Shown: positions 1 to 64,000 of the stretch, piece after piece
How positions within the stretch are numbered: position 1 is the stretch's first letter
Layout: every line of letters starts with the position of its first letter
Assembly: GCA_019359375.1 (NCBI GenBank)
Contig: JAHHHL010000001.1
Span: 124,001 to 188,000, forward strand
Reading direction: 5' to 3'
Source of the DNA: Lyngbya sp. HA4199-MV5
Lineage (GTDB): Bacteria > Cyanobacteriota > Cyanobacteriia > Leptolyngbyales > Leptolyngbyaceae
Length of the DNA stretch: 64,000 nt
Notes under the pieces: generated by a model
Told to the model about the DNA's origin: nothing
The model's database searches: none
Seen by the model: the letters and a program-made list of their open reading frames with translations, nothing else
Position numbers and translations under genes: made by a program

Positions 1-393
1 ACGCTCAGCGTTTCAGTAGCTGCAACGGGCGATCGTGAGATTGCAAAACTCTCCAGCGGCGAAGTGGTTGGCGAGATGTCGTTCATCGATACCCGCCCAC
101 CTTCTGCCACCGTTACAGCAACTCAAAAAGCACTGGTTCTTTCCATTCCTAGAGAACGACTCGCCACAAAATTGCGCCAGGATATTGGTTTTGCATCACG
201 CTTTTATCGCGCTCTGGCAATTTTTCTCTCTCATCGGCTGCGAGTAACCGTCAATCAACTGGGCTACGGCAGCAACAATCAGGTTGAAACCACTGAACTA
301 CCTCAAAATGAGCTAACCCAGGACGCACAAGATAACGTGGCGCTGGCAGAAACTCGACTGAATTGGTTGCTGAGACGGTTGAAAGGGCGATAG
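1..393 (+). CDS. Cyclic nucleotide-binding domain protein, C-terminal part (5' end outside window)
   Basis: Open from the first base in frame 1 to a TAG at 391-393. The visible part holds the end of a Crp-type cyclic-nucleotide-binding beta-roll. The phosphate-binding cassette is recognisable as GEMSFIDTRPPSA, with the arginine that in this family contacts the cyclic phosphate. The C-helix follows (FASRFYRALAIFLSHRLR). After it comes a tail of about 50 residues with no helix-turn-helix, so this end does not look like a DNA-binding regulator; an effector domain could lie upstream, outside the window. The fold is clear; ligand and role are unknown. A heptamer-repeat tract follows at once. Confidence 0.8.
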   Translation, partial: TLSVSVAATGDREIAKLSSGEVVGEMSFIDTRPPSATVTATQKALVLSIPRERLATKLRQDIGFASRFYRALAIFLSHRLRVTVNQLGYGSNNQVETTELPQNELTQDAQDNVALAETRLNWLLRRLKGR

Positions 394-532
394 GAGACAG
401 AAGGCAGAAGGCAGAAGGCAGTAGGCAGTAGGCAGTAGGGAGTAGGGCTAAAAAGCTGACCGCTGACCGCTGATGGCTCAATCAACTCTTCACTCTTCAC
501 TCCTTACCCCTCACTCCTCACCCCTTCCCCGG
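394..532. repeat. Heptamer-type tandem repeat tract
   Basis: Runs of GGCAGAA/GGCAGTA units, then CTGACCG units, then TCACTCC/TTCACTC units fill the space between two genes. The same unit types recur at many other boundaries here (for example 5629-5854, 13186-13430, 50425-50645). No coding potential is seen. Confidence 0.8.
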
Positions 533-585
533 AACCTTCTAATCTCTCATCAAGTCTATGAAGCATCTAATGCGGGTGACTCCTT

Positions 586-1263
586 ATGGTTAACTTTCGT
601 CGATGGCAGTCGGGTACTGCTTTTGCAATAGCTCTAAGTATGGCTTCAACTGCGATCGCTCCTCTGGCGATCGCCTCTACCGCTACAGCAACTCCTTCCC
701 CTTATCGGGTGGCGCAGCTTTTTCCGTCACAACAGTCGCCTCGCCGCCTTGCGATTCCCACTGGCACGCAACTGCCTGTGAGGTATGATGGTGCCGAAAA
801 AATTGTCGTTTCACCAACCGAAACAAGCCCTCTGACACTGCTGCTTGCCAGAAACATTCGCTCCTCTAACGGGCAGATTCTGGTGAGAGCAGGTAGCCAA
901 ATTAGAGGGGAATTGAGACCTGTAGACGGAGGGTCGCAGTTTTATGCTCAAGAGATTACGTTGGAAAATGGCACCGTTTTGCCGATCGATGCCACGTCTG
1001 AAGTGGTGACGAAAACCCAAGAGATCGTTCCAGGGACAAACACAGATGCGGTGCTCAAGGGAGCAGCGATCGGGGCAGGGGCGGCTGCCATTATTTCTGG
1101 CGTAACGGGCAAAAAACGCATTACGCTTGGGAAGATTTTGATTGGTGGCGGTGCTGGTGCCCTGGGTGGTTTGATTTTTGGCAAAAAGCGAGCCGATGTC
1201 ATTGTGGTTAATCCTAATAAGGATCTCACTCTGATCTTAAATTCGCCGCTAGCCTTGCCCTAA
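586..1263 (+). CDS. Exported conserved hypothetical protein with glycine-zipper segment
   Basis: 225 residues. The N-terminus is a likely signal peptide: basic start, a hydrophobic Ala/Ile run, then an Ala-rich region to about residue 37. The middle (about 55-135) is a predicted beta-rich domain with RAGSQIRGEL, as in surface proteins that set a parameter range. The second half has a glycine/alanine-rich hydrophobic stretch (GAAIGAGAAAIISGV, then GKILIGGGAGALGGLIFG) that looks like a glycine zipper or membrane-associated hairpin. It likely acts in the periplasm or outer membrane. I do not recognise a named family. The ATG at 586 is chosen because it begins the signal peptide. Confidence 0.75.
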   Translation: MVNFRRWQSGTAFAIALSMASTAIAPLAIASTATATPSPYRVAQLFPSQQSPRRLAIPTGTQLPVRYDGAEKIVVSPTETSPLTLLLARNIRSSNGQILVRAGSQIRGELRPVDGGSQFYAQEITLENGTVLPIDATSEVVTKTQEIVPGTNTDAVLKGAAIGAGAAAIISGVTGKKRITLGKILIGGGAGALGGLIFGKKRADVIVVNPNKDLTLILNSPLALP

Positions 1264-1675
1264 CCGGCATGACTGGAAAGTCTACGCCACGATCGTTGCG
1301 ATAACAGGCTTGAAATGACCTTATGCGCTCTGAAGTCTGCGCTCTAGAAGAGGCGATGGCTAACAGAATTGGGCATCCTCTCACCCCGCCCATACTTGAG
1401 CAAGAACGGTTGTCAAGCGGGTAATAAGTAGCACGTTGCCAGCGATCGCAAACGCTTGCTGCGCTCTTGATACGTCTTCTTGTCCAAGCATGTAGCCCCT
1501 AAATCGTTCTCTATCTTTCGGCTTGAATCGGTTGTGCTAGAGTTCTCTCTGAAGAGAGACTGTTAAAGGCGATTGCTCCTAGTAAATTGTTGGTGTGCTA
1601 GCAGGGATGAAGCGAATTGATCAGTACCTTCGTTCTCAAGTAGCACTTTTTCTAACATCAAAACCGGAGAGTATC
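1264..1675. other. Intergenic stretch with nothing recognised
   Basis: About 410 bases between the exported protein and the CsbD gene. No open frame with coding character, no tRNA-like fold and no strong terminator were seen. It includes a HIP1-type GCGATCGC near 1442. Confidence 0.5.
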
Positions 1676-1858
1676 ATGAGCTTAGAAGATAGAATCAAGG
1701 CGACTGCCAAAAATGTTGAAGGTAAGATTCAAGAAGTCGTTGGAGATGTTACCGGCGATCCTCAGGCAAAGGCAGAAGGTCAAGCGAAGCAAGCAGAGGC
1801 TTCAGGACGACACACCGTAGAAAATGTGAAAGACAACGTGAAGAAAATGATTGACTAG
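1676..1858 (+). CDS. CsbD family stress protein
   Basis: 60 residues, very hydrophilic, all alpha. It matches the CsbD pattern: LEDRIKATAKNVEGKIQE, then EVVGDVTGDPQAKAEGQAKQ, then a helix ending VKKMID. CsbD-like proteins are small general-stress proteins of unknown biochemical role. The frame extends upstream to 1595, but the ATG at 1676 is preferred: it has a GGAGAG ribosome site just upstream and gives the usual family N-terminus. A rho-independent terminator follows at 1936-1978. Confidence 0.9.
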   Translation: MSLEDRIKATAKNVEGKIQEVVGDVTGDPQAKAEGQAKQAEASGRHTVENVKDNVKKMID

Positions 1859-1935
1859 AGACCTGTTCTCTGTAAACTTTCGTTTCTTTAAAGCACGTCT
1901 TTGAAGATTCTCACTCCCTGTAACAAGGCTGATCC

Positions 1936-1978
1936 AAGAAGGGTTGAACGCAGATTGTGTTTCAAGCCTTCTTTTTTT
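1936..1978 (+). terminator. Rho-independent terminator after the CsbD gene
   Basis: A 13-base stem (AAGAAGGGTTGAA at 1936-1948 with TTCAAGCCTTCTT at 1961-1973, one mismatch) runs straight into a T7 tract ending at 1978. It lies about 80 bases after the CsbD stop and reads in the plus direction. Confidence 0.75.
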
Positions 1979-2065
1979 GGGTCTGCGGTGCGCTGTCATT
2001 CATGGGGTGTTGCCAAGACTGGGATTGCCGCTGCCTTGAGCTTGTCGTTCTTTCTTGTAAAGCTG

Positions 2066-2177
2066 ACGTTAGGTGCGTCCCAATTTTGCAGAGTTAAAGT
2101 CTTTCAGAGTGCGAGCGTCTCGCTCGCGAGCGAGACGCTCGCACTCTTGATACAAAACTGGGATGCACTCCTAACGT
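2066..2177. mobile_element. MITE-like element, family B, copy 1
   Basis: The ends are inverted repeats: ACGTTAGGTGCGTCCCA at the left, and the reverse complement of TGGGATGCACTCCTAACGT at the right. The core is a long perfect palindrome of about 38 bases centred on CGCTCGCGAGCG. The reverse complement of 15578-15666 matches it along almost the whole length, including the GCAGAG and TTGATACAAAA blocks. No protein is encoded; it would depend on a transposase in trans. Confidence 0.75.
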
Positions 2178-2301
2178 TCTGGCTGAGTGACACTAAAGCT
2201 TTACGACTATCTTTTCGCTCTTGGGAGAGAGGCTAGCAAGCATTGTTTACCCCGACAATGTGAATATTCGAGACTATTAAAAAAGCAAGATAGGGGGACT
2301 T

Positions 2302-2523
2302 ATGAAACTACTGCGCATCCTCTCGGCGATCGTTCTACCACCACTCGGCGTTTTCTTGACTTCGGGCTTGGGTTTCACGTTTCTCCTCAACGTAGGACTG
2401 ACACTATTAGGGTATGTACCCGGTATTATTCACGCGCTCTGGGTTGTCCTCAAATCCTATGAGCATGAAGCCGCTGAGCGTAAAGCTTACGAAAGCGCTG
2501 TTGAATCAAATCAAACTCTGTAA
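2302..2523 (+). CDS. YqaE/PMP3 (UPF0057) family small membrane protein
   Basis: 73 residues with two hydrophobic helices. The family signature is visible in helix one (AIVLPPLGVFLTSGLG) and in the LLNVGLTLLGYVPGIIHALWVV segment. A short charged tail of about 20 residues follows. PMP3/YqaE proteins are hydrophobic stress-induced membrane proteins thought to affect membrane potential and ion leakage. The start at 2302 is supported by AGGGGGA just upstream. It stands alone, downstream of a MITE-like element. Confidence 0.9.
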   Translation: MKLLRILSAIVLPPLGVFLTSGLGFTFLLNVGLTLLGYVPGIIHALWVVLKSYEHEAAERKAYESAVESNQTL

Positions 2524-2710
2524 AACCGTCCGAGCAGGCTTTGTCTCGATGAAGCAGCTAGCGGCGTTTCATTCACCCCCTGCAAGTGCGCTGATACAAC
2601 TGCACAAGTGTTCACGATGCAGGGATCATGACTAGAATGCCAATTTATTCCCGATGGGAGCAAGGCTGAAGCTTGCCGTCTGACGGTTGCTAGACAAGAG
2701 TTGCTAGGCA

Positions 2711-2754
2711 AGAAATGCCTTGAGGGTAAAGAGTACTGCTCTCAAGGCGTTTCT
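2711..2754. terminator. Long stem-loop, possible terminator for the minus-strand gene
   Basis: AGAAATGCCTTGAG (2711-2724) pairs with CTCAAGGCGTTTCT (2741-2754), a 14-base stem with one G.T pair and a 16-base loop. It lies between the YqaE gene and the end of the minus-strand gene at 2904. There is no clean T-run on either side, so termination is an inference. Apart from this hairpin I see nothing between 2524 and 2903. Confidence 0.45.
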
Positions 2755-2903
2755 GTGTGCCGTATTCCTTTTCATTACAGTTATGGGTACGTATGACGAA
2801 GGCGCTGGAGAGTAAAATCCTCTCCTAGCACCTTTGCCATCTTTTACCACCAACAGCTAACCACAACCAGCTACCGCAGTCGATGACGTTTCAGGCAAAA
2901 CGC

Positions 2904-3389
2904 TCAAGATGAGGTCTTTACCTGTCGTGCCATATCCAAAAAGGAAGACATATTTGCACCGGGACGACGGCGACCGTTTGAACTGCCCGTAGGTGCGAGA
3001 TAGTTCGGTGCAAACGTTGTCACTGTGGGTTGAGGCAAGTTTAGCGCTGCATTGGCTGCGGCAGGCTTGGGCTCAACCTTCTCAGCTGTGGCTGCGACCT
3101 TGGTGGTTTGCGTTGGTTTTGCTGCTTCTACTTTGGCAGGCTCTGGCTTGGCGGTTGCTTTACCAACCTCAGACTTAACGGCTGCAACGGCTGCTTTAGC
3201 TGGTGCTGCCACACTATTGCCGATGCCCTTTGCATCATCAAGCTCTAGAAAATACCCAGAGTTCTTTGCCTTACGGGGTTTGGATTCTGTGCCTGCGATC
3301 GCAGCTTTCTCTTTTTTAGAGAACAGCCCACCGACAAAGGAAGAAAGACCAGACAATAAATTTTTGAGAAAATTAACGAAACTGCTCAT
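2904..3389 (-). CDS. Conserved hypothetical protein, Ala/Lys/Pro-rich with amphipathic N-terminus
   Basis: 161 residues from an ATG at 3387-3389 preceded by a good AGGAG ribosome site. The frame runs further upstream to 3458, but that part has no such signal. The N-terminus (SSFVNFLKNLLSGLSSFVGGLF) is amphipathic and could sit on a membrane surface. A low-complexity region rich in Ala, Lys, Pro and Thr fills residues 60-125. The end is conserved-looking (NYLAPTGSSNGRRRPGANMSSFLDMARQVK). I do not recognise its function; the disordered middle suggests a linker or scaffold role. Confidence 0.7.
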   Translation of the reverse strand: MSSFVNFLKNLLSGLSSFVGGLFSKKEKAAIAGTESKPRKAKNSGYFLELDDAKGIGNSVAAPAKAAVAAVKSEVGKATAKPEPAKVEAAKPTQTTKVAATAEKVEPKPAAANAALNLPQPTVTTFAPNYLAPTGSSNGRRRPGANMSSFLDMARQVKTSS

Positions 3390-3643
3390 TGCAACTGCTC
3401 CTGAAATGCGTACCGATCTGCTCACGCCACGGTTAGTCAAAAAGGGGGATGAAGCCAAACCATTCGACTCAAATTATCGCGGTTTTATGAGGACAGAAGG
3501 GGTAATATTGCAATTTATTAATTATTTTTTGAACAAATCTAAATAGTGTAGGGGTTTCCTTAAGCCATTTCGCGAGCTGTCCCAACACAGGTCTGAAAAG
3601 GTGTTAACCCAGCTTAGACTCGAACTGTAACAGGATAAATGCG

Positions 3644-4261
3644 ATGAACACTGCAACTCCGCGCAACCCTATTCTTCTCTTGCATGGCATGTGGGATACG
3701 GGCGCAATCTTCAATCCCATGACGCGCTATCTTAATCGGTTAGGCTGGGAAACCCACGACCTGAATCTTACGCCGAACAATGGTGATGGCTGCCTTGCAG
3801 GTCTGGCGCAGCAAGTAGCAACCTATGCCGATCGCGCCTTTCCGCCGAACACCCCCTTTGATCTGCTGGGCTTTAGCATGGGCGGCATCGTGGGGCGATA
3901 TTACCTTCAGCGGTTGGGTGGACTTGATCGGGTGCAGCGGTTTGTCACCCTTTCGTCTCCCCACAAGGGCACCTGGGTTGCCTATGGATCGCTGCGTTTG
4001 GGTTGTATGCAAATGCGCCCGTCTCATTCCTTTCTACAAGATTTAAACCAGGACATTGCGACGCTCGATCGAGTCAACTTCACGTCTATTTGGACACCAC
4101 TCGATGCCATGATTTTGCCTGCTAGCAGTTCACAAGTGTCAGTCGGTCGAGGCGTGAAAGTATGGGTGCCGTTACATAAAGATATGGTCTCGCATCCTCA
4201 AAGCCTGCGAGCGGTTGGCACTGCCTTAGCGGAACCTGTCAAGGTTATGAATCGATGTTGA
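3644..4261 (+). CDS. Alpha/beta-hydrolase, lipase/esterase-like
   Basis: 205 residues. LLLHGMWDTG near residue 15 is the oxyanion-hole HG motif. The nucleophile elbow is GFSMGG with Ser78. RFVTLSSPHKGT is the usual strand after the elbow in triacylglycerol-lipase-like enzymes, and an acidic residue and the histidine of HKDMVSHP near the end complete a plausible triad. There is no signal peptide, so it is probably cytoplasmic. Substrate unknown. A second hydrolase of the same broad class lies at 16774-17499 but is not a close copy. Confidence 0.85.
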   Translation: MNTATPRNPILLLHGMWDTGAIFNPMTRYLNRLGWETHDLNLTPNNGDGCLAGLAQQVATYADRAFPPNTPFDLLGFSMGGIVGRYYLQRLGGLDRVQRFVTLSSPHKGTWVAYGSLRLGCMQMRPSHSFLQDLNQDIATLDRVNFTSIWTPLDAMILPASSSQVSVGRGVKVWVPLHKDMVSHPQSLRAVGTALAEPVKVMNRC

Positions 4262-4329
4262 ATGGTGCGGCGGGGGCAGGTTGAGTGGTGACAGCGGCTT
4301 AGCTTGGACAACGATTCAACAAGCTCTCT

Positions 4330-5613
4330 TCATCCTTTAAGCGGTAACTCGATTTGAAAGGTTGATCCTTTTTCCAGCGTGCTGGTTGCTGTGATGCGTC
4401 CTCGATGAGCGGCGATAATCTGTTGGGCGATCGCCAACCCTAGCCCAAAGCCCCCTGTTTGGCGCGATCGTGCCGTATCAACTCGATAGAAACGCTCGAA
4501 AATGTGCGGTAAATCGGCAGATGGAATGCCAATGCCGTCGTCCTGGACTTGAATCACGGCATAGCGCGATGTGGTAGTCAGCCGGAGTTGTACAGTGCCC
4601 CCTGACGGCGTGTACTTAAACGCGTTGCTCAACAGATTTGTCACTGCCTGTCGCAGCAAGTCAGGGTCAGCGCTTAGGGTGACAGTCTGCTCAGGTAGCT
4701 GGGCTGTCAAGGCTAAGCCATACATACTTGCTTGCTCGGCTTGCTCCTCTGTGAGCGATCGCAGCAGAGGCATCAGATCCACCCGGATTAAGCTGGCTGG
4801 AACAAGTGGACCCTCTTGCCGGGAGAGAAACAGCAGGTTGCCAATCAGCGCACTCATTGACTTTGCCGTTTCAACGATTTTTTCAAGCCGTAGGCGCTGT
4901 TGAACACCGTCTTCGGGTGCCATTAAGCCAACCTGAGCATTACTCAGTACGGCGGCTAAGGGTGCCCGTAATTCGTGGGACGCATCGGCTGTAAACCGTT
5001 GTAGCTGCTCGTATGCCCGACGAGTGGGTTGAATGGCAACCCCACCTAAAAACCAACCCGTGATACCAATCAAGCCCAGCGTGAGAGGCAGACCCAGGGC
5101 TAAAAAGAAGCGCACTCGCTCTAAGCTTTCACGCATGGCAGTGAGTGGTTCTGCCACCTGTAGATAGCCGACCAATTGCTGGTTTTGCAGTAAGGGTAGC
5201 GTGACTTGGCGTAACCACTGACCGGTTGACTGTGCCCCATTTTGACGATCGCTCAGCACCATCGTCTGAAACTCCGGTACAGGAGCCAAACGAAGGGGCG
5301 CAGGCAAGCCAATGAACCTGACTAGAAAGCCCTTTTTGTCGTACCAGCGGACGTAGACCAATTCACTGCTGCGCGCTAGGCGATCGCCACTCATCCATGG
5401 GGCATCCTCCGGCTCAATTTGCCACTGCCCCTGATAAAAGCGAATCGTGGCACCCGCTGCGATCGCCTTACTTTTTTTTTGCAACGCCTGATCAAAGGAC
5501 TGGAGTTGCCCTTGCACACCCAGGTAATAGCTCACGCCTGTAAAGAGAACAAGAATACTACCCATCGAAAGGGCAAACCAGTAAGCGAGATTGCGACGAC
5601 TGCGAGTGAACAT
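4330..5613 (-). CDS. rppB: Sensor histidine kinase, RppB-like
   Basis: 427 residues. Two membrane helices (about 10-31 and 169-190) flank a periplasmic sensor region of about 135 residues. HisKA follows, with the phospho-acceptor His213 in [16 protein letters not shown]. The ATPase domain has the N box ([10 protein letters not shown]), G1 (DDGIGI), F box (FERFYRVD) and G2 ([12 protein letters not shown]). This architecture and the partner response regulator at 5851-6528 match the cyanobacterial RppA/RppB system, reported to respond to redox or nickel. The gene name is from recognition of family features, so the specific stimulus is not established here. The gene lies downstream of its regulator across a 237-base repeat-rich gap. 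Confidence 0.85.
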
Positions 5614-5628
5614 GGGAAGGGGAAGGAG

Positions 5629-5850
5629 AGTTGTTGGTTGTTAGTTGTTAGTTTTTAGAAAAGGCAGGCTTCGACGTGAGCGCTCAGCCAAGCGGAGGCA
5701 GAAGGCAGAGGGCAGAAGGGGTAAAAGGCAAGGGATGAGGGATGTAGCTTGCTTCCGTTGGCGAAGCCTGCCGAAGGCATAGGGTCGGCTCAATCAACTC
5801 AAAACTCAAAACTCCCTACTCCCGCCTCCCTACCCCTCACTCCTCACTCC
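5629..5850. repeat. Repeat-filled gap between sensor kinase and response regulator genes
   Basis: GTTGTTA units, GGCAGAG/GGCAGAA units, AACTCAA units and TCACTCC units follow each other. A fragment containing GAGCGCTCAGCC and GCGAAGCCTGCCGAAGGC is also present. The tract splits what is normally a tight two-gene operon. Confidence 0.75.
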
Positions 5851-6528
5851 TCACTTTCCCGGCGGCTGCAACCGATAGCCCATGCCGTAGATGGTTTCTA
5901 GCCAATCTTTGGCGTTGATGGCTTGTAGGCGTTGCCGTAACCGACGAACGAGGGTAGTGACGGCGTTGCTTTCGGGTTCGGTGCCCCAGCCCCAGAGGGC
6001 TTGTTCGATTTGGCTATGTGACAACACTTGGCGAGGGTGGCGCATGAGATATTCCATGAGCTGAAATTCTCGGCTAGAAAGTTGGGTCGTCAGGTGATGG
6101 CATTCTAAGGTCAGGCTATTCAAGTGCAACCGTAGGGCATCTACTGTGAGCGAATCGCCTTGCCAGAGGGGCGATCGTCGTCGCAGGGCACGCACTCGCG
6201 CCAGTAGCTCGACCACATCGACGGGTTTGACGAGGTAATCATCCGCTCCAGCGTCCAGCCCAGTCACTTTATCGGCGATCGTATCCTTGGCAGTCAACAT
6301 CAGCACTGGAGCCGTTTTGCCCGATCGCCGATACTCCTGGCACAGCGCAACCCCACTCATTTTAGGCAACATCCAATCCAGAATCAGCAGATCGTATTCT
6401 TTTTGGGTGAGCAACCACTGCGCCGTCTCACTTTCTTCGATCGCGTCAACAATATGTCCAGCTTGTAAGAGTGCTGCCTGCAAGGGTTCCAGTTGGGCTG
6501 GATCGTCTTCTACCAGTAAAATCAACAT
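5851..6528 (-). CDS. rppA: OmpR-type response regulator, RppA-like
   Basis: 225 residues. The receiver domain has the acidic pair (VEDD), phospho-acceptor Asp51 in LILDWMLP, the conserved Thr in LMLTAKD and the Lys in YLVKPVD. The winged-helix DNA-binding domain (about 130-222) includes LSSREFQLMEYLMRHP and a C-terminal YGMGYRL hairpin. It is upstream of the RppB-like kinase on the same strand, so both are likely expressed from a promoter above 6528. The name follows the cyanobacterial RppA/RppB family; target genes cannot be read from the sequence. Confidence 0.87.
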   Translation of the reverse strand: MLILLVEDDPAQLEPLQAALLQAGHIVDAIEESETAQWLLTQKEYDLLILDWMLPKMSGVALCQEYRRSGKTAPVLMLTAKDTIADKVTGLDAGADDYLVKPVDVVELLARVRALRRRSPLWQGDSLTVDALRLHLNSLTLECHHLTTQLSSREFQLMEYLMRHPRQVLSHSQIEQALWGWGTEPESNAVTTLVRRLRQRLQAINAKDWLETIYGMGYRLQPPGK

Positions 6529-6700
6529 CGATCGCGGCTAAGACTGTCTACCTTATCCTAGCGAGTGAGCGGATGCAGGTTGTGAGTTGAAATCGGCATC
6601 GCCCATCAACGGATTGTCATCGGGTAATGTGCAAAGCAATACGAGTTCACGACTTATCGCTAGAATGAAAGACTTGAGCGATAAATGAGCCGTTGCGCTG

Positions 6701-6773
6701 TACTCATCCTTTATCTTTTAGCCTTTATCCTTCATCTTTTAGCCTTGTCCTCTAGCCTTTATCCTTTCTTCCC
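6701..6773. repeat. Pyrimidine-rich repeat up to the der start codon
   Basis: AGCCTTTATCCTT-type units repeat about four times and end at the ATG of der. They occupy the position where a ribosome-binding site would be, and none is visible. Confidence 0.6.
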
Positions 6774-8135
6774 ATGCCCTTGCCTATTGTTGCTATTATC
6801 GGTCGTCCTAATGTGGGCAAGTCTACGGTTGTTAACCGCTTGTCGGCGTTGCAGGATGCCATTGTGTTTAACGAACCCGGCGTGACCCGCGATCGCACGT
6901 ACAAGCCAGCCTTTTGGCGCGATCGAGAGTTTCAAGTGGTGGATACGGGTGGTCTGGTGTTTGACGACGACACCGAATTTTTGCCCCTGATTCGTGAACA
7001 GGCGATGGCAGCGCTCGTAGAATCCAGTGCTGCGATTTTTGTGGTGGATGGGCAAATGGGGCTGACCTCGGCTGATGAAGAAATTGCCATCTGGCTGCGG
7101 CAACAAACGGTGCCAGTTTTGTTAGCAGTCAATAAATGCGAATCGGTGGAGCAGGGCGCGGCGCAGGCTGCTGAGTTCTGGTCGCTGGGCTTGGGCGAAC
7201 CGTTCCCGATTTCGGGCATTCATGGCAACGGCACAGGCGAACTGCTGGATCAGTTGATTGAGCATTTGCCACCCGCCAACGAGATTGAAGTGTCGGATGA
7301 GATCAAGGTGGCGATCGCGGGACGACCCAATGTGGGTAAATCGAGCCTGCTGAATGCGTTTGTGGGCGAAACCCGCTCGATCGTCAGCCCCATTTCAGGC
7401 ACGACGCGAGACGCGATCGACATGGTGGTGCAGCACGGCGAACAAACCTATCGCCTCATCGATACCGCTGGCATTCGTAAGAAAAAGCAGGTGGAATACG
7501 GTCCCGAATTTTTTGGCATTAATCGCGCTTTTAAAGCCATTAATCGTGCAGATGTCGTGCTGCTGGTGATTGATGCACTGGATGGTGTGACCGAGCAAGA
7601 CCAGAAGCTAGCGGGACGGGTTGCCGATGAGGGCAAAGGATGCGTCATCGTAGTAAATAAGTGGGATGCAGTGGAAAAAGATTCCTACACCATCTACGAC
7701 CACGAAAAGCTGGTGCGCGATCGCCTCCACTTCACCGAATGGGCAGACGTAATCTTCATCAGCGCCAAAACCGGACAGCGGGTAGAAAAAATTCTGGACA
7801 TGGTGAATATCGCCGCTGAGCAGCAGAAACGCCGTGTTTCAACCTCTGTGATTAATGAAGTGCTGGAAGAAGCGGTGGGCTGGCATTCACCCCCTACCAC
7901 GCGTCAGGGTCGTCAAGGCAAAATCTATTACGGCACTCAGGTCAGCAGCCGTCCACCCGCGATCGCCCTGTTTGTCAATGATCCCGCCCTGTTCAACGAC
8001 AACTATCGCCGCTACATCGAAGGGCAGTTTCGCAAGTCCCTCGGCTTCACAGGCACACCCATTCGACTACTGTGGCGCGGTAAGAAGACAAGAGAAGTCG
8101 ATCGAGTCACCGCAAACCGCGCAACTCGTGTGTAA
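6774..8135 (+). CDS. der: Ribosome-associated GTPase Der (EngA)
   Basis: 453 residues, the normal length. Two tandem G domains are present. Each has GRPNVGKS (near residues 9 and 181), a DTAG/DTGG switch II, and NKxD (NKCE in the first, a variant; NKWD in the second). A KH-like C-terminal domain follows, with [13 protein letters not shown] and IRLLWRGK. Der binds and matures the 50S ribosomal subunit in the cytoplasm. The first-domain NKCE instead of NKxD is a mild variation also seen in the family. There is no Shine-Dalgarno sequence; a pyrimidine repeat abuts the ATG. Confidence 0.97.
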
Positions 8136-8200
8136 TCAGTTGTTAGGTGTCTTAAATTGTCTGTGATAACAGTGCTTTAAGATTTTGGGTTTATCATCCG

Positions 8201-8836
8201 ATGCAATTGAAAGTTGAACCGTATCTGCAACAGCAAGAAAGGTGGCCAGAGACAGGCAAAGTGATTCTGGCTCAGTATGATGCGGATTCGATCGTGGTCT
8301 ATCAGGCATATAGACCGGAGATTGGGCATTTTGCGGCAGAGCATGGCTATTTTGGCAGTGAGTTCAAGTTGTCGCGGATGACTTGGATTAAGCCGAATTT
8401 TTTATGGATGATGTATCGGTCTGGCTGGGGACGGAAAGAAGGTCAAGAAGTGACATTGGCAATTCGGATTCAGCGATCAGCATTTGACTGGATATTGAGT
8501 CAAGCGGTTCACTCGAAGCACATTCCAGAATTGTATGAAGACCAGGCAGCCTGGAGTCTTAAAGTGAAGCGTTCAGACGTTCGGTTACAGTGGGACCCAG
8601 ATCATGATCCAATGGGGAATCGGCTAGAGCGTCGAGCAATTCAGCTAGGTTTGCAGGGAGAAGCAGCGTTGAAGTATTCCCGTGAATGGATTGTCAGCAT
8701 TGAAGATATTTCGGAGTTTGTGGCGGAGCAGAGACAGAACTTGGGAGAGAAGAATCAGGAAGCCTTTCTTACGCCTAGTGAATCTGTGTATGAAGTGAGT
8801 GATCCGGAGACAGCGAGGCGCATTCAGGTATGGTGA
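8201..8836 (+). CDS. DUF4291 family protein
   Basis: 211 residues. The diagnostic DUF4291 segments are present: ILAQYDADSIVVYQAYRPEIG near residue 23, MTWIKPNFLWMMYRSGWG near 59-76, then AIRIQRSAFDWIL and VRLQWDPDHDP. There is no signal peptide. The biochemical function of the family is not established. It is 65 bases downstream of der and shows no obvious functional link to it. Confidence 0.88.
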   Translation: MQLKVEPYLQQQERWPETGKVILAQYDADSIVVYQAYRPEIGHFAAEHGYFGSEFKLSRMTWIKPNFLWMMYRSGWGRKEGQEVTLAIRIQRSAFDWILSQAVHSKHIPELYEDQAAWSLKVKRSDVRLQWDPDHDPMGNRLERRAIQLGLQGEAALKYSREWIVSIEDISEFVAEQRQNLGEKNQEAFLTPSESVYEVSDPETARRIQVW

Positions 8837-8975
8837 AGATGACGCTTCTACACCTAACAATCGTGCCGCGCTGGAACGTTGCAATGTAGTCGATTTGCTG
8901 CAAGGGTTGTCTGCGTCCGGTGAGTGCGAACGTAGTGATTAGTTGCTGGTTGTTAGACTTTTTCCCGGTCAGCCG

Positions 8976-9006
8976 CTAAAAACTAAAAACTAAAAACTAA
9001 AAACTA
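8976..9006. repeat. AAAACTA tandem heptamer next to the ecfT start
   Basis: Four tandem AAAACTA units stop four bases before the ATG at 9010, again replacing a visible ribosome-binding site. The rest of the gap from 8837 shows nothing recognisable. Confidence 0.7.
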
Positions 9007-9009
9007 TTC

Positions 9010-10005
9010 ATGGATCTTCTGCGCTCCCTTCCTCTAGGACTGTACCTGGAACAACCCATCACCTGGCTGCACCGTCTCGATCCACGGATCAAGCTAGCGT
9101 GGTTGATGACGTTTTTGGCGGCTCCTTTGCTAGCCAATTCGTTCTGGCGTTTGCTGCTGGTTGGGTTTCTAATGATCGTGACCATTCTTGCCAGGATTCC
9201 TCTGCGCGTCTGGCGACAGCAAATGGTCTGGCTGCTGGTGCTGAGTCTCATGGTCTTTGCGTTGACGATGTTTCTTCCAGATGGGCTGAAAACACGCCAT
9301 CAAGCTCGCTTACCAGTGGATGAACTTGCCTTTGCCCAACAGCCCGCAACGTTGCCGCCTACCCCTGCACCACGTCCCTGGTATAACCCTTGGGGCGTTG
9401 GTCAGCCCACTGTCTTACCATTACCCGGAACCGCGCCAGATGTTGCTTTGCCGCAGCCGACGGACTATCGCTATGTGCTGTTCCAACGCGGTTCTCTAAC
9501 CGTAACGCAGCGATCGCTCGACTTAGCCATTCGCTACGGCACCCTACTGTTTACCCTGCTCTACAGCACCAACCTCTTTTTACTGGTAACAGCACCCGAA
9601 GAAATTACTGCCGCGATCGAAGATTGGATGTCGCCCCTCCGTCGCTTCAACCTACCCATTACCGAAATTGCTCTCACACTCACCCTCTCCCTCCGCTTCA
9701 TTCCGCTCGTCCTGGAAGAAGTGCAAAATTTGGTGCGATCGATCAGCACCCGTGCCATCAACTGGCGTAAACTCGGTTGGCGACGGGCACTGCAAATCTG
9801 GCTCATTGTGGCTGAGCGACTTCTTAACAACCTGCTCTTGCGGGCAGAACAAATTGCCAGCGCCATGAAAGTTCGTGGCTTTACCAGTCCCAACGACCAC
9901 CAGGTACAGTGGCACCAGTTTCAACTCCGCTGGGGTGATTGGTTGGCGATCGTCAGTTTGATCGGGCTATGGAGTGCCCGTTTGGTGTGGGGGTGGGAAC
10001 TTTAG
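9010..10005 (+). CDS. ecfT: Energy-coupling factor transporter transmembrane protein (EcfT/CbiQ family)
   Basis: 331 residues with about six hydrophobic helices. The N-terminal signature (SWLHRLDPRIKL-type; here ITWLHRLDPRIKLAWL) and the C-terminal coupling helix with AEQIASAMKVRGFTSP identify the T component of ECF vitamin/metal importers. It couples ATPase subunits to a substrate-binding S subunit in the inner membrane. A proline-rich loop (about 100-150) is longer than in the compact bacterial forms but usual in cyanobacteria. No ATPase or S component lies nearby, so the substrate is open; the CbiQ-like match alone does not prove cobalt. Confidence 0.88.
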   Translation: MDLLRSLPLGLYLEQPITWLHRLDPRIKLAWLMTFLAAPLLANSFWRLLLVGFLMIVTILARIPLRVWRQQMVWLLVLSLMVFALTMFLPDGLKTRHQARLPVDELAFAQQPATLPPTPAPRPWYNPWGVGQPTVLPLPGTAPDVALPQPTDYRYVLFQRGSLTVTQRSLDLAIRYGTLLFTLLYSTNLFLLVTAPEEITAAIEDWMSPLRRFNLPITEIALTLTLSLRFIPLVLEEVQNLVRSISTRAINWRKLGWRRALQIWLIVAERLLNNLLLRAEQIASAMKVRGFTSPNDHQVQWHQFQLRWGDWLAIVSLIGLWSARLVWGWEL

Positions 10006-10137
10006 GGAGAGAAGGCAGAAGGCAGAAGGTAAAAGGTAAAAGGCAGAAGGTAAAAAGAAAGCTGACCGCTGACCGCCCAACTCAAAACTCAAAACTCAAA
10101 ACTCCTCACCCCTCACTCCTCACTCCTCACCTCCCTC
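10006..10137. repeat. Heptamer-type tandem repeat tract
   Basis: GGCAGAAGGTAAAAG units, CTGACCG units, AACTCAA units and TCACTCC units in succession after the ecfT stop. Confidence 0.75.
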
Positions 10138-10170
10138 CCCCACAAAACCTGCTACGAAGGCATCGTTATC

Positions 10171-10200
10171 ACGTAAAGTGATGGCATACCGACTTTACGT
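10171..10200. promoter_or_regulatory. Perfect 9-base inverted repeat upstream of pipX
   Basis: ACGTAAAGT (10171-10179) and ACTTTACGT (10192-10200) are exact inverted copies spaced by 12 bases, ending 35 bases before the pipX ATG. Symmetry and position fit an operator or a 5'-leader hairpin. It does not match the NtcA consensus GTA-N8-TAC. Confidence 0.5.
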
Positions 10201-10235
10201 TGGATTATTTTCATCGTCGCGCCGTTTAGACCTGA

Positions 10236-10505
10236 ATGAGCAACGAAAACTATCTAAATCATCCGAATTTTGGCTTGCTTTTCAGAGTTTGTCTTATTGA
10301 TGCAGCGCGTGAGTTATTCACAACGCTTTATGCACAGCGTTTGTTCTTTCTAGTTGCCAATGGAGACGACGGGCTGGAATTTGAGCCGATTACCCGGACG
10401 GATGCTCGCATCCTGGTCGAGAACCGTATGCGGGTCTTGCGTCGTCAGGGGCAGCAGCAAGACTACAACCAGCTTCAGGTGATTTATAAACAAACATTTC
10501 AATGA
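10236..10505 (+). CDS. pipX: NtcA coactivator PipX
   Basis: 89 residues, exactly the family size. The Tudor-like N-terminal part (YLNHPNFGLLFRVC..., TLYAQRLFFLVANG...LEFEPITRTDAR) and the helical C-terminus (LVENRMRVLRR) are clear. PipX binds the PII protein under nitrogen sufficiency and NtcA with 2-oxoglutarate under nitrogen limitation, where it boosts NtcA transcription. The stop overlaps the start of pipY in ATGA, so the two are translationally coupled, as in other cyanobacteria. Confidence 0.96.
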   Translation: MSNENYLNHPNFGLLFRVCLIDAARELFTTLYAQRLFFLVANGDDGLEFEPITRTDARILVENRMRVLRRQGQQQDYNQLQVIYKQTFQ

Positions 10506-11188
10506 GAGCGTTTTCTCCGCTTAGCGGTACAATCGCAGAACGAATTGCCCAAATTCGCCAAGCACTGCCAGATTCGGTGCGGCTCATTGCCGTCACCAAA
10601 CAAGTTTCAGTCGAGGCGATGCGAGAAGCGTATGCGGCTGGGGTGCGTGATTTTGCGGAAAGTCGGGTGCAAGAGGCTGAGGCTAAACAGGCAAAGCTGA
10701 GTGATCTCACGGATGTCACCTGGCATCTGATCGGGCATTTACAAGGTAATAAAGCGCAAAAGGCGTTGGATTGTTTTCAATGGATTCATTCGATCGACGA
10801 TTTAAAGCTGGCGCAACGATTAAATCGCTTAGCGGCACAGTTACCTCAAAAACCACAATCACTGCTTCAGGTGAAATTGTTGCCCGATCCAGATAAATAT
10901 GGTTGGTCGGCAGCCGATCTCTTGCACAATCTTTCGGCACTGAGTCAGTGTGAAAATCTCAGCATTCAAGGGTTGATGACCATTCTTCCGTATGGATTAG
11001 CTGCGGTGGACGCAACGATGGCGTTTCAAAAGACAGCCGCATTAGCTAATACGATTCGGCAACAGAACTTGCCCCATCTGCAAATGCAAGTGCTGTCGAT
11101 GGGGATGTCGAATGATTACGAGTTAGCGGTGCAGGCAGGCACGACCATGATTCGCTTGGGGCGCATCCTCTTTGGCGATCGTCCTTAG
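10502..11188 (+). CDS. pipY: PLP homeostasis protein PipY (YggS/PLPBP family)
   Basis: 228 residues. The PLP lysine is Lys33 in RLIAVTKQVS. The barrel motifs DFAESRVQEAEAK, WHLIGHLQGNKA and the phosphate-binding SMGMSNDYELAVQAGTTMIRLG are complete. The family binds pyridoxal phosphate without a known enzymatic reaction and helps keep vitamin B6 and amino acids balanced. It overlaps pipX by four bases (ATGA), the arrangement behind the PipY name in Synechococcus. Confidence 0.96.
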   Translation: MRAFSPLSGTIAERIAQIRQALPDSVRLIAVTKQVSVEAMREAYAAGVRDFAESRVQEAEAKQAKLSDLTDVTWHLIGHLQGNKAQKALDCFQWIHSIDDLKLAQRLNRLAAQLPQKPQSLLQVKLLPDPDKYGWSAADLLHNLSALSQCENLSIQGLMTILPYGLAAVDATMAFQKTAALANTIRQQNLPHLQMQVLSMGMSNDYELAVQAGTTMIRLGRILFGDRP

Positions 11189-11240
11189 CGCCATAGCCAA
11201 ATTCTGTCGAACGATGCCCCAGCAGCCTGCGATCGCTCGT

Positions 11241-11322
11241 GAAATTTAAGAAAAAATAAAGCGTTTTTCCAAATTTCAGATTGTTTGTGGAATTTAGGAA
11301 AAAGTAAAGCGCTTTTCAAAAG
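11241..11322. promoter_or_regulatory. Direct repeat pair in the leader of sepF
   Basis: Two imperfect copies of a 33-base unit (11241-11273 and 11290-11322) share GAA(A)TTTA-GAAAAA-TAAAGCG-TTTTCCAAA-type content, 49 bases apart. The second contains the palindrome AAAGCGCTTT. They sit in the 485-base gap between pipY and sepF. Spacing of nearly five helical turns would suit a regulator site, but this is inference. The rest of the gap to 11673 shows nothing. Confidence 0.4.
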
Positions 11323-11673
11323 ATGGAGTATCTTAAATGCAGGGTTCCTGCTGGGTCAAATGAAGCGCTATAAGCCTGTTCGCCTGCCTGATATGTCAAT
11401 GATTTAAACACCTGATCAAAAAACTTTTGACGACATGTTTGATTTTTGGAATCTGGATGTATACTATTCTTTCAATTCGGTTAAGGCGGGCGGGGTGCCT
11501 GAACAAATTGTTTGCGGATCTAAGCCTTCATCCATTGGGCTTTCACTCAACGTTTCAAGAGACAATCCTCTTGCCAGCGCTTTCGATATTACAGACTAGA
11601 TTTAGCGTTATTCCTGATATCTGGTCGCCATACGTTTTTCAATCTAAACCCTGATCGTGATGGAGCGTGAACA

Positions 11674-12279
11674 GTGAGCAGCATCTTTAGCAAGTTACGG
11701 GACTTTGTGGGATTTAACGAACCTATGGACTACGAATACGAGTACGACGAAATGGATGGCGAGGAGTACCAAAATCTTTACCAGCAGGAGCATGCTCAAC
11801 CCGCTGCCCCTCAAGAAGATGCCCGGACACGTCGCCCTAGCCGCTTACGTGAACGCGCTCCACTCGGAACAGAGGTCGGTGCAATGGGTGCATCGCCAAT
11901 GGGTAATGTCATTGGTATGCCCGGTGTCAACGGTGTTTCTGAAGTGGTGGTGATGGAACCCCGCTCGTTTGAAGAAATGCCCCAGGCGATTCAAGCGTTG
12001 CGCGAACGCAAGTCCGTTGTCCTGAATCTCACGATCATGGATCCAGATCAGGCGCAGCGTGCAGTTGATTTTGTGGCGGGTGGTACCTACGCGATCGATG
12101 GTCATCAAGAGCGCATTGGCGAAAGCATTTTCCTGTTCACGCCTAGCTGCGTTCAGGTCAGCACTCAGGGTGTTCCCGGCTACGAAGCGCCGCAGCCGCA
12201 GCAACCCCAGGCTCGCCCCACTCGTCAGGCAGCACCCGCTCCTGCCTGGGCAAACGAACCCATGAGAATGGCGCAGTAA
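11674..12279 (+). CDS. sepF: Cell division protein SepF (Cdv2)
   Basis: 201 residues from a GTG start. The N-terminal amphipathic helix ([13 protein letters not shown]) anchors SepF to the membrane. An acidic, disordered linker follows ([12 protein letters not shown] and Pro/Arg-rich stretch). The C-terminal SepF fold (about 92-165) includes [45 protein letters not shown] and IFLFTP. SepF tethers FtsZ filaments to the membrane during septation. The GTG is chosen because it starts the amphipathic helix exactly. A Pro/Gln-rich tail ends the protein. Confidence 0.95.
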
Positions 12280-12361
12280 TAGTTGTTAGGCATTAGTTGT
12301 TAGTTGTTAGACAGAAGAGAAGCACGGTTCTAACAACTGACAACCAAAAACCAACAACTTT
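12280..12361. repeat. GTTGTTA inverted-repeat tract between sepF and proC
   Basis: TTAGTTGTTAGTTGTTAG faces its inverted counterpart CTAACAACTGACAACC...CAACAACT about 25 bases later. The tract can fold into a hairpin and separates two otherwise linked genes. Confidence 0.6.
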
Positions 12362-12375
12362 TGGAGACAGTTAAA

Positions 12376-13185
12376 TTGAGTATCAAACTCGGCATGATTG
12401 GTGGCGGGGTAATGGGGGAAGCTCTGTTATCCCGCCTTCTTGATCGTAGTCTTTATACCCCCCATGATGTGGTAGTGAGTGAGCCACAGGCAGAACGGCG
12501 AGAGTTTTTGGCACAAACCTATGGTGTGCAGGTAACAGCGGAGAACTCAGCCGCAGTCGAGGCAGAGGTGCTGTTACTGGCAATTAAACCGCAGATTTTT
12601 AGCGTGGTGGCAGCAGGGATGGAGAAAGCGCTGGCGGCACGATCGTCTCCGTTATTGGTGCTTTCAATCCTGGCAGGCACGCCTTTAAGCAAGCTGGAAG
12701 CGGCGTTTCCAGAGCAGCCAGTGATACGAGCGATGCCCAATACTCCCGCCACAGTAGGCGCTGGTATGACGGCGATCGCCCCTGGTACCCATGCCCAACC
12801 CCAGCATTTAGCACAGGCACGACAGCTATTTGAAGCGGTGGGTGAGGTGGTCGAAGTCCCTGAAACCGCTATGGATGCCGTGACAGGCTTATCTGGCTCT
12901 GGTCCAGGCTATGTAGCATTGGTAATTGAAGCACTCGCAGATGGAGGAGTGGCGGCAGGCTTGCCACGATCGATCGCGCTGCAACTCGCACTCCAAACGG
13001 TTAAAGGAACAGCCCAGTTGCTCCAGGAATCGAAGCAACACCCAGGGCAGCTCAAAGATCAGGTGACAAGTCCCGGTGGCACGACGATCGCGGGGGTTGC
13101 CACCTTAGAACGGGCTGGTTTGCGATCGGCGTTGATCGAAGCGGTGCTGGCTGCTTACGGGCGATCGCAGGAGTTGGGGCGGTAG
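12376..13185 (+). CDS. proC: Pyrroline-5-carboxylate reductase
   Basis: Catalyses the last step of proline synthesis, NAD(P)H-dependent reduction of pyrroline-5-carboxylate. The Rossmann motif GMIGGGVMGEALL starts near residue 6. AIKPQ, IRAMPNTPATVGAGMTA and the C-terminal DQVTSPGGTTIAGVATLE signature are all intact. I take the TTG at 12376 as the start: it lies nine bases after GGAG and gives the family N-terminus (SIKLGMIGGG). The frame also allows a TTG at 12361, which would bury the ribosome site. It sits in the pipX-pipY-sepF-proC order, a long-known neighbourhood in cyanobacteria and Gram-positives. Confidence 0.95.
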   Translation: MSIKLGMIGGGVMGEALLSRLLDRSLYTPHDVVVSEPQAERREFLAQTYGVQVTAENSAAVEAEVLLLAIKPQIFSVVAAGMEKALAARSSPLLVLSILAGTPLSKLEAAFPEQPVIRAMPNTPATVGAGMTAIAPGTHAQPQHLAQARQLFEAVGEVVEVPETAMDAVTGLSGSGPGYVALVIEALADGGVAAGLPRSIALQLALQTVKGTAQLLQESKQHPGQLKDQVTSPGGTTIAGVATLERAGLRSALIEAVLAAYGRSQELGR

Positions 13186-13430
13186 GGGGTGAGGGATGAG
13201 GGATGAAGGCAGAGGAAGGCAGAGGAAGCAGGGGGAGCAGGGGAAAGGCGAAAGGCGAAAAAGCTGATGGCTGACCGCTCCATCAACTCAAAACTCAAAA
13301 CTTTCTTACTCTTCGCCCCTCTCCCCCCTTCTGCCCTCGTTCGACTGACCGCTCACGCCGAAGTCTGCCTTCTGCCTTCTGCCCTCTGCCTTTGACCCAC
13401 TCCCTACTCCCCACTCCCCACTCCCGCACT
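13186..13430. repeat. Heptamer-type tandem repeat tract
   Basis: GGATGAG, GGCAGAG, GGCGAAA, CTGACCG, AACTCAA, CTGCCTT and CCCACTC unit runs fill the gap and continue into the 3' end of the convergent gene, whose last codons (GNSAGVGSGE) are repeat-derived. Confidence 0.75.
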
Positions 13431-13958
13431 ATTGCCACGATCGTGGAAGCCAATCTGTTGTAGCTCTTCTGCTGACCAGTGCTGATAGTAGGCTGTGCGC
13501 GTCAGTTGTTTGGAAGCGGCTTGTAAGACGGCGAGTGACTGTACGGTGAGATTGATAAATGGCTCCTGGCGGGTATAGATGCCTTGCACGTTGAAGGTGT
13601 CTTGGGGATGCCCACCAAAGGCGGTTAAACCGAACGGGGCGAGGCTCTGGTTCAACTGCTCTACAAAGACTTGCACCTGATCAACCGTGAGCGCCTGTTC
13701 GTCAGGGCTGATGACGAGCAAGACATCGTATTGGTTGCTGGTCTGGAAGGATGCGATCGCCTGTCTGAGTTCAGAGCCAGCTTGCAATTGATCCATTGTC
13801 AGAGCCAGCACTTTGTAGAGGATTTTGTTCTGCAAGCGCGCCTTTTTAGAGAACGGGCAAATGGGTAGCCCTCCAAAAACGGGATGGGGTCGCTCTAGAA
13901 CCGTTTCTAAATACTCAACCATCGTCTCAATTGTACGAGTCTCACGGTCAGAGGGCAT
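13404..13958 (-). CDS. Conserved hypothetical protein with GGLPICPFSKKAR motif
   Basis: 184 residues, no signal peptide. A distinctive motif GGLPICPFSKKARLQNK lies near residue 30. It resembles the NLCPFA motif of DUF1415 proteins, but the rest does not match that family well. The remainder looks like a mixed alpha/beta domain (YDVLLVISPDE, DQVQVFVEQLNQSLAPFGLTAFGGHPQDTFNVQG). The last ten residues lie in the repeat tract and are probably not conserved. A shorter start at 13922 (MVEYLETVLERP) is also possible. Function unknown. Confidence 0.65.
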   Translation of the reverse strand: MPSDRETRTIETMVEYLETVLERPHPVFGGLPICPFSKKARLQNKILYKVLALTMDQLQAGSELRQAIASFQTSNQYDVLLVISPDEQALTVDQVQVFVEQLNQSLAPFGLTAFGGHPQDTFNVQGIYTRQEPFINLTVQSLAVLQAASKQLTRTAYYQHWSAEELQQIGFHDRGNSAGVGSGE

Positions 13959-14137
13959 CGGTTGCTTCTCGCGTCGCAGTGGCTGTTGGTAGGTTACGCG
14001 CCCAACGCCAGGTGCCTTGCGTGTTAGTTGACGGTTATGAAACCGTTCCTGTCCGAGCCGTCGGCAAACTCGATTGATGGTAGCTGCAAAAAAGATGCAG
14101 ACCTTCCGGTGGAGCTCGCTTATCCCTCGTAAGAAGT

Positions 14138-14190
14138 GTTTAAAGCTTTGAACGCCAAGGGTGATGTTTGGTTACTCCCAAGCTTTAAAC
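14138..14190. promoter_or_regulatory. Inverted repeat ahead of the GlsB-like gene
   Basis: GTTTAAAGCTT (14138-14148) and AAGCTTTAAAC (14180-14190) are exact inverted copies with a 31-base loop, 27 bases before the start codon. It may be an operator or a 5'-leader hairpin. Confidence 0.45.
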
Positions 14191-14216
14191 CTTCTACCCA
14201 TGCTTAAGGAGGAGAC

Positions 14217-14513
14217 ATGGACTTGTCTCATATTGCGGTGCAGTTGATGGCTGCGATCGTCTGTGGTTGGATTGCAAATATGCTGATTCCCGGTCAGATT
14301 CCTGGTAAGTTTTTGGGCTTTGTGCTGACGGGATTGGTCGGAGTCTGGCTAGGAGAAACGGTTTACAGGTTGCTGAAAGCTCAGCACGGACTGAATGTGC
14401 CGTTTCTTTCCTGGGGCTATGGCGGCGTTGCGGTGGTGCCATCTATTATTGGTTGTGCCATCATCATTTACATCGTGACGACGTTTGTGCGCTGGGGACA
14501 TTATCACCGATGA
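14217..14513 (+). CDS. GlsB/YeaQ/YmgE-like small membrane protein
   Basis: 98 residues, three hydrophobic helices. The first two carry the glycine-rich pattern of transglycosylase-associated (GlsB/YeaQ) proteins: AIVCGWIANMLIPGQIPG then GFVLTGLVGVWLGETVY. Members are induced by envelope or acid stress; no enzymatic role is proven. The start at 14217 follows a strong AAGGAGGAGA ribosome site. The stop codon is the first base triplet of a 27-base tandem repeat (14511-14564). Confidence 0.75.
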   Translation: MDLSHIAVQLMAAIVCGWIANMLIPGQIPGKFLGFVLTGLVGVWLGETVYRLLKAQHGLNVPFLSWGYGGVAVVPSIIGCAIIIYIVTTFVRWGHYHR

Positions 14514-14564
14514 GTGGCTGTGGGTAGTCTGAACACATGAGTGGCTGTGGGTAGTCTGAACACA
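14511..14564. repeat. Two exact tandem copies of a 27-base unit
   Basis: Units at 14511-14537 and 14538-14564 are identical and both begin TGAGTGGCTG. The TGA of the first is the stop codon of the GlsB-like gene. Confidence 0.9.
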
Positions 14565-14901
14565 GACATCTAACCCGCCCTTTCCCAACACAACTCATGC
14601 GAACCAGCGAAAAGACAGTCCTCACTCGAGCTAATCTGGAGTTGAGCAAGCAAGGAACGACGATTCAGCGCTTTTTGACGCAAGAACAACATTCTTGAGG
14701 GCAGGATAGCCAGCGGCTGACTTCGTGCTTCCGGGTAACTGGCAGGTGGTTTCTGGTTGCCATACGTTGCGGCGGCGATCGGGTGAAGACTATTACATTA
14801 ACGATGGCGACAGCCAACGGGAGCACGGCACCAATGGCGTGTTTGTAAATAGCTGGCACTGGCAAAAGAAACCTTCATTCGGCGGCAGCTATCTGGCTGA
14901 A

Positions 14902-15219
14902 TTACACTACTTTTCCTCGCAGACATGCCGTACCTGCTGCAATCAAGAAAACACCCACAAGAGTCAAAGGCGTATAGCTTTCTTTAAAGATAAAGAAGCT
15001 AAACAAGACAGCGCACATTGCTTCCAAGCCAAGCACCAAGATATACGTAATTCCTAGATGAGCATTGTGGGTGATGTAAGTTTGTAAACTAACACCTGTA
15101 AGAAAGAATAGATACACCATTCCAGTAGGAATTAGCTGAGAAAAGCCCGCTGAAAATTTCATGAAAATGCCACCAACAGTGTAAAACAACGCAGCAGCAA
15201 CAGCCATTAAGAGATACAT
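14902..15219 (-). CDS. Small multidrug resistance (SMR/EmrE-like) membrane protein
   Basis: 105 residues, four membrane helices, the size and topology of SMR transporters. GGIFMKFSAGFSQLIPT aligns with the family segment after helix one, and LVGVFLIAAGTACL with helix four. The essential membrane-embedded glutamate of EmrE (Glu14) falls on Tyr or Phe here (VAAALFYTVGGIF), so classical proton-coupled drug export is doubtful. The only membrane acidic candidate is in VLGLEAM in helix three. It may be a divergent SMR paralogue or part of a heterodimer, but no partner is adjacent. Confidence 0.75.
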   Translation of the reverse strand: MYLLMAVAAALFYTVGGIFMKFSAGFSQLIPTGMVYLFFLTGVSLQTYITHNAHLGITYILVLGLEAMCAVLFSFFIFKESYTPLTLVGVFLIAAGTACLRGKVV

Positions 15220-16034
15220 GAGCGCTAGTTCCCTGGTAATCTTACATTTGTGGTTTCATACCAATCATCCATGCTGACGTTTCAGCACCTCGAAGGATGA
15301 AAAGGGTACAGGGTTTGGGGCGTAGGGTGTGAACAGCCGCGTTTTCAGAGCAATTCCACATGAGCTTGCAGACAAACGGTAGATTGGGATGAGTCTAACG
15401 AAACCTAACAGAACTCAGCCATTGTTGGGGGTTACGCTGTTCTACCCAGCATACAATTTTGTGCATCTTGAAAGAGAATTGGTATTAGTGTTTTTGGGTG
15501 ACGGCAAAAGTACTTTGTCTTACAGCAGATGCCTGGATACGTTACGTAAATACTTGCTACCCACCTCTTGCTATCGAGTGCATCCCATTTTTGTATCAAT
15601 AGCGTCTCGCTCGCGAGCGAGACGCTCGCACTGTAAAAACCTTAGCTCTGCAACATTGGGATGCACCCTTGCTATCTACCTCTTGCTACCTGCCTTATTT
15701 TCAAGTGGTGTCAGAAACATTCTACGTAATACGTAAGGTGACGCTTGAGTATTAACGTCTTCTTCACTAAAATTGCTTGCTCTCTTCACAGAGAATTTAA
15801 GTTGGTTTTCCATTTATAGAAGCGCACCTTTTTGCTTCAGACCGCGCTTTGTTAATGATTGCAGTTGCTCCTTTATGGTTGAGTCTTTGTTAGCGGCGGA
15901 GTAGACGTATAGCTCAGCCGCGTAGTGTAAGAAGGCGTTTCCCCTACACCCTTTGCCTCTCCTACGCCTCCTTCCTCCACTTAGACTTCTATAATGAAAT
16001 CCTTGCATCAAATTGGACTGGGAGCGTTGCACGA
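15220..16034. other. Long intergenic region holding a MITE-like element
   Basis: About 815 bases with no convincing gene. The only recognised item is the family B element at 15578-15666 and its flanking direct repeats. Open frames here run through the element and have no coding character. Confidence 0.6.
15578..15666. mobile_element. MITE-like element, family B, copy 2
   Basis: Terminal inverted repeats GTGCATCCCA and TGGGATGCAC bound 89 bases around the palindrome AGCGTCTCGCTCGCGAGC/GAGACGCT. Its reverse complement matches copy 1 at 2066-2177. It is flanked by near-identical sequences of about 22 bases (TTGCTACCCACCTCTTGCTA at 15554 and TTGCTATCTACCTCTTGCTA at 15669), which could be a target duplication or older tandem units. 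Confidence 0.75.
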
Positions 16035-16619
16035 TTGACTGATCGCTTTGATGTTGACTCGATCGTCCAGGGATATGCCCAAGGTTACTTTCTCATGGCA
16101 GATGAGGCGGGAAAGTCGCTGGGATGGTATTCCAGTCGAGAGCGGACGTTGATTCCCCTGGATGAGCGGTTTCGCTATCCCCGATCGCTCCAGCGTGTCC
16201 TCAATCAGGAGCGCTTTACAGTAGCAGTTGATCGAGATTTTGAGGCAGTCATCGAAGGGTGCGCCGATCGCGAAACCACCTGGATTTCGGCTGAGCTAAA
16301 GGACATTTATCGATCGCTCCATGCGGCTGGCTGGGCACACAGCTTTGAAACCTGGCAGGGTGACGCACTCGCTGGCGGCATTTTGGGACTGGTCATTGGT
16401 GGTGCCTTTATTGGAGAATCAATGTTCTTTCGCATTCCTGACGGCTCAAAGGTCGCAATGGTAAAGCTGGTAGAGCGGTTGCGCGATCGACAGTTTATGC
16501 TCTTCGATGCCCAAATGATGAATCCCCATCTAGAGCGGTTTGGTGCTCACATCGTTGGCAGCAGACAATACAACACGCTGCTGAAACAAGCACTCACGCG
16601 GCAGTGTTCGTTGGAGTAG
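16035..16619 (+). CDS. aat: Leucyl/phenylalanyl-tRNA--protein transferase
   Basis: Transfers Leu or Phe from tRNA to the N-terminus of proteins bearing Lys or Arg, marking them for ClpS/ClpAP degradation (N-end rule). Family motifs are intact: [11 protein letters not shown](A), the WYSSRER segment, [31 protein letters not shown] and [16 protein letters not shown]. 194 residues, near the usual cyanobacterial length. The TTG at 16035 is used because GGGAG lies ten bases upstream and no in-frame ATG is available before conserved sequence. Confidence 0.93.
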
Positions 16620-16765
16620 GGAGTAGGGAGTGGGGAGTAGGGAGTAAGGGGATAGAGGAAGAGTTTTGAATTTTGAGTTGATTTCGACTCCTGCCTTCTG
16701 CCCTTCTAGCAACTTTTCTTGAATGCCCAGAGGGCTATACAACCAACAACTAAAAACTTCTCCCG
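16620..16765. repeat. Heptamer-type tandem repeat tract
   Basis: GGGAGTA units, then GTTTTGA, CTGCCTT and AACAACT type units between convergent genes. Confidence 0.65.
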
Positions 16766-16773
16766 CTTCCTGC

Positions 16774-17499
16774 CTACATAAGATACGGTGTCCACTGTTC
16801 CAACAGCCCAGGCGACCCGTACCAAACTCGGTTGCCTCTGGGTGAATGCATCGCGCTGTCCAGAATAAGATTTTCGGCACCGTCTAAATGAGCGGCTGCG
16901 ATCGGGGTAATGCCATCGCCCCAGGTATTGCCCTGTCCACAGGTGAGTTTGTAGCTGCTGTATGCCAACCAACTGCGCCAGCGCTGTTTTCCCAGGATCG
17001 CTCCGCGATCGCCAAAGACTGCTTTGCCTGCAACACACACATAGCGCACGTTTGAGTAAAACGCACCAGGATAGCTAAGGTTCACGAATTCGAGATTTTT
17101 GCGTGTCCAGCGTTCCAGGCTGGTGTGAGGGGTGCCGAGCGTGATGAGGGTTGTCACTCGATCGCGGGCAGACCAGACACAATCAGCAGCATCATTGGGA
17201 TGAATACAGTAAGGCTTTTCGCCCAGATAGATGCGTGACAGCCAGCCACCCGCAGAATGTCCAACTAGCGTCACTTTTGGCACACCATACTGCTGAAGCA
17301 CTTGCCGGACGGTGGCATCTAGAATACGGAGAATGGGTGATACCGATCGCCCCCCGATCGTCGGCACCCAATCCTGCCAGCGAAGAGGCACCGTCACTGT
17401 TGGAAACCCCAATGACTGTAGCGTTTGTTCCAGCACGCGGTACTCCACAGCACCCGCAAGATAACCCGGCAAAATGACGATCGGTTGTGGCATGGGCAA
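16774..17499 (-). CDS. Alpha/beta-hydrolase, lipase-like
   Basis: 241 residues. IVILPGYLAGAVEY gives the oxyanion-hole strand, VTLVGHSAGGWLSRIYLG the nucleophile elbow with Ser82, and TLGTPHTS the following strand typical of PGAP1/lipase-like enzymes. GDGITPIAAAHL near residue 200 could supply the acid and LDSAMHSPRG the histidine. No signal peptide is seen. Cytoplasmic, substrate unknown. The start may be the first or third codon (both Met). Confidence 0.87.
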   Translation of the reverse strand: MPMPQPIVILPGYLAGAVEYRVLEQTLQSLGFPTVTVPLRWQDWVPTIGGRSVSPILRILDATVRQVLQQYGVPKVTLVGHSAGGWLSRIYLGEKPYCIHPNDAADCVWSARDRVTTLITLGTPHTSLERWTRKNLEFVNLSYPGAFYSNVRYVCVAGKAVFGDRGAILGKQRWRSWLAYSSYKLTCGQGNTWGDGITPIAAAHLDGAENLILDSAMHSPRGNRVWYGSPGLLEQWTPYLM

Positions 17500-17564
17500 A
17501 AAGATTGAACATTCGTAACTCTCCTAAAATCTAAAGCGTTTTTGCACACAATAGGAACTAGCTG

Positions 17565-17632
17565 TCAGCTTCCTCTGCCTCCTTTTACTCCTCACCCCTC
17601 ACTCCTCACCCCTCACTCCCCCCTCACAGTTT
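17565..17632. repeat. TCACTCC-type tandem repeat tract
   Basis: CTCCTCACCCCTCACTCC units repeat between divergently transcribed genes, so the tract may lie within their promoters. Confidence 0.6.
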
Positions 17633-17750
17633 CCAAACTGGCAACAAAGCTCAACCAGTCCAACCGCGAACGCTAAGATTTGAGCAGGGCGTTTCTATCG
17701 ATCGCATCATTCCGTTGCCTCACCCGTGCCCCCGACTGAATTTATCTGCT

Positions 17751-18785
17751 ATGTCCAACTCCTTTTCGCCCAAAAAAGCACCCAACGTCTTCAACCAGGA
17801 AACGCTGGAAAGAGCGTTGATGGTGCTGCGACAACCGTTTTCGATCGCCGTTCTCGCCTCAGTGGGGTTGCATGGCTTGCTGTGGGCTGCGTTGCCCAAC
17901 ATGCTGGCTAATACAGAAAAGGAACTGGATACCAAGCGGCGCGTTCAGGTTGTGGAACTGTCGCCTGCCGAGCAAGGACAACTGCCGTCGTTAGGGCTGA
18001 ATGAAGTGCCAACTCTGTTACCTACTAAGCCAACCCCCCCAGTAGAGTCAGGCACTAAGCTACCTGACCTCAACAAGCCTTATAGCTACCCGCTTGATAC
18101 CATCCCGGTCTTTCCACCACCTGATATTTACTCAGGCGATTTTTCCGGCCTCTTCCCCAAAAAGGATCCTGAACCAAAGAAAGAGCCGAAAAAGCAAACG
18201 ACGGGCAAGACGAACGTTCCACCCCCCCCAGCCCCAGATCCAAAGGCATCCGAGCCTCCAAAATCCGCAACTCCAGGCGGCAAAGATGGCAAGGTTGATG
18301 AGCCGCGATCGAAAACCCTTTCTCCCGAACAACTTGCTAAGCTACAGAAAGATGCAGAACGATCGCGCGAGCTAAGAAGTTTGTATGCCTTCAGTGGTCC
18401 AAAGACGCAAGATGAGGCACTTGAATCTGCTAAAACAAATGCAACTGTCTTCGTTGATGCGGCTGTTAAGCTATCTGGTGGTGAGTACGATTCTAAGCGC
18501 TACCAAAACGCAGAGAAGATTGAGAGTCCTTTCCCAGACGATGCTTGCCCATTTATGAAAGACTCTCGAACAAGTACAGTTGGCGTAATTGTGAAGCCCG
18601 ACGGTCAATTGGCAGAAAAGCCCACCTTGCTACTAACCTCTGGGTTTAAGGGCTTGGACACCATCGCAATCGACGAGATCGCCAAAACCAAGTTCACGAC
18701 GAGTGAGCGTTTTCAAATCGTCCGGTTTGAGGTAGCGTTCAACCCAAGTTCCGTCTGCAAAGCGACGCGATCGAAGCCATCCTAA
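17751..18785 (+). CDS. TonB-like membrane-anchored proline-rich protein
   Basis: 344 residues from the ATG at 17751; an upstream TTG at 17715 is less likely. One membrane helix (about 34-52) is followed by a very long Pro/Lys-rich region (about 80-200, KKDPEPKKEPKK and PPPPAPDPKASEPP). The folded C-terminal part of about 100 residues has GVIVKPDGQLAEKPTLLLTSG and ends with RFEVAFNPSS, reminiscent of the TonB C-terminal domain. In Gram-negatives TonB passes energy from ExbB/ExbD to outer-membrane receptors. ExbB/D are not in the window, but a TonB-dependent receptor lies at 44115. The TonB assignment rests on architecture rather than on a signature motif. Confidence 0.65.
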   Translation: MSNSFSPKKAPNVFNQETLERALMVLRQPFSIAVLASVGLHGLLWAALPNMLANTEKELDTKRRVQVVELSPAEQGQLPSLGLNEVPTLLPTKPTPPVESGTKLPDLNKPYSYPLDTIPVFPPPDIYSGDFSGLFPKKDPEPKKEPKKQTTGKTNVPPPPAPDPKASEPPKSATPGGKDGKVDEPRSKTLSPEQLAKLQKDAERSRELRSLYAFSGPKTQDEALESAKTNATVFVDAAVKLSGGEYDSKRYQNAEKIESPFPDDACPFMKDSRTSTVGVIVKPDGQLAEKPTLLLTSGFKGLDTIAIDEIAKTKFTTSERFQIVRFEVAFNPSSVCKATRSKPS

Positions 18786-18918
18786 AAAATGCTGTGAATA
18801 AGTAGGCATGGTGGCAAGACACAAATCTCTTTGTCGAAGCTGCATGTGCAAACACCCGCATACGTTACTCTGACTGAGATAATATTGGTTGCTTACTTTC
18901 GGTCATGCGCGATCGTCT

Positions 18919-19971
18919 ATGGTTTTTGATGCGTCTTTTGCGGCTCAGCTTATAGCAGCGGCTGAGCGGCTGTTTTACCTGATCGATCGCTTTCACGAAG
19001 CGACGGTTTTAGTGGTGGGTGACTTAACGCTGGATGAGTTTCTCACCGGGCAGGTTGAGCGCCTTTCCCGTGAAGCACCTGTGTTGATTATTCGCCACGA
19101 AACCACGCGCCAGGTGCCCGGTGGAGGTGCCAATGCGGTTTACAACTTTGCGAAACTGGGCGCACAGGTGAAAGCGGTGGGCTTGTTGGGTGTGGATGAC
19201 CAGGGCAAAGCGCTCCGGCGTATTTTTGAAGAGGCAGGTGTTGATACGCAGGGAATTTTTCTGGATAGCGATCGCCCCACCGTCACCAAAACGCGGATTT
19301 CGGGGCACGCTCGTCAATCGGTGACGCAGCAAATTGTCCGGGTCGATCGCAAGTCAGACGCACTGCCCAATGAAGCCCTTCAGCGTCAGCTTGCCGACTA
19401 CATTCAGCAACACGTTGGGACAGTTGATGCGGTAGTTTGCTCAGACTATGGCGATGGCACTCTTACAGAAGCCGTCATCGCTGCTGCCCTTGCCCATCCG
19501 CTCAGCATTGTGGATGCCCAAACCAGGCTCGATCGCTACAAAGGTGCAACCGTCTTCACGCCCAACCTGCCCGAAGCCGAGCAAGCCGTTGGTTATTCCC
19601 TGGTCAACCCATCCGGTGATGCCGCTGACCTGACGCAACTCCGGCAAGGTGGGCACGATCTTTTGCAATTGACGCAGGCACAACAGGCGCTCATTACTCG
19701 CGGCGAAGAAGGCATGAGCTTGTTCGATCGCGCTGGCACCGAGCTTCACATTCCTGCCTTTAACCGCACCGATGTCTTTGACGTAACGGGCGCTGGTGAT
19801 ACCGTCGTGGCTGGCTTTACATTAGGGTTGATCGCTGGCGCAACCCTCTGGGAGGCAACCGTTTTAGGCAATCTAGCCGCTAGCATTGTTGTCCGGCAAT
19901 TTGGCACCACACCCACCACTCAGGCAGAGATGAAAGCGGCGTTGCAAGCACTTTTGGATAAGGCGGAGTAG
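18919..19971 (+). CDS. PfkB-family sugar kinase, RfaE/HldE kinase-domain type
   Basis: 350 residues. LVVGDLTLDEFLTGQVERLSREAPV is the N-terminal signature of the D-glycero-beta-D-manno-heptose-7-phosphate kinase domain. PGGGANAVYNFAKLGAQV and VFDVTGAGDTVVAGFTLGL (catalytic Asp in the GAGD loop) are the two PfkB boxes. VRVDRKSD binds substrate in this group. It lacks the nucleotidyltransferase half of bifunctional HldE, so it is kinase-only. Likely substrate is a heptose- or related sugar phosphate for surface polysaccharide, but substrate is inferred. The ATG at 18919 is preferred over a TTG at 18889. Confidence 0.85.
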   Translation: MVFDASFAAQLIAAAERLFYLIDRFHEATVLVVGDLTLDEFLTGQVERLSREAPVLIIRHETTRQVPGGGANAVYNFAKLGAQVKAVGLLGVDDQGKALRRIFEEAGVDTQGIFLDSDRPTVTKTRISGHARQSVTQQIVRVDRKSDALPNEALQRQLADYIQQHVGTVDAVVCSDYGDGTLTEAVIAAALAHPLSIVDAQTRLDRYKGATVFTPNLPEAEQAVGYSLVNPSGDAADLTQLRQGGHDLLQLTQAQQALITRGEEGMSLFDRAGTELHIPAFNRTDVFDVTGAGDTVVAGFTLGLIAGATLWEATVLGNLAASIVVRQFGTTPTTQAEMKAALQALLDKAE

Positions 19972-20040
19972 GAGTGGAGTAAAGGCAGAGGGCAGAGGGC
20001 AGAAGGGGAAGAAAGGAGAGGGGAGAGGAGTTTTGAGTTT
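19972..20040. repeat. Heptamer-type repeat tract
   Basis: GGCAGAG/GGCAGAA and GGGAGAG units after the sugar kinase stop. Confidence 0.6.
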
Positions 20041-20067
20041 CAACAGTGACAGGAGTTACGCAGAAGA

Positions 20068-20136
20068 GATCCCCCAACCCCTTAAAAAGGGGGCTTTAGA
20101 GGTTCTTCCCGTTTGAAGGGGGACTAAGGGGGGATC
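20068..20136. repeat. Palindromic dispersed repeat of the GATCCCCC type
   Basis: GATCCCCCAACCCCTTAAAA...GGGGGACTAAGGGGGGATC: outer arms GATCCCCC and GGGGGATC are inverted copies, with internal G/C clusters able to fold. This type of element is common in intergenic cyanobacterial DNA. Only one copy is in this window. Confidence 0.65.
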
Positions 20137-20211
20137 GAGACTTCAAGCTTCAACCGCGTAAGTCCTAAGTAATCATTAGTGTAGAAAAACGACACAACTG
20201 AAAATCATCTC

Positions 20212-20325
20212 CTGGCTTCTGACTTCTGACTCCTCCGTCACCTCCAGCTTTTTGTCCCTCATCCCTCATCCCTTGCCTCTTGCCTCCTGCCTTCTACCTT
20301 CTGCCTTTTCTCTAAACAAAGATGA
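20212..20325. repeat. Heptamer-type repeat tract
   Basis: CTTCTGA, CATCCCT, CTTGCCT and CTTCTGC unit runs ahead of a small gene. Confidence 0.6.
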
Positions 20326-20401
20326 TATTAGAATTTCTTAATAGTACAAATATACTGTTTTGCGTGTAGAATACTCACAGCAGAACATTGAGGAACTTCC
20401 A

Positions 20402-20671
20402 ATGCAACCAGCACTCAACTTCTCGCTCGAAATTGTGGATGGCGAACGTCTAGGTAAACTCGCTGTGCCCTACGTCCAGGTAGCTCGATGGCTGAACTTC
20501 CTCACCTCACCTCACTATGGAGCGCAAATTATCTTTGCGGAACAGGGGCGAGAGGGCGTTACCATCTATTTCGATGCGTGTGAAGGCATGTACAGTTATC
20601 TAGACGATCGCCTTCATCCTAATCGCGCCACTCGTCAGCCCGAAACGGCTTCGCTGGCGATCGCCAGTTAA
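20402..20671 (+). CDS. Small conserved hypothetical protein
   Basis: 89 residues from the ATG at 20402, which has GAGGAA upstream; the frame stays open further up but without a signal. Segments such as EIVDGERLGKLAVPYVQVARWLNFLTS and AEQGREGVTIYFDACEGMYSYLDDRL look like a folded alpha/beta domain. No family recognised. It ends 24 bases before the GNAT gene and is probably co-transcribed. Confidence 0.65.
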   Translation: MQPALNFSLEIVDGERLGKLAVPYVQVARWLNFLTSPHYGAQIIFAEQGREGVTIYFDACEGMYSYLDDRLHPNRATRQPETASLAIAS

Positions 20672-20695
20672 CCGAACACCTACCTTTCGTCCTGA

Positions 20696-21208
20696 ATGCC
20701 TAACCCCATTCATCTCCGTGCAGCCACTGCCGACGATGTGCCAACCATCTTTGCTCTCATTCAAGCGTTGGCAGATTATGAGAAACTTGCTCACGCAGTT
20801 ACAGGCACGCCAGAAGCCCTGCACGAACATCTGTTTGGTCAACGTCGCTATGCCGAAGTCGTTTTGGCAGAAACGGCAGGCACCGTCGCAGGATTGGCGC
20901 TGTTCTTCTACAACTACTCCACCTTTTTAACCAAACCAGGCATTTACCTCGAAGACCTGTTTGTGCTGCCAGCTTATCGCAAGCTGGGGATTGGAAAAGC
21001 ACTGCTGCTCTATCTCGCACAGCGGGCGATCGCTGAAGGCTGCGGACGCTTGGAGTGGAGTGTGCTGGACTGGAATGCACCTGCGATCGCCTTTTACGAA
21101 AAAATGGGAGCCACTGTGTTACCCGATTGGCGCATCTGCCGGGTAACAGGGGAGGCGTTGACGCTAATGGCTGGTACGGCTATGTCATCAAAAGCAGACA
21201 ATGCATAG
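20696..21208 (+). CDS. GNAT family N-acetyltransferase, SSAT-like
   Basis: 170 residues. Motif A (YLEDLFVLPAYRKLGIGKALLLYL) is a complete acetyl-CoA pyrophosphate loop, R/Q-x-x-G-x-G/A type. Motif B follows with RLEWSVLDWNAPAIAFYEKMGA. The N-terminal IRAATADDVPTIFALIQALADYEKL and FFYNYSTFLTKPGIYLED resemble diamine (spermidine/spermine) acetyltransferases, which act on small amines in the cytoplasm. Substrate is inferred from similarity only. Confidence 0.88.
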   Translation: MPNPIHLRAATADDVPTIFALIQALADYEKLAHAVTGTPEALHEHLFGQRRYAEVVLAETAGTVAGLALFFYNYSTFLTKPGIYLEDLFVLPAYRKLGIGKALLLYLAQRAIAEGCGRLEWSVLDWNAPAIAFYEKMGATVLPDWRICRVTGEALTLMAGTAMSSKADNA

Positions 21209-21380
21209 AAGGATTGCCAATTGTCACATTTCGCTTGCAATTGAGCCCTCAAGAAGATTGAATCCTAAAATTAAAGTTGACCTGCGGAGCCTTACATCCT
21301 GTAATGCACCTATTTGTGCCCTAAGGACAGCTTGCAGGACGGCTCAGTTTCTCTAGTTTGATCTCTGGGAGGACGCGATC

Positions 21381-21587
21381 GTGTCTATTTGGGTAAACGA
21401 ACAAATTGATCCATCCGGCATCCTGTATTCGTGCATTGCCTGTTGCGATGAAGACCACGCGCAAGACTGTCATCAATCGTTCCAAAGCAATTTGACCAAT
21501 GAACAAATTGCGGCGGGGTGGATTGCTCGTCTTCGCACGGTTACGTCTTGGGATGATGTGCCTGCAAATGCGCTGAAATTGGACTGA
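21381..21587 (+). CDS. Small Cys/His-containing hypothetical protein
   Basis: 68 residues from a GTG at 21381. IACCDEDHAQDCHQ clusters three Cys and two His, suggesting metal binding or redox chemistry. QSNLTNEQIAAGWIARLRTVTSWDDVP reads like a genuine protein. No family recognised. The GTG start has GGGAGGACG about ten bases upstream. Confidence 0.55.
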   Translation: MSIWVNEQIDPSGILYSCIACCDEDHAQDCHQSFQSNLTNEQIAAGWIARLRTVTSWDDVPANALKLD

Positions 21588-21655
21588 TGGTGAGCAATGA
21601 GTGGCTAAGGGGTAGGTTAGCGAAAGACAAATTTGGGTCGGGATACGCCCACCTT

Positions 21656-21787
21656 CTAGGGCACGTCATCAATTAGCTCTAAAAGCTCGCGGTATCAGCA
21701 TCATCGCGCCCGTCCCAACACACCAGGCTAGGGGCTGGAACCCTTGCTTCCAATGATATGTAGTCGTAATTGATGACAGCCCCCAGC
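21656..21787. mobile_element. MITE-like element, family A, copy 1
   Basis: About 132 bases with inverted ends: CTAGGGCACGTCATCAATTA on the left and, in reverse complement, GCTGGGGGCTGTCATCAATT on the right. Matches 38745-38877 along its length and the left 93 bases match 27677-27769 next to a transposase remnant. It encodes nothing. It takes up about half of the gap 21588-21871. Confidence 0.8.
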
Positions 21788-21871
21788 AAGCTTTTACATC
21801 CCTTTCACTGGCTGGCTACATCCAGAATCACCTACTCTCTGTTGAAAGATTATTTTGGTCTTCTCTCAGTG

Positions 21872-24268
21872 CTATTCAAAACGCTTTCGTTTCGCTGACC
21901 AACGTAACAACCTGTAGTTTTCAGACCCACTTGCCACGATCGCACGACCACCATCCTGACCCAGATCGGCGATCGCCAGATAGGTTAGGGCAGCGTCAGT
22001 CGAACATTCGCTGTAGAGCAACTTGCCTGTGGCTGAAAAAACTAAGGTGCGCGATCGACGAGTGGTGCGCTTCGTTGTCTGGGTAGTTTGTCCATCCAGG
22101 GTTTCAGGATCGATTGTCACAATCACATCAGAGGGGTTGCTGCTGGTAAGCGCGGCTAGCTGTACAGGATTGCTCCCCAGCCCCAATGCTTCTAGCGCCT
22201 CCCAGGTGATTGCTATGCCAGTTGGCAAGTTGCCTGACCGTGTTAGTTCTTTGACAAGTAAGGGGAGCGCACTGGTTGCCCAGGCAGGTTGTTGTTGCAC
22301 CCAGTCGGAGAGGGGGACTGTCTGTGGATCCTGCCATTGCAAAGCTGTTTCAGTGTATGCCAAAGGGCGCGGTGTGCCTGGTTTGGTACTCCCTGGAGGT
22401 GATGCATCTCCAGCGGCTAAAAGCTCCAATCCATCACCTTTGAGTCGGACTGCCTTAATGCTGGCAGAAACGGTTTGCTGCTCTCCATTGGGCAACCAGA
22501 GCACGATCGACAGAGGAGAGTCCATCGCTAGCCCCAGTTGATTCCAGAGGCGATCAGCAGAAGCCTTCGCAGATAAACCCAGGGACGTATTGGCGAAGCG
22601 CCAGCGTTTCCCGTCTTGATAGCCAGCGATCTGTACACGATACCAGGCTTGAGATTGGTCTAGCTTCAAGGCTGGGTAACGCTTGGGCTTCAACCAGGCA
22701 GAGGCATTGATGCTGGGCAGAACATCCGCCACACCCACAAGCTGACCTGGCGCTAAGGTGTCGAACGATGGACTCTCTACCGTGGGAGCTTCCAGGCGTG
22801 CAATGAGCGCGTTTGCCTGTGCAAGATCTGTACTGGTGCTTCCGGGCTGCTTTTTCAGCCAGACGATCGCCGCCTTGCTTCCTTGACGGGCGGCGATGAG
22901 TAGCGCCCCCCAACGTCTCACATCCCGTTGCTGTGGGCTAACCCGGAGCGCGGCTTCGATCCGACTTTGCAACCGTCCAGAATCTGCTTTTAGGAGAGCG
23001 GTTGTTTCAGCGCTGTTTTCAGCATTGGCAGTGAAGACGCTTAAAGCTCGTCTCCATCGACCATCGATCAGGTTAGCGAGCACCTGCTGGCTGGGGCTTG
23101 CCCAGGATTTATTGGCTTGTGTCCGCGTTGCCTGTGCGTGCAGAGCGATGAGCGCCAGTTGCGCTTGAGCCGTGGCTGACCATTGCCCCGTGCGATCGTG
23201 CCGCTTGATGGATTGTAGCCACTGTAGCCCGGTTGACCACAACCCGTTGCGAGCCAGCAGTAAGCCATTTGCATAGGTACCGTTGTCGATCGCGGGTTCC
23301 AGTAAAGAGAGCGGCTCTACCTTCAGCGGACTGGCGAGAAAGTTACGCGGCTTTACCTGAAAAAGCTGAAACTGAGGTTCCATGCCAACCGTCTGGTTAA
23401 TCACCAGATTGGGTACGCTGGCTCCCGTAACGTTTGCCCAGATGGGTTCCTCTCCCGCTGGACTCGTCCATTCGGTCATAAGATGCAGATGCACTCGACT
23501 GGGGTTGTAGTGCAGCACTTGCCCGTAGGCGATCGTGCTGTCGCCGCGCAACCAACGACCGCTCAGATTCAGCCAAACGCCCTGGGTCGGCACCTTCCCC
23601 TTAAAGCGCTCAAGCGTCATGAGTGGCAGCGATCGGGTAGAGCCTTGATGGGTATCACCAGCATTAATCAGCGGTGCCAGCACAAACGATTCATCGGGTC
23701 CCACGATCGTCAGTTGATCGAGTAATTGATAGCGTTGCTCACGCTGCGACGCTGGGAGCGTCTGGTACACCCGTAATTCGACTACTTTTTCGCAATCGCT
23801 CTGGCAATTGGGTCGCCGTGATAACACAGGTAGCAGCACATCAGAAACGATTGTTTTGTGGTCTAGAAAACTGGTGTTTGTGCCGAGTGGAACCAGTGCG
23901 CCAGAGATCCGCCCTGCTTGAGTTAGCTCAGTCTGAATCGCTGCCAGCGTTTGAGGCGGCTTCAACCCGGTGATGGGAATGGGAATCCAGTCGGGCAAAA
24001 AGCGATTCACCCACAGAAGCGTCTGAGGATTCACCATCAGTCGTACACCCAGCCACCCAGCAGCTCCAAGCCCCCCTACCGCCAGCAAAATGGTCACGAT
24101 CGCCGACCAGGTGGATAGCCGTGGCAAACGGAAATTCCAGCCATGCTTGACTGAGCGATTTGCTAAGTGAGGCACCAGCTTTGACGCAGCCGTAACGGGG
24201 GGCTTTTGGGGGAGATTTGTGCTTGTTTGGGGACGCTTGAGGGCGCGATCGCGCGGATTAGTTGCCAT
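21872..24268 (-). CDS. Large membrane-anchored conserved hypothetical protein
   Basis: 798 residues. A basic, Pro-rich cytoplasmic N-terminus (about 50 residues) precedes one membrane helix (AIVTILLAVGGLGAAGWLGV, about 56-75). The remaining 700 residues are probably periplasmic. They include a region with two Cys (RRPNCQSDCEKV), a helical Ala/Gln-rich middle (about 330-470) like a repeat solenoid, and a C-terminal part with VYRVQIAGYQDG- and LVFSATGKLLYSE-type beta strands. No enzymatic motif found. The neighbour at 24505-24927, on the same strand just upstream, is also a single-helix anchored protein. Confidence 0.8.
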   Translation of the reverse strand: MATNPRDRALKRPQTSTNLPQKPPVTAASKLVPHLANRSVKHGWNFRLPRLSTWSAIVTILLAVGGLGAAGWLGVRLMVNPQTLLWVNRFLPDWIPIPITGLKPPQTLAAIQTELTQAGRISGALVPLGTNTSFLDHKTIVSDVLLPVLSRRPNCQSDCEKVVELRVYQTLPASQREQRYQLLDQLTIVGPDESFVLAPLINAGDTHQGSTRSLPLMTLERFKGKVPTQGVWLNLSGRWLRGDSTIAYGQVLHYNPSRVHLHLMTEWTSPAGEEPIWANVTGASVPNLVINQTVGMEPQFQLFQVKPRNFLASPLKVEPLSLLEPAIDNGTYANGLLLARNGLWSTGLQWLQSIKRHDRTGQWSATAQAQLALIALHAQATRTQANKSWASPSQQVLANLIDGRWRRALSVFTANAENSAETTALLKADSGRLQSRIEAALRVSPQQRDVRRWGALLIAARQGSKAAIVWLKKQPGSTSTDLAQANALIARLEAPTVESPSFDTLAPGQLVGVADVLPSINASAWLKPKRYPALKLDQSQAWYRVQIAGYQDGKRWRFANTSLGLSAKASADRLWNQLGLAMDSPLSIVLWLPNGEQQTVSASIKAVRLKGDGLELLAAGDASPPGSTKPGTPRPLAYTETALQWQDPQTVPLSDWVQQQPAWATSALPLLVKELTRSGNLPTGIAITWEALEALGLGSNPVQLAALTSSNPSDVIVTIDPETLDGQTTQTTKRTTRRSRTLVFSATGKLLYSECSTDAALTYLAIADLGQDGGRAIVASGSENYRLLRWSAKRKRFE

Positions 24269-24344
24269 GCCACAACAGCCTGAAACAACGCTGGCAGTTG
24301 ACGACCATCACTGTAACCGGAATTATCGGCAGCGTCACGCAATC

Positions 24345-24504
24345 TTTGAGGAGAAGGCAGGAGGCAGGAGGCAGAGGGCAGAAGGCGGAGAAAGGGGAGT
24401 GGGGAGTAGGGAGTGGGGGCAGGGGAAGCAGAGGGGGAGAAGGCAGAGGAAGCAGAGGGGTCTAAAGGCTAAAAAGCTAATAGCTGACGGCTGACCGCTG
24501 ATAG
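24345..24504. repeat. Heptamer-type repeat tract
   Basis: GGCAGGA, GGCAGAG, GGGGAGT, GGGAGTA, GGCAGAGG and CTGACGG/CTGACCG units between two minus-strand genes. Confidence 0.7.
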
Positions 24505-24927
24505 CTAAAATTCCGATTGCCCTTGCAGGCTCTTTTGCAGATATTCTGCCCATTTTGCCGCGATCGGGGGTTCGGTGAAGGGAATCCTTATAGGAGTAGG
24601 GCGATCGGCGATCGTCAACTCTAGAACAGCGCGTCCCTTATTAGGTGCTGCCTCTAAGTCCACGGGTTGTTCATTCACCAGCACGCGAATCGATTGCACG
24701 CTGTCAAGAGAAACCGTCTCTAAGTTCACTGCTCCCTTGCGAGTGGGTAAGCCCCAGGTGAGTTCGCGTCCCTTTTGCCCCAGCACGGCGTAAATATCGT
24801 ATTTCGATCGCTCAAACGACTCTGCCCAGAGCTTATACGCTTCCAGTTTTTGGTATTCATTCCAACCCGCCCAGGCAAGCCAGATGAAGAGGGCAAGTAA
24901 AGGGAGCCAGAAGAGACCGCGTTCCAT
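24505..24927 (-). CDS. Membrane-anchored conserved hypothetical protein
   Basis: 140 residues. An N-terminal helix (FWLPLLALFIWLAWAGWNEY) is followed by a soluble domain of about 115 residues. In it, YDIYAVLGQKGRELTWGLPTRKGAVNLETVSL and VLELTIADRPTPIRIPF are beta-rich. It is the last gene before the 798-aa protein on the minus strand and may share its transcript. No family recognised. Confidence 0.75.
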   Translation of the reverse strand: MERGLFWLPLLALFIWLAWAGWNEYQKLEAYKLWAESFERSKYDIYAVLGQKGRELTWGLPTRKGAVNLETVSLDSVQSIRVLVNEQPVDLEAAPNKGRAVLELTIADRPTPIRIPFTEPPIAAKWAEYLQKSLQGQSEF

Positions 24928-25037
24928 GAGGGTGCAAAGTGAGGTGAAAGGAGAGAGAAGGTGAAATCGACACTAACTTGAAACGGTTACAGGTCTGGAC
25001 AACAACCATGATTCAGTGCAGAACTCAATACAGAACT

Positions 25038-25352
25038 ATGATCTCATTCAACCGTAAATTCAATGTCTTCTTAGTCTCACTCGGCTTGGGTCTCGCTAGT
25101 TCAGCGCTTCTTTTTCTAGTCCCTATTGGGCTTGGAGGAATGCTTCCCAATTGGGTTTCATCACCTAGTTCAGACGCTATATACAAAGGTGTCTTAGTGC
25201 TTAGCTGCTTAAAGTCGTTGGTAGTGAATTCGATCGCCTCTTTCGTCGCACCAGTTTCACGTTGGAAATCGATCGTCCGAAGCACAACTGTTTTAACGTT
25301 CTTGGAGGCGTTGATCTACATAGGTCTCTCAGACTTCAGGCTTCCTGGCTAG
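25038..25352 (+). CDS. Possible small membrane protein
   Basis: 104 residues from ATG 25038; the frame also opens at 24978. Three hydrophobic segments (FNVFLVSLGLGLASSALLFL, VLVLSCLKSLVVNSIASFV, VLTFLEALIYIGL) give it plausible membrane topology. No family recognised and no clear ribosome site, so it may not be a gene. Confidence 0.4.
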   Translation: MISFNRKFNVFLVSLGLGLASSALLFLVPIGLGGMLPNWVSSPSSDAIYKGVLVLSCLKSLVVNSIASFVAPVSRWKSIVRSTTVLTFLEALIYIGLSDFRLPG

Positions 25353-25464
25353 GAAAACCCCACTCCCCACTCCCCATTCTTAACCATCCGCAACATTACA
25401 AACGCAACATTCAAGCAAGGCTTGAGCTATGGTGGTAGTCAAACTTGTCCGTCACTGGGGCGTT

Positions 25465-27249
25465 ATGAGAAGATTTTTGCTGTTTGGGCTGTTCCTGATT
25501 GGGCTGGGCTGGGCGCTTTCTAACTTTAGCGGTTTGGCGGCTCAAGGCACCTACGACTCGATTATTTTGGATTTTCGCGAAGATCTGGGTGCGGCTCAAG
25601 TTGAGAGCCAGGTGCAGGCGATCGCCCAGAAGTACAAGGTCACGCCCCGGTTGAATAGCGCCTTTTCGTTTGCGGATCACATCTTTGTTGTGAAGGGCGA
25701 TCGCGCCACGCTGGACGCGCTAAAGAAATCTGATATCAAGCAATACACCGAGATTATTGAACCTGACTATATTTACAGCGCGTTCACGGCACCGAACGAC
25801 CCTGACTACGGCAAACAGTGGAACCTGCGGAGCATTAACGTCGAAGCCGCCTGGGACGATACACAGGGAGAGGGCATCACGGTCGCGGTGATTGATACCG
25901 GGGTCAGTCAGGTTCCCGACCTGAAAGAAACCAAGTTTGTCAAAGGCTACGACTTTGTGAACGATCAGGCGGAGGCAACCGACGATAACGGGCATGGGAC
26001 CCACGTTGCAGGCACGATCGCTCAATCAACTAACAATGGCTTTGGGGTAGCGGGCATTGCGTTTAAGGCAAACCTGATGCCGCTCAAAGTACTGTCTGGT
26101 AGCGGTGGCGGCACGGTGGCAGATATTGCGGAATCGATTCGCTTTGCCGCTGATAATGGTGCAGATGTCATTAACATGAGCCTGGGTGGGGGTGGTGAAA
26201 GCCAGTTGATGCAAGAGGCGATCGACTATGCCCACGAAAAAGGTGTGGTGATTATCGCTGCTGCTGGGAATGCGGGTGAGAACGCCGCTTCTTATCCCGC
26301 TCGTTATCCCCATGTCATTGGTGTTTCGGCTTTAGGACCCGCCGGAACCAAGGCAACCTATTCTAACTTTGGTGCGGGAATTGACCTTTCGGCTCCCGGT
26401 GGCATGAAGGAAGGTGACGATCCCACTGGGGGCATTTTGCAGAACACGATCGACCCCTCCACAGGCGAATCGGTGTTTGAGTCCTATCAAGGCACCAGTA
26501 TGGCGGCACCTCACGTTGCTGGGGTCGCGGCGTTAGTCAAAGCGTCAGGCATTAAAGAGCCGGATGCGGTTGAAGATGTCCTCAAGCAATCTGCCTTGCA
26601 GGTCAAGGACGATGACCTGAACCACTATGGTGCAGGCAAACTGGATGCTGCCGCTGCGGTGAAGCTAGCCGCCCGTGGTCAAATTACCTTCCGTGACTTC
26701 TTCCGCTGGCTGCGCGACAATGGCTACCTCAATCCTCGCTTCTGGATTGATGGCGGTGTGATTGCCCTATGGCCGAAAGTGGCGATGGTGCTTGGCTCCT
26801 ACCTGCTGGCGTGGTTCTTGCGAAACTATTTCCCCTTCGCCTGGGGGTGGACGCTCTGCACAGGGTTGGTTGCAGGCAGTTCAGGACTCTTCTTCCTGAA
26901 AGGCTTCTACCTGTTCGATGCCCCTCAGTTCCCCTTCCGCATTCTGGGCAGTTCGATTCCCGAACTGGGTGGGGCGATTCAGGGCACCAGCGCGCTGAAT
27001 CCCATCTTTGCCAGTGCCCTCATTCCACTGGCGCTGATTGCCTTACTCCTGGGACATACCCAGTGGAAATGGTTCGCTATTGGCACCACGATCGGCATTG
27101 CGGCTTGCCTCGGTGTGAGTGCTGTAATGTCTCCATCCATGATGTGGCTGGGCGATGGCGCGATCGCCCGCAGTTTCCTCGCCATCAACGCATTGCTCTG
27201 CTTTGCGTTGGCACGACTTGCCCTTAAACCAGGAGCGCAATCCCTATGA
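25465..27249 (+). CDS. Subtilisin-like serine protease (S8) with C-terminal membrane domain
   Basis: 594 residues from the ATG at 25465; an ATG at 25429 adds 12 residues. Residue numbers below count from the 25429 start. A signal/anchor helix is followed by an I9-type propeptide (about 43-118). The catalytic domain has Asp156 (AVIDTGV), His189 (NGHGTHVAG), the oxyanion Asn281 (AAAGNAG) and Ser357 (GTSMAAPHVAG). After about residue 430 come four or five membrane helices (VALWPKVAMVLGSYLLAWF and others), which is unusual for secreted subtilases. The protease is probably membrane-tethered with its active domain outside. It overlaps the next gene by four bases (ATGA). Confidence 0.92.
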   Translation: MRRFLLFGLFLIGLGWALSNFSGLAAQGTYDSIILDFREDLGAAQVESQVQAIAQKYKVTPRLNSAFSFADHIFVVKGDRATLDALKKSDIKQYTEIIEPDYIYSAFTAPNDPDYGKQWNLRSINVEAAWDDTQGEGITVAVIDTGVSQVPDLKETKFVKGYDFVNDQAEATDDNGHGTHVAGTIAQSTNNGFGVAGIAFKANLMPLKVLSGSGGGTVADIAESIRFAADNGADVINMSLGGGGESQLMQEAIDYAHEKGVVIIAAAGNAGENAASYPARYPHVIGVSALGPAGTKATYSNFGAGIDLSAPGGMKEGDDPTGGILQNTIDPSTGESVFESYQGTSMAAPHVAGVAALVKASGIKEPDAVEDVLKQSALQVKDDDLNHYGAGKLDAAAAVKLAARGQITFRDFFRWLRDNGYLNPRFWIDGGVIALWPKVAMVLGSYLLAWFLRNYFPFAWGWTLCTGLVAGSSGLFFLKGFYLFDAPQFPFRILGSSIPELGGAIQGTSALNPIFASALIPLALIALLLGHTQWKWFAIGTTIGIAACLGVSAVMSPSMMWLGDGAIARSFLAINALLCFALARLALKPGAQSL

Positions 27250-27479
27250 GCGACAGCATCAAGGTAAAAGGCAAAATTGAACGAAAGGGCTTTGGCACAG
27301 GCACCTGGGCACTCGTCAGCACCAGCGGCGACACCTACGAACTGCACATCCCCCCGAAAGAACTCCAAACAGCAGGGCTAACCGTTAAGGTCGAGGGTCA
27401 AATCCGCACAGATGTGATGACGATCGCCATGATTGGTCCCGTCCTCGAAGTCAACCACTTTGAAGTTTTGAAAGAATAA
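27246..27479 (+). CDS. Small beta-rich protein coupled to the S8 protease
   Basis: 77 residues. Starts in the ATGA overlap with the protease stop, so the two are translationally coupled. The pattern KVKGKIERKGFGTGTWALVSTSGDTYELH...VKVEGQIRTD...VLEVNHFEVL suggests a five-strand OB-like barrel. No family name recognised. Tight coupling suggests a role with the protease, for example as a cofactor, but this is inference. Confidence 0.7.
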   Translation: MSDSIKVKGKIERKGFGTGTWALVSTSGDTYELHIPPKELQTAGLTVKVEGQIRTDVMTIAMIGPVLEVNHFEVLKE

Positions 27480-27676
27480 TACAGAATGGAAGTGAAGCAT
27501 TCACCCTGAGTCGGAGCAATCTTCATGCCGTTTTCGGAACCTGCCGAACCGATCAGGGTATTCATATCTTACGACTAGAAAGACCAAGAACTTTTAAGGA
27601 AGCTGGTAAATCATCTAGCTCCACTACAGCACTGCAACTTGGTTAGAACGTTCAGTAGCTATGTCATTGGTGCAGG

Positions 27677-27950
27677 CTTAGGGCGTGTCATCAACTAGCT
27701 CCAAAACCTTGCAGTATCACCAGTGTCACGCCCGTCCCAACACATCAGGCTAGGGGCTGGAACCCTTGCCGATCATGTGCTCATACAGCAAACTCTCTCT
27801 CAAGGGAAGCAGGAGCAACTGTATCTGAGCCTCGATACCACCCTGGTGTGGCATTGTTTCTGCCTTGTTGGGGTTGGGGTGGTGTATCGGGGCAGAACCA
27901 CCCCTATCGCTTGGCGAATTGCCGTGCAATCGAGTAGCACTGTCAGGTGA
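27677..27950 (+). pseudogene. Truncated insertion sequence: family A left end plus start of an IS4-type transposase
   Basis: Bases 27677-27769 match the left 93 bases of the family A elements. Directly after, a frame to the stop at 27948 encodes a stretch with LYLSLDTTLVWHCFCLVG and VVYRGRTTPIAWRI. This resembles the region around the first catalytic Asp of IS4-family DDE transposases (ALDTT...R-G-R-A/T-x-P). The rest of the transposase and the right end are missing. No functional product is expected. Confidence 0.65.
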
Positions 27951-27956
27951 TGGACG

Positions 27957-28227
27957 ATGCAGCGGGTTCTACAAACTCAAGAGGCAACGGGGTTTGTCGA
28001 GGGTATTTTTGCCGCTAAAGAGTACGGGCAACTTCAGATCCATCCTGTGACCTCCCAACATTTTGCATTGGCTTGGGGTTTGAGAAAACGGTTTCAAGAC
28101 AAACCGCTGATATTCGTTTACCGACTTAACGTCAATGGTGATGATGCAGGAGCAGGCGATTCTCTCTGTTCTGACTCAGGACGATCGTTTTCTCCAAGTG
28201 GGGATGGGATTCATGAAAATGCCTTAG
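27957..28227 (+). pseudogene. Frameshifted PIN-domain toxin fragment
   Basis: Frame one holds LQIHPVTSQHFALAWGLRKRFQDKPLI, like the middle of PIN toxins. The next frame, from about 28114, holds SFTDLTSMVMMQEQ then VLTQDDRFLQVGMGF and a TAG at 28225. SFTD and the DDRFxQ ending are standard PIN C-terminal motifs. A one-base shift near 28113 joins the two. The N-terminal half, with the first catalytic Asp, is absent and the truncated insertion sequence takes its place. Confidence 0.65.
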
Positions 28228-28290
28228 TTTAGAATGCGATCGCCCCTCCCCCCACCCTACACCCCCTCCCGCGACTCCCCCCACCTCCCA

Positions 28291-28328
28291 CGTCATCGAA
28301 TCATCCGACAGTTCATCGGTGCGCTGCT
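28291..28328 (-). repeat. NLR-tail repeat, copy 1
   Basis: On the minus strand it reads as RTDELSDDSMT in a frame with LLQKAIQKQ just before it, which resembles the C-terminal segment of the TPR protein at 30380-31714 (LLQKVMWARQAEQLSDHPVTQ). 37 of 38 bases are shared with copy 3 allowing for single changes. It lies inside the 3' end of the RelE-like toxin frame. Confidence 0.75.
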
Positions 28329-28678
28329 TCTGGATGGCTTTTTGGAGGAGTGATTTTTTGAGTAACTGACAACCTGATCGCTGTTGAACCAAGGAGCAAA
28401 GCTTTGTAGATGTTGCCTCTGAAGTCGATGTCGTAGACCTGTAAGGCATCCACTTCTAAGTCGATCGTGAAAACGACTCTAACTTTCCCTACACGCATCC
28501 TGAAGAATCCTTTCCATTCTCCTTTGAGGCTTTTGATGTCTAATTCGTTAAAGGGAATAATGCCCTCAGCCTCAAGCGATTGGAGGAGGACAGCAAGTCT
28601 TTCCTGGAGTTTCTCGGTTTCTTTAGGGGACAGTTTCTCTAGAAATTTGACAGAAGCTTTACTGAGGACGAGTTCCAT
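28313..28678 (-). CDS. RelE/ParE-superfamily toxin with read-through C-terminal extension
   Basis: 121 residues. MELVLSKASVKFLEKLSPKETEKLQER, NELDIKSLKGEWKGFFRMRVGKVRVVF and LQVYDIDFRGNIYK form a complete RelE/ParE-like toxin of about 92 residues; such toxins cut mRNA at the ribosome or target gyrase. Family members normally end near NIYK. Here the frame runs on for about 28 residues (ALLLGSTAIRLS... ending HPEAAHR) into the NLR-tail repeat, so the original stop appears lost. The start overlaps the antitoxin end by 20 bases. Activity with the extended tail is uncertain. Confidence 0.8.
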   Translation of the reverse strand: MELVLSKASVKFLEKLSPKETEKLQERLAVLLQSLEAEGIIPFNELDIKSLKGEWKGFFRMRVGKVRVVFTIDLEVDALQVYDIDFRGNIYKALLLGSTAIRLSVTQKITPPKSHPEAAHR

Positions 28679-28871
28679 TTTTGACCCAGTCCGTCATGTT
28701 GACAAATTCTGTCTCTTTGTAATCAGCAGGTGATCCTAGTTTGGCTTGAATTTCCTGCATTTCTTTGTCGCTGACGTAGGGAATAAGCACTTGACACAGC
28801 TTTAAGCGTTCTTCTCGAAGCACTTCCCGCAGGCTGTCTTTGACCAGTTGTTTGAGTTGATTGGCTTCCAC
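28659..28871 (-). CDS. Antitoxin partner of the RelE-like toxin
   Basis: 70 residues, upstream of and overlapping the toxin gene by 20 bases, the usual antitoxin-toxin order. A helical N-terminus (NQLKQLVKDSLREVLREERLKL) is followed by VSDKEMQEIQAKLGSP and a C-terminal part (FVNMTDWVKN) that would wrap the toxin. No DNA-binding motif is certain. Assignment rests on size and coupling to the toxin. Confidence 0.75.
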   Translation of the reverse strand: MEANQLKQLVKDSLREVLREERLKLCQVLIPYVSDKEMQEIQAKLGSPADYKETEFVNMTDWVKNGTRPQ

Positions 28872-28995
28872 AAGATGACCTCCGATCGCATGTTCTTTCT
28901 ACGCCATCCAGCTTCAGTTTACCTCCAGTACAGAGCCAATTGCCCCCTTTCATCCCTCATCCTTCATCCCTCATCCCTTCCCCCAACTCCCCCCG

Positions 28996-29028
28996 CGTCA
29001 TCGGATCATCCGACAGTTCATCGGTGCG
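28996..29028 (-). repeat. NLR-tail repeat, copy 2
   Basis: Minus-strand reading RTDELSDDPMTR, preceded by AF-AR-D. 33 bases are shared with copies 1 and 3. It separates the RelE-like pair from the PIN pair. Confidence 0.75.
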
Positions 29029-29044
29029 ATCGCGAGCAAAAGCA

Positions 29045-29269
29045 TTAAGAATGCTGCTGTTGCTCGCGCCAGTGAATGACTTTTTCATACAAACTAGAAA
29101 CAGTTTCACCAGCAAACAATTGCTGTTTAAGCTGCAAGTAGTCTGTTGGTTGCCACCGCGTTTCACCCAGAAAAATAGCGGCTTTGGTAATGCCAAGTTG
29201 CTCGATCAATACAGAAATAGCTTCTCTGTGAACATCTTGACTGGTTGGTAGGGCTGGAGTGTTATTCAT
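29045..29269 (-). CDS. Small protein coupled to PIN toxin, putative antitoxin
   Basis: 74 residues. The ATG follows the TAA of the PIN gene with no spacer, so toxin comes first, an inverted order seen in some pairs. VHREAISVLIEQLGITKAAIFLGE and LQLKQQLFAGETVSSLYEKVIHWREQ are helical. No recognised DNA-binding fold. The antitoxin role is inferred from coupling. Confidence 0.65.
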   Translation of the reverse strand: MNNTPALPTSQDVHREAISVLIEQLGITKAAIFLGETRWQPTDYLQLKQQLFAGETVSSLYEKVIHWREQQQHS

Positions 29270-29716
29270 TTAAGTTTCTGGTGCAGTGACGCTGAGAATA
29301 AAATCTACTGGGTTACAGACTTGCGTATTACCTTTGTAGCGTCTAACTAACCGATCGTCACAGGTGATGAAGTAGTCAGCAGCGAGAATTTCAGCACAGG
29401 CAATATCAATATGTAAGGCATCTAGTTGTCCAATCCGATCCTTGGCTTCAAGTTGCTGACCTCTGAATAACAATTCAGGTGTGAGTGTCTGATAAGTCCG
29501 GGCTATTTCTAGAATACCTAAGGCGATCGCTTGGCTGTCTGGGTAGGGATTGCGAGAAATTTCGTAGGCAAGGGCTTCTGATGCCACAAACTCAACTGCA
29601 CCCGTTTCAATCAAGAGCAAAATGGACTCCATTGCCTTGGCTTCAAGAGCGATTCGCATTTGAGAGCGATCGTCAAACAACCGATTCAGGGCGCTAGTGT
29701 CGAGATAGATTCTCAT
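29270..29716 (-). CDS. PIN-domain ribonuclease (VapC-like toxin)
   Basis: 148 residues. MRIYLDTSALNRLFDD carries the first catalytic Asp (Asp6). Acidic residues in ASEALAYEISRNP, LDALHIDIACAE and YFITCDDRLVRRY match the other PIN active-site positions. VapC-like enzymes cleave RNA, often initiator tRNA or rRNA loops. Followed without a gap by a putative antitoxin. It lies between NLR-tail repeats copy 2 and copy 3. Confidence 0.85.
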   Translation of the reverse strand: MRIYLDTSALNRLFDDRSQMRIALEAKAMESILLLIETGAVEFVASEALAYEISRNPYPDSQAIALGILEIARTYQTLTPELLFRGQQLEAKDRIGQLDALHIDIACAEILAADYFITCDDRLVRRYKGNTQVCNPVDFILSVTAPET

Positions 29717-29794
29717 GGCGAGATGCGTCTATCCCGGAGATGATACCTCATTTCCCTATGGTGTTTGGGTGCGAAGCTCTTGGAGAATGGATCG

Positions 29795-29832
29795 CGTCAT
29801 CGGATCATCCGACAGTTCATCCGTGCGCTGCT
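29795..29832 (-). repeat. NLR-tail repeat, copy 3
   Basis: Minus-strand reading RTDELSDDPMTRSILQELRTQTP then TAG, with an in-frame TAA just before EQRTDE. It looks like the genuine 3' end of a lost NLR/TPR gene. It separates the PIN pair from the DUF2442/DUF4160 pair. Confidence 0.75.
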
Positions 29833-29842
29833 CTTACCACTC

Positions 29843-30121
29843 TTACTGTGTAGCCACTCTGGAATAGGTTGGAATCGGAGTCTCAGAAACAATGGCGTAC
29901 AGCACGTCGGGGTCGAGGTCAGCGCCGTTTTGCCAGATTAGTGTGCCTAGTTCTGGGTGAATCTGAACTTGGGCAAAGGTTGCCGGATCTTGTAGAGGGG
30001 CAAAGATACCGGAAAATGGAATCAACTGACTAATATCCACAACTCCTTCAATGCCATCCTCAAAGCGTAGAAAGAGTTGATAACCTTCTAATCGTTTGAC
30101 TGCCACAATGTCTTTGAGCAT
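29843..30121 (-). CDS. DUF2442 family protein
   Basis: 92 residues. VVAVKRLEGYQLFLRFEDGIEGVVDISQL- and WQNGADLDPDVLY-type segments are the DUF2442 signature. It is 5 bases below the DUF4160 gene on the same strand. DUF4160 and DUF2442 genes commonly travel together and are suspected toxin-antitoxin-like pairs; the activity is not established. Confidence 0.9.
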   Translation of the reverse strand: MLKDIVAVKRLEGYQLFLRFEDGIEGVVDISQLIPFSGIFAPLQDPATFAQVQIHPELGTLIWQNGADLDPDVLYAIVSETPIPTYSRVATQ

Positions 30122-30126
30122 AAACC

Positions 30127-30387
30127 TTACTCCAGGGGTTGAACGGATTCTAGCGGCTCCTGCTGTCTGGCTAATTCCCAGTTTTGCAACAGTTCAGCCT
30201 GATGGGCAGATGCCCACTCGATGACGAGTCCCAGAACTCTAGGGGAAAGTTTTCCTTCCAGAATGGAGAGGGACTGAATTTCAATGATGGCTTTTTGTTG
30301 ACCGTAACGCACATGAAAATGGGGTGGTGGATGATCGTTGTAGTACATGGCGATGATGATGCCAAAGAAGCGACTGATTTCAGGCAT
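30127..30387 (-). CDS. DUF4160 family protein
   Basis: 86 residues. The motif MYYNDHPPPHFHVRYGQQKAIIEI is the hallmark of DUF4160. The start overlaps the TPR gene stop by 8 bases, so it is translationally coupled to the NLR locus. The DUF2442 partner follows 5 bases later. HPPPHFH histidines may bind metal, but the role is unknown. Confidence 0.9.
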   Translation of the reverse strand: MPEISRFFGIIIAMYYNDHPPPHFHVRYGQQKAIIEIQSLSILEGKLSPRVLGLVIEWASAHQAELLQNWELARQQEPLESVQPLE

Positions 30388-31714
30388 TAGTATCCCCTGC
30401 CTGTATCCGCCGCAGCAACTTCTGCGTCACTGGATGGTCGGAGAGTTGCTCGGCTTGTCTTGCCCACATCACCTTCTGCAAAAGAAGTCGAAAGCTTTGC
30501 TGTACAGTTTGAGTATGGCGATGGTCATTGTCTAAGCGATTCAACAAGATTTCTAATGCCTGAACATACAGCGGTTCTGCCTCAACGTAGCGTCCTTGTA
30601 ATTGATAAAGGTTTGCCAAACTATTGATGGTGATTGCTACAGCCGGATGCGTTTCTCCTAACCATCGCTCGTGAATAGGTAGAGAAAACAGTAAGAGTGG
30701 CTCTGCTTTGCTGTATTGTTCTTGGGAATAGTAAAGTGTTGCCAGGTTATGTAAAATCTCTGCTACTTCAAAACTTTTCTCCCCGTATAAACGTTCGCTG
30801 ATGTTCAGCGCTCGATTGTAAAGCGATTCAGCTTCATCAGAGCGTCCTTGCAATTGATAAAGTCCTGCTAGATTGTTTAGGCTAGTTGCTACGAAAGGAT
30901 CGTCAGCTTCTAGTTGCTGCTCGCTTATGGCAAGCGCCTGTAAGTAAAGTGTCTCAGCTTCGGGGTATCGTTTTTGTGAAGAGCGAAGTCCTGCTAAATC
31001 GTTCAGGCTTGCTGCTACATCGGGAGCGTCTGCTCCTAGTTTTCTCTCTCGAATGGCAAGCGCTCTTAAACAGAGCGGTTCTGCTTCGGGGTAGCGTCCC
31101 TGCACTCGAAGGAGCTTTGCTAAAGTGCCCAGGTTTAGTACCACATCAAGATGGTCTTGTCCCAACTGCTGTTCCCGAATTGAGAGCGATCGTAGGTAGA
31201 GCGGTTCTGCTTCCACATAGCGTCCTTGATCGTGGTAGAGACTTGCTAGCCAAAATAGACAGGTTGCTGCCTCCAGTGCTTGCTCTGGTCTGGTTAACCG
31301 TTCCATCGCCACCTGCAAGTGGGCAATCGCCACCGTCGATTCCTTGATCAGCGATCGCTCCGGCTTCTCCTGCACTCTTTTTGCCTCTGCAATCACCACC
31401 TCATAAAACCGCTGCTGCAATGCTGAGTCATTTGCCCGTTGCGATCGCTTTGCAGCAAAAAATTCTCGCAGCAGTTGATGTAGTTGGTACATCCCCTGAT
31501 CGACACGCTTGAGTAGATTTGCGCCTAAGAGGGCGCGATCGCGGATCTCTTCCAACTCTTCTGCATCCACTTCTGGCAAACACTGCTCCACCAGCGTCCA
31601 GGGGATTTCCACCAGGGCAAACAGGCTTAAGACGGCGGCGACTTGCTGCGCGGACTCGTCCAATGCCTGCCAGCTCAACTCAAACGCGGCGGCGACTCCC
31701 AACGATGCTGTCAT
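30380..31714 (-). CDS. NLR C-terminal half: winged-helix and TPR sensor, out of frame with the TIR-NB-ARC half
   Basis: 444 residues if it starts at the ATG at 31712-31714. It opens with LGVAAAFELSWQALDESAQQVAAVLSLFA and a winged-helix-like region with LLRRVD-type YQLHQLLREFF, as found after the NB-ARC ATPase in STAND proteins. Eight or so kinesin-light-chain TPRs follow (EAEPLYLRSLSIREQQLG, LAxLYxxQGRYxEAE). They likely form the ligand sensor. The frame is open up to 31855 but belongs to the preceding gene through an A5 run at 31727-31731. ATGA overlaps the upstream stop, so reinitiation is also possible. The C-terminal peptide AEQLSDHPVTQKLL is the source of the NLR-tail repeats. Confidence 0.85.
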   Translation of the reverse strand: MTASLGVAAAFELSWQALDESAQQVAAVLSLFALVEIPWTLVEQCLPEVDAEELEEIRDRALLGANLLKRVDQGMYQLHQLLREFFAAKRSQRANDSALQQRFYEVVIAEAKRVQEKPERSLIKESTVAIAHLQVAMERLTRPEQALEAATCLFWLASLYHDQGRYVEAEPLYLRSLSIREQQLGQDHLDVVLNLGTLAKLLRVQGRYPEAEPLCLRALAIRERKLGADAPDVAASLNDLAGLRSSQKRYPEAETLYLQALAISEQQLEADDPFVATSLNNLAGLYQLQGRSDEAESLYNRALNISERLYGEKSFEVAEILHNLATLYYSQEQYSKAEPLLLFSLPIHERWLGETHPAVAITINSLANLYQLQGRYVEAEPLYVQALEILLNRLDNDHRHTQTVQQSFRLLLQKVMWARQAEQLSDHPVTQKLLRRIQAGDTNA

Positions 31715-32913
31715 ACCGGGTTCGGCTTTTTGAAGGCGATCGCGTCCAGGCGTTTGTCCTGCAACCGTTGCCACAGGGTTTCCAGCGATGTATCGGGTTT
31801 GCGTGCCAGATACCGCCCAACTAGCTCGATTCCCAGCGGCAGGTAGCCCAACCATTCGCAGAGTTGTTTTGCTCGCGCTAAGGCGTGATCTACCCGATCG
31901 TCTTTCACCAGCGATCGCAATAATTCCAGCGCCTTTGCCTCCGACAACACATCTAGTTGCAAATCCTGCACGGGTGAGCCGAAGTGCGATCGCGTGGTTA
32001 GCAATACCTTAAAGCGCGAGTCTTGCGGCGGCAGGAAGGGGGCAATATCGTCGTAGTGCTGCACGTCATCAAAGATGAGGAGTGCGGCTCCTTCACGCCA
32101 GCGTCTCCAGCACCAGCGCACCTTTTCGACGAGTTCCAGGTCGTCTGGTGGGATTAATTCCAGGAGCGATCGCACAAAGCTAATAATTTGTGCCCCAACA
32201 TCTTCTCGTGCCCGTATCCAGCAGAGTCCAGCGGGATAAGAACCCTCACGGCACTGTTGGCGGGCATATTGCAACGCGAGTTCGGTCTTGCCAATGCCAC
32301 CCATCCCGGAAAGGGCAGAAATGGCGACGGTGGAACCTTGCTGCAACTGGTGATGGATCTGTTCGAGTTCCGCGTCTCGTCCGACAAAGGTATTGCTGCC
32401 GTAGGGAAGGTTCTGGAGGATGTTGGGCGGGTAGATGGGTTTGGCGCGATCGGTCATTGATGCTGTTTGTCCGGGGAAGCTTGGCTTTTGCTGAGGCTTG
32501 GTGCGTCCGGTTTGTACGGCTTGCAGCACTAATTCCTGCGCGGCTGCTTCTTCAACGCTAACCAGATCGACGTAGACGATCGGTGCCCACATTCCGGTTA
32601 AGGTACACTCGCCGACGCGAATGGGAATGAGTAAATGCTTCTCTCCGGTTGGGTCTTGGGCAAAGGCGGCTGCCCATTCGGGTTGGGTAAATTGCGAACT
32701 CAGATAGTTTTCAGATAGGACGGCGATCGTGCGGTCTGCCTGGGACGCGGCGCGTTGCATATCCAGCACGAAGTTTCCACCGGGACGGAAATCCCATGCC
32801 TGAATGATGACGGTGTATTCTGCGGCTTCGAGTGTCCAGGCGATCCATTCTGCCCAGGTTTTATCGTGGCGATTGTAGCTGATGAAAAAATCGTTTGTTG
32901 CTTCAGCTTGCAT
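31711..32913 (-). CDS. NLR N-terminal half: TIR and NB-ARC domains (frame break at 3' end)
   Basis: 400 residues. The TIR domain (about 7-118) begins DFFISYNRHDKTWAEWIAW and has the candidate catalytic Glu79 in the FTQPEW motif; TIR domains cleave NAD+ or make cyclic ADP-ribose signals. The NB-ARC ATPase follows: P-loop GMGGIGKT (203-210), Walker B LLIFDDV (278-284), sensor VLLTTRS (303-309) and GYLPL (356-360). This is the layout of bacterial and plant NLR immune receptors. The protein would continue into the TPR frame if one base were added in the A5 run (31727-31731). As read, it stops after KKPNPV at a TGA that overlaps ATG of the next frame. Confidence 0.88.
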   Translation of the reverse strand: MQAEATNDFFISYNRHDKTWAEWIAWTLEAAEYTVIIQAWDFRPGGNFVLDMQRAASQADRTIAVLSENYLSSQFTQPEWAAAFAQDPTGEKHLLIPIRVGECTLTGMWAPIVYVDLVSVEEAAAQELVLQAVQTGRTKPQQKPSFPGQTASMTDRAKPIYPPNILQNLPYGSNTFVGRDAELEQIHHQLQQGSTVAISALSGMGGIGKTELALQYARQQCREGSYPAGLCWIRAREDVGAQIISFVRSLLELIPPDDLELVEKVRWCWRRWREGAALLIFDDVQHYDDIAPFLPPQDSRFKVLLTTRSHFGSPVQDLQLDVLSEAKALELLRSLVKDDRVDHALARAKQLCEWLGYLPLGIELVGRYLARKPDTSLETLWQRLQDKRLDAIAFKKPNPV

Positions 32914-33002
32914 GGGGGCAACTTGGAGACAGGGCTACATTTTTTCTACCCCAGCATTGTAGCTTTGTCCGTAAGGGCGATCGTCCGCTCATGCACATCC
33001 TT

Positions 33003-34358
33003 TTAAGGACTCTCGATCAGCAATCGTGCCAAACTGGGCAACGCTTCTCCATAGGTGGGGTGAATATGAACTGACTGTTCCAGCAATTGCCAGGTGGCTC
33101 CGGCTTCCATGAGCGATAAAAAGACGTGGACTAGCTCAGCGGTTTCGTAGCCGACGAGTGTGGCACCCAAAATTTTGTCGGTGTCCTGGTCGATCACCAT
33201 GCGGTAGAAGCCGAAGTCGTGCCCCCACTCGATCGCGCGGGCAATCTGGCTCATGGGGAGGGTGACGCTACGGGCGTTGATGCCTTTCTTCTGAGCTTCT
33301 TCGATCGTCATGCCGACGCGACCCACTTGCGGTTCGGTGTAGACGGCATAGCCAAGGACACGATCGTTGCGGGTGCGCTGTTCACCCTTCAAAATTGCTT
33401 TGAGACGGCGATAATCTTCCCAGGACATATGGGTAAAGGCAGGCTGTTTGGCGGCATCGGCGATCGCATACACGCCAGAACAGGTGGTATGAAACTGGTC
33501 GTCGATTTTGACAAAGCCGTTGTCGTCGAGTTCAATCCCGCTGGCAGCAACGTTCAATGCATCGGTATTCGGTTTGCGCCCAATGACCACCAGCACCGCC
33601 TCACCCTGGAGTTGGTCACCGTTACTCAGGGTGAGCGTGAATAGTTCGTTCTCGTGCTTTACTTGCCCAACGGTAACTCCAAAATGGAGGTGAATGCCGT
33701 CTTGCTGGAGCGCATCGGCTAAGACATCGCTGACATCGGCTTCTTCCTGCCCCAGGACGCGATCGCCCCGCACGATTAAATGGGTTTCGCTGCCTAAGCG
33801 CGCCAATCCCTGCCCCAATTCCAACCCGATGTAGCCTGCACCCATCACGAGCAAGCGAGGAGGCAGGGTCTTTAAATCAAAGAAATTCCGGTTCGTCAAA
33901 TACGGCGTGCCTGCCAAACCGGGCACATTGGGGATCAAGGAGGATGTGCCTGTATTAATGACCACCAAGGGCGCTTGTACGGTGACATCGCCTCCCTTCA
34001 CGGTACGTTCGCCCACAAATGAGGCTTCGGCACAAACCACTCTCACACCTGCGCCTTCCAATCGCTTGCGGGCACCCTGGTTGAAGCTATCGCGGATTCC
34101 TCTCACCCGCTCCATCACGGCTGGAAAATCGACTTCGACGTGGGTGTGAATGCCCAGTTTTGCAGCCTGCCGTGCCCGTCCTGCCCCATGTGCAGCGGCT
34201 AGAAACGCTTTGGAGGGAGTACAACCATAGTTAATGCAGCTACCGCCAATGGCATCGCGCTCAAATAACACGACCTTGCGCCCCTCTCTGGCGTAATCAG
34301 CGGCTAGAGGAATGCCGCCCTGACCGCTGCCAATCACAATCAAATCTGCTGTTTCCAT
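33003..34358 (-). CDS. Mercuric reductase-like flavin disulfide oxidoreductase
   Basis: 451 residues. The FAD-binding GSGQGGIPLA, redox pair Cys41/Cys46 in GGSCINYGCTPSK, NAD(P)-binding GAGYIGLELGQGLARLG and the C-terminal HIHPTYGEALP motif are intact. The interface histidine in HPTYGE acts as the active-site base in this class. It lacks the C-terminal Cys pair and the heavy-metal domain of true MerA, so mercury reduction is not supported. Probably a cytoplasmic NAD(P)H oxidoreductase of unknown substrate. It is divergent from the protease operon. Confidence 0.85.
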   Translation of the reverse strand: METADLIVIGSGQGGIPLAADYAREGRKVVLFERDAIGGSCINYGCTPSKAFLAAAHGAGRARQAAKLGIHTHVEVDFPAVMERVRGIRDSFNQGARKRLEGAGVRVVCAEASFVGERTVKGGDVTVQAPLVVINTGTSSLIPNVPGLAGTPYLTNRNFFDLKTLPPRLLVMGAGYIGLELGQGLARLGSETHLIVRGDRVLGQEEADVSDVLADALQQDGIHLHFGVTVGQVKHENELFTLTLSNGDQLQGEAVLVVIGRKPNTDALNVAASGIELDDNGFVKIDDQFHTTCSGVYAIADAAKQPAFTHMSWEDYRRLKAILKGEQRTRNDRVLGYAVYTEPQVGRVGMTIEEAQKKGINARSVTLPMSQIARAIEWGHDFGFYRMVIDQDTDKILGATLVGYETAELVHVFLSLMEAGATWQLLEQSVHIHPTYGEALPSLARLLIESP

Positions 34359-34847
34359 GCGGTGTAGGTCTCCCTGAGAGGTTTGTTGTATGGAACTGCC
34401 CTATGAAAGTGTCCTGTTTGAGGCTAAACAAGCCTTGAAGTCAAGCTGAGTAGAGGCTTAATTTGGGTCTTTGAAGCAGATGAATGTGCCAGCGATCGCT
34501 CTGAAGGTATCACAAACCAGCAGGCATGATGCGATCCTAACCATTTTTCCAGGGTCTCACTGCCCATTTCGTCGATGCGACTGAGCGGGCGTACCTTGCA
34601 TTCTAGAGATAGGCGGACACAGGCGTTAGTCGATCTGGTTGTTGGTTGTTGGTTGTTGGCAGGGCTATTTCATTCCATTAATTAGCAACAGATTTAGTAA
34701 CGGATGAAGCGGATAAGTGGTCAACAAAGGTGAAAAGCCATCCGTTTCATCCGCTCTTCATCCGCTGCTGATCAGACTTCGCAGACATTCTTTTAATCAG
34801 AGAATACAGCATTAACGGTTGGACGCTGAATCTTATGGAGACATGAC
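34359..34847. other. Intergenic region between divergent genes
   Basis: 490 bases. It contains GTTGTTG repeats (34636-34660) and an imperfect palindrome around 34699-34776 with CGGATGAAGCGGAT and ATCCGTTTCATCCG. Similar sequence with GATCAGCAGCGGATGAAACGGAT recurs at 39201-39223. No gene recognised; promoters of both flanking units must lie here. Confidence 0.5.
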
Positions 34848-35801
34848 ATGACCAATTCACCCTCAAATACACGTTCTGAGGAGAACGGTTCCTTAATCGC
34901 GTTTTCGGATCAACTGGCGACGATCGCCGAACGTGCAGGAGCATCGATCGTGGCGATGAATGGGCGACGGCGACGATCGTCCAGTGGCGTTTACTGGCGA
35001 CCGGGGATCATCGTGACGGCAGAGCACGCGATCGGTCGAGATGATGAAATAACAGTGACGCTACCGGACGATCGCACCGAGACCGCTACTTTAATCGGAC
35101 GGGATGCGGGGACCGATTTAGCGGTTTTACGGCTTAATGAAGACACACCCGCCTTGCAAGTTGCAACCGTTGGTGATTCCACCACGCTCAAAGTCGGACA
35201 TATGGTGCTGGCGATCGCTCGCGGGAGTGATAGCGGTGTGGCAGCTAGTTTCGGTGTCATTAGTGCGATCGGCGGGACATGGCGTTCCTGGCACGGGGGA
35301 CGCATTGATCAGTTCATTCGTCCATCGGTCATGCTGTATCCCGGCTTTTCGGGAAGTGCGCTGGTGGATACGCAGGGACAAGTCGTTGGCATCAATACCG
35401 CAGGACCACGGCACATGGCGTTAACCATTCCGGCTTCTACTGTCAATCGGGTGGTCGATCGGGTGCTGCAAGGTGGCAGCGCTCAGCGGGGCTTTCTGGG
35501 TTTGGGGATGCAATCGGTGGAGCTACCGCGTGCCTTGCTCGATCGACTGCATCTGTCTAACCGTCAGGGCGTGATCGTCGTCAGCGTTGAGCCAGATGGA
35601 CCGGCTGAGCAGGCAGGCGTTTTGCTGGGTGATATTCTCATTGCCCTGGGTGGTTCACCCATCAGCGATGTGGGCGATGTTCACAATTTGCTCGATCCAG
35701 AGCAAGTGGGTCAACCGCTGGCGGCACAAATCATTCGCGGCGGCGCATTGCTTGAAATCACGATTACGGTTGGCGAACGACCACACCAAACGCGAGGGTA
35801 A
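34848..35801 (+). CDS. Cytosolic trypsin-like serine protease with PDZ domain, first of a pair
   Basis: 317 residues. The HtrA-type triad is His60 (TAEHAI), Asp90 (TDLAVL) and Ser168 (PGFSGSAL). A PDZ domain covers about 205-310 with RGFLGLGMQSVEL, VEPDGPAEQAGVLLGDILIALGG. No signal peptide or membrane helix precedes the protease, unlike classical periplasmic DegP/HhoA. GFSGSA differs from the usual GNSGGP, which may alter specificity. Starts at ATG 34848. Four bases separate it from the second protease. Confidence 0.88.
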   Translation: MTNSPSNTRSEENGSLIAFSDQLATIAERAGASIVAMNGRRRRSSSGVYWRPGIIVTAEHAIGRDDEITVTLPDDRTETATLIGRDAGTDLAVLRLNEDTPALQVATVGDSTTLKVGHMVLAIARGSDSGVAASFGVISAIGGTWRSWHGGRIDQFIRPSVMLYPGFSGSALVDTQGQVVGINTAGPRHMALTIPASTVNRVVDRVLQGGSAQRGFLGLGMQSVELPRALLDRLHLSNRQGVIVVSVEPDGPAEQAGVLLGDILIALGGSPISDVGDVHNLLDPEQVGQPLAAQIIRGGALLEITITVGERPHQTRG

Positions 35802-35805
35802 GACG

Positions 35806-36720
35806 ATGGATACAGACAATCGGTTCGTACAGTCAGGGATTGTGCAGGCAGACATTACTTCAGCGATCGCTACTCTTGCCGAAACGCTCCGTCAGTCTAC
35901 CGTACAGGTACGCACTCAACGTCAGGGAGCAGGATCAGGCGTGATCTGGAGTGCCGATGGGGTCGTTATTACCAATGACCATGTGGTCAAAGGCAACAGC
36001 GCTACGGTCGAATTGGCGGATGGACAAACGCTGAAGGCAACGGTGACAGCCCGCAATCGTCAGCGCGATCTGGTGGCGTTGAAAGTCGCAGCCACGGGAC
36101 TTTTCGCAGGGACGTTAGCGAAGCTTTCCGTAGGAATCGCGGATTCTACGAAACTGCGGGTCGGTGAACTCGTCGTGGCGATCGGCAATCCGTGGGGAGT
36201 CACCGGGGCTTTGACCACAGGCATTATCCACAGCGTTAAACCCCAGACTGCCAGCCACAACTGGATTCAAGCCGACATTCAGCTTGCACCGGGCAATTCG
36301 GGCGGACCGCTGGCAAACGCGCAGGGACAGATTATCGGCATCAACACCATGATTGTGCAGGGTCGGGGGTTTGCCATCCCCAGCCATGTGGTACAGCAGT
36401 TCCTTAGCCAGGGCAGCGATGAGCCGTTCTTAGGGATTACCGCGCAGCCAGTGGGTGTGCAAGTCAGGCGGCGACTGGCGATCGGACTCTTGCTCACGGC
36501 GATCGAACCCCAAAGTCCAGCCGACAGAGCCGGATTACAGATTGGCGATGTGATACTGGGCGTTCGGGGTAGCTTCTTCCAATCACCCCATGAACTCGTT
36601 CACCTGCTAGAAAACTCAAACGTGGGAGACGGATTATCCCTGGAAGTGATGCGGAACAACCAGCGGCTTACTGTAGATGTGGTGCTATGCAGCAAAACCT
36701 TTCAACCGCAGGCAGCCTGA
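35806..36720 (+). CDS. Cytosolic trypsin-like serine protease with PDZ domain, second of a pair
   Basis: 304 residues from ATG 35806, which has GAGGG upstream; the frame is open to 35587 within the first gene. Triad: His59 (ITNDHVV), Asp88 (QRDLVALKV), Ser165 (APGNSGGPLA). PDZ at about 200-295 (FLGITAQPVGV, IEPQSPADRAGLQIGDVILGV). Again no signal peptide. It shares its fold with the preceding protease but differs widely in sequence, so the pair is an old duplication. It overlaps the regulator gene by 34 bases. Confidence 0.88.
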   Translation: MDTDNRFVQSGIVQADITSAIATLAETLRQSTVQVRTQRQGAGSGVIWSADGVVITNDHVVKGNSATVELADGQTLKATVTARNRQRDLVALKVAATGLFAGTLAKLSVGIADSTKLRVGELVVAIGNPWGVTGALTTGIIHSVKPQTASHNWIQADIQLAPGNSGGPLANAQGQIIGINTMIVQGRGFAIPSHVVQQFLSQGSDEPFLGITAQPVGVQVRRRLAIGLLLTAIEPQSPADRAGLQIGDVILGVRGSFFQSPHELVHLLENSNVGDGLSLEVMRNNQRLTVDVVLCSKTFQPQAA

Positions 36721-37397
36721 TCCGCGTGCTGGTCGCTGCCAGTTCGGTGGTCATGCAGGCAGGACTGGAGGTGCTCCTATCTTCCAGTCCCGATCTGGAT
36801 CTTGTGAGCCGTGCCAGTACGACGGAAACGCTGACCCAGCAAATCGCTCGATCGCAGCCCGATGTCGTCCTGTGGGAATGGAACGATGCCGCAGACAGCA
36901 TTCCAGCCGTACTCATCACCGATCCGGGTGACGGAAGCGATGTAGACACAATGGGCGGAGACGGGTTGGATCTTAGCCCCGCGATCGTGGTGGTGGTGGA
37001 TGACTGGCAACCCCTGGCAATCGCCGCCATTCTCCAGGCAGGCGTGCGGGGTATTTTGCCCAGCGATGCTACTGTCACTGAAATTGTGGGCGCGATCGTC
37101 GCTGCTGCCAGAGGCTTAACGGTTATCCATCCCGACCTGCTCAGCCCCTTACTCAGCAGTTTACCCGCCAGCACTCGTACACCCCCCACAGAATCGGGTG
37201 AAGCGCTCACCAACCGCGAAGTCGAAGTACTCACCATGCTGGCAGAAGGGTTGGGCAACAAAGCGATCGCCCGTCGCCTCAACCTCTCCGAGCACACCGT
37301 CAAATTTCACATCGGCTCGATCTTCAGCAAACTCCACGCCTCCAGCCGCACTGAAGCCGTGATCCTGGGAGCAAGGCAGGGGCTTATTTTGTTGTAG
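36687..37397 (+). CDS. LuxR/NarL-type regulator with degenerate receiver domain
   Basis: 236 residues. The C-terminal HTH (LTNREVEVLTMLAEGLGNKAIARRLNLSEHTVKFHIGSIFSKL) is a full LuxR domain. The N-terminal half aligns with a receiver, but the acidic pair is replaced (RVLVAASS) and the phospho-acceptor site reads DVVLWEWND with Glu64 where Asp is expected. It may therefore be fixed in an active-like state or respond without phosphorylation. The start overlaps the second protease by 34 bases, a coupled three-gene operon. Confidence 0.83.
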   Translation: MQQNLSTAGSLIRVLVAASSVVMQAGLEVLLSSSPDLDLVSRASTTETLTQQIARSQPDVVLWEWNDAADSIPAVLITDPGDGSDVDTMGGDGLDLSPAIVVVVDDWQPLAIAAILQAGVRGILPSDATVTEIVGAIVAAARGLTVIHPDLLSPLLSSLPASTRTPPTESGEALTNREVEVLTMLAEGLGNKAIARRLNLSEHTVKFHIGSIFSKLHASSRTEAVILGARQGLILL

Positions 37398-37603
37398 GGG
37401 TGAGGGGTGAGGGGTGAGGAGTGAGGGGTGAAGAGTAAGAAAGTTTTGAGTTTTGGGTGGAAAGAGCGGTCAGCAGTCAGCGATTCAGCCTGGGAGTTTT
37501 GAGTTGAAACAGTTGTTGGTTGTTAGTTGTTACTGCGTGAGCCATTCCTGATTCCTTCTAAAAACTAAAAACCAACAACTTCTCTGCCCTCCGCCCTCTA
37601 CTC
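37398..37603. repeat. Heptamer-type repeat tract
   Basis: GGGTGAG/GGAGTGA units, GTTTTGA, GTCAGC and GTTGTTA units, then CAACAACT in the reverse sense, between convergent genes. Confidence 0.65.
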
Positions 37604-38665
37604 TCATCCCCCAACCACCAAAGCCCGATCGCCCTCTCGATTGGGACGTGCTGTCAGCCCAGGATAGGGTTCTGAGGCAAAGGCACGATCGGGTTCGGTT
37701 AGCAAGTGGCGATCGCAGGCATCGTACAACTCTGCTTCCGTCCGGGCATGGCGCATCTCGGTTAAAAACGCGCCTGCGGCATCAACGCCTTGCCCGATGT
37801 AGTTGAGGTACATTTTCATATGGTTGACCCGTGCGCGTTCCGGGATGGCTGGGACGTACATGATGGTTCGCAGGCGATCGATATACCCCCGCACGTCTGC
37901 CAGCGAGATGATGGAAACAGGTTGACCGCTCAACCATTGGCGGGTTTGCTGAAAAATCCAGGGGTTGCGGATGGCGGCACGCCCAATCATGACTCCAGCG
38001 GCTCCGGTTTGCGCGAGGACAGTCTCCGCCGCCAGTGCAGAGGTGACATTGCCATTAGCTAAGACGGGACATTGCACTCGTTGTACGGCATGGGCAATCA
38101 GGTCGTAATGCACGGCACCGTGATACATTTCGCGCACCGTGCGTCCATGCAGGCTCAGCAAATCGATGTGGTGATGATTGATCAGGTCAAGAATGCGATC
38201 GAAGTTGGCGGTATCCTCAAACCCGACGCGCATTTTCACGGTCAATCGTCCGTCTACAGCTTCTCGCAGCGCGCCCAGCATGGCATCAATCTTGTCTGGA
38301 TCGCGTAACAGCCCACCACCCACATTTTTGCGATAGATTCTGGGAGCCGGACAGCCCAGATTCAGGTCTATGCCCGCGATCGGGTACTGGCTCAACTCCC
38401 GCGCAATGCGGATCAGGTCAGGAATGCTTTCGCCAATCAACTGGGCAAATACGGGGCGATCAGTGGCATTCTCGGTAATCGATCGCAGGATGTGTTTATG
38501 CAAACCTGAACTGGGATAAACGCGAAAATATTCCGTAAAGAAATAATCGGGACTGCCATAGTGAGCCACCACGCTCATAAAGCGGATATCGGTGACATCC
38601 TGCATGGGGGCAAGCGCGGTGAGGGCAAGCCCCGGAGACAGGGGCAGTGGAAGCGGTAAAGGCAT
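37604..38665 (-). CDS. dus: tRNA-dihydrouridine synthase
   Basis: 353 residues from ATG 38665 (frame opens at 38722). ALTALAPMQDVTDIRFM is the FMN-binding N-terminus. GIDLNLGCPAPRIYRKNVGGGLLRDP carries the active-site Cys in NLGCP. VKMRVGFED, LSLHGRT and ANGNVTS/GVMIGRAAIRNPWIF complete the barrel. Reduces uridines in the tRNA D-loop. Which uridine (DusA/B/C-like) cannot be told from motifs here. The last 30 residues (ASEPYPGLTARPNREGDRALVVGG) run into the flank. Confidence 0.93.
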   Translation of the reverse strand: MPLPLPLPLSPGLALTALAPMQDVTDIRFMSVVAHYGSPDYFFTEYFRVYPSSGLHKHILRSITENATDRPVFAQLIGESIPDLIRIARELSQYPIAGIDLNLGCPAPRIYRKNVGGGLLRDPDKIDAMLGALREAVDGRLTVKMRVGFEDTANFDRILDLINHHHIDLLSLHGRTVREMYHGAVHYDLIAHAVQRVQCPVLANGNVTSALAAETVLAQTGAAGVMIGRAAIRNPWIFQQTRQWLSGQPVSIISLADVRGYIDRLRTIMYVPAIPERARVNHMKMYLNYIGQGVDAAGAFLTEMRHARTEAELYDACDRHLLTEPDRAFASEPYPGLTARPNREGDRALVVGG

Positions 38666-38744
38666 TGAACTATATAATGGCGTGATTGATCGCGTCAAAC
38701 GCACTCTAAGGAACGAGAACAAAAAAGCAGTGATTCTGTAGGGG

Positions 38745-38877
38745 CTTAGGGCGTGTCATCAATTAGCTCCGAAACCTTGTGATATCAGCACTGTCGCGCC
38801 CGTCCCAACACACAAGGCTAGGGGCTGGAAACCTTCCTGCAAGCAATGTGTAGTCGTCATTGATGACAGCCCCTAGC
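38745..38877. mobile_element. MITE-like element, family A, copy 2 (most complete)
   Basis: 133 bases. Left end CTTAGGGCGTGTCATCAATT and right end, reversed, GCTAGGGGCTGTCATCAATG are inverted repeats. The inside matches 21656-21787, including GTCCCAACACA and AGGCTAGGGGCTGGAA blocks. It has no coding capacity. Confidence 0.85.
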
Positions 38878-39321
38878 ATGCGAGCGAAACCCTCTGCCTC
38901 ACCGAAAACATACCTACCGCACGCTAAGCCCTTACGATTGGTTTTGCCGATATCATTTAATTCACGATCTTAAGCGCAGAGTGGCGGAGCCATCCTAGCA
39001 GGAATCTAACAACCACAACAAAACTTGCTGCACAGTCTTCTTTCCCTGATTGACTGACAGAACTCTCAAAACCCCTATTCTTGCGTAGCGATCGTCTTGC
39101 ATTGCGGTTGCATTGCATCACATTATTGCTGGCTCGAGAAACCATGATGGAGCAAGGTCAAACAACCTGACTCCATCATTAGAGGGTGTCTGAGGAGCAT
39201 GATCAGCAGCGGATGAAACGGATAGCACACAGCTTTCAGCCAAAATCGATCAGCAGCGATCTCTGGCTTTCGATCCGTTGCCCACTGCTTTGACGCTTTT
39301 CAGAACATCCTCTGAGATACA
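38878..39321. other. Intergenic region with nothing further recognised
   Basis: About 440 bases. Only the GATCAGCAGCGGATGAAACGG sequence shared with 34739-34776 stands out; I see no gene. Confidence 0.4.
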
Positions 39322-42270
39322 TCAGGCGGTGAGGAAACTGTTTGCCGTCAGTGAGGATGTACCGGAGGTTGTGAGCGTGGCGAAGCGTCCACCAGAGCCA
39401 AACCCATTGCCAGCACCGTTCTGGTTGTAGAACAAATCGCCCGTTGCTCCATTGAAGACAATGCGTGCGATGCTGGCGGCGGCAGAGGTTGCACCATTGA
39501 CCGCATCATTGATGACTGCAAAATCATTTCCGGTGAGGGCGCTGTTGGCTGGCGATGTCAACGCGGTGAATGTTTGCTTGCTCAAGACGATCTGGTCGCC
39601 ATCGGTGACGCTAAAGCCCGCGATCGCATCGACACCCAGAGCATTAGCATCAAAGGCAGCTCCGCTACCGAAGACGAAGCGATCGGCTCCCAGCCCACCT
39701 GTGAGGGTGTCATTGCCTGCACCACCATACAGGGCATCATTACCCGCACCGCCTCTCAACACGTCATTGCCGCTGCCGCCATAGATGATGTCATTGCCGC
39801 CCTGAGCGTTAATCACATCGTCTGAGCCATCGAAGCCATAGACGGTGTTGTTCAGGTCGTTGAGAAACGTCACCGTGTTGCGGTTAAACAGATTGGTCAT
39901 GATGGAGTCGGCGTTAAAGACATCAAAGCTGTCCTGCACCAATGCCTGTCCGTCAAACAGGATGTTGCCTAAGTTAACGCTGGCTCCTGTAGCTTGCTGC
40001 AAATTGTCTAGATTTTCTAGCGCAAAGCCTTTGAGCGTCACCTGGGTATTGGCAATGCCATCAAAGGTGAGCACCAGATCGGCCCCATTCTGGGTGAGCA
40101 GCAGGTTTCTGGCAACCAGACCCGCACCCTGAAATTGCAGTACGTCGGTTTCTGCCACGATCGCAGCCGCAGGATTAACACCTCTGCCAATGCCGCCAAA
40201 GTCGGTGATGACTTCGCTACCGTCGCCCAGTTGAATCGCAAAGGTATCTTGACCGCCGCCACCCGTCAGCGTGTCGTTGCCGAGAGCTGCCCGAAACACA
40301 TCGTTGCCCAGTCCACCATTCAGCACGTCATCACCGCTCAGGGTGGCATCGGTTACAGCAGCAGCGGCTAACCCAATAAAATTGTAGGCACCGATCGCGC
40401 CAATGGTAGTCGCTTTACCGGTTGCCAGGTCGATGCTGTAGAGCGTTGAGTTTGAGGTAGCAAGGGCAATGTTGGTGCCGCTTTGGGGTGAGAAGATGTC
40501 GAAGCCACCTGTTGTATCAAAGTCAATGCCGAGAGAGCCGATCGTTTGCAAGCCACCATTGTTCGGCGGGTTTTGCAGCACCAGCACATCGAGATTGGAA
40601 TCGATGCCAAAAAGCTGGGTGGTACGTGTTGGAGACGTTACGCCTGCTGGAGTTGGCAAACCGGGGAACGCGTTGGTATAAGCCGCCGCTGTGATGTTGG
40701 GATTTATACCGAAGTTCACGTCACCTGCTACATAGGCTAGATTGCCATCAGGCTGGACTCCTGGTGTGTTGGGGTCAAAGTCTGCCAGCGCACCTGTATC
40801 GACGTTGATACGAAAGTTCTGATCATTGCTGCCTACTAAGCGCAGGCGATCGGCGGCGGGGTTAAAGTCAAACCCAGATTGCTTGCCCCCATTAAAGGGT
40901 GCTGAGAGCGTGCTGACAAAGGTGGCAGCGCCCGTATTGAAATCAATGGTGTAGAGTTTGTTGGTGTCAGTAGCACCGTACAGCAAGCCATTGGCAGAGC
41001 GCACATCAATGCCAATGAGGCTACCCTCTACGCCTGTAACATTGATGCTGGTTGGTTTCCCTGCACCGCTGAGGTCAAGCGAGACCAGGGTGTTGCGGTC
41101 GGTTAAGCCAAACACACGCACATCAGCATCACCGTTGAGCACATCATTGCCGTCGCCTCCCAACAGCGTATCGTTACCCGCGCCACCATAAAGGGCATCG
41201 CTGCCAGCCCCTCCTTCTAAGCGATCGGTGCCCCTGCCACCATTGAGCAGATCGTTACCAGCACCACCTCGCAGCACATCATCGCCTGCTTCCCCATTCA
41301 GCACATCATCCCCGCTGGTCGCAGGGTTGGCGATCGTGATTGCGGCTAAACCGGAGAGATCCAGAGAGCCATCGCCGATCGTCCCTGCTACCGTTGCTTT
41401 ACCCGTCGAGAGGTCAACGGTGTACAGGGTGGAACCAGAGGCGGCATAGGCAATGTTCTGTCCGCTCTGGGGCGAAAAGATGTCGAAGCCACCTGTCGTA
41501 TCAAAATCAACGCCGAGGGAACCAATGGTCTGGAGTCCGCCGTTATTCGGTGGGTTTTGCAGCACCAGCACATCCAGATTTGCGTCGATGCCAAAGAGTT
41601 GCGTGGTGCGGGTTGGAGGCGTTACACCAGTCGGTGTGGGTGCGCCAGGGAAGGCATTGGTGTAAGCGGCGGCTGTGACGCTGGGGTCTTTGCCGAAGTT
41701 CACGTCGTCTACCACATACGCCAGGTTGCCATCGGGTTGTACGCCTGGTGTGTTGGGGTCAAAATCTGCCAGTGCGCCTGTATCGACGTTGATACGGAAG
41801 TTCTGGTCGTTGCTACCCACCAGGCGGAGGCGATCGGCAGCGGGGTTAAAATCCACACCCGATTGTTCTGCCCCGTTGAAGGGTGCTGAAAGCGTGCTCA
41901 CAAAGGTTGCACGTCCGGTCGTAGCATCGATCGTATACAGCTTGTTCGCATCAGTAATGCCGTACAGCAGACCGTTCGCAGAACGCACATCAATGCCAAT
42001 CAGAGTGCCATCCACGCCCGTAACTGCGATCGTCGTTGTTTGCTTCGGGCGGGCGGGGTCAAAGGCAATCAGGGTATTTCCTCCCTCAGTGAGCGCCACT
42101 AGCGCCAGATTGCCATCCCCATCCAGCACATCATTGCCTGCGCCACCCAACAGGGCATCGCTACTTGCGCCGCCAAACAGGGCATCGTTGCCATCACCAC
42201 CCGCTAATAGATCGCTAGCATCGGTGCCACGGAGAAGATCGCTATTGGGGGTGCCTAAGATATTTGCCAC
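39322..42270 (-). CDS. RTX-type protein with duplicated DUF4394 domains
   Basis: 982 residues. Short GGxGxD calcium-binding blocks ([20 protein letters not shown]) occur at about 18-50, 330-380, 650-680 and near the C-terminus ([20 protein letters not shown]). Between them are two DUF4394 domains (about 53-320 and 382-645) that are nearly identical to each other (for example [20 protein letters not shown]-like segments; [13 protein letters not shown]). RTX proteins leave the cell without a signal peptide by type I secretion and fold when calcium binds. No transporter is nearby. A probable surface or extracellular structural protein. Confidence 0.87.
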
Positions 42271-42654
42271 GTCAATTGCTCCTCTGATTGTGTTGTGTTT
42301 ACAGGTAGACTTTTGTGAACCGCGGCTCAGGTCTCAGTCAAAACGAGCAGGAGAATCTAGCGATGGTCTGTCTGCGATCGACTGACCATCGGCATACTCG
42401 TCGTTTTGAAAACGTGCATAGCAAAGCAGCGCCAACGCACAGAGCCTTGTGAGATGACAGCGATCGCTGCTCGACAAGGAGCACCTGGCACGTAGCGTGA
42501 ATCGGGTCATTCCCGACGTTGCTAGAGAACACTACGCGCGATGTAGCCTGATGGATGCGCCAACGCTAAATAAAGTTGGAACATCCAGCTTTAAGGCGGT
42601 CGATCATCGTGGGTGAGACAGACTGAAAACCCAATAGGCGAAGGAGTGACAATA
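42271..42654. other. Intergenic region between divergent genes
   Basis: 384 bases with no recognised gene or RNA. It must hold the promoters for the RTX gene and cobU. I did not see the conserved boxes of a cobalamin riboswitch. Confidence 0.4.
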
Positions 42655-43215
42655 ATGGCTGACCATCAGCTCATTCTGGTGACAGGACCCGCCCGATCGG
42701 GCAAAAGCGAATGGGCAGAAACCCTCGCGGTTCGTTCCGGTAAAGCGGTTATTTACATCGCGACCGCTCAAATTGATCCGACCGATCGCGAGTGGCAGAC
42801 CCGCATCGAGCAGCATCGCCAGCGCCGTCCTGCTACCTGGCAAACGCTTGCTGTCCCCATTGCCTTAACCGAAGCCATCCAAACCGCGCCGCCAAACAGT
42901 TGTCTTCTGGTCGATTCTTTAGGCACCTGGCTTGCAAATCTTTTAGAGCAAGATGAAGTCACCTGGCATAAAACGCTAGCAGAACTCCTACACAGCCTGC
43001 GTCATGCCACGAGCGATATCATCTTTGTTGCAGAAGAAGTTGGCTGGGGCATTGTACCTGCCTATCCCATCGGACGGTTATTCCGCGATCGCCTCGGCAC
43101 CTTAACCCGTCACATTGGCGCGATCGCCCATCCCGTCTACCTCGTCACCGCTGGGCACGTCCTTAACCTGAGTATCCTTGGTACACCTCGCACCCAATTG
43201 AACGAGGACACATAA
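42655..43215 (+). CDS. cobU: Adenosylcobinamide kinase / adenosylcobinamide-phosphate guanylyltransferase
   Basis: 186 residues from ATG 42655 with GGAGTGA upstream. The P-loop GPARSGKS (residues 11-18) is followed by the substrate motifs YIATAQIDPTDREWQTRIEQHRQRRP and VDSLGTWLANLL. FVAEEVGWGIVPAYPIGRLFRDRLG and QRLA-like ending AHPVYLVTAGHVLNL complete the family pattern. CobU phosphorylates and then guanylates adenosylcobinamide in vitamin B12 nucleotide-loop assembly and salvage. No other cob genes are in the window. Confidence 0.94.
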   Translation: MADHQLILVTGPARSGKSEWAETLAVRSGKAVIYIATAQIDPTDREWQTRIEQHRQRRPATWQTLAVPIALTEAIQTAPPNSCLLVDSLGTWLANLLEQDEVTWHKTLAELLHSLRHATSDIIFVAEEVGWGIVPAYPIGRLFRDRLGTLTRHIGAIAHPVYLVTAGHVLNLSILGTPRTQLNEDT

Positions 43216-43522
43216 ACGCTGTACAGCCGTTTGCATTCACACCCTACACCCCACAACCCACACCCGCTTTACCGTCTCTGAGCCTCCGCGCCTCTGCGGT
43301 ACCGCCCACCCCATCACACCTACCCAACAACCAGAACTTAACCAAAGCTCCAGATTTACACTCCCTAGAAGTCGAGCCATGCAGATTAGGATGGAACAAT
43401 CCAGCAAAACTCCTCTCAAACTACACCTTTGGCTGGAAGCCTGTTAGCCGCAGAAGTGCCATAAAGAGAGTCGATACATTACCCAATTATTGCAGAGCCT
43501 TTTTGCTCTTCGTTTCAACGTT
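43216..43522. other. Intergenic region
   Basis: About 307 bases. A dispersed-looking GAGCCTCCGCGCCTCTGCGGT sequence lies near 43279. No gene recognised. Confidence 0.4.
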
Positions 43523-43942
43523 ATGGCATCTGAACAAGACGTTAGACAGTACCTCGCCTACTGGTTTCAGCTAGGCAAGCGCCTTGCCATTCGAGGTGGA
43601 GAAGACTTTTTGCTACCGCGTCCAGTGATTCAGGGCGATCGCTACAGTCAAGCCTTTGAGTCATGCTGGCAGCAAATTCGCTCTGGTGAAGCAGGCGATT
43701 GTTATTTAGAAGGCACCAATCAGACGATCGCCGAACTCTTCAGCCCTGCCTGGGACATTGACCCCTGTGGTCGCTGTGATATGCCCGTGCCAGTCAAAGT
43801 GCAAGGCGTTGCCACGCTAGAATGCCCCTGTATTGATCTGCCTGGATGGCCGAATACAGAACTACCCCAGCCCCGTGCGCCCATTAGCAGTCAGGCAGTC
43901 ATCGGTCAGGTGCGCGATCGGCTTCGGCGAGCCAATGGTTAG
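43523..43942 (+). CDS. Conserved hypothetical protein with Cys-rich segment
   Basis: 139 residues from ATG 43523; an in-frame start at 43490 adds 11. DVRQYLAYWFQLGKRLAIRGGEDFLLPRP and CWQQIRSGEAGDCYLEGTNQTI are helical. The C-terminal half contains DPCGRCDMPVP and LECPCIDLPGWPN, four cysteines that could bind zinc or another metal. No family named. Likely cytoplasmic. Confidence 0.7.
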   Translation: MASEQDVRQYLAYWFQLGKRLAIRGGEDFLLPRPVIQGDRYSQAFESCWQQIRSGEAGDCYLEGTNQTIAELFSPAWDIDPCGRCDMPVPVKVQGVATLECPCIDLPGWPNTELPQPRAPISSQAVIGQVRDRLRRANG

Positions 43943-44000
43943 TCGGCTTCGGCGAGCAAACGGCTAAGGATCGTGGATTTATGAAGGTGTCATTCTGCAC

Positions 44001-44070
44001 GTAGGGGCGTGGCATGCGGGAGGAAGTCCTCGCCTTCGCCCAAGGCGATTTGCCCCATGCCGCGCCCGTA
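44001..44070. repeat. Palindromic intergenic element
   Basis: GTAGGGGCGTGGCATG (44001-44016) and CATGCCGCGCCCGTA (44056-44070) are inverted arms with few mismatches. The interior repeats GCCTTCGCC/AAGGCG. It lies between a small gene and the end of the TonB-dependent receptor gene. Confidence 0.6.
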
Positions 44071-44114
44071 CAACTAAAAGGCTGAGGTTGTCGAAGTTAT
44101 TTAATTCACACCCC

Positions 44115-46250
44115 TTAGAAGGTTGCAGACACTCCTAAGCGAAATGTTAAGCCCGGTTGGTAGATGCGGTTCACTCGTTCGTAGCTGACATCGGCTAAGT
44201 TTTCTAGATACACTAGAAGCGCCACATTTTGGACGATCGGAATCCGGGCATTCAGATCCAAATTCAACCAGGAAGGCGAGAAACTACGGCTATCTTCACC
44301 AGCGGCAGTAAACAGGGCGCGGCGAGACCCACTGTTGTAGTTGGCGTAGAGATTCAGTTGCCAGCCGTTCCAGTCGTAGCCAACGCCAATTTGAGCCACC
44401 GAGAAGGGAATGGTACTCAGTTGTAAGCCTTTCTCGGCACCTGTTTCAATCCGTGCATCGGTGTAGGTGTAGTTGAGCAGTGCCGAAACTTGGGGCGTGA
44501 TGCGCCACCGCACGCCTGCTTCAAACCCATTCGTGTTGACCAAGCCAATGTTTTCCCAACGTCCCGATACTACGCTGATGCGGTCTTCCAAACGGTTGCC
44601 AAAGTAGGTGAGTTGGGCGGTGAGGGTCGAGGTGAGGTTGAAATCGACTCCGGCTGTCCAGGCGGAACCTGTTTCTGGGTCTAAATTTGGGTTGGGCAAC
44701 CAGCCATGCACCGTATCAAAAAGGTAAAGCTGATCTAGCCCCGGATTACGACGGACTGAGACCCAACTGCCTCGTAGCGCGATCGCAGGCGTAATATCCC
44801 ACCGTGCGCCAACGCTAGGGTTCGTGGTACTGCCATATTCCGTGTTGAAGTTCTGGCGTAGACCCAGTTCAAGCTGGACATTCTCCAGAATTTTGAAGGT
44901 GTTGAGCACGAACAGAGCCGCATTGGTGCGATCGCGGTCTTCTGTCTCGTTAAAGCGAATGAAGCGCGGCACATTACTCAGCGTTTCGCCCTCAAAAAAC
45001 TCACTGCGGAGATCCAGCCCGTAGCGCAGGTTGTAGAAGGGTAGGATTTGCCAGTTATGCTCCACTCTGGCGGTTAAGCCCTGCGATTCCAACGAGCCGC
45101 GACGAAAGAACACGCTTTGGGTCGGACCGAAGGTATTGAAGTTGTCCCGGTTGTAGCCGATCGTTGCCGTCAAGATCGAATCATTGCCACCGCCAACCAG
45201 GGCATTCCACGCCAAGCCGATATTCAAGCCATCGTGTTCCAGGCGATCGCGCTGGAGCGGAAACCCGAAATAGATCAGCCCTTTACGACTGGTGCTGGCA
45301 TATGCATCCAGCTTTAAGGTATTGCGGGGATCAACCCGGTAGGTCAGCCGACCAAAGTAGTTGTCAAACTTAGTATCGCCGTTAAACAAGCGTCCATCCG
45401 GACCTCGGTTTGCCGCACCTCTAGGCACAGGGTAATCATTCTCTGCTTGAAAGCGCTCATAGCCAATGGCATAACTCAACGCGTCTAAAGAACCTGCAAT
45501 ACCGCCCCGGTAATTCTGCTGTCCATAGGAACCGCCCTGCGCCAGCACACTAAACTTGGTTGGACCGATTGCTTCTTTGGTAATGATATTAACCACGCCG
45601 CCAAAGGCATCGGAACCATACAGAGTGGAAGCAGTCCCGCTAGAAAGCTCAATCCGCTCAATGCCACCCGTTAAGAATGTGTTGAGATCAGTGGCACCGT
45701 GGTAGGTATTGACATTACTCCCGATCGGTCTCCCATTCAGCAAAAACGTATTTTGGTTAATCGTGGTGCCCCGGTAGTAAAACCCGGTATGAATATCGGC
45801 ACCAAACCCGGTGTCATTAATCGCAAAGCCTGGTAAGCCTTTAAGCACTTCGGTGACGCTATTTGCCCCCTGCTTGTCGATTTCCTCCCCAGTAATGGTG
45901 TAGGTGGGAGAAGACCCAACAGGCTTCTTTTCGCCCTCAACCACAATCTCTTCCTCTGGCTCTTCGTCATCCTCAGAAGTCGTTTGATTCGCTGGTAATT
46001 GGCTGATTAAATCAGGGAACCGTGGCTTTGCTAGCAACGTTTCCGCACGCGTAAGAGGACGATCGAACTCCTTCAAACGCAAAATGTTTGGAGATGCTTT
46101 TTTGACAGAATGGTTCAGGCGATCGTGGGATTTATGAGCATCAAGGGACGCTTCCAGATCCAGGATCACGTCGGCAGCTTGAGCTGTTGTTCCCAGCAAA
46201 AAACTGCCGCCCAGGAGCATAGCACCGGGTAATAGCAAGCGTAATTTCAT
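44115..46250 (-). CDS. TonB-dependent outer-membrane receptor
   Basis: 711 residues from ATG 46250 (frame opens at 46319). A signal peptide with a KLRLLLPGAMLLGGSFLLGTTAQA pattern is present. The plug domain carries EEIVVEGEKKPVG and TGEEIDKQGANSVTEVLKGLPGFAI, then RIELSSGTASTLYGSDAFGGVVNIITK. The beta-barrel runs to a terminal phenylalanine (LTFRLGVSATF). Such receptors import siderophores, cobalamin or sugars using TonB energy. Cobalamin is a possible cargo since cobU is close by and convergent, but the plug itself does not decide it. The spacer before the plug is acidic (EDDEEPEEE), a likely TonB-box region. Confidence 0.88.
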   Translation of the reverse strand: MKLRLLLPGAMLLGGSFLLGTTAQAADVILDLEASLDAHKSHDRLNHSVKKASPNILRLKEFDRPLTRAETLLAKPRFPDLISQLPANQTTSEDDEEPEEEIVVEGEKKPVGSSPTYTITGEEIDKQGANSVTEVLKGLPGFAINDTGFGADIHTGFYYRGTTINQNTFLLNGRPIGSNVNTYHGATDLNTFLTGGIERIELSSGTASTLYGSDAFGGVVNIITKEAIGPTKFSVLAQGGSYGQQNYRGGIAGSLDALSYAIGYERFQAENDYPVPRGAANRGPDGRLFNGDTKFDNYFGRLTYRVDPRNTLKLDAYASTSRKGLIYFGFPLQRDRLEHDGLNIGLAWNALVGGGNDSILTATIGYNRDNFNTFGPTQSVFFRRGSLESQGLTARVEHNWQILPFYNLRYGLDLRSEFFEGETLSNVPRFIRFNETEDRDRTNAALFVLNTFKILENVQLELGLRQNFNTEYGSTTNPSVGARWDITPAIALRGSWVSVRRNPGLDQLYLFDTVHGWLPNPNLDPETGSAWTAGVDFNLTSTLTAQLTYFGNRLEDRISVVSGRWENIGLVNTNGFEAGVRWRITPQVSALLNYTYTDARIETGAEKGLQLSTIPFSVAQIGVGYDWNGWQLNLYANYNSGSRRALFTAAGEDSRSFSPSWLNLDLNARIPIVQNVALLVYLENLADVSYERVNRIYQPGLTFRLGVSATF

Positions 46251-46510
46251 AACTCTAAAAGTGACTAAATTCTCACACCCTAAAACCACTTGATTCCATG
46301 CATGTTTGCTTTGAATCAAATGCAGCCATAGCCGCCCTCATTGTTAGAGCAGAGTTTAAGGGATGTCAAAAGACACGCTGTCGAATTTAGCCACTTGCTT
46401 AAACGAGAGCAGTACAGCAGAAATCAGGAGTCAGAAGTCAGAAGTGAAAAGAGCTTCTCACCCCTGATTGACTGACAAAAGTCTTGAAAGGCTTGTCGCT
46501 TCGTTGCTCA

Positions 46511-46630
46511 CCCGCCCGTGATTCAAATCCGGGCTAATGGTGCGAAACCCGTTAAAACGGTTTGTAAGCCGCTTCTAGTCCTCTTAAGAGGACTTCCTGC
46601 CATTAGCCCGCACTTTTAGTGCAGGGCGGG
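46511..46630. repeat. Nested palindromic element
   Basis: Outer arms CCCGCCC (46511) and GGGCGGG (46624), inner arms GGGCTAATGG (46531-46540) and CCATTAGCCC (46600-46609), with internal hairpins AAACCCGTTAAAACGGTTT and AGTCCTCTTAAGAGGACT. It may act as a terminator for the RNase Z gene side or as a dispersed repeat. It lies in the gap 46251-46889, where I see no gene. Confidence 0.65.
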
Positions 46631-46889
46631 TTCAAGTACGCGCTAAAAGATTTGTCAGTCAGCCAGTTCTCACCCATTAACCCGCAATGTTTGTGCATCT
46701 GGAAAAACTGTGCTTCGACTTCGCTCAGCACTCGGCTATCTCGTGGGTTGAGCGCAGCCGAAACCCACCGCTTGAGCAAGGTATTTTGCTGCTGGGTTAA
46801 TAGCTTTCAGACTGGCAGGCTGTACTTCATTTAGCTGCAAATCGCTGCATAGACCAAAAGGCTTTTAACCAACCGTTTAACCAACCCTC

Positions 46890-47843
46890 CTAAACAGCCG
46901 CCAATGCTGCGGATTGCCGTCGGGGAATGTCATACGTCCAGAAGTCGGAAGCCATTTCTGTGGCGGGAAAAATCGTTCTTGCTTCTGCCAACAAATCTTT
47001 GAGTTCAATCTCATTACCAGGTGCATAGCGCGGGCTGAAGTGCGTCATAATCAACCGCTTCGCTTGGGCAGTCAACGCCACTTGTGCCGCCATTGTCGAG
47101 GTGGAATGCAACCGCTGATACGCCATTTCTGCATCCTGATGGGCAAACGTCGCTTCATGGATTAGCACATCCGCATCCTGCGCCAGTTCTACCGACGTAT
47201 CGCAAAACACCGTATCGGTGCAGTATGCCAGCTTGCGCCCAATTTCGGTGGGGCCACACAAATCCGTCCCAAGAATGCGCCGTCCATCGGGTAGCGTAAC
47301 GACTTCACCCCGCTTCAGCTTGCCGTACAGAGGACCGGGGGGAATGCCCATCGCTGTAGCGCGTTTCACATCAAAATGACCGGGACGATCGCGCTCTGCA
47401 ATGCGATAGCCATAAGCAGGCACTCGATGCTTCAGCAAACCACAGCTCACGGTAAACTCACTGTCTTCGTAAACCACGCCGGGACGTACCGTATGCACTT
47501 TCACCGGGTACGAAAAATGCGTTTGCGAGTAGCGCCGACAGGCTTTGAGGTATTCATCCAGATCGGGTGGACCATAGATATCAATGCGCTGCACATTGCC
47601 TGCCAGCCCAGAGCTTGCCAGCAACCCCATCAACCCAAAAATGTGATCCCCATGCATGTGGGTGATAAAAATGCGGGTTAACTGACTGCTTTTGATCTCG
47701 CTGCGGAGAAGCTGATGCTGCGTGCCTTCACCACAATCAAACAGCCAGAATTCGGCACGCTGAGGCAAGCGCAACGCTACACCGGAGACATTGCGCGATC
47801 GCGTTGGCACGCCAGAACTGGTTCCCAGGAATGTAATTTGCAA
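46890..47843 (-). CDS. rnz: Ribonuclease Z
   Basis: 317 residues. MQITFLGTSSGVPTRSRNVSGVAL is the family N-terminus. The metal-binding HxHxDH motif is THMHGDH (His62, His64, Asp66, His67). KHRVPAYGYRI, GRKLAYCTDTVFCD and LIHEATFAH, plus LTHFSPRY-like MTHFSPRYAPGNE, complete the metallo-beta-lactamase fold. It removes the 3' trailer from precursor tRNAs. A dimeric short-form RNase Z, cytoplasmic. Confidence 0.95.
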   Translation of the reverse strand: MQITFLGTSSGVPTRSRNVSGVALRLPQRAEFWLFDCGEGTQHQLLRSEIKSSQLTRIFITHMHGDHIFGLMGLLASSGLAGNVQRIDIYGPPDLDEYLKACRRYSQTHFSYPVKVHTVRPGVVYEDSEFTVSCGLLKHRVPAYGYRIAERDRPGHFDVKRATAMGIPPGPLYGKLKRGEVVTLPDGRRILGTDLCGPTEIGRKLAYCTDTVFCDTSVELAQDADVLIHEATFAHQDAEMAYQRLHSTSTMAAQVALTAQAKRLIMTHFSPRYAPGNEIELKDLLAEARTIFPATEMASDFWTYDIPRRQSAALAAV

Positions 47844-48270
47844 AACTTAGCGTTCCGTAGACGTTTCTTCCTGAACCTATACTGACACAGGCGAAGGAGA
47901 TAAGACCTTGATCAAGACAGTGGCTCAAGAATCTGATTTAATAATCGTTACAAACGATCGAAGACACAAGATGTATGGGCTAGAGTGCCTATCTTGTTCC
48001 TCACACCGATATATCTGGCGTAGATGGGGAACATTTACAACAAAATGCCTGACTTGATCTAAAGCAAATTGACTTATATTAAGCCTCGTTGACTTAAATG
48101 ATCGGCTTTGTAGTGTTGCGATCGCCCGATCACATTGCTACGTTTAATAGCCGTTTTCATTCACCTTCACCACACCCGATACCCCACACCCTACACCCGT
48201 CTTGGAAGGCTGTGGCTTAGCCGATTTAGACCCGCTATCTGTGCTTAAACCTGTGAGGAGACTTCTAGAC
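47844..48270. other. Intergenic region
   Basis: 427 bases between divergent genes; AT-rich around 47940-48100 with repeated TTGACTTA (48069, 48088). No gene recognised. Confidence 0.4.
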
Positions 48271-49497
48271 ATGTCATTGGAACGCTTCCCCCGTTTACTG
48301 ACCTCTCACCTGAGAGCGTTAAGGCACGTAACGGGACACAGTGGGTGGTTTGGACTCTTAATCTGGATGGCGCTGTTTGCAGCGATCGAAAGCGCCGTCG
48401 GTCGCCCCGCCCAGGCAGCTTTAGAACTGCGTGTGGCGATCAAAGAAGGCGTGAGTCAGGTTGCGGTTGGCAGCTCTAGCAAAGCGATCGTGCGCGACAG
48501 CAGTGGTCGTTCGCTGGGTGAAATTGCACCCATGAATGCCTTCATCGCCCAGCCCAAGCAAGGCAGTGTTGCCCTCGATCGCTGGCAGTCTGCTCAAATC
48601 TGGGTAGAGCCAACCGATGGGGGCTATGTGTACATTGGCGATCGCTGGTATCGCGGACGTACCCTCGTGACACCCAGCAAAAGCGGACTGGTTGCCGTGA
48701 ACTATGTCGATCTAGAGCAGTATCTTTACAGCGTCCTTGGTGGCGAAATGAATGGTAACTGGCCCCAGGAAGCCCTCAAAGCACAGGCAGTCGCCGCTCG
48801 TTCCTATGCTCTCTATCACCGTGAGAGAGCGATCGCAGCCAGTCGTCCGTATGATGTGGTTGATACAACTGCCTCACAGGTTTACCGAGGCATTCAGGAC
48901 GAATCGACTGGTACGCAAATGGCGGTCAATGCCACTGCCAGTCAGGTACTTGCCTATGGGAACCGTCCGATCGAGGCAGTCTTTCACTCCTCAGCAGGCG
49001 GCTGCACCGAAAACTCTGAGGATGTCTGGTTAAACCCTGTACCGTACTTGAAATCGGTGCGAGAAGGTTTTCAAGAAGTTTCACCCGTTGCTCAATGGGA
49101 AATTGATATCCCTCGCAATGAACTGAGTAAGCGTATCCCTGGAGTGGGTAACATTGTTGCCTTTGAGCCTGTAAGTATTACGACCTGTGGACGCATTAAG
49201 TCAATGCAAGTGGTCGGCGATCGCGGTCGTAAAACCATCAGCGGTGAAGCCCTTCAAACCGCGTTAAACCTCAAAAGCACGCTCTTTAATATCTTGCCTC
49301 CGCCAGCGCTAGAAGCAAGTAAAGCGAAAGAGCAAGCGTCTCCCACCATGTTTCAAGTGATTGGGCGTGGTTTTGGTCATGGGCTTGGGCTGAGTCAATG
49401 GGGCGCTTACAATCTGGCGTTAGGTGGCAATAACTATCAACAAATTTTGGGGCTTTACTACAAGAACGCGTCTCTAGGAAAGATCCCGAACCAGTAG
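48271..49497 (+). CDS. SpoIID/LytB domain protein
   Basis: 408 residues from ATG 48271, which has GAGGAGA nine bases before it; the frame opens at 48202. One membrane helix or signal sequence (about 30-50) leads to a periplasmic region. NYVDLEQYLYSVLGGEMNGNWPQEALKAQAVAARSYAL is the SpoIID/LytB core with its catalytic Glu in GGEM. VFHSSAGGCTENSEDVW and GRGFGHGLGLSQWGAY are the other conserved blocks. SpoIID is a peptidoglycan lytic transglycosylase; cyanobacterial members likely remodel peptidoglycan, though not in sporulation. Confidence 0.92.
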   Translation: MSLERFPRLLTSHLRALRHVTGHSGWFGLLIWMALFAAIESAVGRPAQAALELRVAIKEGVSQVAVGSSSKAIVRDSSGRSLGEIAPMNAFIAQPKQGSVALDRWQSAQIWVEPTDGGYVYIGDRWYRGRTLVTPSKSGLVAVNYVDLEQYLYSVLGGEMNGNWPQEALKAQAVAARSYALYHRERAIAASRPYDVVDTTASQVYRGIQDESTGTQMAVNATASQVLAYGNRPIEAVFHSSAGGCTENSEDVWLNPVPYLKSVREGFQEVSPVAQWEIDIPRNELSKRIPGVGNIVAFEPVSITTCGRIKSMQVVGDRGRKTISGEALQTALNLKSTLFNILPPPALEASKAKEQASPTMFQVIGRGFGHGLGLSQWGAYNLALGGNNYQQILGLYYKNASLGKIPNQ

Positions 49498-49649
49498 TAA
49501 AGTTGGCAGGTTAAAGCCGTAGGCTCTGGCGTTAAAACTTCTACAAGGTGCCATGAACGCTTTGAGCCTGGTCGTGGGTGTTTTCTGGGCTTTGGTTGCT
49601 TGTTCCTCTCAATTCACCGCTCGTTCTTTAACTCCAAGGCTTTCGGACT

Positions 49650-49925
49650 GTGGACGTTGAAAATCGCCCAGAATTAGAGTTGATTGTGCAGCAGATCGGC
49701 GAGGCTGTCCTCGCAACGATCGCAACCGTCGATCGCCTTTCTCAACGCATGGACACCTTAACAGATCAGGTACAACAGCAGGGATACCAGGTGTTTGCCC
49801 TCAGTGATGCCATCCAAACGCTGACCGAGGCACAGCATGAATCGCTCAAACGCCTCGATCGCCTCACAGACGTACTCGATCACCTCGTTAACGCCGTCGA
49901 TCCAACCGAACCGCCACCCTCCTAG
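49650..49925 (+). CDS. Small coiled-coil protein
   Basis: 91 residues from a GTG at 49650. The sequence is a regular heptad helix (LIVQQIGEAVLATIATVDRLSQRMDTL, VFALSDAIQTLTEAQHESLKRLDRLTDVLDHLV) with a short acidic, Pro-rich tail. It resembles small oligomerising proteins but no family is recognised. A GTG start and lack of a ribosome site leave some doubt. Confidence 0.55.
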   Translation: MDVENRPELELIVQQIGEAVLATIATVDRLSQRMDTLTDQVQQQGYQVFALSDAIQTLTEAQHESLKRLDRLTDVLDHLVNAVDPTEPPPS

Positions 49926-49930
49926 AAGGG

Positions 49931-50362
49931 CTACCAGCGGCGATACGATCGCCAATAAGGTCTCCCTTTCCAAAAAACACCCACAGCAATGAGCACCAGT
50001 TCCGTCATGGTAAACCCGGGCGAACCAAATAACAGCCATTGCTCCAGCAGCAACACCAGCACCACGCACAGCACCAACGCCCACAGGCTACCCGTACTGA
50101 TACTAAAGCGATCGACGCGCTCCAAGACATACACAGCAAAGGCTCCTAACAACACTGGAATGCCAAGACTCAGCACCAGCGATACCAGCGATGACCTAAG
50201 CATACTCACTAGGCTCTCCAAAATCGGCGATTGGTCACGATAACGCACCGCAAGCTGAAGCAAGCCATCGATCGGCACCATGAGCAGCAGAATCGCTATT
50301 ACCGCTGCTTGAAAGAGCGATCGCCACGGCAGCAACTTCAATCGATCAAGAGGCTTTCTCAT
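49931..50362 (-). CDS. Small conserved membrane protein
   Basis: 143 residues, four hydrophobic helices (AAVIAILLLMVPI, SLVSLVLSLGIPVLLGAFAVYVL, WALVLCVVLVLLLEQWLLF and ELVLIAVGVFW). Basic ends (MRKPLDRLKLL, WRSYRRW) fit cytoplasmic termini. Convergent with the coiled-coil gene with a five-base gap. No family recognised. Confidence 0.72.
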   Translation of the reverse strand: MRKPLDRLKLLPWRSLFQAAVIAILLLMVPIDGLLQLAVRYRDQSPILESLVSMLRSSLVSLVLSLGIPVLLGAFAVYVLERVDRFSISTGSLWALVLCVVLVLLLEQWLLFGSPGFTMTELVLIAVGVFWKGRPYWRSYRRW

Positions 50363-50424
50363 AGGGGCTAGAACGCTTTGATGTGCAAACGTAGTGTAAT
50401 TCTAGCCTTAGTCCAGCACAACGA

Positions 50425-50644
50425 TGAAGAGTGAGGAGTCAGGAGTCAGAAGCAGCGGGGCAGGGGAAGCAAGGGGGCAGAGGGAGCAGGGGGAGAGCGG
50501 TCAGCTTTTTAGCCTTCAGCCTACTGCTCCGCAGAAGCAAGCTACACCCTTTAGCCTTCCTTCTGCCCTCTGCCCTCTGCCTTCTGCCTAGCAACCAGCT
50601 TTTTATCCTTTATCCTTCCTTCATCCCTCACCTCTCATCCCTCT
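50425..50644. repeat. Heptamer-type repeat tract
   Basis: GGAGTCAGAAGCAG, GGGCAGGGG, CTTCTGCCCTCTGCC and TTTATCC unit runs between the membrane protein and rsgA. The fragment GCAGAAGCAAGCTACACC near 50532 is like one at 5743-5755. Confidence 0.75.
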
Positions 50645-51805
50645 CTAATCCCCATCCAGCGACGCATCCTTCAAGTCATACCGCATGTTCTGTAGCGTTT
50701 GCTGTTGCACACGGCGAGACGGGCGGCGATATTTCTTTGTTTCGAGCTTGGGTTCATACTGTTCACCATCCCGATCGCTCTTGCGCTTCATCGTTGACTC
50801 GCTATCACCCAGCTTATTCAAGGCTTCCTGACGGGCGATCGCGTCTTCAAGAAAGCTCAAGTAATGCTCATACCGTTCCCAATCGCCACGCACCACGCAG
50901 TTGGGTTCATCCCGATGCAGGCAATCGCTAAACTGGCAGTTTGCCGTCGCCAAGCGTGCCCGTGCTTCAGGAAAACAGGTTGCCAATGCTTCAGGCGCAC
51001 AGTCCAGATCGGGTTGGTTAAACCCTGGTGTATCTGCCAGCAAGCCACCTGCGGGCAGTTCAAACAGCTCAACGTGACGAGTGGTATGCCGTCCTCGCCC
51101 CAGCTTGCCCGAAACAGCCGCAACCCGCAAATCAGAATGGGGCACGAGCCAATTAATCAAGCTAGACTTACCCACCCCGGATGGTCCAGAGACGATCGTG
51201 ACCCGATCGCCCAGTTGCGCTTCCACCTCAGCCAGTCCGATCGCCTGCTGCACACTCATCAAAATGGGCGCATAGCCCCACTCCTGTAAACGAACACGCC
51301 AGCGATCGCGCTCATCTTCCGTCGCTAGGTCGCTTTTATTCAAACACAGGCATACCTGTAGCTGCGTGGTCTCCGCTTTCACCAAAAAGTGGCTGAGTTG
51401 ATGGGGATCGAGCATCGGTTCAACCAGCGCAAATACGAGCAAAAGCTGATCGGCATTCGCCACAGGCGGACGATCTAACATGGAACGTCGCGGCAACACC
51501 TGCGCGATCGCCCCCCGTCCACCCTCCCAATCCGGCTCTTCAACCTCAACACGATCGCCCACCATCACCCGCTGCCCAATTTTCTTCAAGCGCGATCGAC
51601 GGGTACACAGCAACATCACTGGTAACGCCTTTCCGCCTTCTGCCTTCTGCCTCCTGCCTCCTGCCTCTCCAATCACATCCAGCTTCACATGATAGTAATT
51701 CGCCTGCACCGCGAGAACCGTTCCCAGCAGCGGCACAGATACACTAAATCCTGGATCAGCATGATTTGCACCTTGAGGTCGTGGAGCATCCAAATCAGCA
51801 CTCAT
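50645..51805 (-). CDS. rsgA: Ribosome small subunit-dependent GTPase A, with repeat-derived insertion
   Basis: 386 residues. An OB-fold (VLAVQANYYHVKLDV) precedes a circularly permuted GTPase with G4 LNKSDL, G1 GPSGVGKSSLIN and G3 DTPGF. The C-terminal zinc site has HRDEPNC and preceding cysteines. RsgA helps mature the 30S subunit. Residues about 46-59 (GEAGGRRQKAEGGK) are encoded by a GGCAGAA/GGCAGGA heptamer tract (51631-51672), the same units found between genes, and are absent from ordinary members. It is the last of the grpE-dnaK-dnaJ-tusA-rsgA run. Confidence 0.95.
   Translation of the reverse strand: MSADLDAPRPQGANHADPGFSVSVPLLGTVLAVQANYYHVKLDVIGEAGGRRQKAEGGKALPVMLLCTRRSRLKKIGQRVMVGDRVEVEEPDWEGGRGAIAQVLPRRSMLDRPPVANADQLLLVFALVEPMLDPHQLSHFLVKAETTQLQVCLCLNKSDLATEDERDRWRVRLQEWGYAPILMSVQQAIGLAEVEAQLGDRVTIVSGPSGVGKSSLINWLVPHSDLRVAAVSGKLGRGRHTTRHVELFELPAGGLLADTPGFNQPDLDCAPEALATCFPEARARLATANCQFSDCLHRDEPNCVVRGDWERYEHYLSFLEDAIARQEALNKLGDSESTMKRKSDRDGEQYEPKLETKKYRRPSRRVQQQTLQNMRYDLKDASLDGD
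51631..51672. repeat. Heptamer repeat inside the rsgA coding region
   Basis: GCCTTCT and GCCTCCT units (plus strand) lie within the gene at residues 46-59, in frame. The same units fill gaps such as 394-450 and 24345-24450. Length is a multiple of three, so the frame is kept. Confidence 0.8.
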
Positions 51806-51842
51806 AGGTCACTGCTCATGGCTCGATGTCCATAACACCTGC

Positions 51843-52112
51843 TCAAGCATCATCAGGGCTTAGAGCGGGTCGCCGAATCTTCAGCGCAAAGTAGCTAGCA
51901 TGGTCTTCAATCTGCTCGATGCCGTAGCCTTCCATTCTCAAACTATCGGGCACTTGCTCGATCGGTTCGCCAGGGTCAAGCCACACTTCTAAAAGTGATC
52001 CTGGAGGCATTTGATCAAGCTTTAGCTTCGTGCGCACAAAATTGATCGGGCAGGGAGTGCCGCGCAAATCTAGTTGGGCATCTGGGGCAGAAGAGAGTTC
52101 GGCTGCGTTCAT
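51843..52112 (-). CDS. TusA-family sulfur carrier-like protein
   Basis: 89 residues. [37 protein letters not shown] is the TusA/SirA signature, with Cys21 in the CPxP-like motif. TusA proteins pass persulfide sulfur for tRNA thiolation or molybdenum cofactor synthesis. The ATG at 52112 overlaps the dnaJ stop at 52109 (ATGA), so it is translationally coupled to the chaperone genes. Other sulfur-relay genes are absent here. Confidence 0.87.
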
Positions 52113-53242
52113 GTGCCAAACACCTTACCAAAGAAGCCTTCAATGCCGCTTTTACCAATGCGATCGCCGCGCAGTTTTGCGAGTTTCTCCAGCAGTTCCC
52201 GTTCTTCGACGGAGATCTTGGTGGGAATGTCGATCGAAATCGTAATCAAATAATCCCCCCGGCTGACCGGATTACCAAGCTTCGGCACGCCCTTTCCTTC
52301 CAGCGTCAGCACCTTACCCGACTGCGTTCCCGGTGGAATTAAAAGTTCTTGAGGTTCGTTATCGACGGTGTTGACTTCAACACGAGACCCTAAAATTGCC
52401 TGCACATAGCTAATCTTAAGCTCCGAAAGAATATTAATTCCTTCACGCTGAAATTCTGGGTCTTCGTTAACGAACAGATACACGTATAAGTCACCAGGCG
52501 GACCACTGCGCTGTCCCGCATCACCCTCATTAGAAACGCGCAGGCGGGTGCCATTATCAACTCCAGCGGGAATGTTAATTTTGAGCTTCTTCGTTTCCTG
52601 GCGCTGCCCGTTGCCGTTGCAGACCTCGCACTTCTCTTCGACGACCTGTCCAGTACCAGCGCAAGTCGGGCAAACAGAGACTTGCGTAAAGCTGCCAAAG
52701 GGAGTTCGGGTGGCTCGCCGTACCTGACCCGCACCACTACAGGTAGAACAGGTACGTGGACGAGTGCCCGGTTTTGCCCCTGACCCGCTACACGTTGTGC
52801 AGGTTTCAAGGTGATTAATGCGAATTTCGCGCTCACCACCAAAAATCGCCTCACGGAAGTCTAGCTTTAGATCCAGGCGCAAGTCATCGCCGCGCATCGG
52901 ACCACTGCGCCGCCGTCCCGCTTGACCCGGTGTACCACCCGAAAAGCCGCTGAAGAAGCTTTCAAAGATATCCGCGAACCCACCCATGTCGCCAAAGTCT
53001 TGAAAGCCTCCGCCAGCAGCAGAGCCAACGCCAGCTTCGCCAAATTGGTTATAACGAGCGCGAGTTTCTGGCTCTGAAAGTACTTCGTAGGCGCGACTGA
53101 TTTCTTTAAAGCGCTCTTCAGCGCCGTCTTCTTTGTTGACATCAGGATGGTATCGACGTGCTAGCCGTCGGTACGCTTGCTTGATTTCGTCCTTGTCGGC
53201 ATCGCGCGAAATGCCGAGAATTTCGTAATAGTCACGAGCCAT
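52109..53242 (-). CDS. dnaJ: Chaperone protein DnaJ
   Basis: 377 residues. J domain with HPD (RRYHPDVN), a Gly/Phe-rich region, four CxxCxGxG zinc repeats ([32 protein letters not shown]) and two C-terminal substrate domains. Full type A DnaJ of normal length. It delivers substrates to DnaK and stimulates its ATPase. The gene follows dnaK with a 120-base gap and overlaps the TusA-like gene. Confidence 0.97.
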
Positions 53243-53363
53243 AGAATACTGCTGCGAGGGTAAAGGTTTTTTAGAGCTGGGGGCTTGAGTTCTGGGTCTG
53301 AAAGATTGGCTTTGGACGATTACCCTCTACCATTCACCTATACTGACCACTCCTATACCTTAA

Positions 53364-55295
53364 CTAATCTACAGCTTCGTAATCGGCTGTAACAGTAGCG
53401 TCGTCCTCAAAACTATAGTCGTCGGGGTCTGATGCCCCATTCGACGGGCTAAACTGAGTCGCTGCTTCGTCGGCTGGCACTTCGTTCGCTTGCTGATAAA
53501 CCGATGCACCGATCGCCAGCAGCGTTTCTTGTAGCGTATCCAGATGTTGTTTGAAGGTTTCGGGCGCGATCGTCGAGTCTGCCGCCGCTGCTTTCAGTAC
53601 CGTTACCTTCTCCAATGCCTGCGTTTTCAGGTCGTCTCTAATAAAGTCGCCATTGTCCCGCAGCAGGGTTTCATAACTGTAGAGCAAGCTGTCTGCCTGG
53701 TTTTTCAGCACCACCAGTTTCTTACGGCGCTCGTCTTCCTCCGCAAACACTTCGGCATCTAACCGGATCCGCTCAATTTCGCTGGTGCTTAAGCCGCCAG
53801 TATTGGTGGTAGACACACTTTGCTCGCGCCCCGTCCCCTTATCACGAGCCGAGACTTTGAGAATACCGTTTGCGTCAATGTCGAACGAGACTTCGATTTG
53901 GGGGACACCACGGGGAGCCGGAGGAATGCCGTTGAGTTGAAATTTACCCAGGCTTTTGTTGTCCTTCGCCATTGCCCGTTCGCCTTGCAGGGCGTGAATT
54001 TCGACCGATGTTTGCCCATCCGTTGCCGTGGAAAAAACTTGAGTCTTGCTGGTCGGGATGGTGGTGTTGCGCTCAATGATTTTGGTGAAGACCTCGCCCA
54101 GGGTTTCGATCCCCAGCGAAAGAGGCGTGACATCCAGCAGCAGCAAGTCTTTGACTTCGCCACCCAGGACACCCCCTTGAATGGCAGCCCCTAAGGCAAC
54201 CGCCTCATCAGGGTTCACCGATCGATCGGGCGCTTTGTTATTAAAGTATTTGCGGATGGCATCTTGCACGGCTGGAATGCGCGTGGAGCCACCGACCAAG
54301 AGGATGCGATCGATGTCAGTAATCGTGAGATCAGCATCTTTCAGCGCTTGTTCCGTGGGTTTAATCGTGCCTTCCACGAGATGACTGACCAATTCTTCAA
54401 AGGTAGAGCGGTTCAGCTCCATTTCCAGGTGCTTTGGTCCTGTTTCATCGGCTGTAATGAACGGCAGGTTAATGGAAGTTGTCAGCGTACCAGAAAGTTC
54501 GATCTTGGCTTTCTCAGCGGCTTCACGCAGGCGTTGCAGCGCCATTTTGTCGATCGACAGGTCAATGCCTTCCTGGTCTTTAAAGCTCGTAATCATCCAG
54601 CGCACGATGCAGTCATCAAAGTCATCGCCACCCAGGTGGTTGTTCCCAGACGTGGCTTTGACTTCAAACACGCCATCGCCCATCTGCAAGATAGAGACAT
54701 CAAACGTCCCGCCACCCAAGTCAAACACCAGAATGCACTGGTCTTGATCTTGCTTCTCCATGCCGTAAGCAAGAGCAGCGGCGGTTGGCTCGTTGATAAT
54801 CCGCAGCACTTCTAGCCCCGCGATCGTGCCCGCATCTTTGGTTGCCTGACGCTGAGCATCGCTGAAGTAAGCAGGTACAGTGATGACCGCTTGCAGCACA
54901 GGTTCGCCCAGGTAGTTTTCAGCGTCTTGCTTGAGCTTTTGCAGCACCATCGCCGACACTTCTTGGGGCGTAAAGTTCCGCCCGCGAATCTGGACATCAA
55001 CGGTATCGTCTTTACCCTTGACACAGGTATACGGCACCCGCGATCGCTCGATCTCGGTGTCTTCCCAGCGGCGACCGATAAAACGTTTGATGCTGAAAAC
55101 TGTATTTTCGGCGTTGGTGACCGCTTGACGCTTAGCAAGCTGACCCACCAAGCGATCGCCCACTTTGCCAAAGCCGACCATGCTTGGGGTCGTCCGCCCA
55201 CCCTCTGAGTTAGAAATGACGATCGGTTGACCGCCCTCTAGGACGGCAACGCAGCTATTTGTCGTGCCGAGGTCAATACCAATGACTTTTCCCAT
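53364..55295 (-). CDS. dnaK: Chaperone protein DnaK
   Basis: 643 residues. [16 protein letters not shown] starts the actin-like ATPase; [12 protein letters not shown] and [12 protein letters not shown] are its other nucleotide motifs. [16 protein letters not shown] opens the substrate-binding domain. The C-terminus is acidic ([19 protein letters not shown]), usual for cyanobacterial DnaK. It lies between grpE and dnaJ, so this is the main chaperone operon. A different DnaK number (for example DnaK2) is plausible but not claimed. Confidence 0.98.
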
Positions 55296-55441
55296 AACGA
55301 GTGGCGGTAAAAATACGTGAAGTGAACGTGATGCTTAGAAATCGATGCTTGACGAAACCAACGTGCTGTCGTCGTATCGGTTCTCCATTCTGATTCCAAG
55401 CATGCCCAAATTAAATTTGGAATTAAACGTATCAGCCGAAA

Positions 55442-56197
55442 TTAATTTTCTGCACCACCCTGATCGGCTTCCTCCGAGGTTATCACGGGCTCTGGGGCAG
55501 CAGCAACTTTTACCAGCGCATGACGCAACACACGTTCGCCCAGTAGGTAGCCACGCACCAACTCTTCCATGACGGTGCCTTCAGGCTGCTCGTCAGTTGG
55601 CTGACGCATCACCGCTTCATGCAGGCTAGGGTCAAACTCTTTGCCCTCTGAGCGCATGGGGGCAACCCCAATCCGTTTCAAGCAATCAACCAATTGCTTG
55701 TAAACACTTTGATAACTTTTGTGAATAGTTGTTTCTTGTTCCGTTTGTGGTTTGATGTGCGATCGTGCTCGTTCAAAGTTATCGACCACCGGTAAGATCT
55801 CGTTGATGGTCGAGCATTTAACCTGTAGCTCCAAATCTTCACGTTCACGCTGAGTACGTTTACGGTAGTTATCAAAGTCAGCAGAAATCCGTACAAATTG
55901 ACTCGTCCGCTCCTCTAGCTGCGACTTCAACAACTTAATTTCATTGTCTTTCTCGCTCAGCACCGTTGAACTATCAGGCGCAGTTGAACCGTGATCAACG
56001 ACATCTGCCTGAGCCGTTTCAAGCGACGGTGCAGATGGGTCACTGTCGATCGGGGTAGCAGCTAACGTTGGATCGATCGCAGGGTCTCCTGTGGCTGTAT
56101 CCTTTAGAGATGCGGCATCGGCTGCACCAACAGCACTCTCCGCGGAGTCGGTCGCTGCACCTTGTACATTTTCATGCTGATTTACTTCATCAATCAT
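55442..56197 (-). CDS. grpE: Nucleotide exchange factor GrpE
   Basis: 251 residues. The conserved core (about 80-220) has [44 protein letters not shown] and [18 protein letters not shown], the GrpE beta-domain motif. An unusually long acidic Asp/Ser/Ala-rich N-terminus of about 80 residues precedes it. GrpE exchanges ADP on DnaK. First gene of the minus-strand chaperone operon; I saw no CIRCE element upstream. Confidence 0.95.
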
Positions 56198-56913
56198 TGC
56201 TATCTCGTCCCAATCCTCAAGACTGCTTGTTGGCTATCAGATTTATCCTATACGCTTTAAGAATTAAGCGACGGCAAGAATCACCCTAATTGCGGTTCCT
56301 TGATTCTGCCTTCGTCAATGCTATGGATGTTCCCTGACGTGTTGTTTTGCTCACGAACGTTGCAATGTATCTGTTGCAACTAAATTTAGGAAGGAGAGTA
56401 GCAAGCCTCAAGCCAGTCGGTTGAGGACATCGATCAGCAATCTTAGTAACCAAAGTAGCCAACCGTTCAAAACGAACTGTTCTTAAACGCCTGACGAACT
56501 GAACTGTAAGGGCTATGCTTTTAGAGCGTCGAGGCTCATGGAAGAACCTTACAGACCAAGGCAAGCATTGAACTTACCAAATGCGTCAGGCGATCGCTCC
56601 TTAGATTTGATGCTAATGAGACCCAATGTTAATGAACTTCGTTAATGAGATTCAGTGCTCATTGATTCGGCTCTTGCGTCTGCTCCATTTCCTCGTTCAT
56701 CATGCAGACGTTTATCATGCAGATGATCTCATGCTAACTGGCTTGACTGAAGCTTGCCACCACTGATCGAGCTTTCATCCTTGAGATTCAGCTTGCTGCA
56801 ACCTCAGTTCCACTCAGGTGGCGATCGTCGTCGAGAAACCGACATCTGCTTAGCGATTTCTTGTAGATTATTGGGCATATTCTAGTAAACCAGGAGACCC
56901 TCTTCAACCAGCT
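56198..56913. other. Intergenic region between divergent operons
   Basis: About 715 bases with promoters for grpE and pilB. GCGATCGC occurs near 56590. I see no small RNA or gene; several AATGAGA-type repeats lie at 56615-56665. Confidence 0.5.
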
Positions 56914-58914
56914 ATGACTAACTCCTCTTCCCAACGTCGTGCGCTTGTCGTCCAGAATAACTTTTCGCCCTTTGGCAACAAGCTTGTCCAATCTGGCTAT
57001 GTCGATAACGCCCAGATGCAGCAGGCTCTCATCGAAAGTCGAAAGTCTGGCAGAGCGCTGATCGATGTGTTGGAGGCAATCACAGGGCATCAACTGCCGC
57101 CTGATCTGCTCCGTCAGTACAAGAAGCAGCAGCTCTTTGAGTTGAAGATTCTCTACGGTGTTGAGTCGCTTGACCCCGAAATTAGCCAGATTACTGGCAC
57201 GCAAGTCGGCGAGTTGATTGACACCCTCATCCCGATCGACCTGTGCCGTCGCTATAACCTGGTGCCGCTCTCTAAAAGCGATAATCAGCCGCCATTTGTG
57301 CTAATCGCAATGGTCGATCCAGACAACCTGCAAGCTCAGGATGACCTGAACCGCCGTCTCCGCCCTCAAGGGTTAGCGCTCCAGCGATTGGTGATTACCG
57401 TCGAAGATTACCGTCGCCTGATCAACCAATATTTGGATGAGAAAGAGAAGCGTGAGAAGCAGCTTGAAGACCAATCCAAGGTTGACGTTAACAAGGATTT
57501 AGAGGGGCTAGGCTACCTCGATCTACAAGATGCGCCCGATGAAGACGATGCCAATCTGGATGTTTCGGATGCCGAAGCGGCTCCAGTGATTGCGCTGGTC
57601 AACAAAATCATGATCAAGGCGCTTCAGGATGGCGTATCTGACATCCACATCGAGCCACAAGAAGAATCGTTGCGTGTGCGCTTCCGCAAAGATGGGGTGC
57701 TGCGTGAACCCTTTGCAGAGCCATTCCCCAAGAAGATTATTCCTGCCGTCACAGCACGCTTCAAGATTATTGCCCAGCTTGACATTGCCGAACGTCGATC
57801 GCCCCAGGATGGACGCATTCGTCGTATCTATGATGGTCGTAAGGTCGATTTTCGGGTGAATACATTGCCCAGCCGCTACGGCGAGAAGGTCGTGCTGCGG
57901 ATTCTGGACAACTCTGCCACACAGCTTGGTCTGGATAAGCTGATTGCAGACCCAGAGTCACTCCAAATCGTGCAGGAAATGGTGCGCCGTCCGTTTGGAT
58001 TGATCCTGGTGACAGGACCGACCGGGTCTGGTAAAACGACGACACTCTACTCAGCGCTGGCAGAACGAAATGACCCAGGGGTGAATATCAGCACGGCTGA
58101 AGACCCCATTGAGTATTCGTTACCTGGTCTCACGCAGGTACAGGTTATTCGTGAAAAAGGGTTGGACTTTGCTGCCATCCTACGCGCCTTCTTGCGTCAA
58201 GATCCCGATGTGATCCTGGTGGGTGAAACCCGCGATCGTGAAACCGCGAAAACTGCGATCGAAGCCGCACTCACAGGTCACTTAGTCTTAACCACTTTGC
58301 ATACCAACGATGCGGCTGGGGCGATCGCGCGTTTGGATGAAATGGGCGTTGAACCGTTCATGGTGTCGGGCGCGCTGCTGGGTGTTGTGGCTCAACGACT
58401 CATGCGCCGCGTTTGCAACGAGTGCTGTCTGCCCTATACTCCCACGAGAGAAGAACTGGCTCGTTTCGGGCTATCTGCCTCCGGTGAAGGGGAGTTAACC
58501 CTCTACAAAGCCGTCACCCTACAGGCGAGCGAAATTCAGGAAGCGCGTGCAAGACAGCAACTCTGCGCTAAATGCGGTGGCGCTGGCTACAAAGGGCGGT
58601 GTGGGGTCTACGAAGTGATGCGCGTCACTGAACGCCTGCAAAATCTGATTACGCAAGGCGCACCAACAGAATCGATCAAAGAAGTGGCAGTCGAAGAGGG
58701 GATGCAAACCCTGTTGGCATATAGCCTCAATCTAGTCCGCACCGGACAAACCACGCTTGAAGAGGTTGAACGCGTGACCTTTACCGATACGGGCTTAGAA
58801 TCTGAGCTAAGAGCCAAACGTAAAACATCCCTAAGCTGCCGTGTCTGTAGCGCCGACCTTAAACAAGAGTGGCTTGATTGCCCGTACTGTATGACCCCAC
58901 GTTTCCAGGATTAA
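56914..58914 (+). CDS. pilB: Type IV pilus assembly ATPase PilB
   Basis: 666 residues. N-terminal GspE domain with FGNKLVQSGYVDNAQMQQALIES, then the ATPase: Walker A GPTGSGKTTT, Asp box, Walker B ILVGETRD, His box. A tetracysteine zinc finger (CNECCLPY...CAKCGGAGY) follows, then a C-terminal extra zinc-like motif CRVC...CPYC (about 645-660). PilB drives pilus extension. The order pilB-pilT-pilC downstream of grpE-dnaK-dnaJ is typical for cyanobacteria. Confidence 0.97.
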   Translation: MTNSSSQRRALVVQNNFSPFGNKLVQSGYVDNAQMQQALIESRKSGRALIDVLEAITGHQLPPDLLRQYKKQQLFELKILYGVESLDPEISQITGTQVGELIDTLIPIDLCRRYNLVPLSKSDNQPPFVLIAMVDPDNLQAQDDLNRRLRPQGLALQRLVITVEDYRRLINQYLDEKEKREKQLEDQSKVDVNKDLEGLGYLDLQDAPDEDDANLDVSDAEAAPVIALVNKIMIKALQDGVSDIHIEPQEESLRVRFRKDGVLREPFAEPFPKKIIPAVTARFKIIAQLDIAERRSPQDGRIRRIYDGRKVDFRVNTLPSRYGEKVVLRILDNSATQLGLDKLIADPESLQIVQEMVRRPFGLILVTGPTGSGKTTTLYSALAERNDPGVNISTAEDPIEYSLPGLTQVQVIREKGLDFAAILRAFLRQDPDVILVGETRDRETAKTAIEAALTGHLVLTTLHTNDAAGAIARLDEMGVEPFMVSGALLGVVAQRLMRRVCNECCLPYTPTREELARFGLSASGEGELTLYKAVTLQASEIQEARARQQLCAKCGGAGYKGRCGVYEVMRVTERLQNLITQGAPTESIKEVAVEEGMQTLLAYSLNLVRTGQTTLEEVERVTFTDTGLESELRAKRKTSLSCRVCSADLKQEWLDCPYCMTPRFQD

Positions 58915-59118
58915 GAAGTTTCAAGCCTGTTTTTTAACCTTCAGGTTTGATGAATGGTGCTCAAGGTGAAACCACATCGCTGCCGTTTTGAAGGTTCAGC
59001 CGAGCTAGGTGGGTAGACTATACTCCTAGTTATTTGCGTGATGTGCTTTAAGCGATCGCACCTGAGCCAACCCCAACCACTGGCAAATCGCTAACCATTT
59101 CTCAAAGGAGCAAGCCTC

Positions 59119-60231
59119 ATGGAGTTGATGATTGAAGACCTGATGGAGCAGTTGATCGAAATGGGTGGCTCCGACCTGCACCTGACGGCTGGGCTACCAC
59201 CCTACTTCCGTATCAGCGGTCACTTACAGCCGATCGGCGATCAGCCCCTAACCGCCGAAGAATGCCAGCGGCTCATCTTCAGCATGCTCAACAACACGCA
59301 GCGGAAAAACCTGGAGCAAAACTGGGAGCTTGACTGTTCCTATGGGGTACGCGGCTTAGCCCGGTTCCGGGTCAACGTTTACAAAGATCGGGGCACCTAT
59401 GCCGCCTGCTTGAGAGCGCTGAGTTCCAAGATTCCTAACTTTGAGAAGCTAGGTCTGCCTGATGTCGTCCGCGACATGACCGAAAAGCCCAGAGGACTGA
59501 TTCTCGTGACGGGACCAACGGGTTCCGGTAAAACCACGACTCTGGCAGCGATGATTGACCTGATCAATCGCACCCGTGCCGAACATATTTTGACGATCGA
59601 AGACCCCATTGAATTTGTCTACGAACCGATTAAAAGCCTGGTACACCAGCGTCAGCTAGGCGAAGATACCAAAAGCTTTGCCAATGCGCTGAAAGCCGCT
59701 TTGCGAGAAGATCCGGACATCATTCTGGTGGGTGAGATGCGAGATCTGGAAACCATCTCTCTGGCAATTTCGGCGGCTGAAACGGGGCACCTTGTCTTTG
59801 GCACCCTACACACCAGTTCAGCGTCACAAACCGTTGACCGGATGATTGACGTGTTTCCCTCCGAACGACAAACGCAGGTACGCGTTCAGCTTTCCAACTC
59901 GTTAGTAGCCGTCTTTAGCCAAACGCTCGTACCCAAGAAAAATCCCAAACCAGGGGAATACGGTCGGATCATGGCTCAAGAAATCATGATCATTACGCCA
60001 GCTATTTCTAACCTGATTCGGGAAGGCAAAACGGCTCAGATTTACTCTGCCATCCAAACGGGCGGTAAGCTTGGCATGCAAACTCTGGAGAAGGTGCTGG
60101 CTGACCAGTACAAAGCGGGGTTGATTTCATTTGAAGCCGCTATGTCTAAAACGTCGCGCCCTGATGAAATTCAGCGTCTGATTGGTGGAGCGCCGACAGG
60201 AGCAGCGCCTGCGGGAGCCGTCAAGCGTTAG
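59119..60231 (+). CDS. pilT: Type IV pilus retraction ATPase PilT
   Basis: 370 residues. ELMIEDLMEQLIEMGGSDLHLTAG is the family N-terminus. Walker A GPTGSGKTTTLAA, DLETISLAI and AETGHLVFGTLHTSSA (His box) are intact, and the AIRNLIRE motif appears as AISNLIREGK. PilT depolymerises the pilus, giving twitching motility and DNA uptake. Start at 59119 follows AAAGGAG. A glycine/alanine tail ends the protein. Confidence 0.97.
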   Translation: MELMIEDLMEQLIEMGGSDLHLTAGLPPYFRISGHLQPIGDQPLTAEECQRLIFSMLNNTQRKNLEQNWELDCSYGVRGLARFRVNVYKDRGTYAACLRALSSKIPNFEKLGLPDVVRDMTEKPRGLILVTGPTGSGKTTTLAAMIDLINRTRAEHILTIEDPIEFVYEPIKSLVHQRQLGEDTKSFANALKAALREDPDIILVGEMRDLETISLAISAAETGHLVFGTLHTSSASQTVDRMIDVFPSERQTQVRVQLSNSLVAVFSQTLVPKKNPKPGEYGRIMAQEIMIITPAISNLIREGKTAQIYSAIQTGGKLGMQTLEKVLADQYKAGLISFEAAMSKTSRPDEIQRLIGGAPTGAAPAGAVKR

Positions 60232-60496
60232 TTAAGTTTGCGACTGTTTTGTTGGTTAACATCTTCGTTGCAGCAGTACAATCGGGTATCGCTTCTTGTG
60301 TGCGATCGCGCCTCTCCAAACGTAGAGCCATCCTTAACGTTGCTTAAGCTTGTAGCGAACGGTCTTTCGGTTCTCAAGCAAGACAAGGCGCATACTTACG
60401 TCAGCCTCATTTTGCACAGCTTCTCACCTGCTATCAGTATGGTAGGAAGCGCGTAGGGCTTCTCGATTCACTCCTTTTTCTATCCTGGTATCCACC

Positions 60497-61720
60497 ATGC
60501 CTACCTTCGTTGCTCGTGTTCAAGACGTTAAAGGGAACGCCAAGAAAGAAAAAATCGTTGCCGATACCATCAGCGATGCCCGTACCGCTTTACGAGAGAA
60601 AGGTCTCTTTATTCAAGACCTGAAGCAAGATGACGGGCTTTCGATGAACTTCGACATGAAGAAGTTTCAAACATCGATGGCGAAGGTTACGGTTAAGGAT
60701 AAAGCCGTGTTCTCTCGCCAGTTTGCGGTGCTTGTCAATGCGGGTGTGGCGATGGTGAGAGGGCTTGGGGTCTTATCTGAGCAATGCACAAATCCTAAGT
60801 TCAAGGCAGCACTGCTAGAGATCAGTGCTGATGTGCAACAGGGGATGAACCTTTCGGATGCGATGCGAAAACATCCGGGCTGTTTTGATAACCTGTACGT
60901 GGCTATGATTCAGGCAGGCGAAGTGGGCGGTGTGCTGGATGAGGTTTTGAACCGTTTGTCGAAGCTGCTGGAAGACGTGGCACGGTTGCAGAATCAGATT
61001 AAGGCAGCACTGTCTTACCCGGTGGTGGTTGGCGTTTTGGCAACCATTATTTTTGTGGCAATGACCGTGTTCTTGCTGCCTGTTTTCGCAAGCATCTTTA
61101 AGGATATTGGGGTTGAGTTGCCAGCCTTTACGCAGGCAATGATGGCGATTAGTGAGTTTCTTCGCAGCCCTAGAGTCTTGATTTTAATCGTCCTGATCCC
61201 TGTTTGCATCTTTGCCTATAAGCAGTACTACAAAACGCGGGTGGGGCGCGAAACGATCGATCGTCTCTCCTTAAAGATGCCGCTGTTTGGCGATCTCATC
61301 CAAAAGACAGCCACAGCACGGTTCTGCCGGACGTTTGGTGCTCTTACTCGATCGGGTGTACCCATTTTGACCTGTCTGGAGATTGTGCGCGATACCGCAG
61401 GCAACCAGATCATTGCCAACGCTGTAGATGAGGCGCGGCGAGAGATTCAAACGGGTGGCATGATCAGCATCGCGTTGCAGAGGGAGCAGGTGTTCCCCTT
61501 GATGGCAATTCAGATGATCAGCATTGGGGAAGAAACGGGAGAAATCGATCAGATGCTGATGAAGGTGGCAGATTTTTATGAAGATGAGGTTGAGCAGGCA
61601 GTGAAGGCGCTGACCAGTATTATGGAGCCGATTATGATCCTCTTTCTGGGCGGCATGGTTGGGTCGATCTTGCTTTCCATGTACTTGCCGATGTTTGCGG
61701 TTTTCGAGAAGCTAGGTTAA
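60497..61720 (+). CDS. pilC: Type IV pilus inner-membrane platform protein PilC
   Basis: 407 residues. Two GspF domains, each with a DAMRKHP/FDNLYVAMIQAGEVGGVLDEVL- or VFPLMAIQMISIGEETGEIDQML-type motif. Three membrane helices (about 170-190, 220-240, 375-400). PilC links the PilB/PilT motors to the pilus. It is 265 bases after pilT; the gap has no recognised gene. Confidence 0.97.
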   Translation: MPTFVARVQDVKGNAKKEKIVADTISDARTALREKGLFIQDLKQDDGLSMNFDMKKFQTSMAKVTVKDKAVFSRQFAVLVNAGVAMVRGLGVLSEQCTNPKFKAALLEISADVQQGMNLSDAMRKHPGCFDNLYVAMIQAGEVGGVLDEVLNRLSKLLEDVARLQNQIKAALSYPVVVGVLATIIFVAMTVFLLPVFASIFKDIGVELPAFTQAMMAISEFLRSPRVLILIVLIPVCIFAYKQYYKTRVGRETIDRLSLKMPLFGDLIQKTATARFCRTFGALTRSGVPILTCLEIVRDTAGNQIIANAVDEARREIQTGGMISIALQREQVFPLMAIQMISIGEETGEIDQMLMKVADFYEDEVEQAVKALTSIMEPIMILFLGGMVGSILLSMYLPMFAVFEKLG

Positions 61721-61740
61721 GCCTGAGCTTCAGCAGGATT

Positions 61741-62334
61741 ATGTCTATTCATGGAACTCACTACGAAGCGGTCTTAGCTGAGTGTTGTGATGCGTCGGGG
61801 GCGATCGCGCTCCTCAAACGCTATCGTCCCTATCTGGAATTGCTTCCCAGTATGCGCCGCCCTGACGAGAGCCTGATTACCGTGCCTTTGCCGATCGTCA
61901 GGTTTCGCCAGAGCAGTTCTGCGAACGCATCAGGCAGCACAGGCAGTGAGGCGGCTTGCTTACCGTGTGATCTCGCGCTTTTAATGTGTGACCCGGAGTG
62001 GAAGATCAAAACGGGGGTTGAGGTTTTTGTCTTTATCCGTCGATCGCAGGAAGATTTTTCGGATCTCCTCAGTCGTTGGCGGCAAACGCAGGTGATACTG
62101 AGTCGCGGTTACGAATGGGATTTACCGTTGCGGTACAAACACATCCTAAACGAAGGGGCTGACAATCCCTATCCCCTCTTTGTGGTGTTTGAAGAGACTC
62201 CAGAACGCATCAAACGCGGGCTAAAGGGTGCTTTTTTGCCCTTTGTACAGCAAGAAGTGGCGATGACTGAAGCGGTGCAAGCCAGTGAGCCTGTTGCTTC
62301 AGAAGTGCGGTCAGGTGACGATGTGGACTCTTAA
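61741..62334 (+). CDS. Conserved hypothetical protein after pilC
   Basis: 197 residues, 20 bases after the pilC stop and likely in its transcript. No membrane helix or signal. VFVFIRRSQEDFSDLLSRWRQTQVILSRGYEWDLPLRYKHIL is the most ordered part; a Ser/Gly-rich loop (about 60-75) contains two Cys (AACLPCD). The C-terminus is acidic and disordered. No family recognised; position suggests a pilus-related role. Confidence 0.7.
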   Translation: MSIHGTHYEAVLAECCDASGAIALLKRYRPYLELLPSMRRPDESLITVPLPIVRFRQSSSANASGSTGSEAACLPCDLALLMCDPEWKIKTGVEVFVFIRRSQEDFSDLLSRWRQTQVILSRGYEWDLPLRYKHILNEGADNPYPLFVVFEETPERIKRGLKGAFLPFVQQEVAMTEAVQASEPVASEVRSGDDVDS

Positions 62335-62372
62335 CCTGTAGACTCTTAACCACTGAGCGCTATCGATCTCCT

Positions 62373-64000
62373 TCAGGAGTCATATTTGGTATCGCGATCG
62401 GGTGCGGCTTCAGTCAACGGTAAATAGTCATTGGACTCTCCAAAGGTGTTTGGCCACGGCTGAGTCGAAGCATGAAGCGGGATCACATCGGTGTCTAGCT
62501 GTGGTGGTAAAACGATCGCCTCTGCTAGTGTCGATGGTCCCACACCGTTTCCTAGAGCCTGGAGTGCCTGGAGTGCTTCTGTCGCTGACTGGTAGCGGTG
62601 CCTAAAATCGTAGCGCACCATGTTGCTGAGCACTTCTGCAAGGGCATAGCTGACCTGCGCTCGGTGCTTCCAGGAGATTTCACCCGTGTTTTTGTCTTGA
62701 ATAAGCTGACTTGGAGACAACCCTGTCAGCGCTTGAATGCCAATCATCCCCACGGCATAGATATCACTGTTGAGCCGAGGATTGCCAGCACACTGCTCGT
62801 TGGACATGTATCCCTGAGTACCAATGCCAACGGTGAACCCGGTGCGCCGATCGTCTTCTGTGATCTGGCTAATTTCTTTCACCGCCCCAAAGTCAATGAG
62901 AACGAGTTTGCCATCAGAGCGCCGCCGGATAATATTGTTCGGTTTGATGTCTCGATGGATCACATTGTGACGATGGACAAACTCTAAAATAGTCAGCAGT
63001 TCTTGCAAGATTGCCACCACTCTGAACTCCGGTTCCTGTTTGCCAAGCGATAGTTCGCTGCTCAGGGGTTGTCCAGCAATAAATTCTTGGGCAAGATAAA
63101 ACTCTTGATCTTCCTCAAAGTACGCCAGCAGTTGCGGAATCTGGTCGTGTTTGCCCAACTTCTCAAGCGCTTCTGCTTCCTGCTGAAAGAGCCGTCGCGC
63201 CAGATGAAAAAGCTTGGGGTTATTGCTGTTGGGTCGAAGTTGTTTTACAACACAAACTGGATTACCGGGTCGCTGGGTATCTTCAGCCACATAGGTTTCG
63301 CCAAACCCACCAGAGCCAAGCACCTTCTTGATGGTGTAGCGACCTGCCAGCGTTTTGCCAAACATTTCCTGCTCCCGATAGGCTGGCAGCAGATCTTTCA
63401 AATCATCTTGTTCACTCTTGCTAATGATTTCTTGAATCAGGGGGGAGCCAGCGTAACTTTTGATCGTGCGCCGCAGCTTGAATTTTTCACTTGCAATGCC
63501 AATGAACAGATACCCTGTCCCGCTGAGCGCGATCGCAGCCATGGGCACTGCCGCTGGTAAAATTAACCGCTTTTGGGTAAAGACAAGATAGGTAAGGATC
63601 CCCCACAGAAGGACGATACCCATTGCCAGCGCAAACCGTCGTAAGGAGCGCTTTGCCCTGCTTTGCAGATAGCCAGCCACCACAACCACAACAAAGACGA
63701 AGGCACCCTGAAGTGGAGCGCTTGGGATACCGTCTGCGATCGCTTTATCTTCCAGCAGGGTGGCGATCGCGTTGGCGTTGAGTTCTACCCCTGACATGGA
63801 TTGGGGATAGAGGGGGCTTTCTGAGAACGGTGCCGCGTGAAAATCTTGCGATAGCCCAAAGGTGGGACCAATCAGTACAATCTTGTCCTTAAACTCTCCA
63901 CTTTTAACCAGTCGCTCCCAACTAGCAGGGTCAAGCACCTGCCAGAAGGGGATTTGCTTGAACGTCCCGGCAGGACCGTAGAAAAACAGATTCTCGCCTC
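62373..64000 (-). CDS. CHASE2-domain serine/threonine protein kinase, N-terminus outside window
   Basis: Runs off the right edge; about 540 residues are visible. The end of a CHASE2 sensor domain (ENLFFYGPAGTF, DKIVLIGPTFG) precedes about three membrane helices. The kinase has GSGGFGETYVAE (glycine loop), CVVKQLRP (Lys), HRDIKPNNII (catalytic loop, Asp) and LIDFGAVK (DFG). VGIGTQGYMSNEQ is the activation-segment end. A Hanks-type kinase sensing an extracytoplasmic signal, target unknown. Confidence 0.93.
   Translation of the reverse strand, partial: GENLFFYGPAGTFKQIPFWQVLDPASWERLVKSGEFKDKIVLIGPTFGLSQDFHAAPFSESPLYPQSMSGVELNANAIATLLEDKAIADGIPSAPLQGAFVFVVVVVAGYLQSRAKRSLRRFALAMGIVLLWGILTYLVFTQKRLILPAAVPMAAIALSGTGYLFIGIASEKFKLRRTIKSYAGSPLIQEIISKSEQDDLKDLLPAYREQEMFGKTLAGRYTIKKVLGSGGFGETYVAEDTQRPGNPVCVVKQLRPNSNNPKLFHLARRLFQQEAEALEKLGKHDQIPQLLAYFEEDQEFYLAQEFIAGQPLSSELSLGKQEPEFRVVAILQELLTILEFVHRHNVIHRDIKPNNIIRRRSDGKLVLIDFGAVKEISQITEDDRRTGFTVGIGTQGYMSNEQCAGNPRLNSDIYAVGMIGIQALTGLSPSQLIQDKNTGEISWKHRAQVSYALAEVLSNMVRYDFRHRYQSATEALQALQALGNGVGPSTLAEAIVLPPQLDTDVIPLHASTQPWPNTFGESNDYLPLTEAAPDRDTKYDS

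Follow-up and report, generated by a model that had tools for sequence, protein, structure and literature searches.

The short repeats that separate small two-gene modules behind a TIR-NB-ARC-TPR (NLR) gene of Lyngbya sp. HA4199-MV5 are 3' ends of NLR genes, and the units between them swap neighbours at these tails. We analysed them in a stretch of 64,000 nucleotides, here called the window, and in related genomes (G000 denotes the genome of the window), and find that the phenomenon is real and wider than is visible from the window alone. Because the tails are NLR 3' ends, arrays occur in several genera, the intervals contain pairs similar to toxin–antitoxin (TA) pairs, units switch neighbours and the NLR in the window is chimeric, we think it probable that the array records serial 3'-end displacement of NLR/TA blocks, the tails later offering short stretches of homology for exchange. 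It is an open question how small TA pairs that lack mobility genes move and accumulate, and here the tail scars would provide a readable record, each marking a displaced or lost NLR end and the TA pair once behind it. An NLR tail before a TA pair could thus also be a marker for finding lost immune genes in genomes.

Layout of the array and its chimeric NLR gene

Read on the minus strand away from the NLR, the order is NLR, DUF4160/DUF2442, tail scar T1, a PIN gene with a 74-aa partner, T2, RelB/RelE, T3 and a VapC remnant. The DUF4160 gene (30127–30387), whose start overlaps the NLR stop, the DUF2442 gene (29843–30121) and the predicted PIN-domain toxin gene (29270–29716) score above the curated Pfam cut-offs, as the module assignments of the preliminary description would have it. 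Its RelE-like pair falls below them, with 19.9 bits against a cut-off of 27 for the predicted RelB-like antitoxin gene (28659–28871) and 17.2 bits against 23, for a ParE-type match, for the predicted RelE/ParE-like toxin gene (28313–28678), and the partner of PIN (29045–29269) has no Pfam match. The toxin frame continues into T3; the genes of relatives encode 106 aa. After the third repeat comes the remnant of a fourth module, a plus-strand VapC (PIN) fragment at about 27977–28236, which alone has no Pfam match and whose counterpart in G034 directly follows the tail of the NLR itself.

The three copies of the 33–38 bp repeat (28291–28328, 28996–29033 and 29795–29832) are 87–95% identical over 38 bp and translate on the minus strand as RTDELSDDPMT, RTDELSDDPMT and RTDELSDDSMT, in agreement with the preliminary description. 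T1 (29756–29833, core 29795–29827) reads RTDELSDDPMTRSILQELRTQTP followed by a stop, and the in-frame run of this copy to its own stop had likewise been described correctly. T2 (28996–29033, core 28996–29028) and T3 with its flanks (28240–28350, core 28291–28323) are the other two minus-strand copies. The core pattern has three matches in the window against none expected from 100 shuffles, and no further copy with up to three mismatches was found elsewhere in the 6.9-Mb genome, which together rule out a chance repeat. Translation of the scars as part of the module genes was rejected, in-frame stops being present upstream of most of them (the G015 copy is open for 90 aa). Both flanks of the window are present in relatives, but on different contigs, so that no insertion point of an island can be defined.

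The NLR gene itself (30380–32913, minus strand) consists of two overlapping frames, 30380–31855 and 31711–32913, and is therefore frameshifted in the window, near 31711–31855. Over the two frames Pfam returns TIR_2 (117.8 bits), NB-ARC (64.3) and TPR_12 (185.4), so that the gene, though frameshifted, has all the domains that define a bacterial TIR NLR, an NB-ARC STAND protein with TPR. Up to about 31113 it is close to orthologues of the RTDELSDD tail subtype, which among themselves are about 72% alike right to the tail; its last ~750 bp diverges from them and ends in a tail of its own, AEQLSDHPVTQ. The C-terminal 125 aa are nearest to those of the NLR that precedes DUF2442 in G035:C13 (54%, others 42–52%). 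The window NLR is thus chimeric, its last ~750 bp foreign, and the old end seems to have been replaced by another NLR 3' end with its module, the old tail being left downstream.

Tails and gene pairs across genomes

Orthologous NLRs of three sister species end in the tail sequence (...LLQKSIQEQRSDELSDDPMTQGVLRELEEGGGV in G034, and likewise in G035 and G036), which is a true NLR C-terminus in G034, G035:C38, G036, G015, G017, G060 and G204. A degenerate tail pattern matched 20 of 388 genomes of the class; of the matches that were translated, the majority are true NLR ends, and the rest are scars or, in a few cases, unrelated proteins. We surveyed 16 genomes of the family (seven Stenomitos and nine others) with a 34-aa profile at E ≤ 0.01, which gave 40 rows: 20 true ends, 18 scars and two unclassified (G034:C72 and G023:C250). 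Tails with E > 0.01 are outside these counts, including a pair 118 bp apart in G024, a weak third tail in G015 and the second tail of G039:C8, the last of which was nevertheless used as an interval end. Most scars (14 of 18) follow another tail of the same strand at a distance of 0.6–1.2 kb; the others lie directly behind recG in G039, near a contig end in G039:C8, behind RelBE-XisHI in G019:2878k, and in G019:713k behind an NLR with a frameshifted tail. Scars recur behind NLRs in other genera, and their first interpretation as fossil NLR tails is supported. In G035:C34, four consecutive tails are all of the subtype of their own NLR (GQTGQLSDH..ATQDLLRQM).

Among 18 further chosen genomes of other genera and, mostly, other families, 14 have tails, with a few solitary scars, and a close pair is present only in G204, so arrays look rare there. 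The G204 pair consists of near-identical tails within 0.5 kb that enclose no module; local duplication thus occurs too, an observation that counts against displacement. Solitary scars with no NLR were found behind recG in G039, in G036:C116, in G103 and in G002 before an MNT/HEPN pair, and are read as remnants of lost NLRs. The preliminary description asked whether the repeat always sits at NLR 3' ends and took its wide occurrence elsewhere as a refutation; such occurrence is seen only in part, in these few solitary scars.

A TA-like pair or its remnant is present in 15 of 17 tail-to-tail intervals (16 from the 16 family genomes and one from G204), the exceptions being G019:C1:713k and G204:C6. 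The contents are DUF4160/DUF2442, a PIN pair and RelBE in the window; VapBC and RelBE in G034; ParE/Phd with DUF2442, XisH/XisI, DUF6883/DUF4926 and two PIN pairs in G035; RelBE and a HicA remnant in G039; DUF6888/DUF6887 in G015; VapBC in G017; and a MazE-type/PIN pair in G019. Known toxin or antitoxin domains of type II systems (PIN, ParE/Phd, PemK, HicA, HepT/MNT) are found in adjacent small genes, several with Pfam scores below cut-off (RelE, RelB, one PIN and HicA), and XisHI, DUF6887/6888 and DUF6883/4926 are counted as TA-like from their layout of two small genes. PMC8198452 lists DUF4160/DUF2442 among TA pairs, as dhiTA, and PMC12724237 raises the same as a hypothesis. As a control, a search of 42 family genomes with the RelE of these arrays gave 11 matches at E ≤ 1e-12, the query among them: all five at 81–100% identity adjoin a tail or an NLR, and none of the six at 42–51% does. 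Seven arrays end in a tail with no recognisable TA pair behind it, which also weighs against displacement.

Neighbour switching and the boundaries of scars

That modules have been shuffled by recombination at NLR ends, as initially proposed, is supported by their varying content and by units that change neighbours at tails. A tail-RelBE-tail block is common to the window, G034 (79%) and G039 (87%); the similarity begins with the left-tail core and extends to about 80 nt beyond the point where the right-tail core begins. In G000, G034 and G039, respectively, its left partners are PIN, VapC and recG and its right partners VapC, MazEF and recQ. Further, T3 of the window and the VapC that follows match the own NLR tail of G034 and its following VapC over 412 bp at 76%. 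The junction of DUF2442 with a tail is found in the window, G035:C13 and G036:C116, each time with another right flank; the right half of the window tail differs from the other two, is similar to a tail type from another genus and is followed by PIN. Islands of this kind, each with other content, are present at the recG locus in three of seven Stenomitos genomes; G000, G036 and G038 have other genes there, and the contig of G037 ends at this point.

Blocks that are exchangeable as tail-TA-tail units, with switches inside the tail, are also what would be expected if circulating tail-TA units integrated at NLR tails, by homologous recombination or through an unknown recombinase, leaving a tail on either side. 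We regard this as rather unlikely, although circular intermediates have been proposed for rhs (PMC2935791) and the core is better conserved than its flanks in the RelBE unit. Left edges of scars lie at +9, −3 to −6, −14, about −20 to −40, −64, −97 and −148 nt relative to the core, a spread that argues against a fixed attachment site. A precise site was sought through common left edges and a palindrome, and was rejected since the edges vary and the core palindrome CGGATGATCCG is not retained in other genera. Scars in other arrays follow other NLR subtypes (LSDDPMT versus LSDHPATQ), and no recombinase was matched by Pfam among the array genes tested from the window and its relatives, a selection of the open reading frames at these loci. 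The coding-end attachment site of the preliminary description is thereby not upheld.

The age of the scars points the same way. Identity between a scar and the local true tail is 0.39–0.91 (mean 0.75), a level comparable to the 0.70–0.92 (mean 0.79) shared by orthologous true tails of different species, so that scars are not fresh copies. This counts for displacement and against the integration of tail-TA units, and it rules out fresh local tandem copies as the general case, although one near-identical repeat is seen in G204.

Most scars retain less than 50 nt of sequence before the core. True ends are covered in full by a profile of the last 101 NLR residues, whereas most scars begin at profile positions 60–84 and continue past the stop (the second G015 copy retains about 60 codons). 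Uniform illegitimate joining should often leave long pieces of the 2.7-kb NLR, yet most scars are short, and this too speaks against displacement.

The conservation of the core bears on several readings at once. In the RelBE unit of three species, identity is 89% for the 33-bp cores, compared with 67% for noncoding flanks and 71–79% for third codon positions of RelB; the three species pairs, which are not independent and whose scars were first identified through the core, have 176 identical positions of 198 in the core and 362 of 543 in the noncoding flanks. Such an excess is beyond expectation for dead scars and is a point against displacement. In a counter-example, the orthologous unit of G035 and G039, 23 of 33 core bases are kept and there is no such excess. 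Repeated recombination with functional NLR tails, or a function of the core, would explain the excess where it occurs. Were the repeats not scars but DNA with a regulatory or structural role (as terminator, promoter or binding site) common to NLRs and TA pairs, conserved cores in RelBE units would be accounted for. We consider this very improbable, as the sequence tracks the NLR protein subtype, some scars reach up to ~148 nt into NLR coding sequence and the G035/G039 pair keeps only 23 of its 33 core bases. More speculatively, and in our judgement quite unlikely, the 33-bp NLR end may be a dedicated exchange site, selected in non-coding scars, for swapping TA pairs behind immune receptors in cyanobacteria: a cassette system without an integrase of its own or with one in trans. 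If true, such a site would couple the turnover of NLRs and TA pairs.

Displacement, erosion and known systems

Under the serial displacement that we favour, a related NLR 3' end with a TA pair behind it would recombine into the resident NLR, the old 3' region being mostly lost while its last few dozen bases and its own TA pair remain downstream as scar and module. Repeated rounds would then produce the series NLR-TA-tail-TA-tail-TA. We infer this order of events, and also the route to the first scar, which may have involved homology at one end and illegitimate joining at the other. Once at least two tails were present, they would offer short shared homology through which tail-flanked TA pairs could be gained, lost and given new neighbours by ordinary recombination, and the pairs presumably persist through being addictive.

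Alternatively, tandem NLR-TA arrays may have lost their inner NLR bodies by deletion, with addictive TA pairs bounding the deletions and tails remaining. NLR ghosts reduced to the 3' end, in G039 behind recG, in G023 where G017 has its NLR and in G002 before MNT/HEPN, speak for such loss, as does a tandem NLR array in G024. Nevertheless, this array has no TA pairs between its NLRs, an intact NLR-TA-NLR-TA array is absent among the loci read, and G000 and G034 differ in how VapC and RelBE are ordered, for which recombination is needed as well, all of which makes erosion unlikely. For G017 and G019, other genomes of their genus were examined for an empty site that has one tail between the same flanks, and none was found; instead, G022 has a clean empty site without the whole island, tails included, and G023 the NLR ghost. 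States before and after an event with identical flanks were seen at no locus, which counts against displacement.

Integron cassette arrays consist of small genes separated by a repeated element and vary in content, as do the NLR arrays. Here, however, no integrase was found among the genes tested and there is no fixed boundary (edges from +9 to −148 nt), so that an integron-like reading fails on the boundaries and the missing recombinase match, though the array works somewhat like one. In the mostly open-access literature covered, we found no earlier description of tail-TA arrays for NLRs.

The closest parallels are arrays behind toxin genes. In rhs loci, dissociated tips with core remnants of varying length form arrays explained by C-terminal displacement (Jackson et al. 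2009, PMC2935791). As here, dissociated modules lie behind a conserved gene whose 3' ends are exchanged, each with a direct-repeat remnant of it of variable length; the rhs module, however, is a fused toxin tip and its repeated core differs little from the local gene, whereas the NLR arrays have separate TA pairs, an intracellular NLR and diverged scars. For the T6SS effector-immunity arrays of Vibrio cholerae, homology-facilitated illegitimate recombination has been proposed (Kirchberger et al. 2017, PMC5361080), and they resemble the NLR arrays in serial displacement, in the retention of genes downstream and in a shifted-back 3' end of at least one effector, but keep orphan immunity genes where complete TA pairs are found here. 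Orphan CdiA-CT/CdiI arrays likewise have displaced 3' ends downstream in the same orientation, with possible recombinational reuse; transposase or integrase genes often lie between the CdiA orphans (PMC4927057), and none were noted in the NLR arrays. With arrays of this type the window shares direct-repeat remnants of the upstream gene before each displaced module and an upstream gene with an exchanged 3' end, but the part exchanged here is not the gene's own toxin tip with its cognate immunity gene. Since the modules are separate two-gene pairs unfused to the NLR, the array works like those of rhs, CdiA and T6SS but is not filed among them, and it would extend 3'-displacement, a process known from toxins that are secreted or injected, to the immune genes of intracellular NLRs.

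Tail arrays and tandem NLR genes

The densest array of NLR tails among those seen lies in a sister Stenomitos genome (G035, contig C34, locus L079), in which four tails follow one another within 4332-8477 together with two PIN pairs, a DUF6883/DUF4926 pair, RelBE and HicBA. Several NLR genes stand in a tandem array with short gaps in another of the compared genomes (G024:C41:1-25455, covered by loci L062, L073 and L074), and no toxin-antitoxin pairs were found between the NLR genes of this array.

Small-gene pairs

A similar MNT/HEPN pair occurs in two genera: in one it follows an intact NLR gene (G036, L084 3928-4938), in the other a solitary tail scar (G002, L090 3142-3855). On the minus strand of a further locus (G019, L018 8762-9337), the C-terminal part of XisH is joined in frame to a RelE gene, and this RelE-XisH fusion gene is followed by XisI, an arrangement that is a hybrid between two small-gene pairs.

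Repeats around the tails

Heptad-like G-rich repeats are found in the 3' flanks of NLR genes and in the flanks of scars (L017 9113-9185 and 10620-10684; window 28240-28290 and 28905-28995), often ending near GGCGATCGC, which is HIP1-like. The third tail in G034, also a sister genome, is immediately preceded by a hairpin. A stretch of about 95 bp in the window (27673-27770) has more than 30 copies in the same genome, about 93-96% identical, and is also carried by sister genomes at about 80-89% identity; it is probably a miniature mobile element or the end of an insertion sequence.

What the first reader, a model, noticed from the sequence alone, without database searches (positions are those of the whole stretch)
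30380..32913. Frame-split TIR-NB-ARC-TPR (NLR-like) locus
Seen: the TIR/NB-ARC frame stops at 31711, while the natural continuation (KKAEPGMTASLG...) lies in the -1 frame joined at a run of five A (31727-31731, minus strand). A stop-start overlap (ATGA) at 31711-31714 would also allow reinitiation. Known: bacterial NLR-like STAND proteins sense invaders and trigger TIR NADase activity or other effectors. Inference: either one inactivating base change, a programmed frameshift or phase switch at the A run, or a true two-subunit receptor in which sensor and effector halves are coupled.
Basis: partly seen in the sequence, partly recalled or inferred. Interest (0 to 1): 0.82.

Follow-up and report, generated by a model that had tools for sequence, protein, structure and literature searches.

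The report
Ordinary immune-like gene with frameshift
A cyanobacterial gene for an immune-receptor-like protein (TIR–NB-ARC–TPR) is cut in two by a single missing base; its relatives are unbroken, so this is most likely a recent chance mutation or a sequencing error rather than a programmed switch or a two-part receptor.

Summary
A TIR/NB-ARC frame (32913-31711, minus strand) ends at a TGA. The winged-helix and TPR part continues in the -1 frame, and the join is at A5 (31727-31731). The interpretation mostly fails. The four closest relatives (61-83% identical) carry one continuous 760-974 aa frame, and at the join the nearest ones read TTC/TTT AAG CAA GCN: one base more and no A run. Of about 155 matches listed from 390 genomes of the class, only the window and one groundwater MAG, with an unrelated 46-bp duplication, break there. 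The ATGA stop-start is incidental: it is spelled by a conserved Met-Thr. The site is not a slippery heptamer, and no stimulatory RNA structure was found. Both halves are under purifying selection and keep 84 of 85 near-invariant residues, so the change is recent, or a sequencing or assembly error; reads are needed to tell which. The break falls in the linker between HD1 and the winged helix of an Apaf-1/plant-NLR-like core, so the predicted 400-aa product has the TIR effector and ATPase but lacks the regulatory and sensor parts. Ordinary finding: a broken or misread member of a known family.

The parts
31711..32913 (-). first reading frame, 400 aa: TIR plus NB-ARC, ends at TGA 31711-31713
   Evidence: 83% identical to an intact relative
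32530..32889 (-). TIR_2 domain (aa 9-128 of the first frame)
   Evidence: Pfam PF13676, E 5e-34
31753..32376 (-). NB-ARC domain (aa 180-387), with P-loop GMGGIGKTE, LLTTR and GYLPLG motifs
   Evidence: Pfam PF00931, E 1e-17; 56 of 57 near-invariant columns kept
31727..31731 (-). run of five A at the frame join; one base fewer than in relatives
   Evidence: DNA alignment to four same-genus relatives; frame switch placed at 31734 by codon usage
31711..31714 (-). ATGA stop-start overlap; the ATG is a conserved internal Met of the family (EPG-M-T-ASLG)
   Evidence: Met-Thr at least 90% conserved in 62 intact relatives
30380..31726 (-). continuation in the -1 frame: winged helix and TPR repeats, up to its own stop
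31421..31702 (-). winged-helix region with MHD-like motif YQLHQLLREFF (second frame; approximate limits)
   Evidence: 28 of 28 near-invariant columns kept; model and matches to Apaf-1 and plant NLRs
30467..31273 (-). TPR repeats (second frame; approximate limits)
   Evidence: Pfam TPR_12, TPR_10
30127..30387 (-). next gene, DUF4160/DhiT-like, overlapping the TPR end by 8 bases; neighbour, not part of the receptor

Best explanation
This is one ordinary gene for a cyanobacterial TIR-NB-ARC-TPR (STAND, NLR-like) protein that carries a single one-base deletion relative to its relatives. Shown: the frame is broken at the linker between HD1 and the winged helix, the relatives are whole, and nothing else in the gene has decayed. 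Inferred: the cell makes mainly a 400-aa TIR-NB-ARC fragment with a short out-of-frame tail. That fragment lacks the winged helix with its MHD-like motif, which in this class helps hold the nucleotide and the off state, and lacks the TPR sensor, so the receptor is non-functional or unregulated. The intact protein would work like other STAND receptors: TPR senses a trigger, NB-ARC exchanges ADP for ATP and oligomerises, and clustered TIR domains act, probably on NAD+. Whether the base was lost in the living strain (my estimate: about two in three) or in sequencing or assembly (about one in three) cannot be told from this assembly.
For: Same-genus relatives with 83, 75, 61 and 75% identity have single frames of 937, 974, 760 and 907 aa. 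At the join they read AAG CAA GCN or close to it; the window is one base short. In 41 family matches only the window is split; among roughly 155 listed matches in 390 genomes of the class only the window and one MAG break there, the latter by a 46-bp tandem duplication. Window-specific changes are mostly synonymous in both halves (20 syn / 5 nonsyn codons up, 12 / 4 down). Near-invariant residues are kept 56/57 and 28/28. No intact copy lies elsewhere in the genome. Relatives elsewhere in the class are broken at other places by other events, so loss by chance indels is not rare in this family. Antonov et al. 2013 (PMC3711429) ascribe such single, unclustered frame transitions mainly to sequencing errors or recent indels.
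Against: No other strain of the same species and no reads were available, so reality of the deletion is not shown. Both halves remain under the same purifying selection, which would also be expected if both products were still made. A -1 slip on AAA AAG would restore a protein of the normal length (FKK in place of FKQ), so a low level of full-length protein is possible.
Confidence: 0.9

Rival explanations
1. Programmed or useful -1 ribosomal frameshifting at C_AAA_AAG makes a fraction of full-length receptor alongside the short TIR-NB-ARC form.
For: The A_AAG tetramer lies in frame at the join and a -1 slip there gives a protein of exactly the relatives' length. A_AA.G is the most shift-prone tetramer in E. 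coli when a pseudoknot follows; the range for shifting tetramers then is 0.26-5.6% (PMC4066793).
Against: It is not an X_XXZ_ZZN heptamer. Without a stimulator the tetramers are near background (0.147 versus 0.112% on average). The downstream RNA folds no better than shuffles (z +0.2 to +1.0). The site and the frame change are absent in relatives.
Confidence: 0.03
2. A coupled two-subunit receptor: ribosomes terminate at TGA and restart at the overlapping ATG, and TIR-NB-ARC and winged-helix-TPR chains reassemble.
For: ATGA overlap at 31711-31714; the break is in a low-confidence linker between HD1 and the winged helix; both halves are intact and constrained; a second relative (L067) is independently broken within about 20 codons with an ATG shortly after the stop.
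Against: The ATG is a conserved internal Met followed by Thr (ATG ACN always spells ATGA). A simulated one-base deletion at each codon of an intact relative ends within 4 nt of an in-frame ATG/GTG in 33% of cases. No Shine-Dalgarno-like stretch precedes it. All close relatives are single chains.
Confidence: 0.05
3. Phase-variable switch: the A run gains and loses a base to turn the receptor on and off.
For: A homopolymer lies at the join.
Against: Only five A, one of 145 such runs in 64 kb; relatives have no conserved run there.
Confidence: 0.02

Closest known systems
Cyanobacterial TIR-NB-ARC-TPR genes in Stenomitos, Tildeniella and Phormidesmis (e.g. JAHHIE010000032, JAHHIG010000012, NZ_LXYR01000012)
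   Same: TIR, NB-ARC and winged helix aligned end to end, 67-83% identity over the first frame; TPR repeats at the C-terminus
   Different: theirs is one continuous frame; in the window it is one base short at the HD1/winged-helix linker
Apaf-1 and plant NB-ARC receptors (NRC4, NRC2, Roq1, ZAR1)
   Same: NB-ARC plus winged-helix fold: model of the intact relative aligns to Apaf-1 at Z 28.7, 374 residues, rmsd 3.8; profile hit to NRC4 over the same span, E 7e-16
   Different: TPR instead of WD40 or LRR; bacterial; function untested
STAND-TPR protein PH0952 (6mfv) and AfsR (8k60)
   Same: STAND ATPase with TPR-type sensor; PH0952 at Z 22.3; AfsR profile E 4e-30
   Different: no TIR domain reported in the matches; AfsR is a transcriptional regulator
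FxSxx-COOH system TPR protein (NF040586)
   Same: best NCBIfam match of both halves
   Different: scores 105 and 88 bits against a cut-off of 300

Membership tests
bacterial TIR-STAND (NB-ARC, NLR-like) receptor | TIR domain at the N-terminus | tested here: met
   PF13676, 117.8 bits against cut-off 28
bacterial TIR-STAND (NB-ARC, NLR-like) receptor | NB-ARC ATPase with P-loop | tested here: met
   PF00931, 64.3 bits against cut-off 23.5; GMGGIGKTE invariant in 62 relatives and present here
bacterial TIR-STAND (NB-ARC, NLR-like) receptor | winged helix with MHD-like motif after the ATPase | tested here: met
   present, but in the second frame; 28/28 near-invariant residues; matches NRC4 and Apaf-1
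bacterial TIR-STAND (NB-ARC, NLR-like) receptor | C-terminal repeat sensor (TPR) | tested here: met
   TPR_12, TPR_10 in the second frame
bacterial TIR-STAND (NB-ARC, NLR-like) receptor | all parts in one polypeptide | tested here: not met
   frame broken at 31727-31731; relatives whole. By descent it is a family member; as assembled it is a broken one
bacterial TIR-STAND (NB-ARC, NLR-like) receptor | NADase activity and defence function | not testable with these tools
   needs biochemistry and phage challenge
programmed -1 frameshift gene | X_XXZ_ZZN slippery heptamer | tested here: not met
   C_AAA_AAG; only an A_AAG tetramer in frame
programmed -1 frameshift gene | downstream stimulatory structure | tested here: inconclusive
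   z +0.21 to +1.01 for three stretches, so no unusual hairpin; pseudoknots not modelled
programmed -1 frameshift gene | frame change conserved in relatives | tested here: not met
phase-variable gene | long or conserved simple repeat at the switch point | tested here: not met
   A5; relatives' longest A run at the site is 1-5 and differs between them
translationally coupled split gene pair | stop-start overlap with a split conserved in relatives | tested here: not met
   overlap present, split not conserved
FxSxx-COOH system TPR protein NF040586 | score above the curated cut-off of 300 bits | tested here: not met
   104.9 and 87.9 bits for the two halves

The most novel reading that the evidence does not exclude
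The HD1/winged-helix linker of these receptors tolerates being split, and restart at the conserved Met lets the two chains reassemble into a working two-part NLR; the window and L067 would be independent cases.
Probability: 0.04. Interest if true: 0.5.

Novelty: new member of a known kind. Interest (0 to 1): 0.12.

Why it matters
Little by itself. It is a clean example of how a frame break that looks programmed (A run, -1 continuation, ATGA overlap) is explained by relatives as a single chance indel. If the split forms did work, NLR-like receptors could be rebuilt from two chains, which would help dissect sensor and effector; the evidence does not favour this.

Tried and rejected
Programmed frameshift: no heptamer, no unusual hairpin, no conservation. 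Phase variation: no repeat in relatives. Old pseudogene: no further lesions, constraint intact. General poor assembly: no other intragenic frame switch in the window by codon usage. Intact second copy in the genome that could act with the fragment: none; only a separate TIR match (61% identical, 252-aa open frame) and a 28% NB-ARC match. Synteny with relatives: the intact relatives lie in other neighbourhoods, so flanks could not be used. Plasmid and viral collections: no close relatives. First structure prediction with 10 rows gave pLDDT 62 and was not used for fold comparison. Papers on cyanobacterial TIR-NB-ARC-TPR proteins: nothing specific found in the open-access library.

Full report
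Observation. On the minus strand a 400-codon frame runs from ATG 32913 to TGA 31711-31713 and contains a TIR_2 domain and an NB-ARC domain. The sequence that should follow, winged helix and TPR repeats, lies in the -1 frame and is open to 30380. The two frames meet at TTC AAA AAG CCG, with five A at 31727-31731.

Relatives. The window is from a 6.9-Mb cyanobacterial genome whose same-genus relatives include records labelled Stenomitos and Tildeniella. The four best full or near-full matches there have one continuous frame of 937, 974, 760 and 907 aa. At the join the closest relatives read TTC or TTT, AAG CAA GCN (AFKQAEPGM), where the window has TTC AAA AAG CC. The window is one base short, and the A run exists only in the window. 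The residue after FK varies in the family (Q, K, D, E), so one cannot say whether the C itself was lost or a C-to-A change was followed by loss of an A.

How unusual is the split. In 42 genomes of the family, 41 matches to the join region were found, and among the close ones only the window's is cut off at the join. In 390 genomes of the class about 155 matches were listed; two begin at the join, the window and G113:C47, which by its coordinates is locus L067. In L067 the cause is a 46-bp tandem duplication of the EPGMTASLGVAAAFE stretch, not the same event. Other relatives are broken elsewhere: L090 between winged helix and TPR, L096 inside the TPR, L118 inside NB-ARC, and L076, L097 and L112 by stops. 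So indels and stops arise now and then in this family, at different places, as expected for dispensable genes and draft assemblies.

The stop-start overlap. The ATG of the ATGA is the Met of a Met-Thr pair that is at least 90% conserved in 62 intact relatives. ATG followed by any Thr codon spells ATGA, so a -1 shift not stopped earlier will end there. In an intact relative, one-base deletions tried at every codon end within 4 nt of an in-frame ATG or GTG in 33% of cases. The overlap is no evidence of design. No Shine-Dalgarno-like stretch precedes the ATG.

Frameshifting. The site is C_AAA_AAG, so only the A_AAG tetramer is in place. In E. coli such tetramers without a stimulator are near background (0.147 versus 0.112% on average), and shifting tetramers, A_AA.G foremost, reach 0.26-5.6% only with a pseudoknot (PMC4066793). 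Three downstream stretches fold no better than shuffles (z +0.9, +1.0, +0.2); pseudoknots were not modelled. A trace of full-length protein by leaky slippage is possible, a programme is unlikely.

Age of the lesion. Changes unique to the window relative to three relatives are mostly synonymous in both halves: 20 synonymous and 5 nonsynonymous codons upstream, 12 and 4 downstream over the 184 conserved codons. The window keeps 56 of 57 near-invariant residues of the NB-ARC part and 28 of 28 of the winged-helix part. No second lesion was found. The base was lost very recently, or in sequencing or assembly. Antonov et al. 2013 treat such singletons as sequencing errors or recent indels (PMC3711429). 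The assembly alone cannot decide.

What the protein is. A model of the intact relative's NB-ARC and winged helix (62 sequences, pLDDT 87) aligns to Apaf-1 at Z 28.7 over 374 residues (rmsd 3.8), to the plant NRC1 NB-ARC at Z 24.3, and to the STAND-TPR protein PH0952 at Z 22.3. A sequence profile hits AfsR (E 4e-30) and NRC4 (E 7e-16) across both NB-ARC and winged helix. In the model the join (about residue 234-236) sits at the end of the helix that closes HD1, next to the loop before the winged helix, with low local confidence (pLDDT 65). The break therefore separates TIR, ATPase and HD1 from the winged helix, MHD-like motif and TPR sensor. From established knowledge of STAND receptors the fragment should not sense or be held off normally; whether it is inert, harmful or degraded is not known. 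No other intact copy exists in the genome.

Verdict. A correct and careful observation; the thing is an ordinary family member with a one-base break, real or technical.

Noticed in passing
L067:4696-4790: A groundwater MAG relative (JACQYI010000022) is broken at nearly the same place by a 46-bp tandem duplication, leaving an ATG 7 nt after the stop.
   Followed up: partly
L090:5060-5080: In Adonisia turfae CCMR0081 the NB-ARC and TPR parts lie in two overlapping frames with a GGAAGAG stretch before the second ATG; possibly a genuine split gene pair.
   Followed up: partly
29843-30387: DUF4160 and DUF2442 genes, resembling the DhiT/DhiA toxin-antitoxin pair (below NCBIfam cut-offs), directly follow and overlap the TPR end by 8 bases; a PIN-domain gene (29270-29716) and another small gene (28313-28678) follow.
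   Followed up: partly
21657-21788, 27674-27769, 38745-38879: A repeat of about 130 bp, in two of the three copies with imperfect inverted ends of 17-20 nt, is found at least 40 times in the genome at 91-95% identity (347 first-look candidates, only 40 scored); it looks like a MITE. No Rfam match in the window.
   Followed up: partly
L118:2392-5907: Acaryochloris plasmid pMB06 carries a TIR gene followed by an NB-ARC/TPR gene broken into two overlapping annotated genes, apparently another disrupted relative.
   Followed up: no
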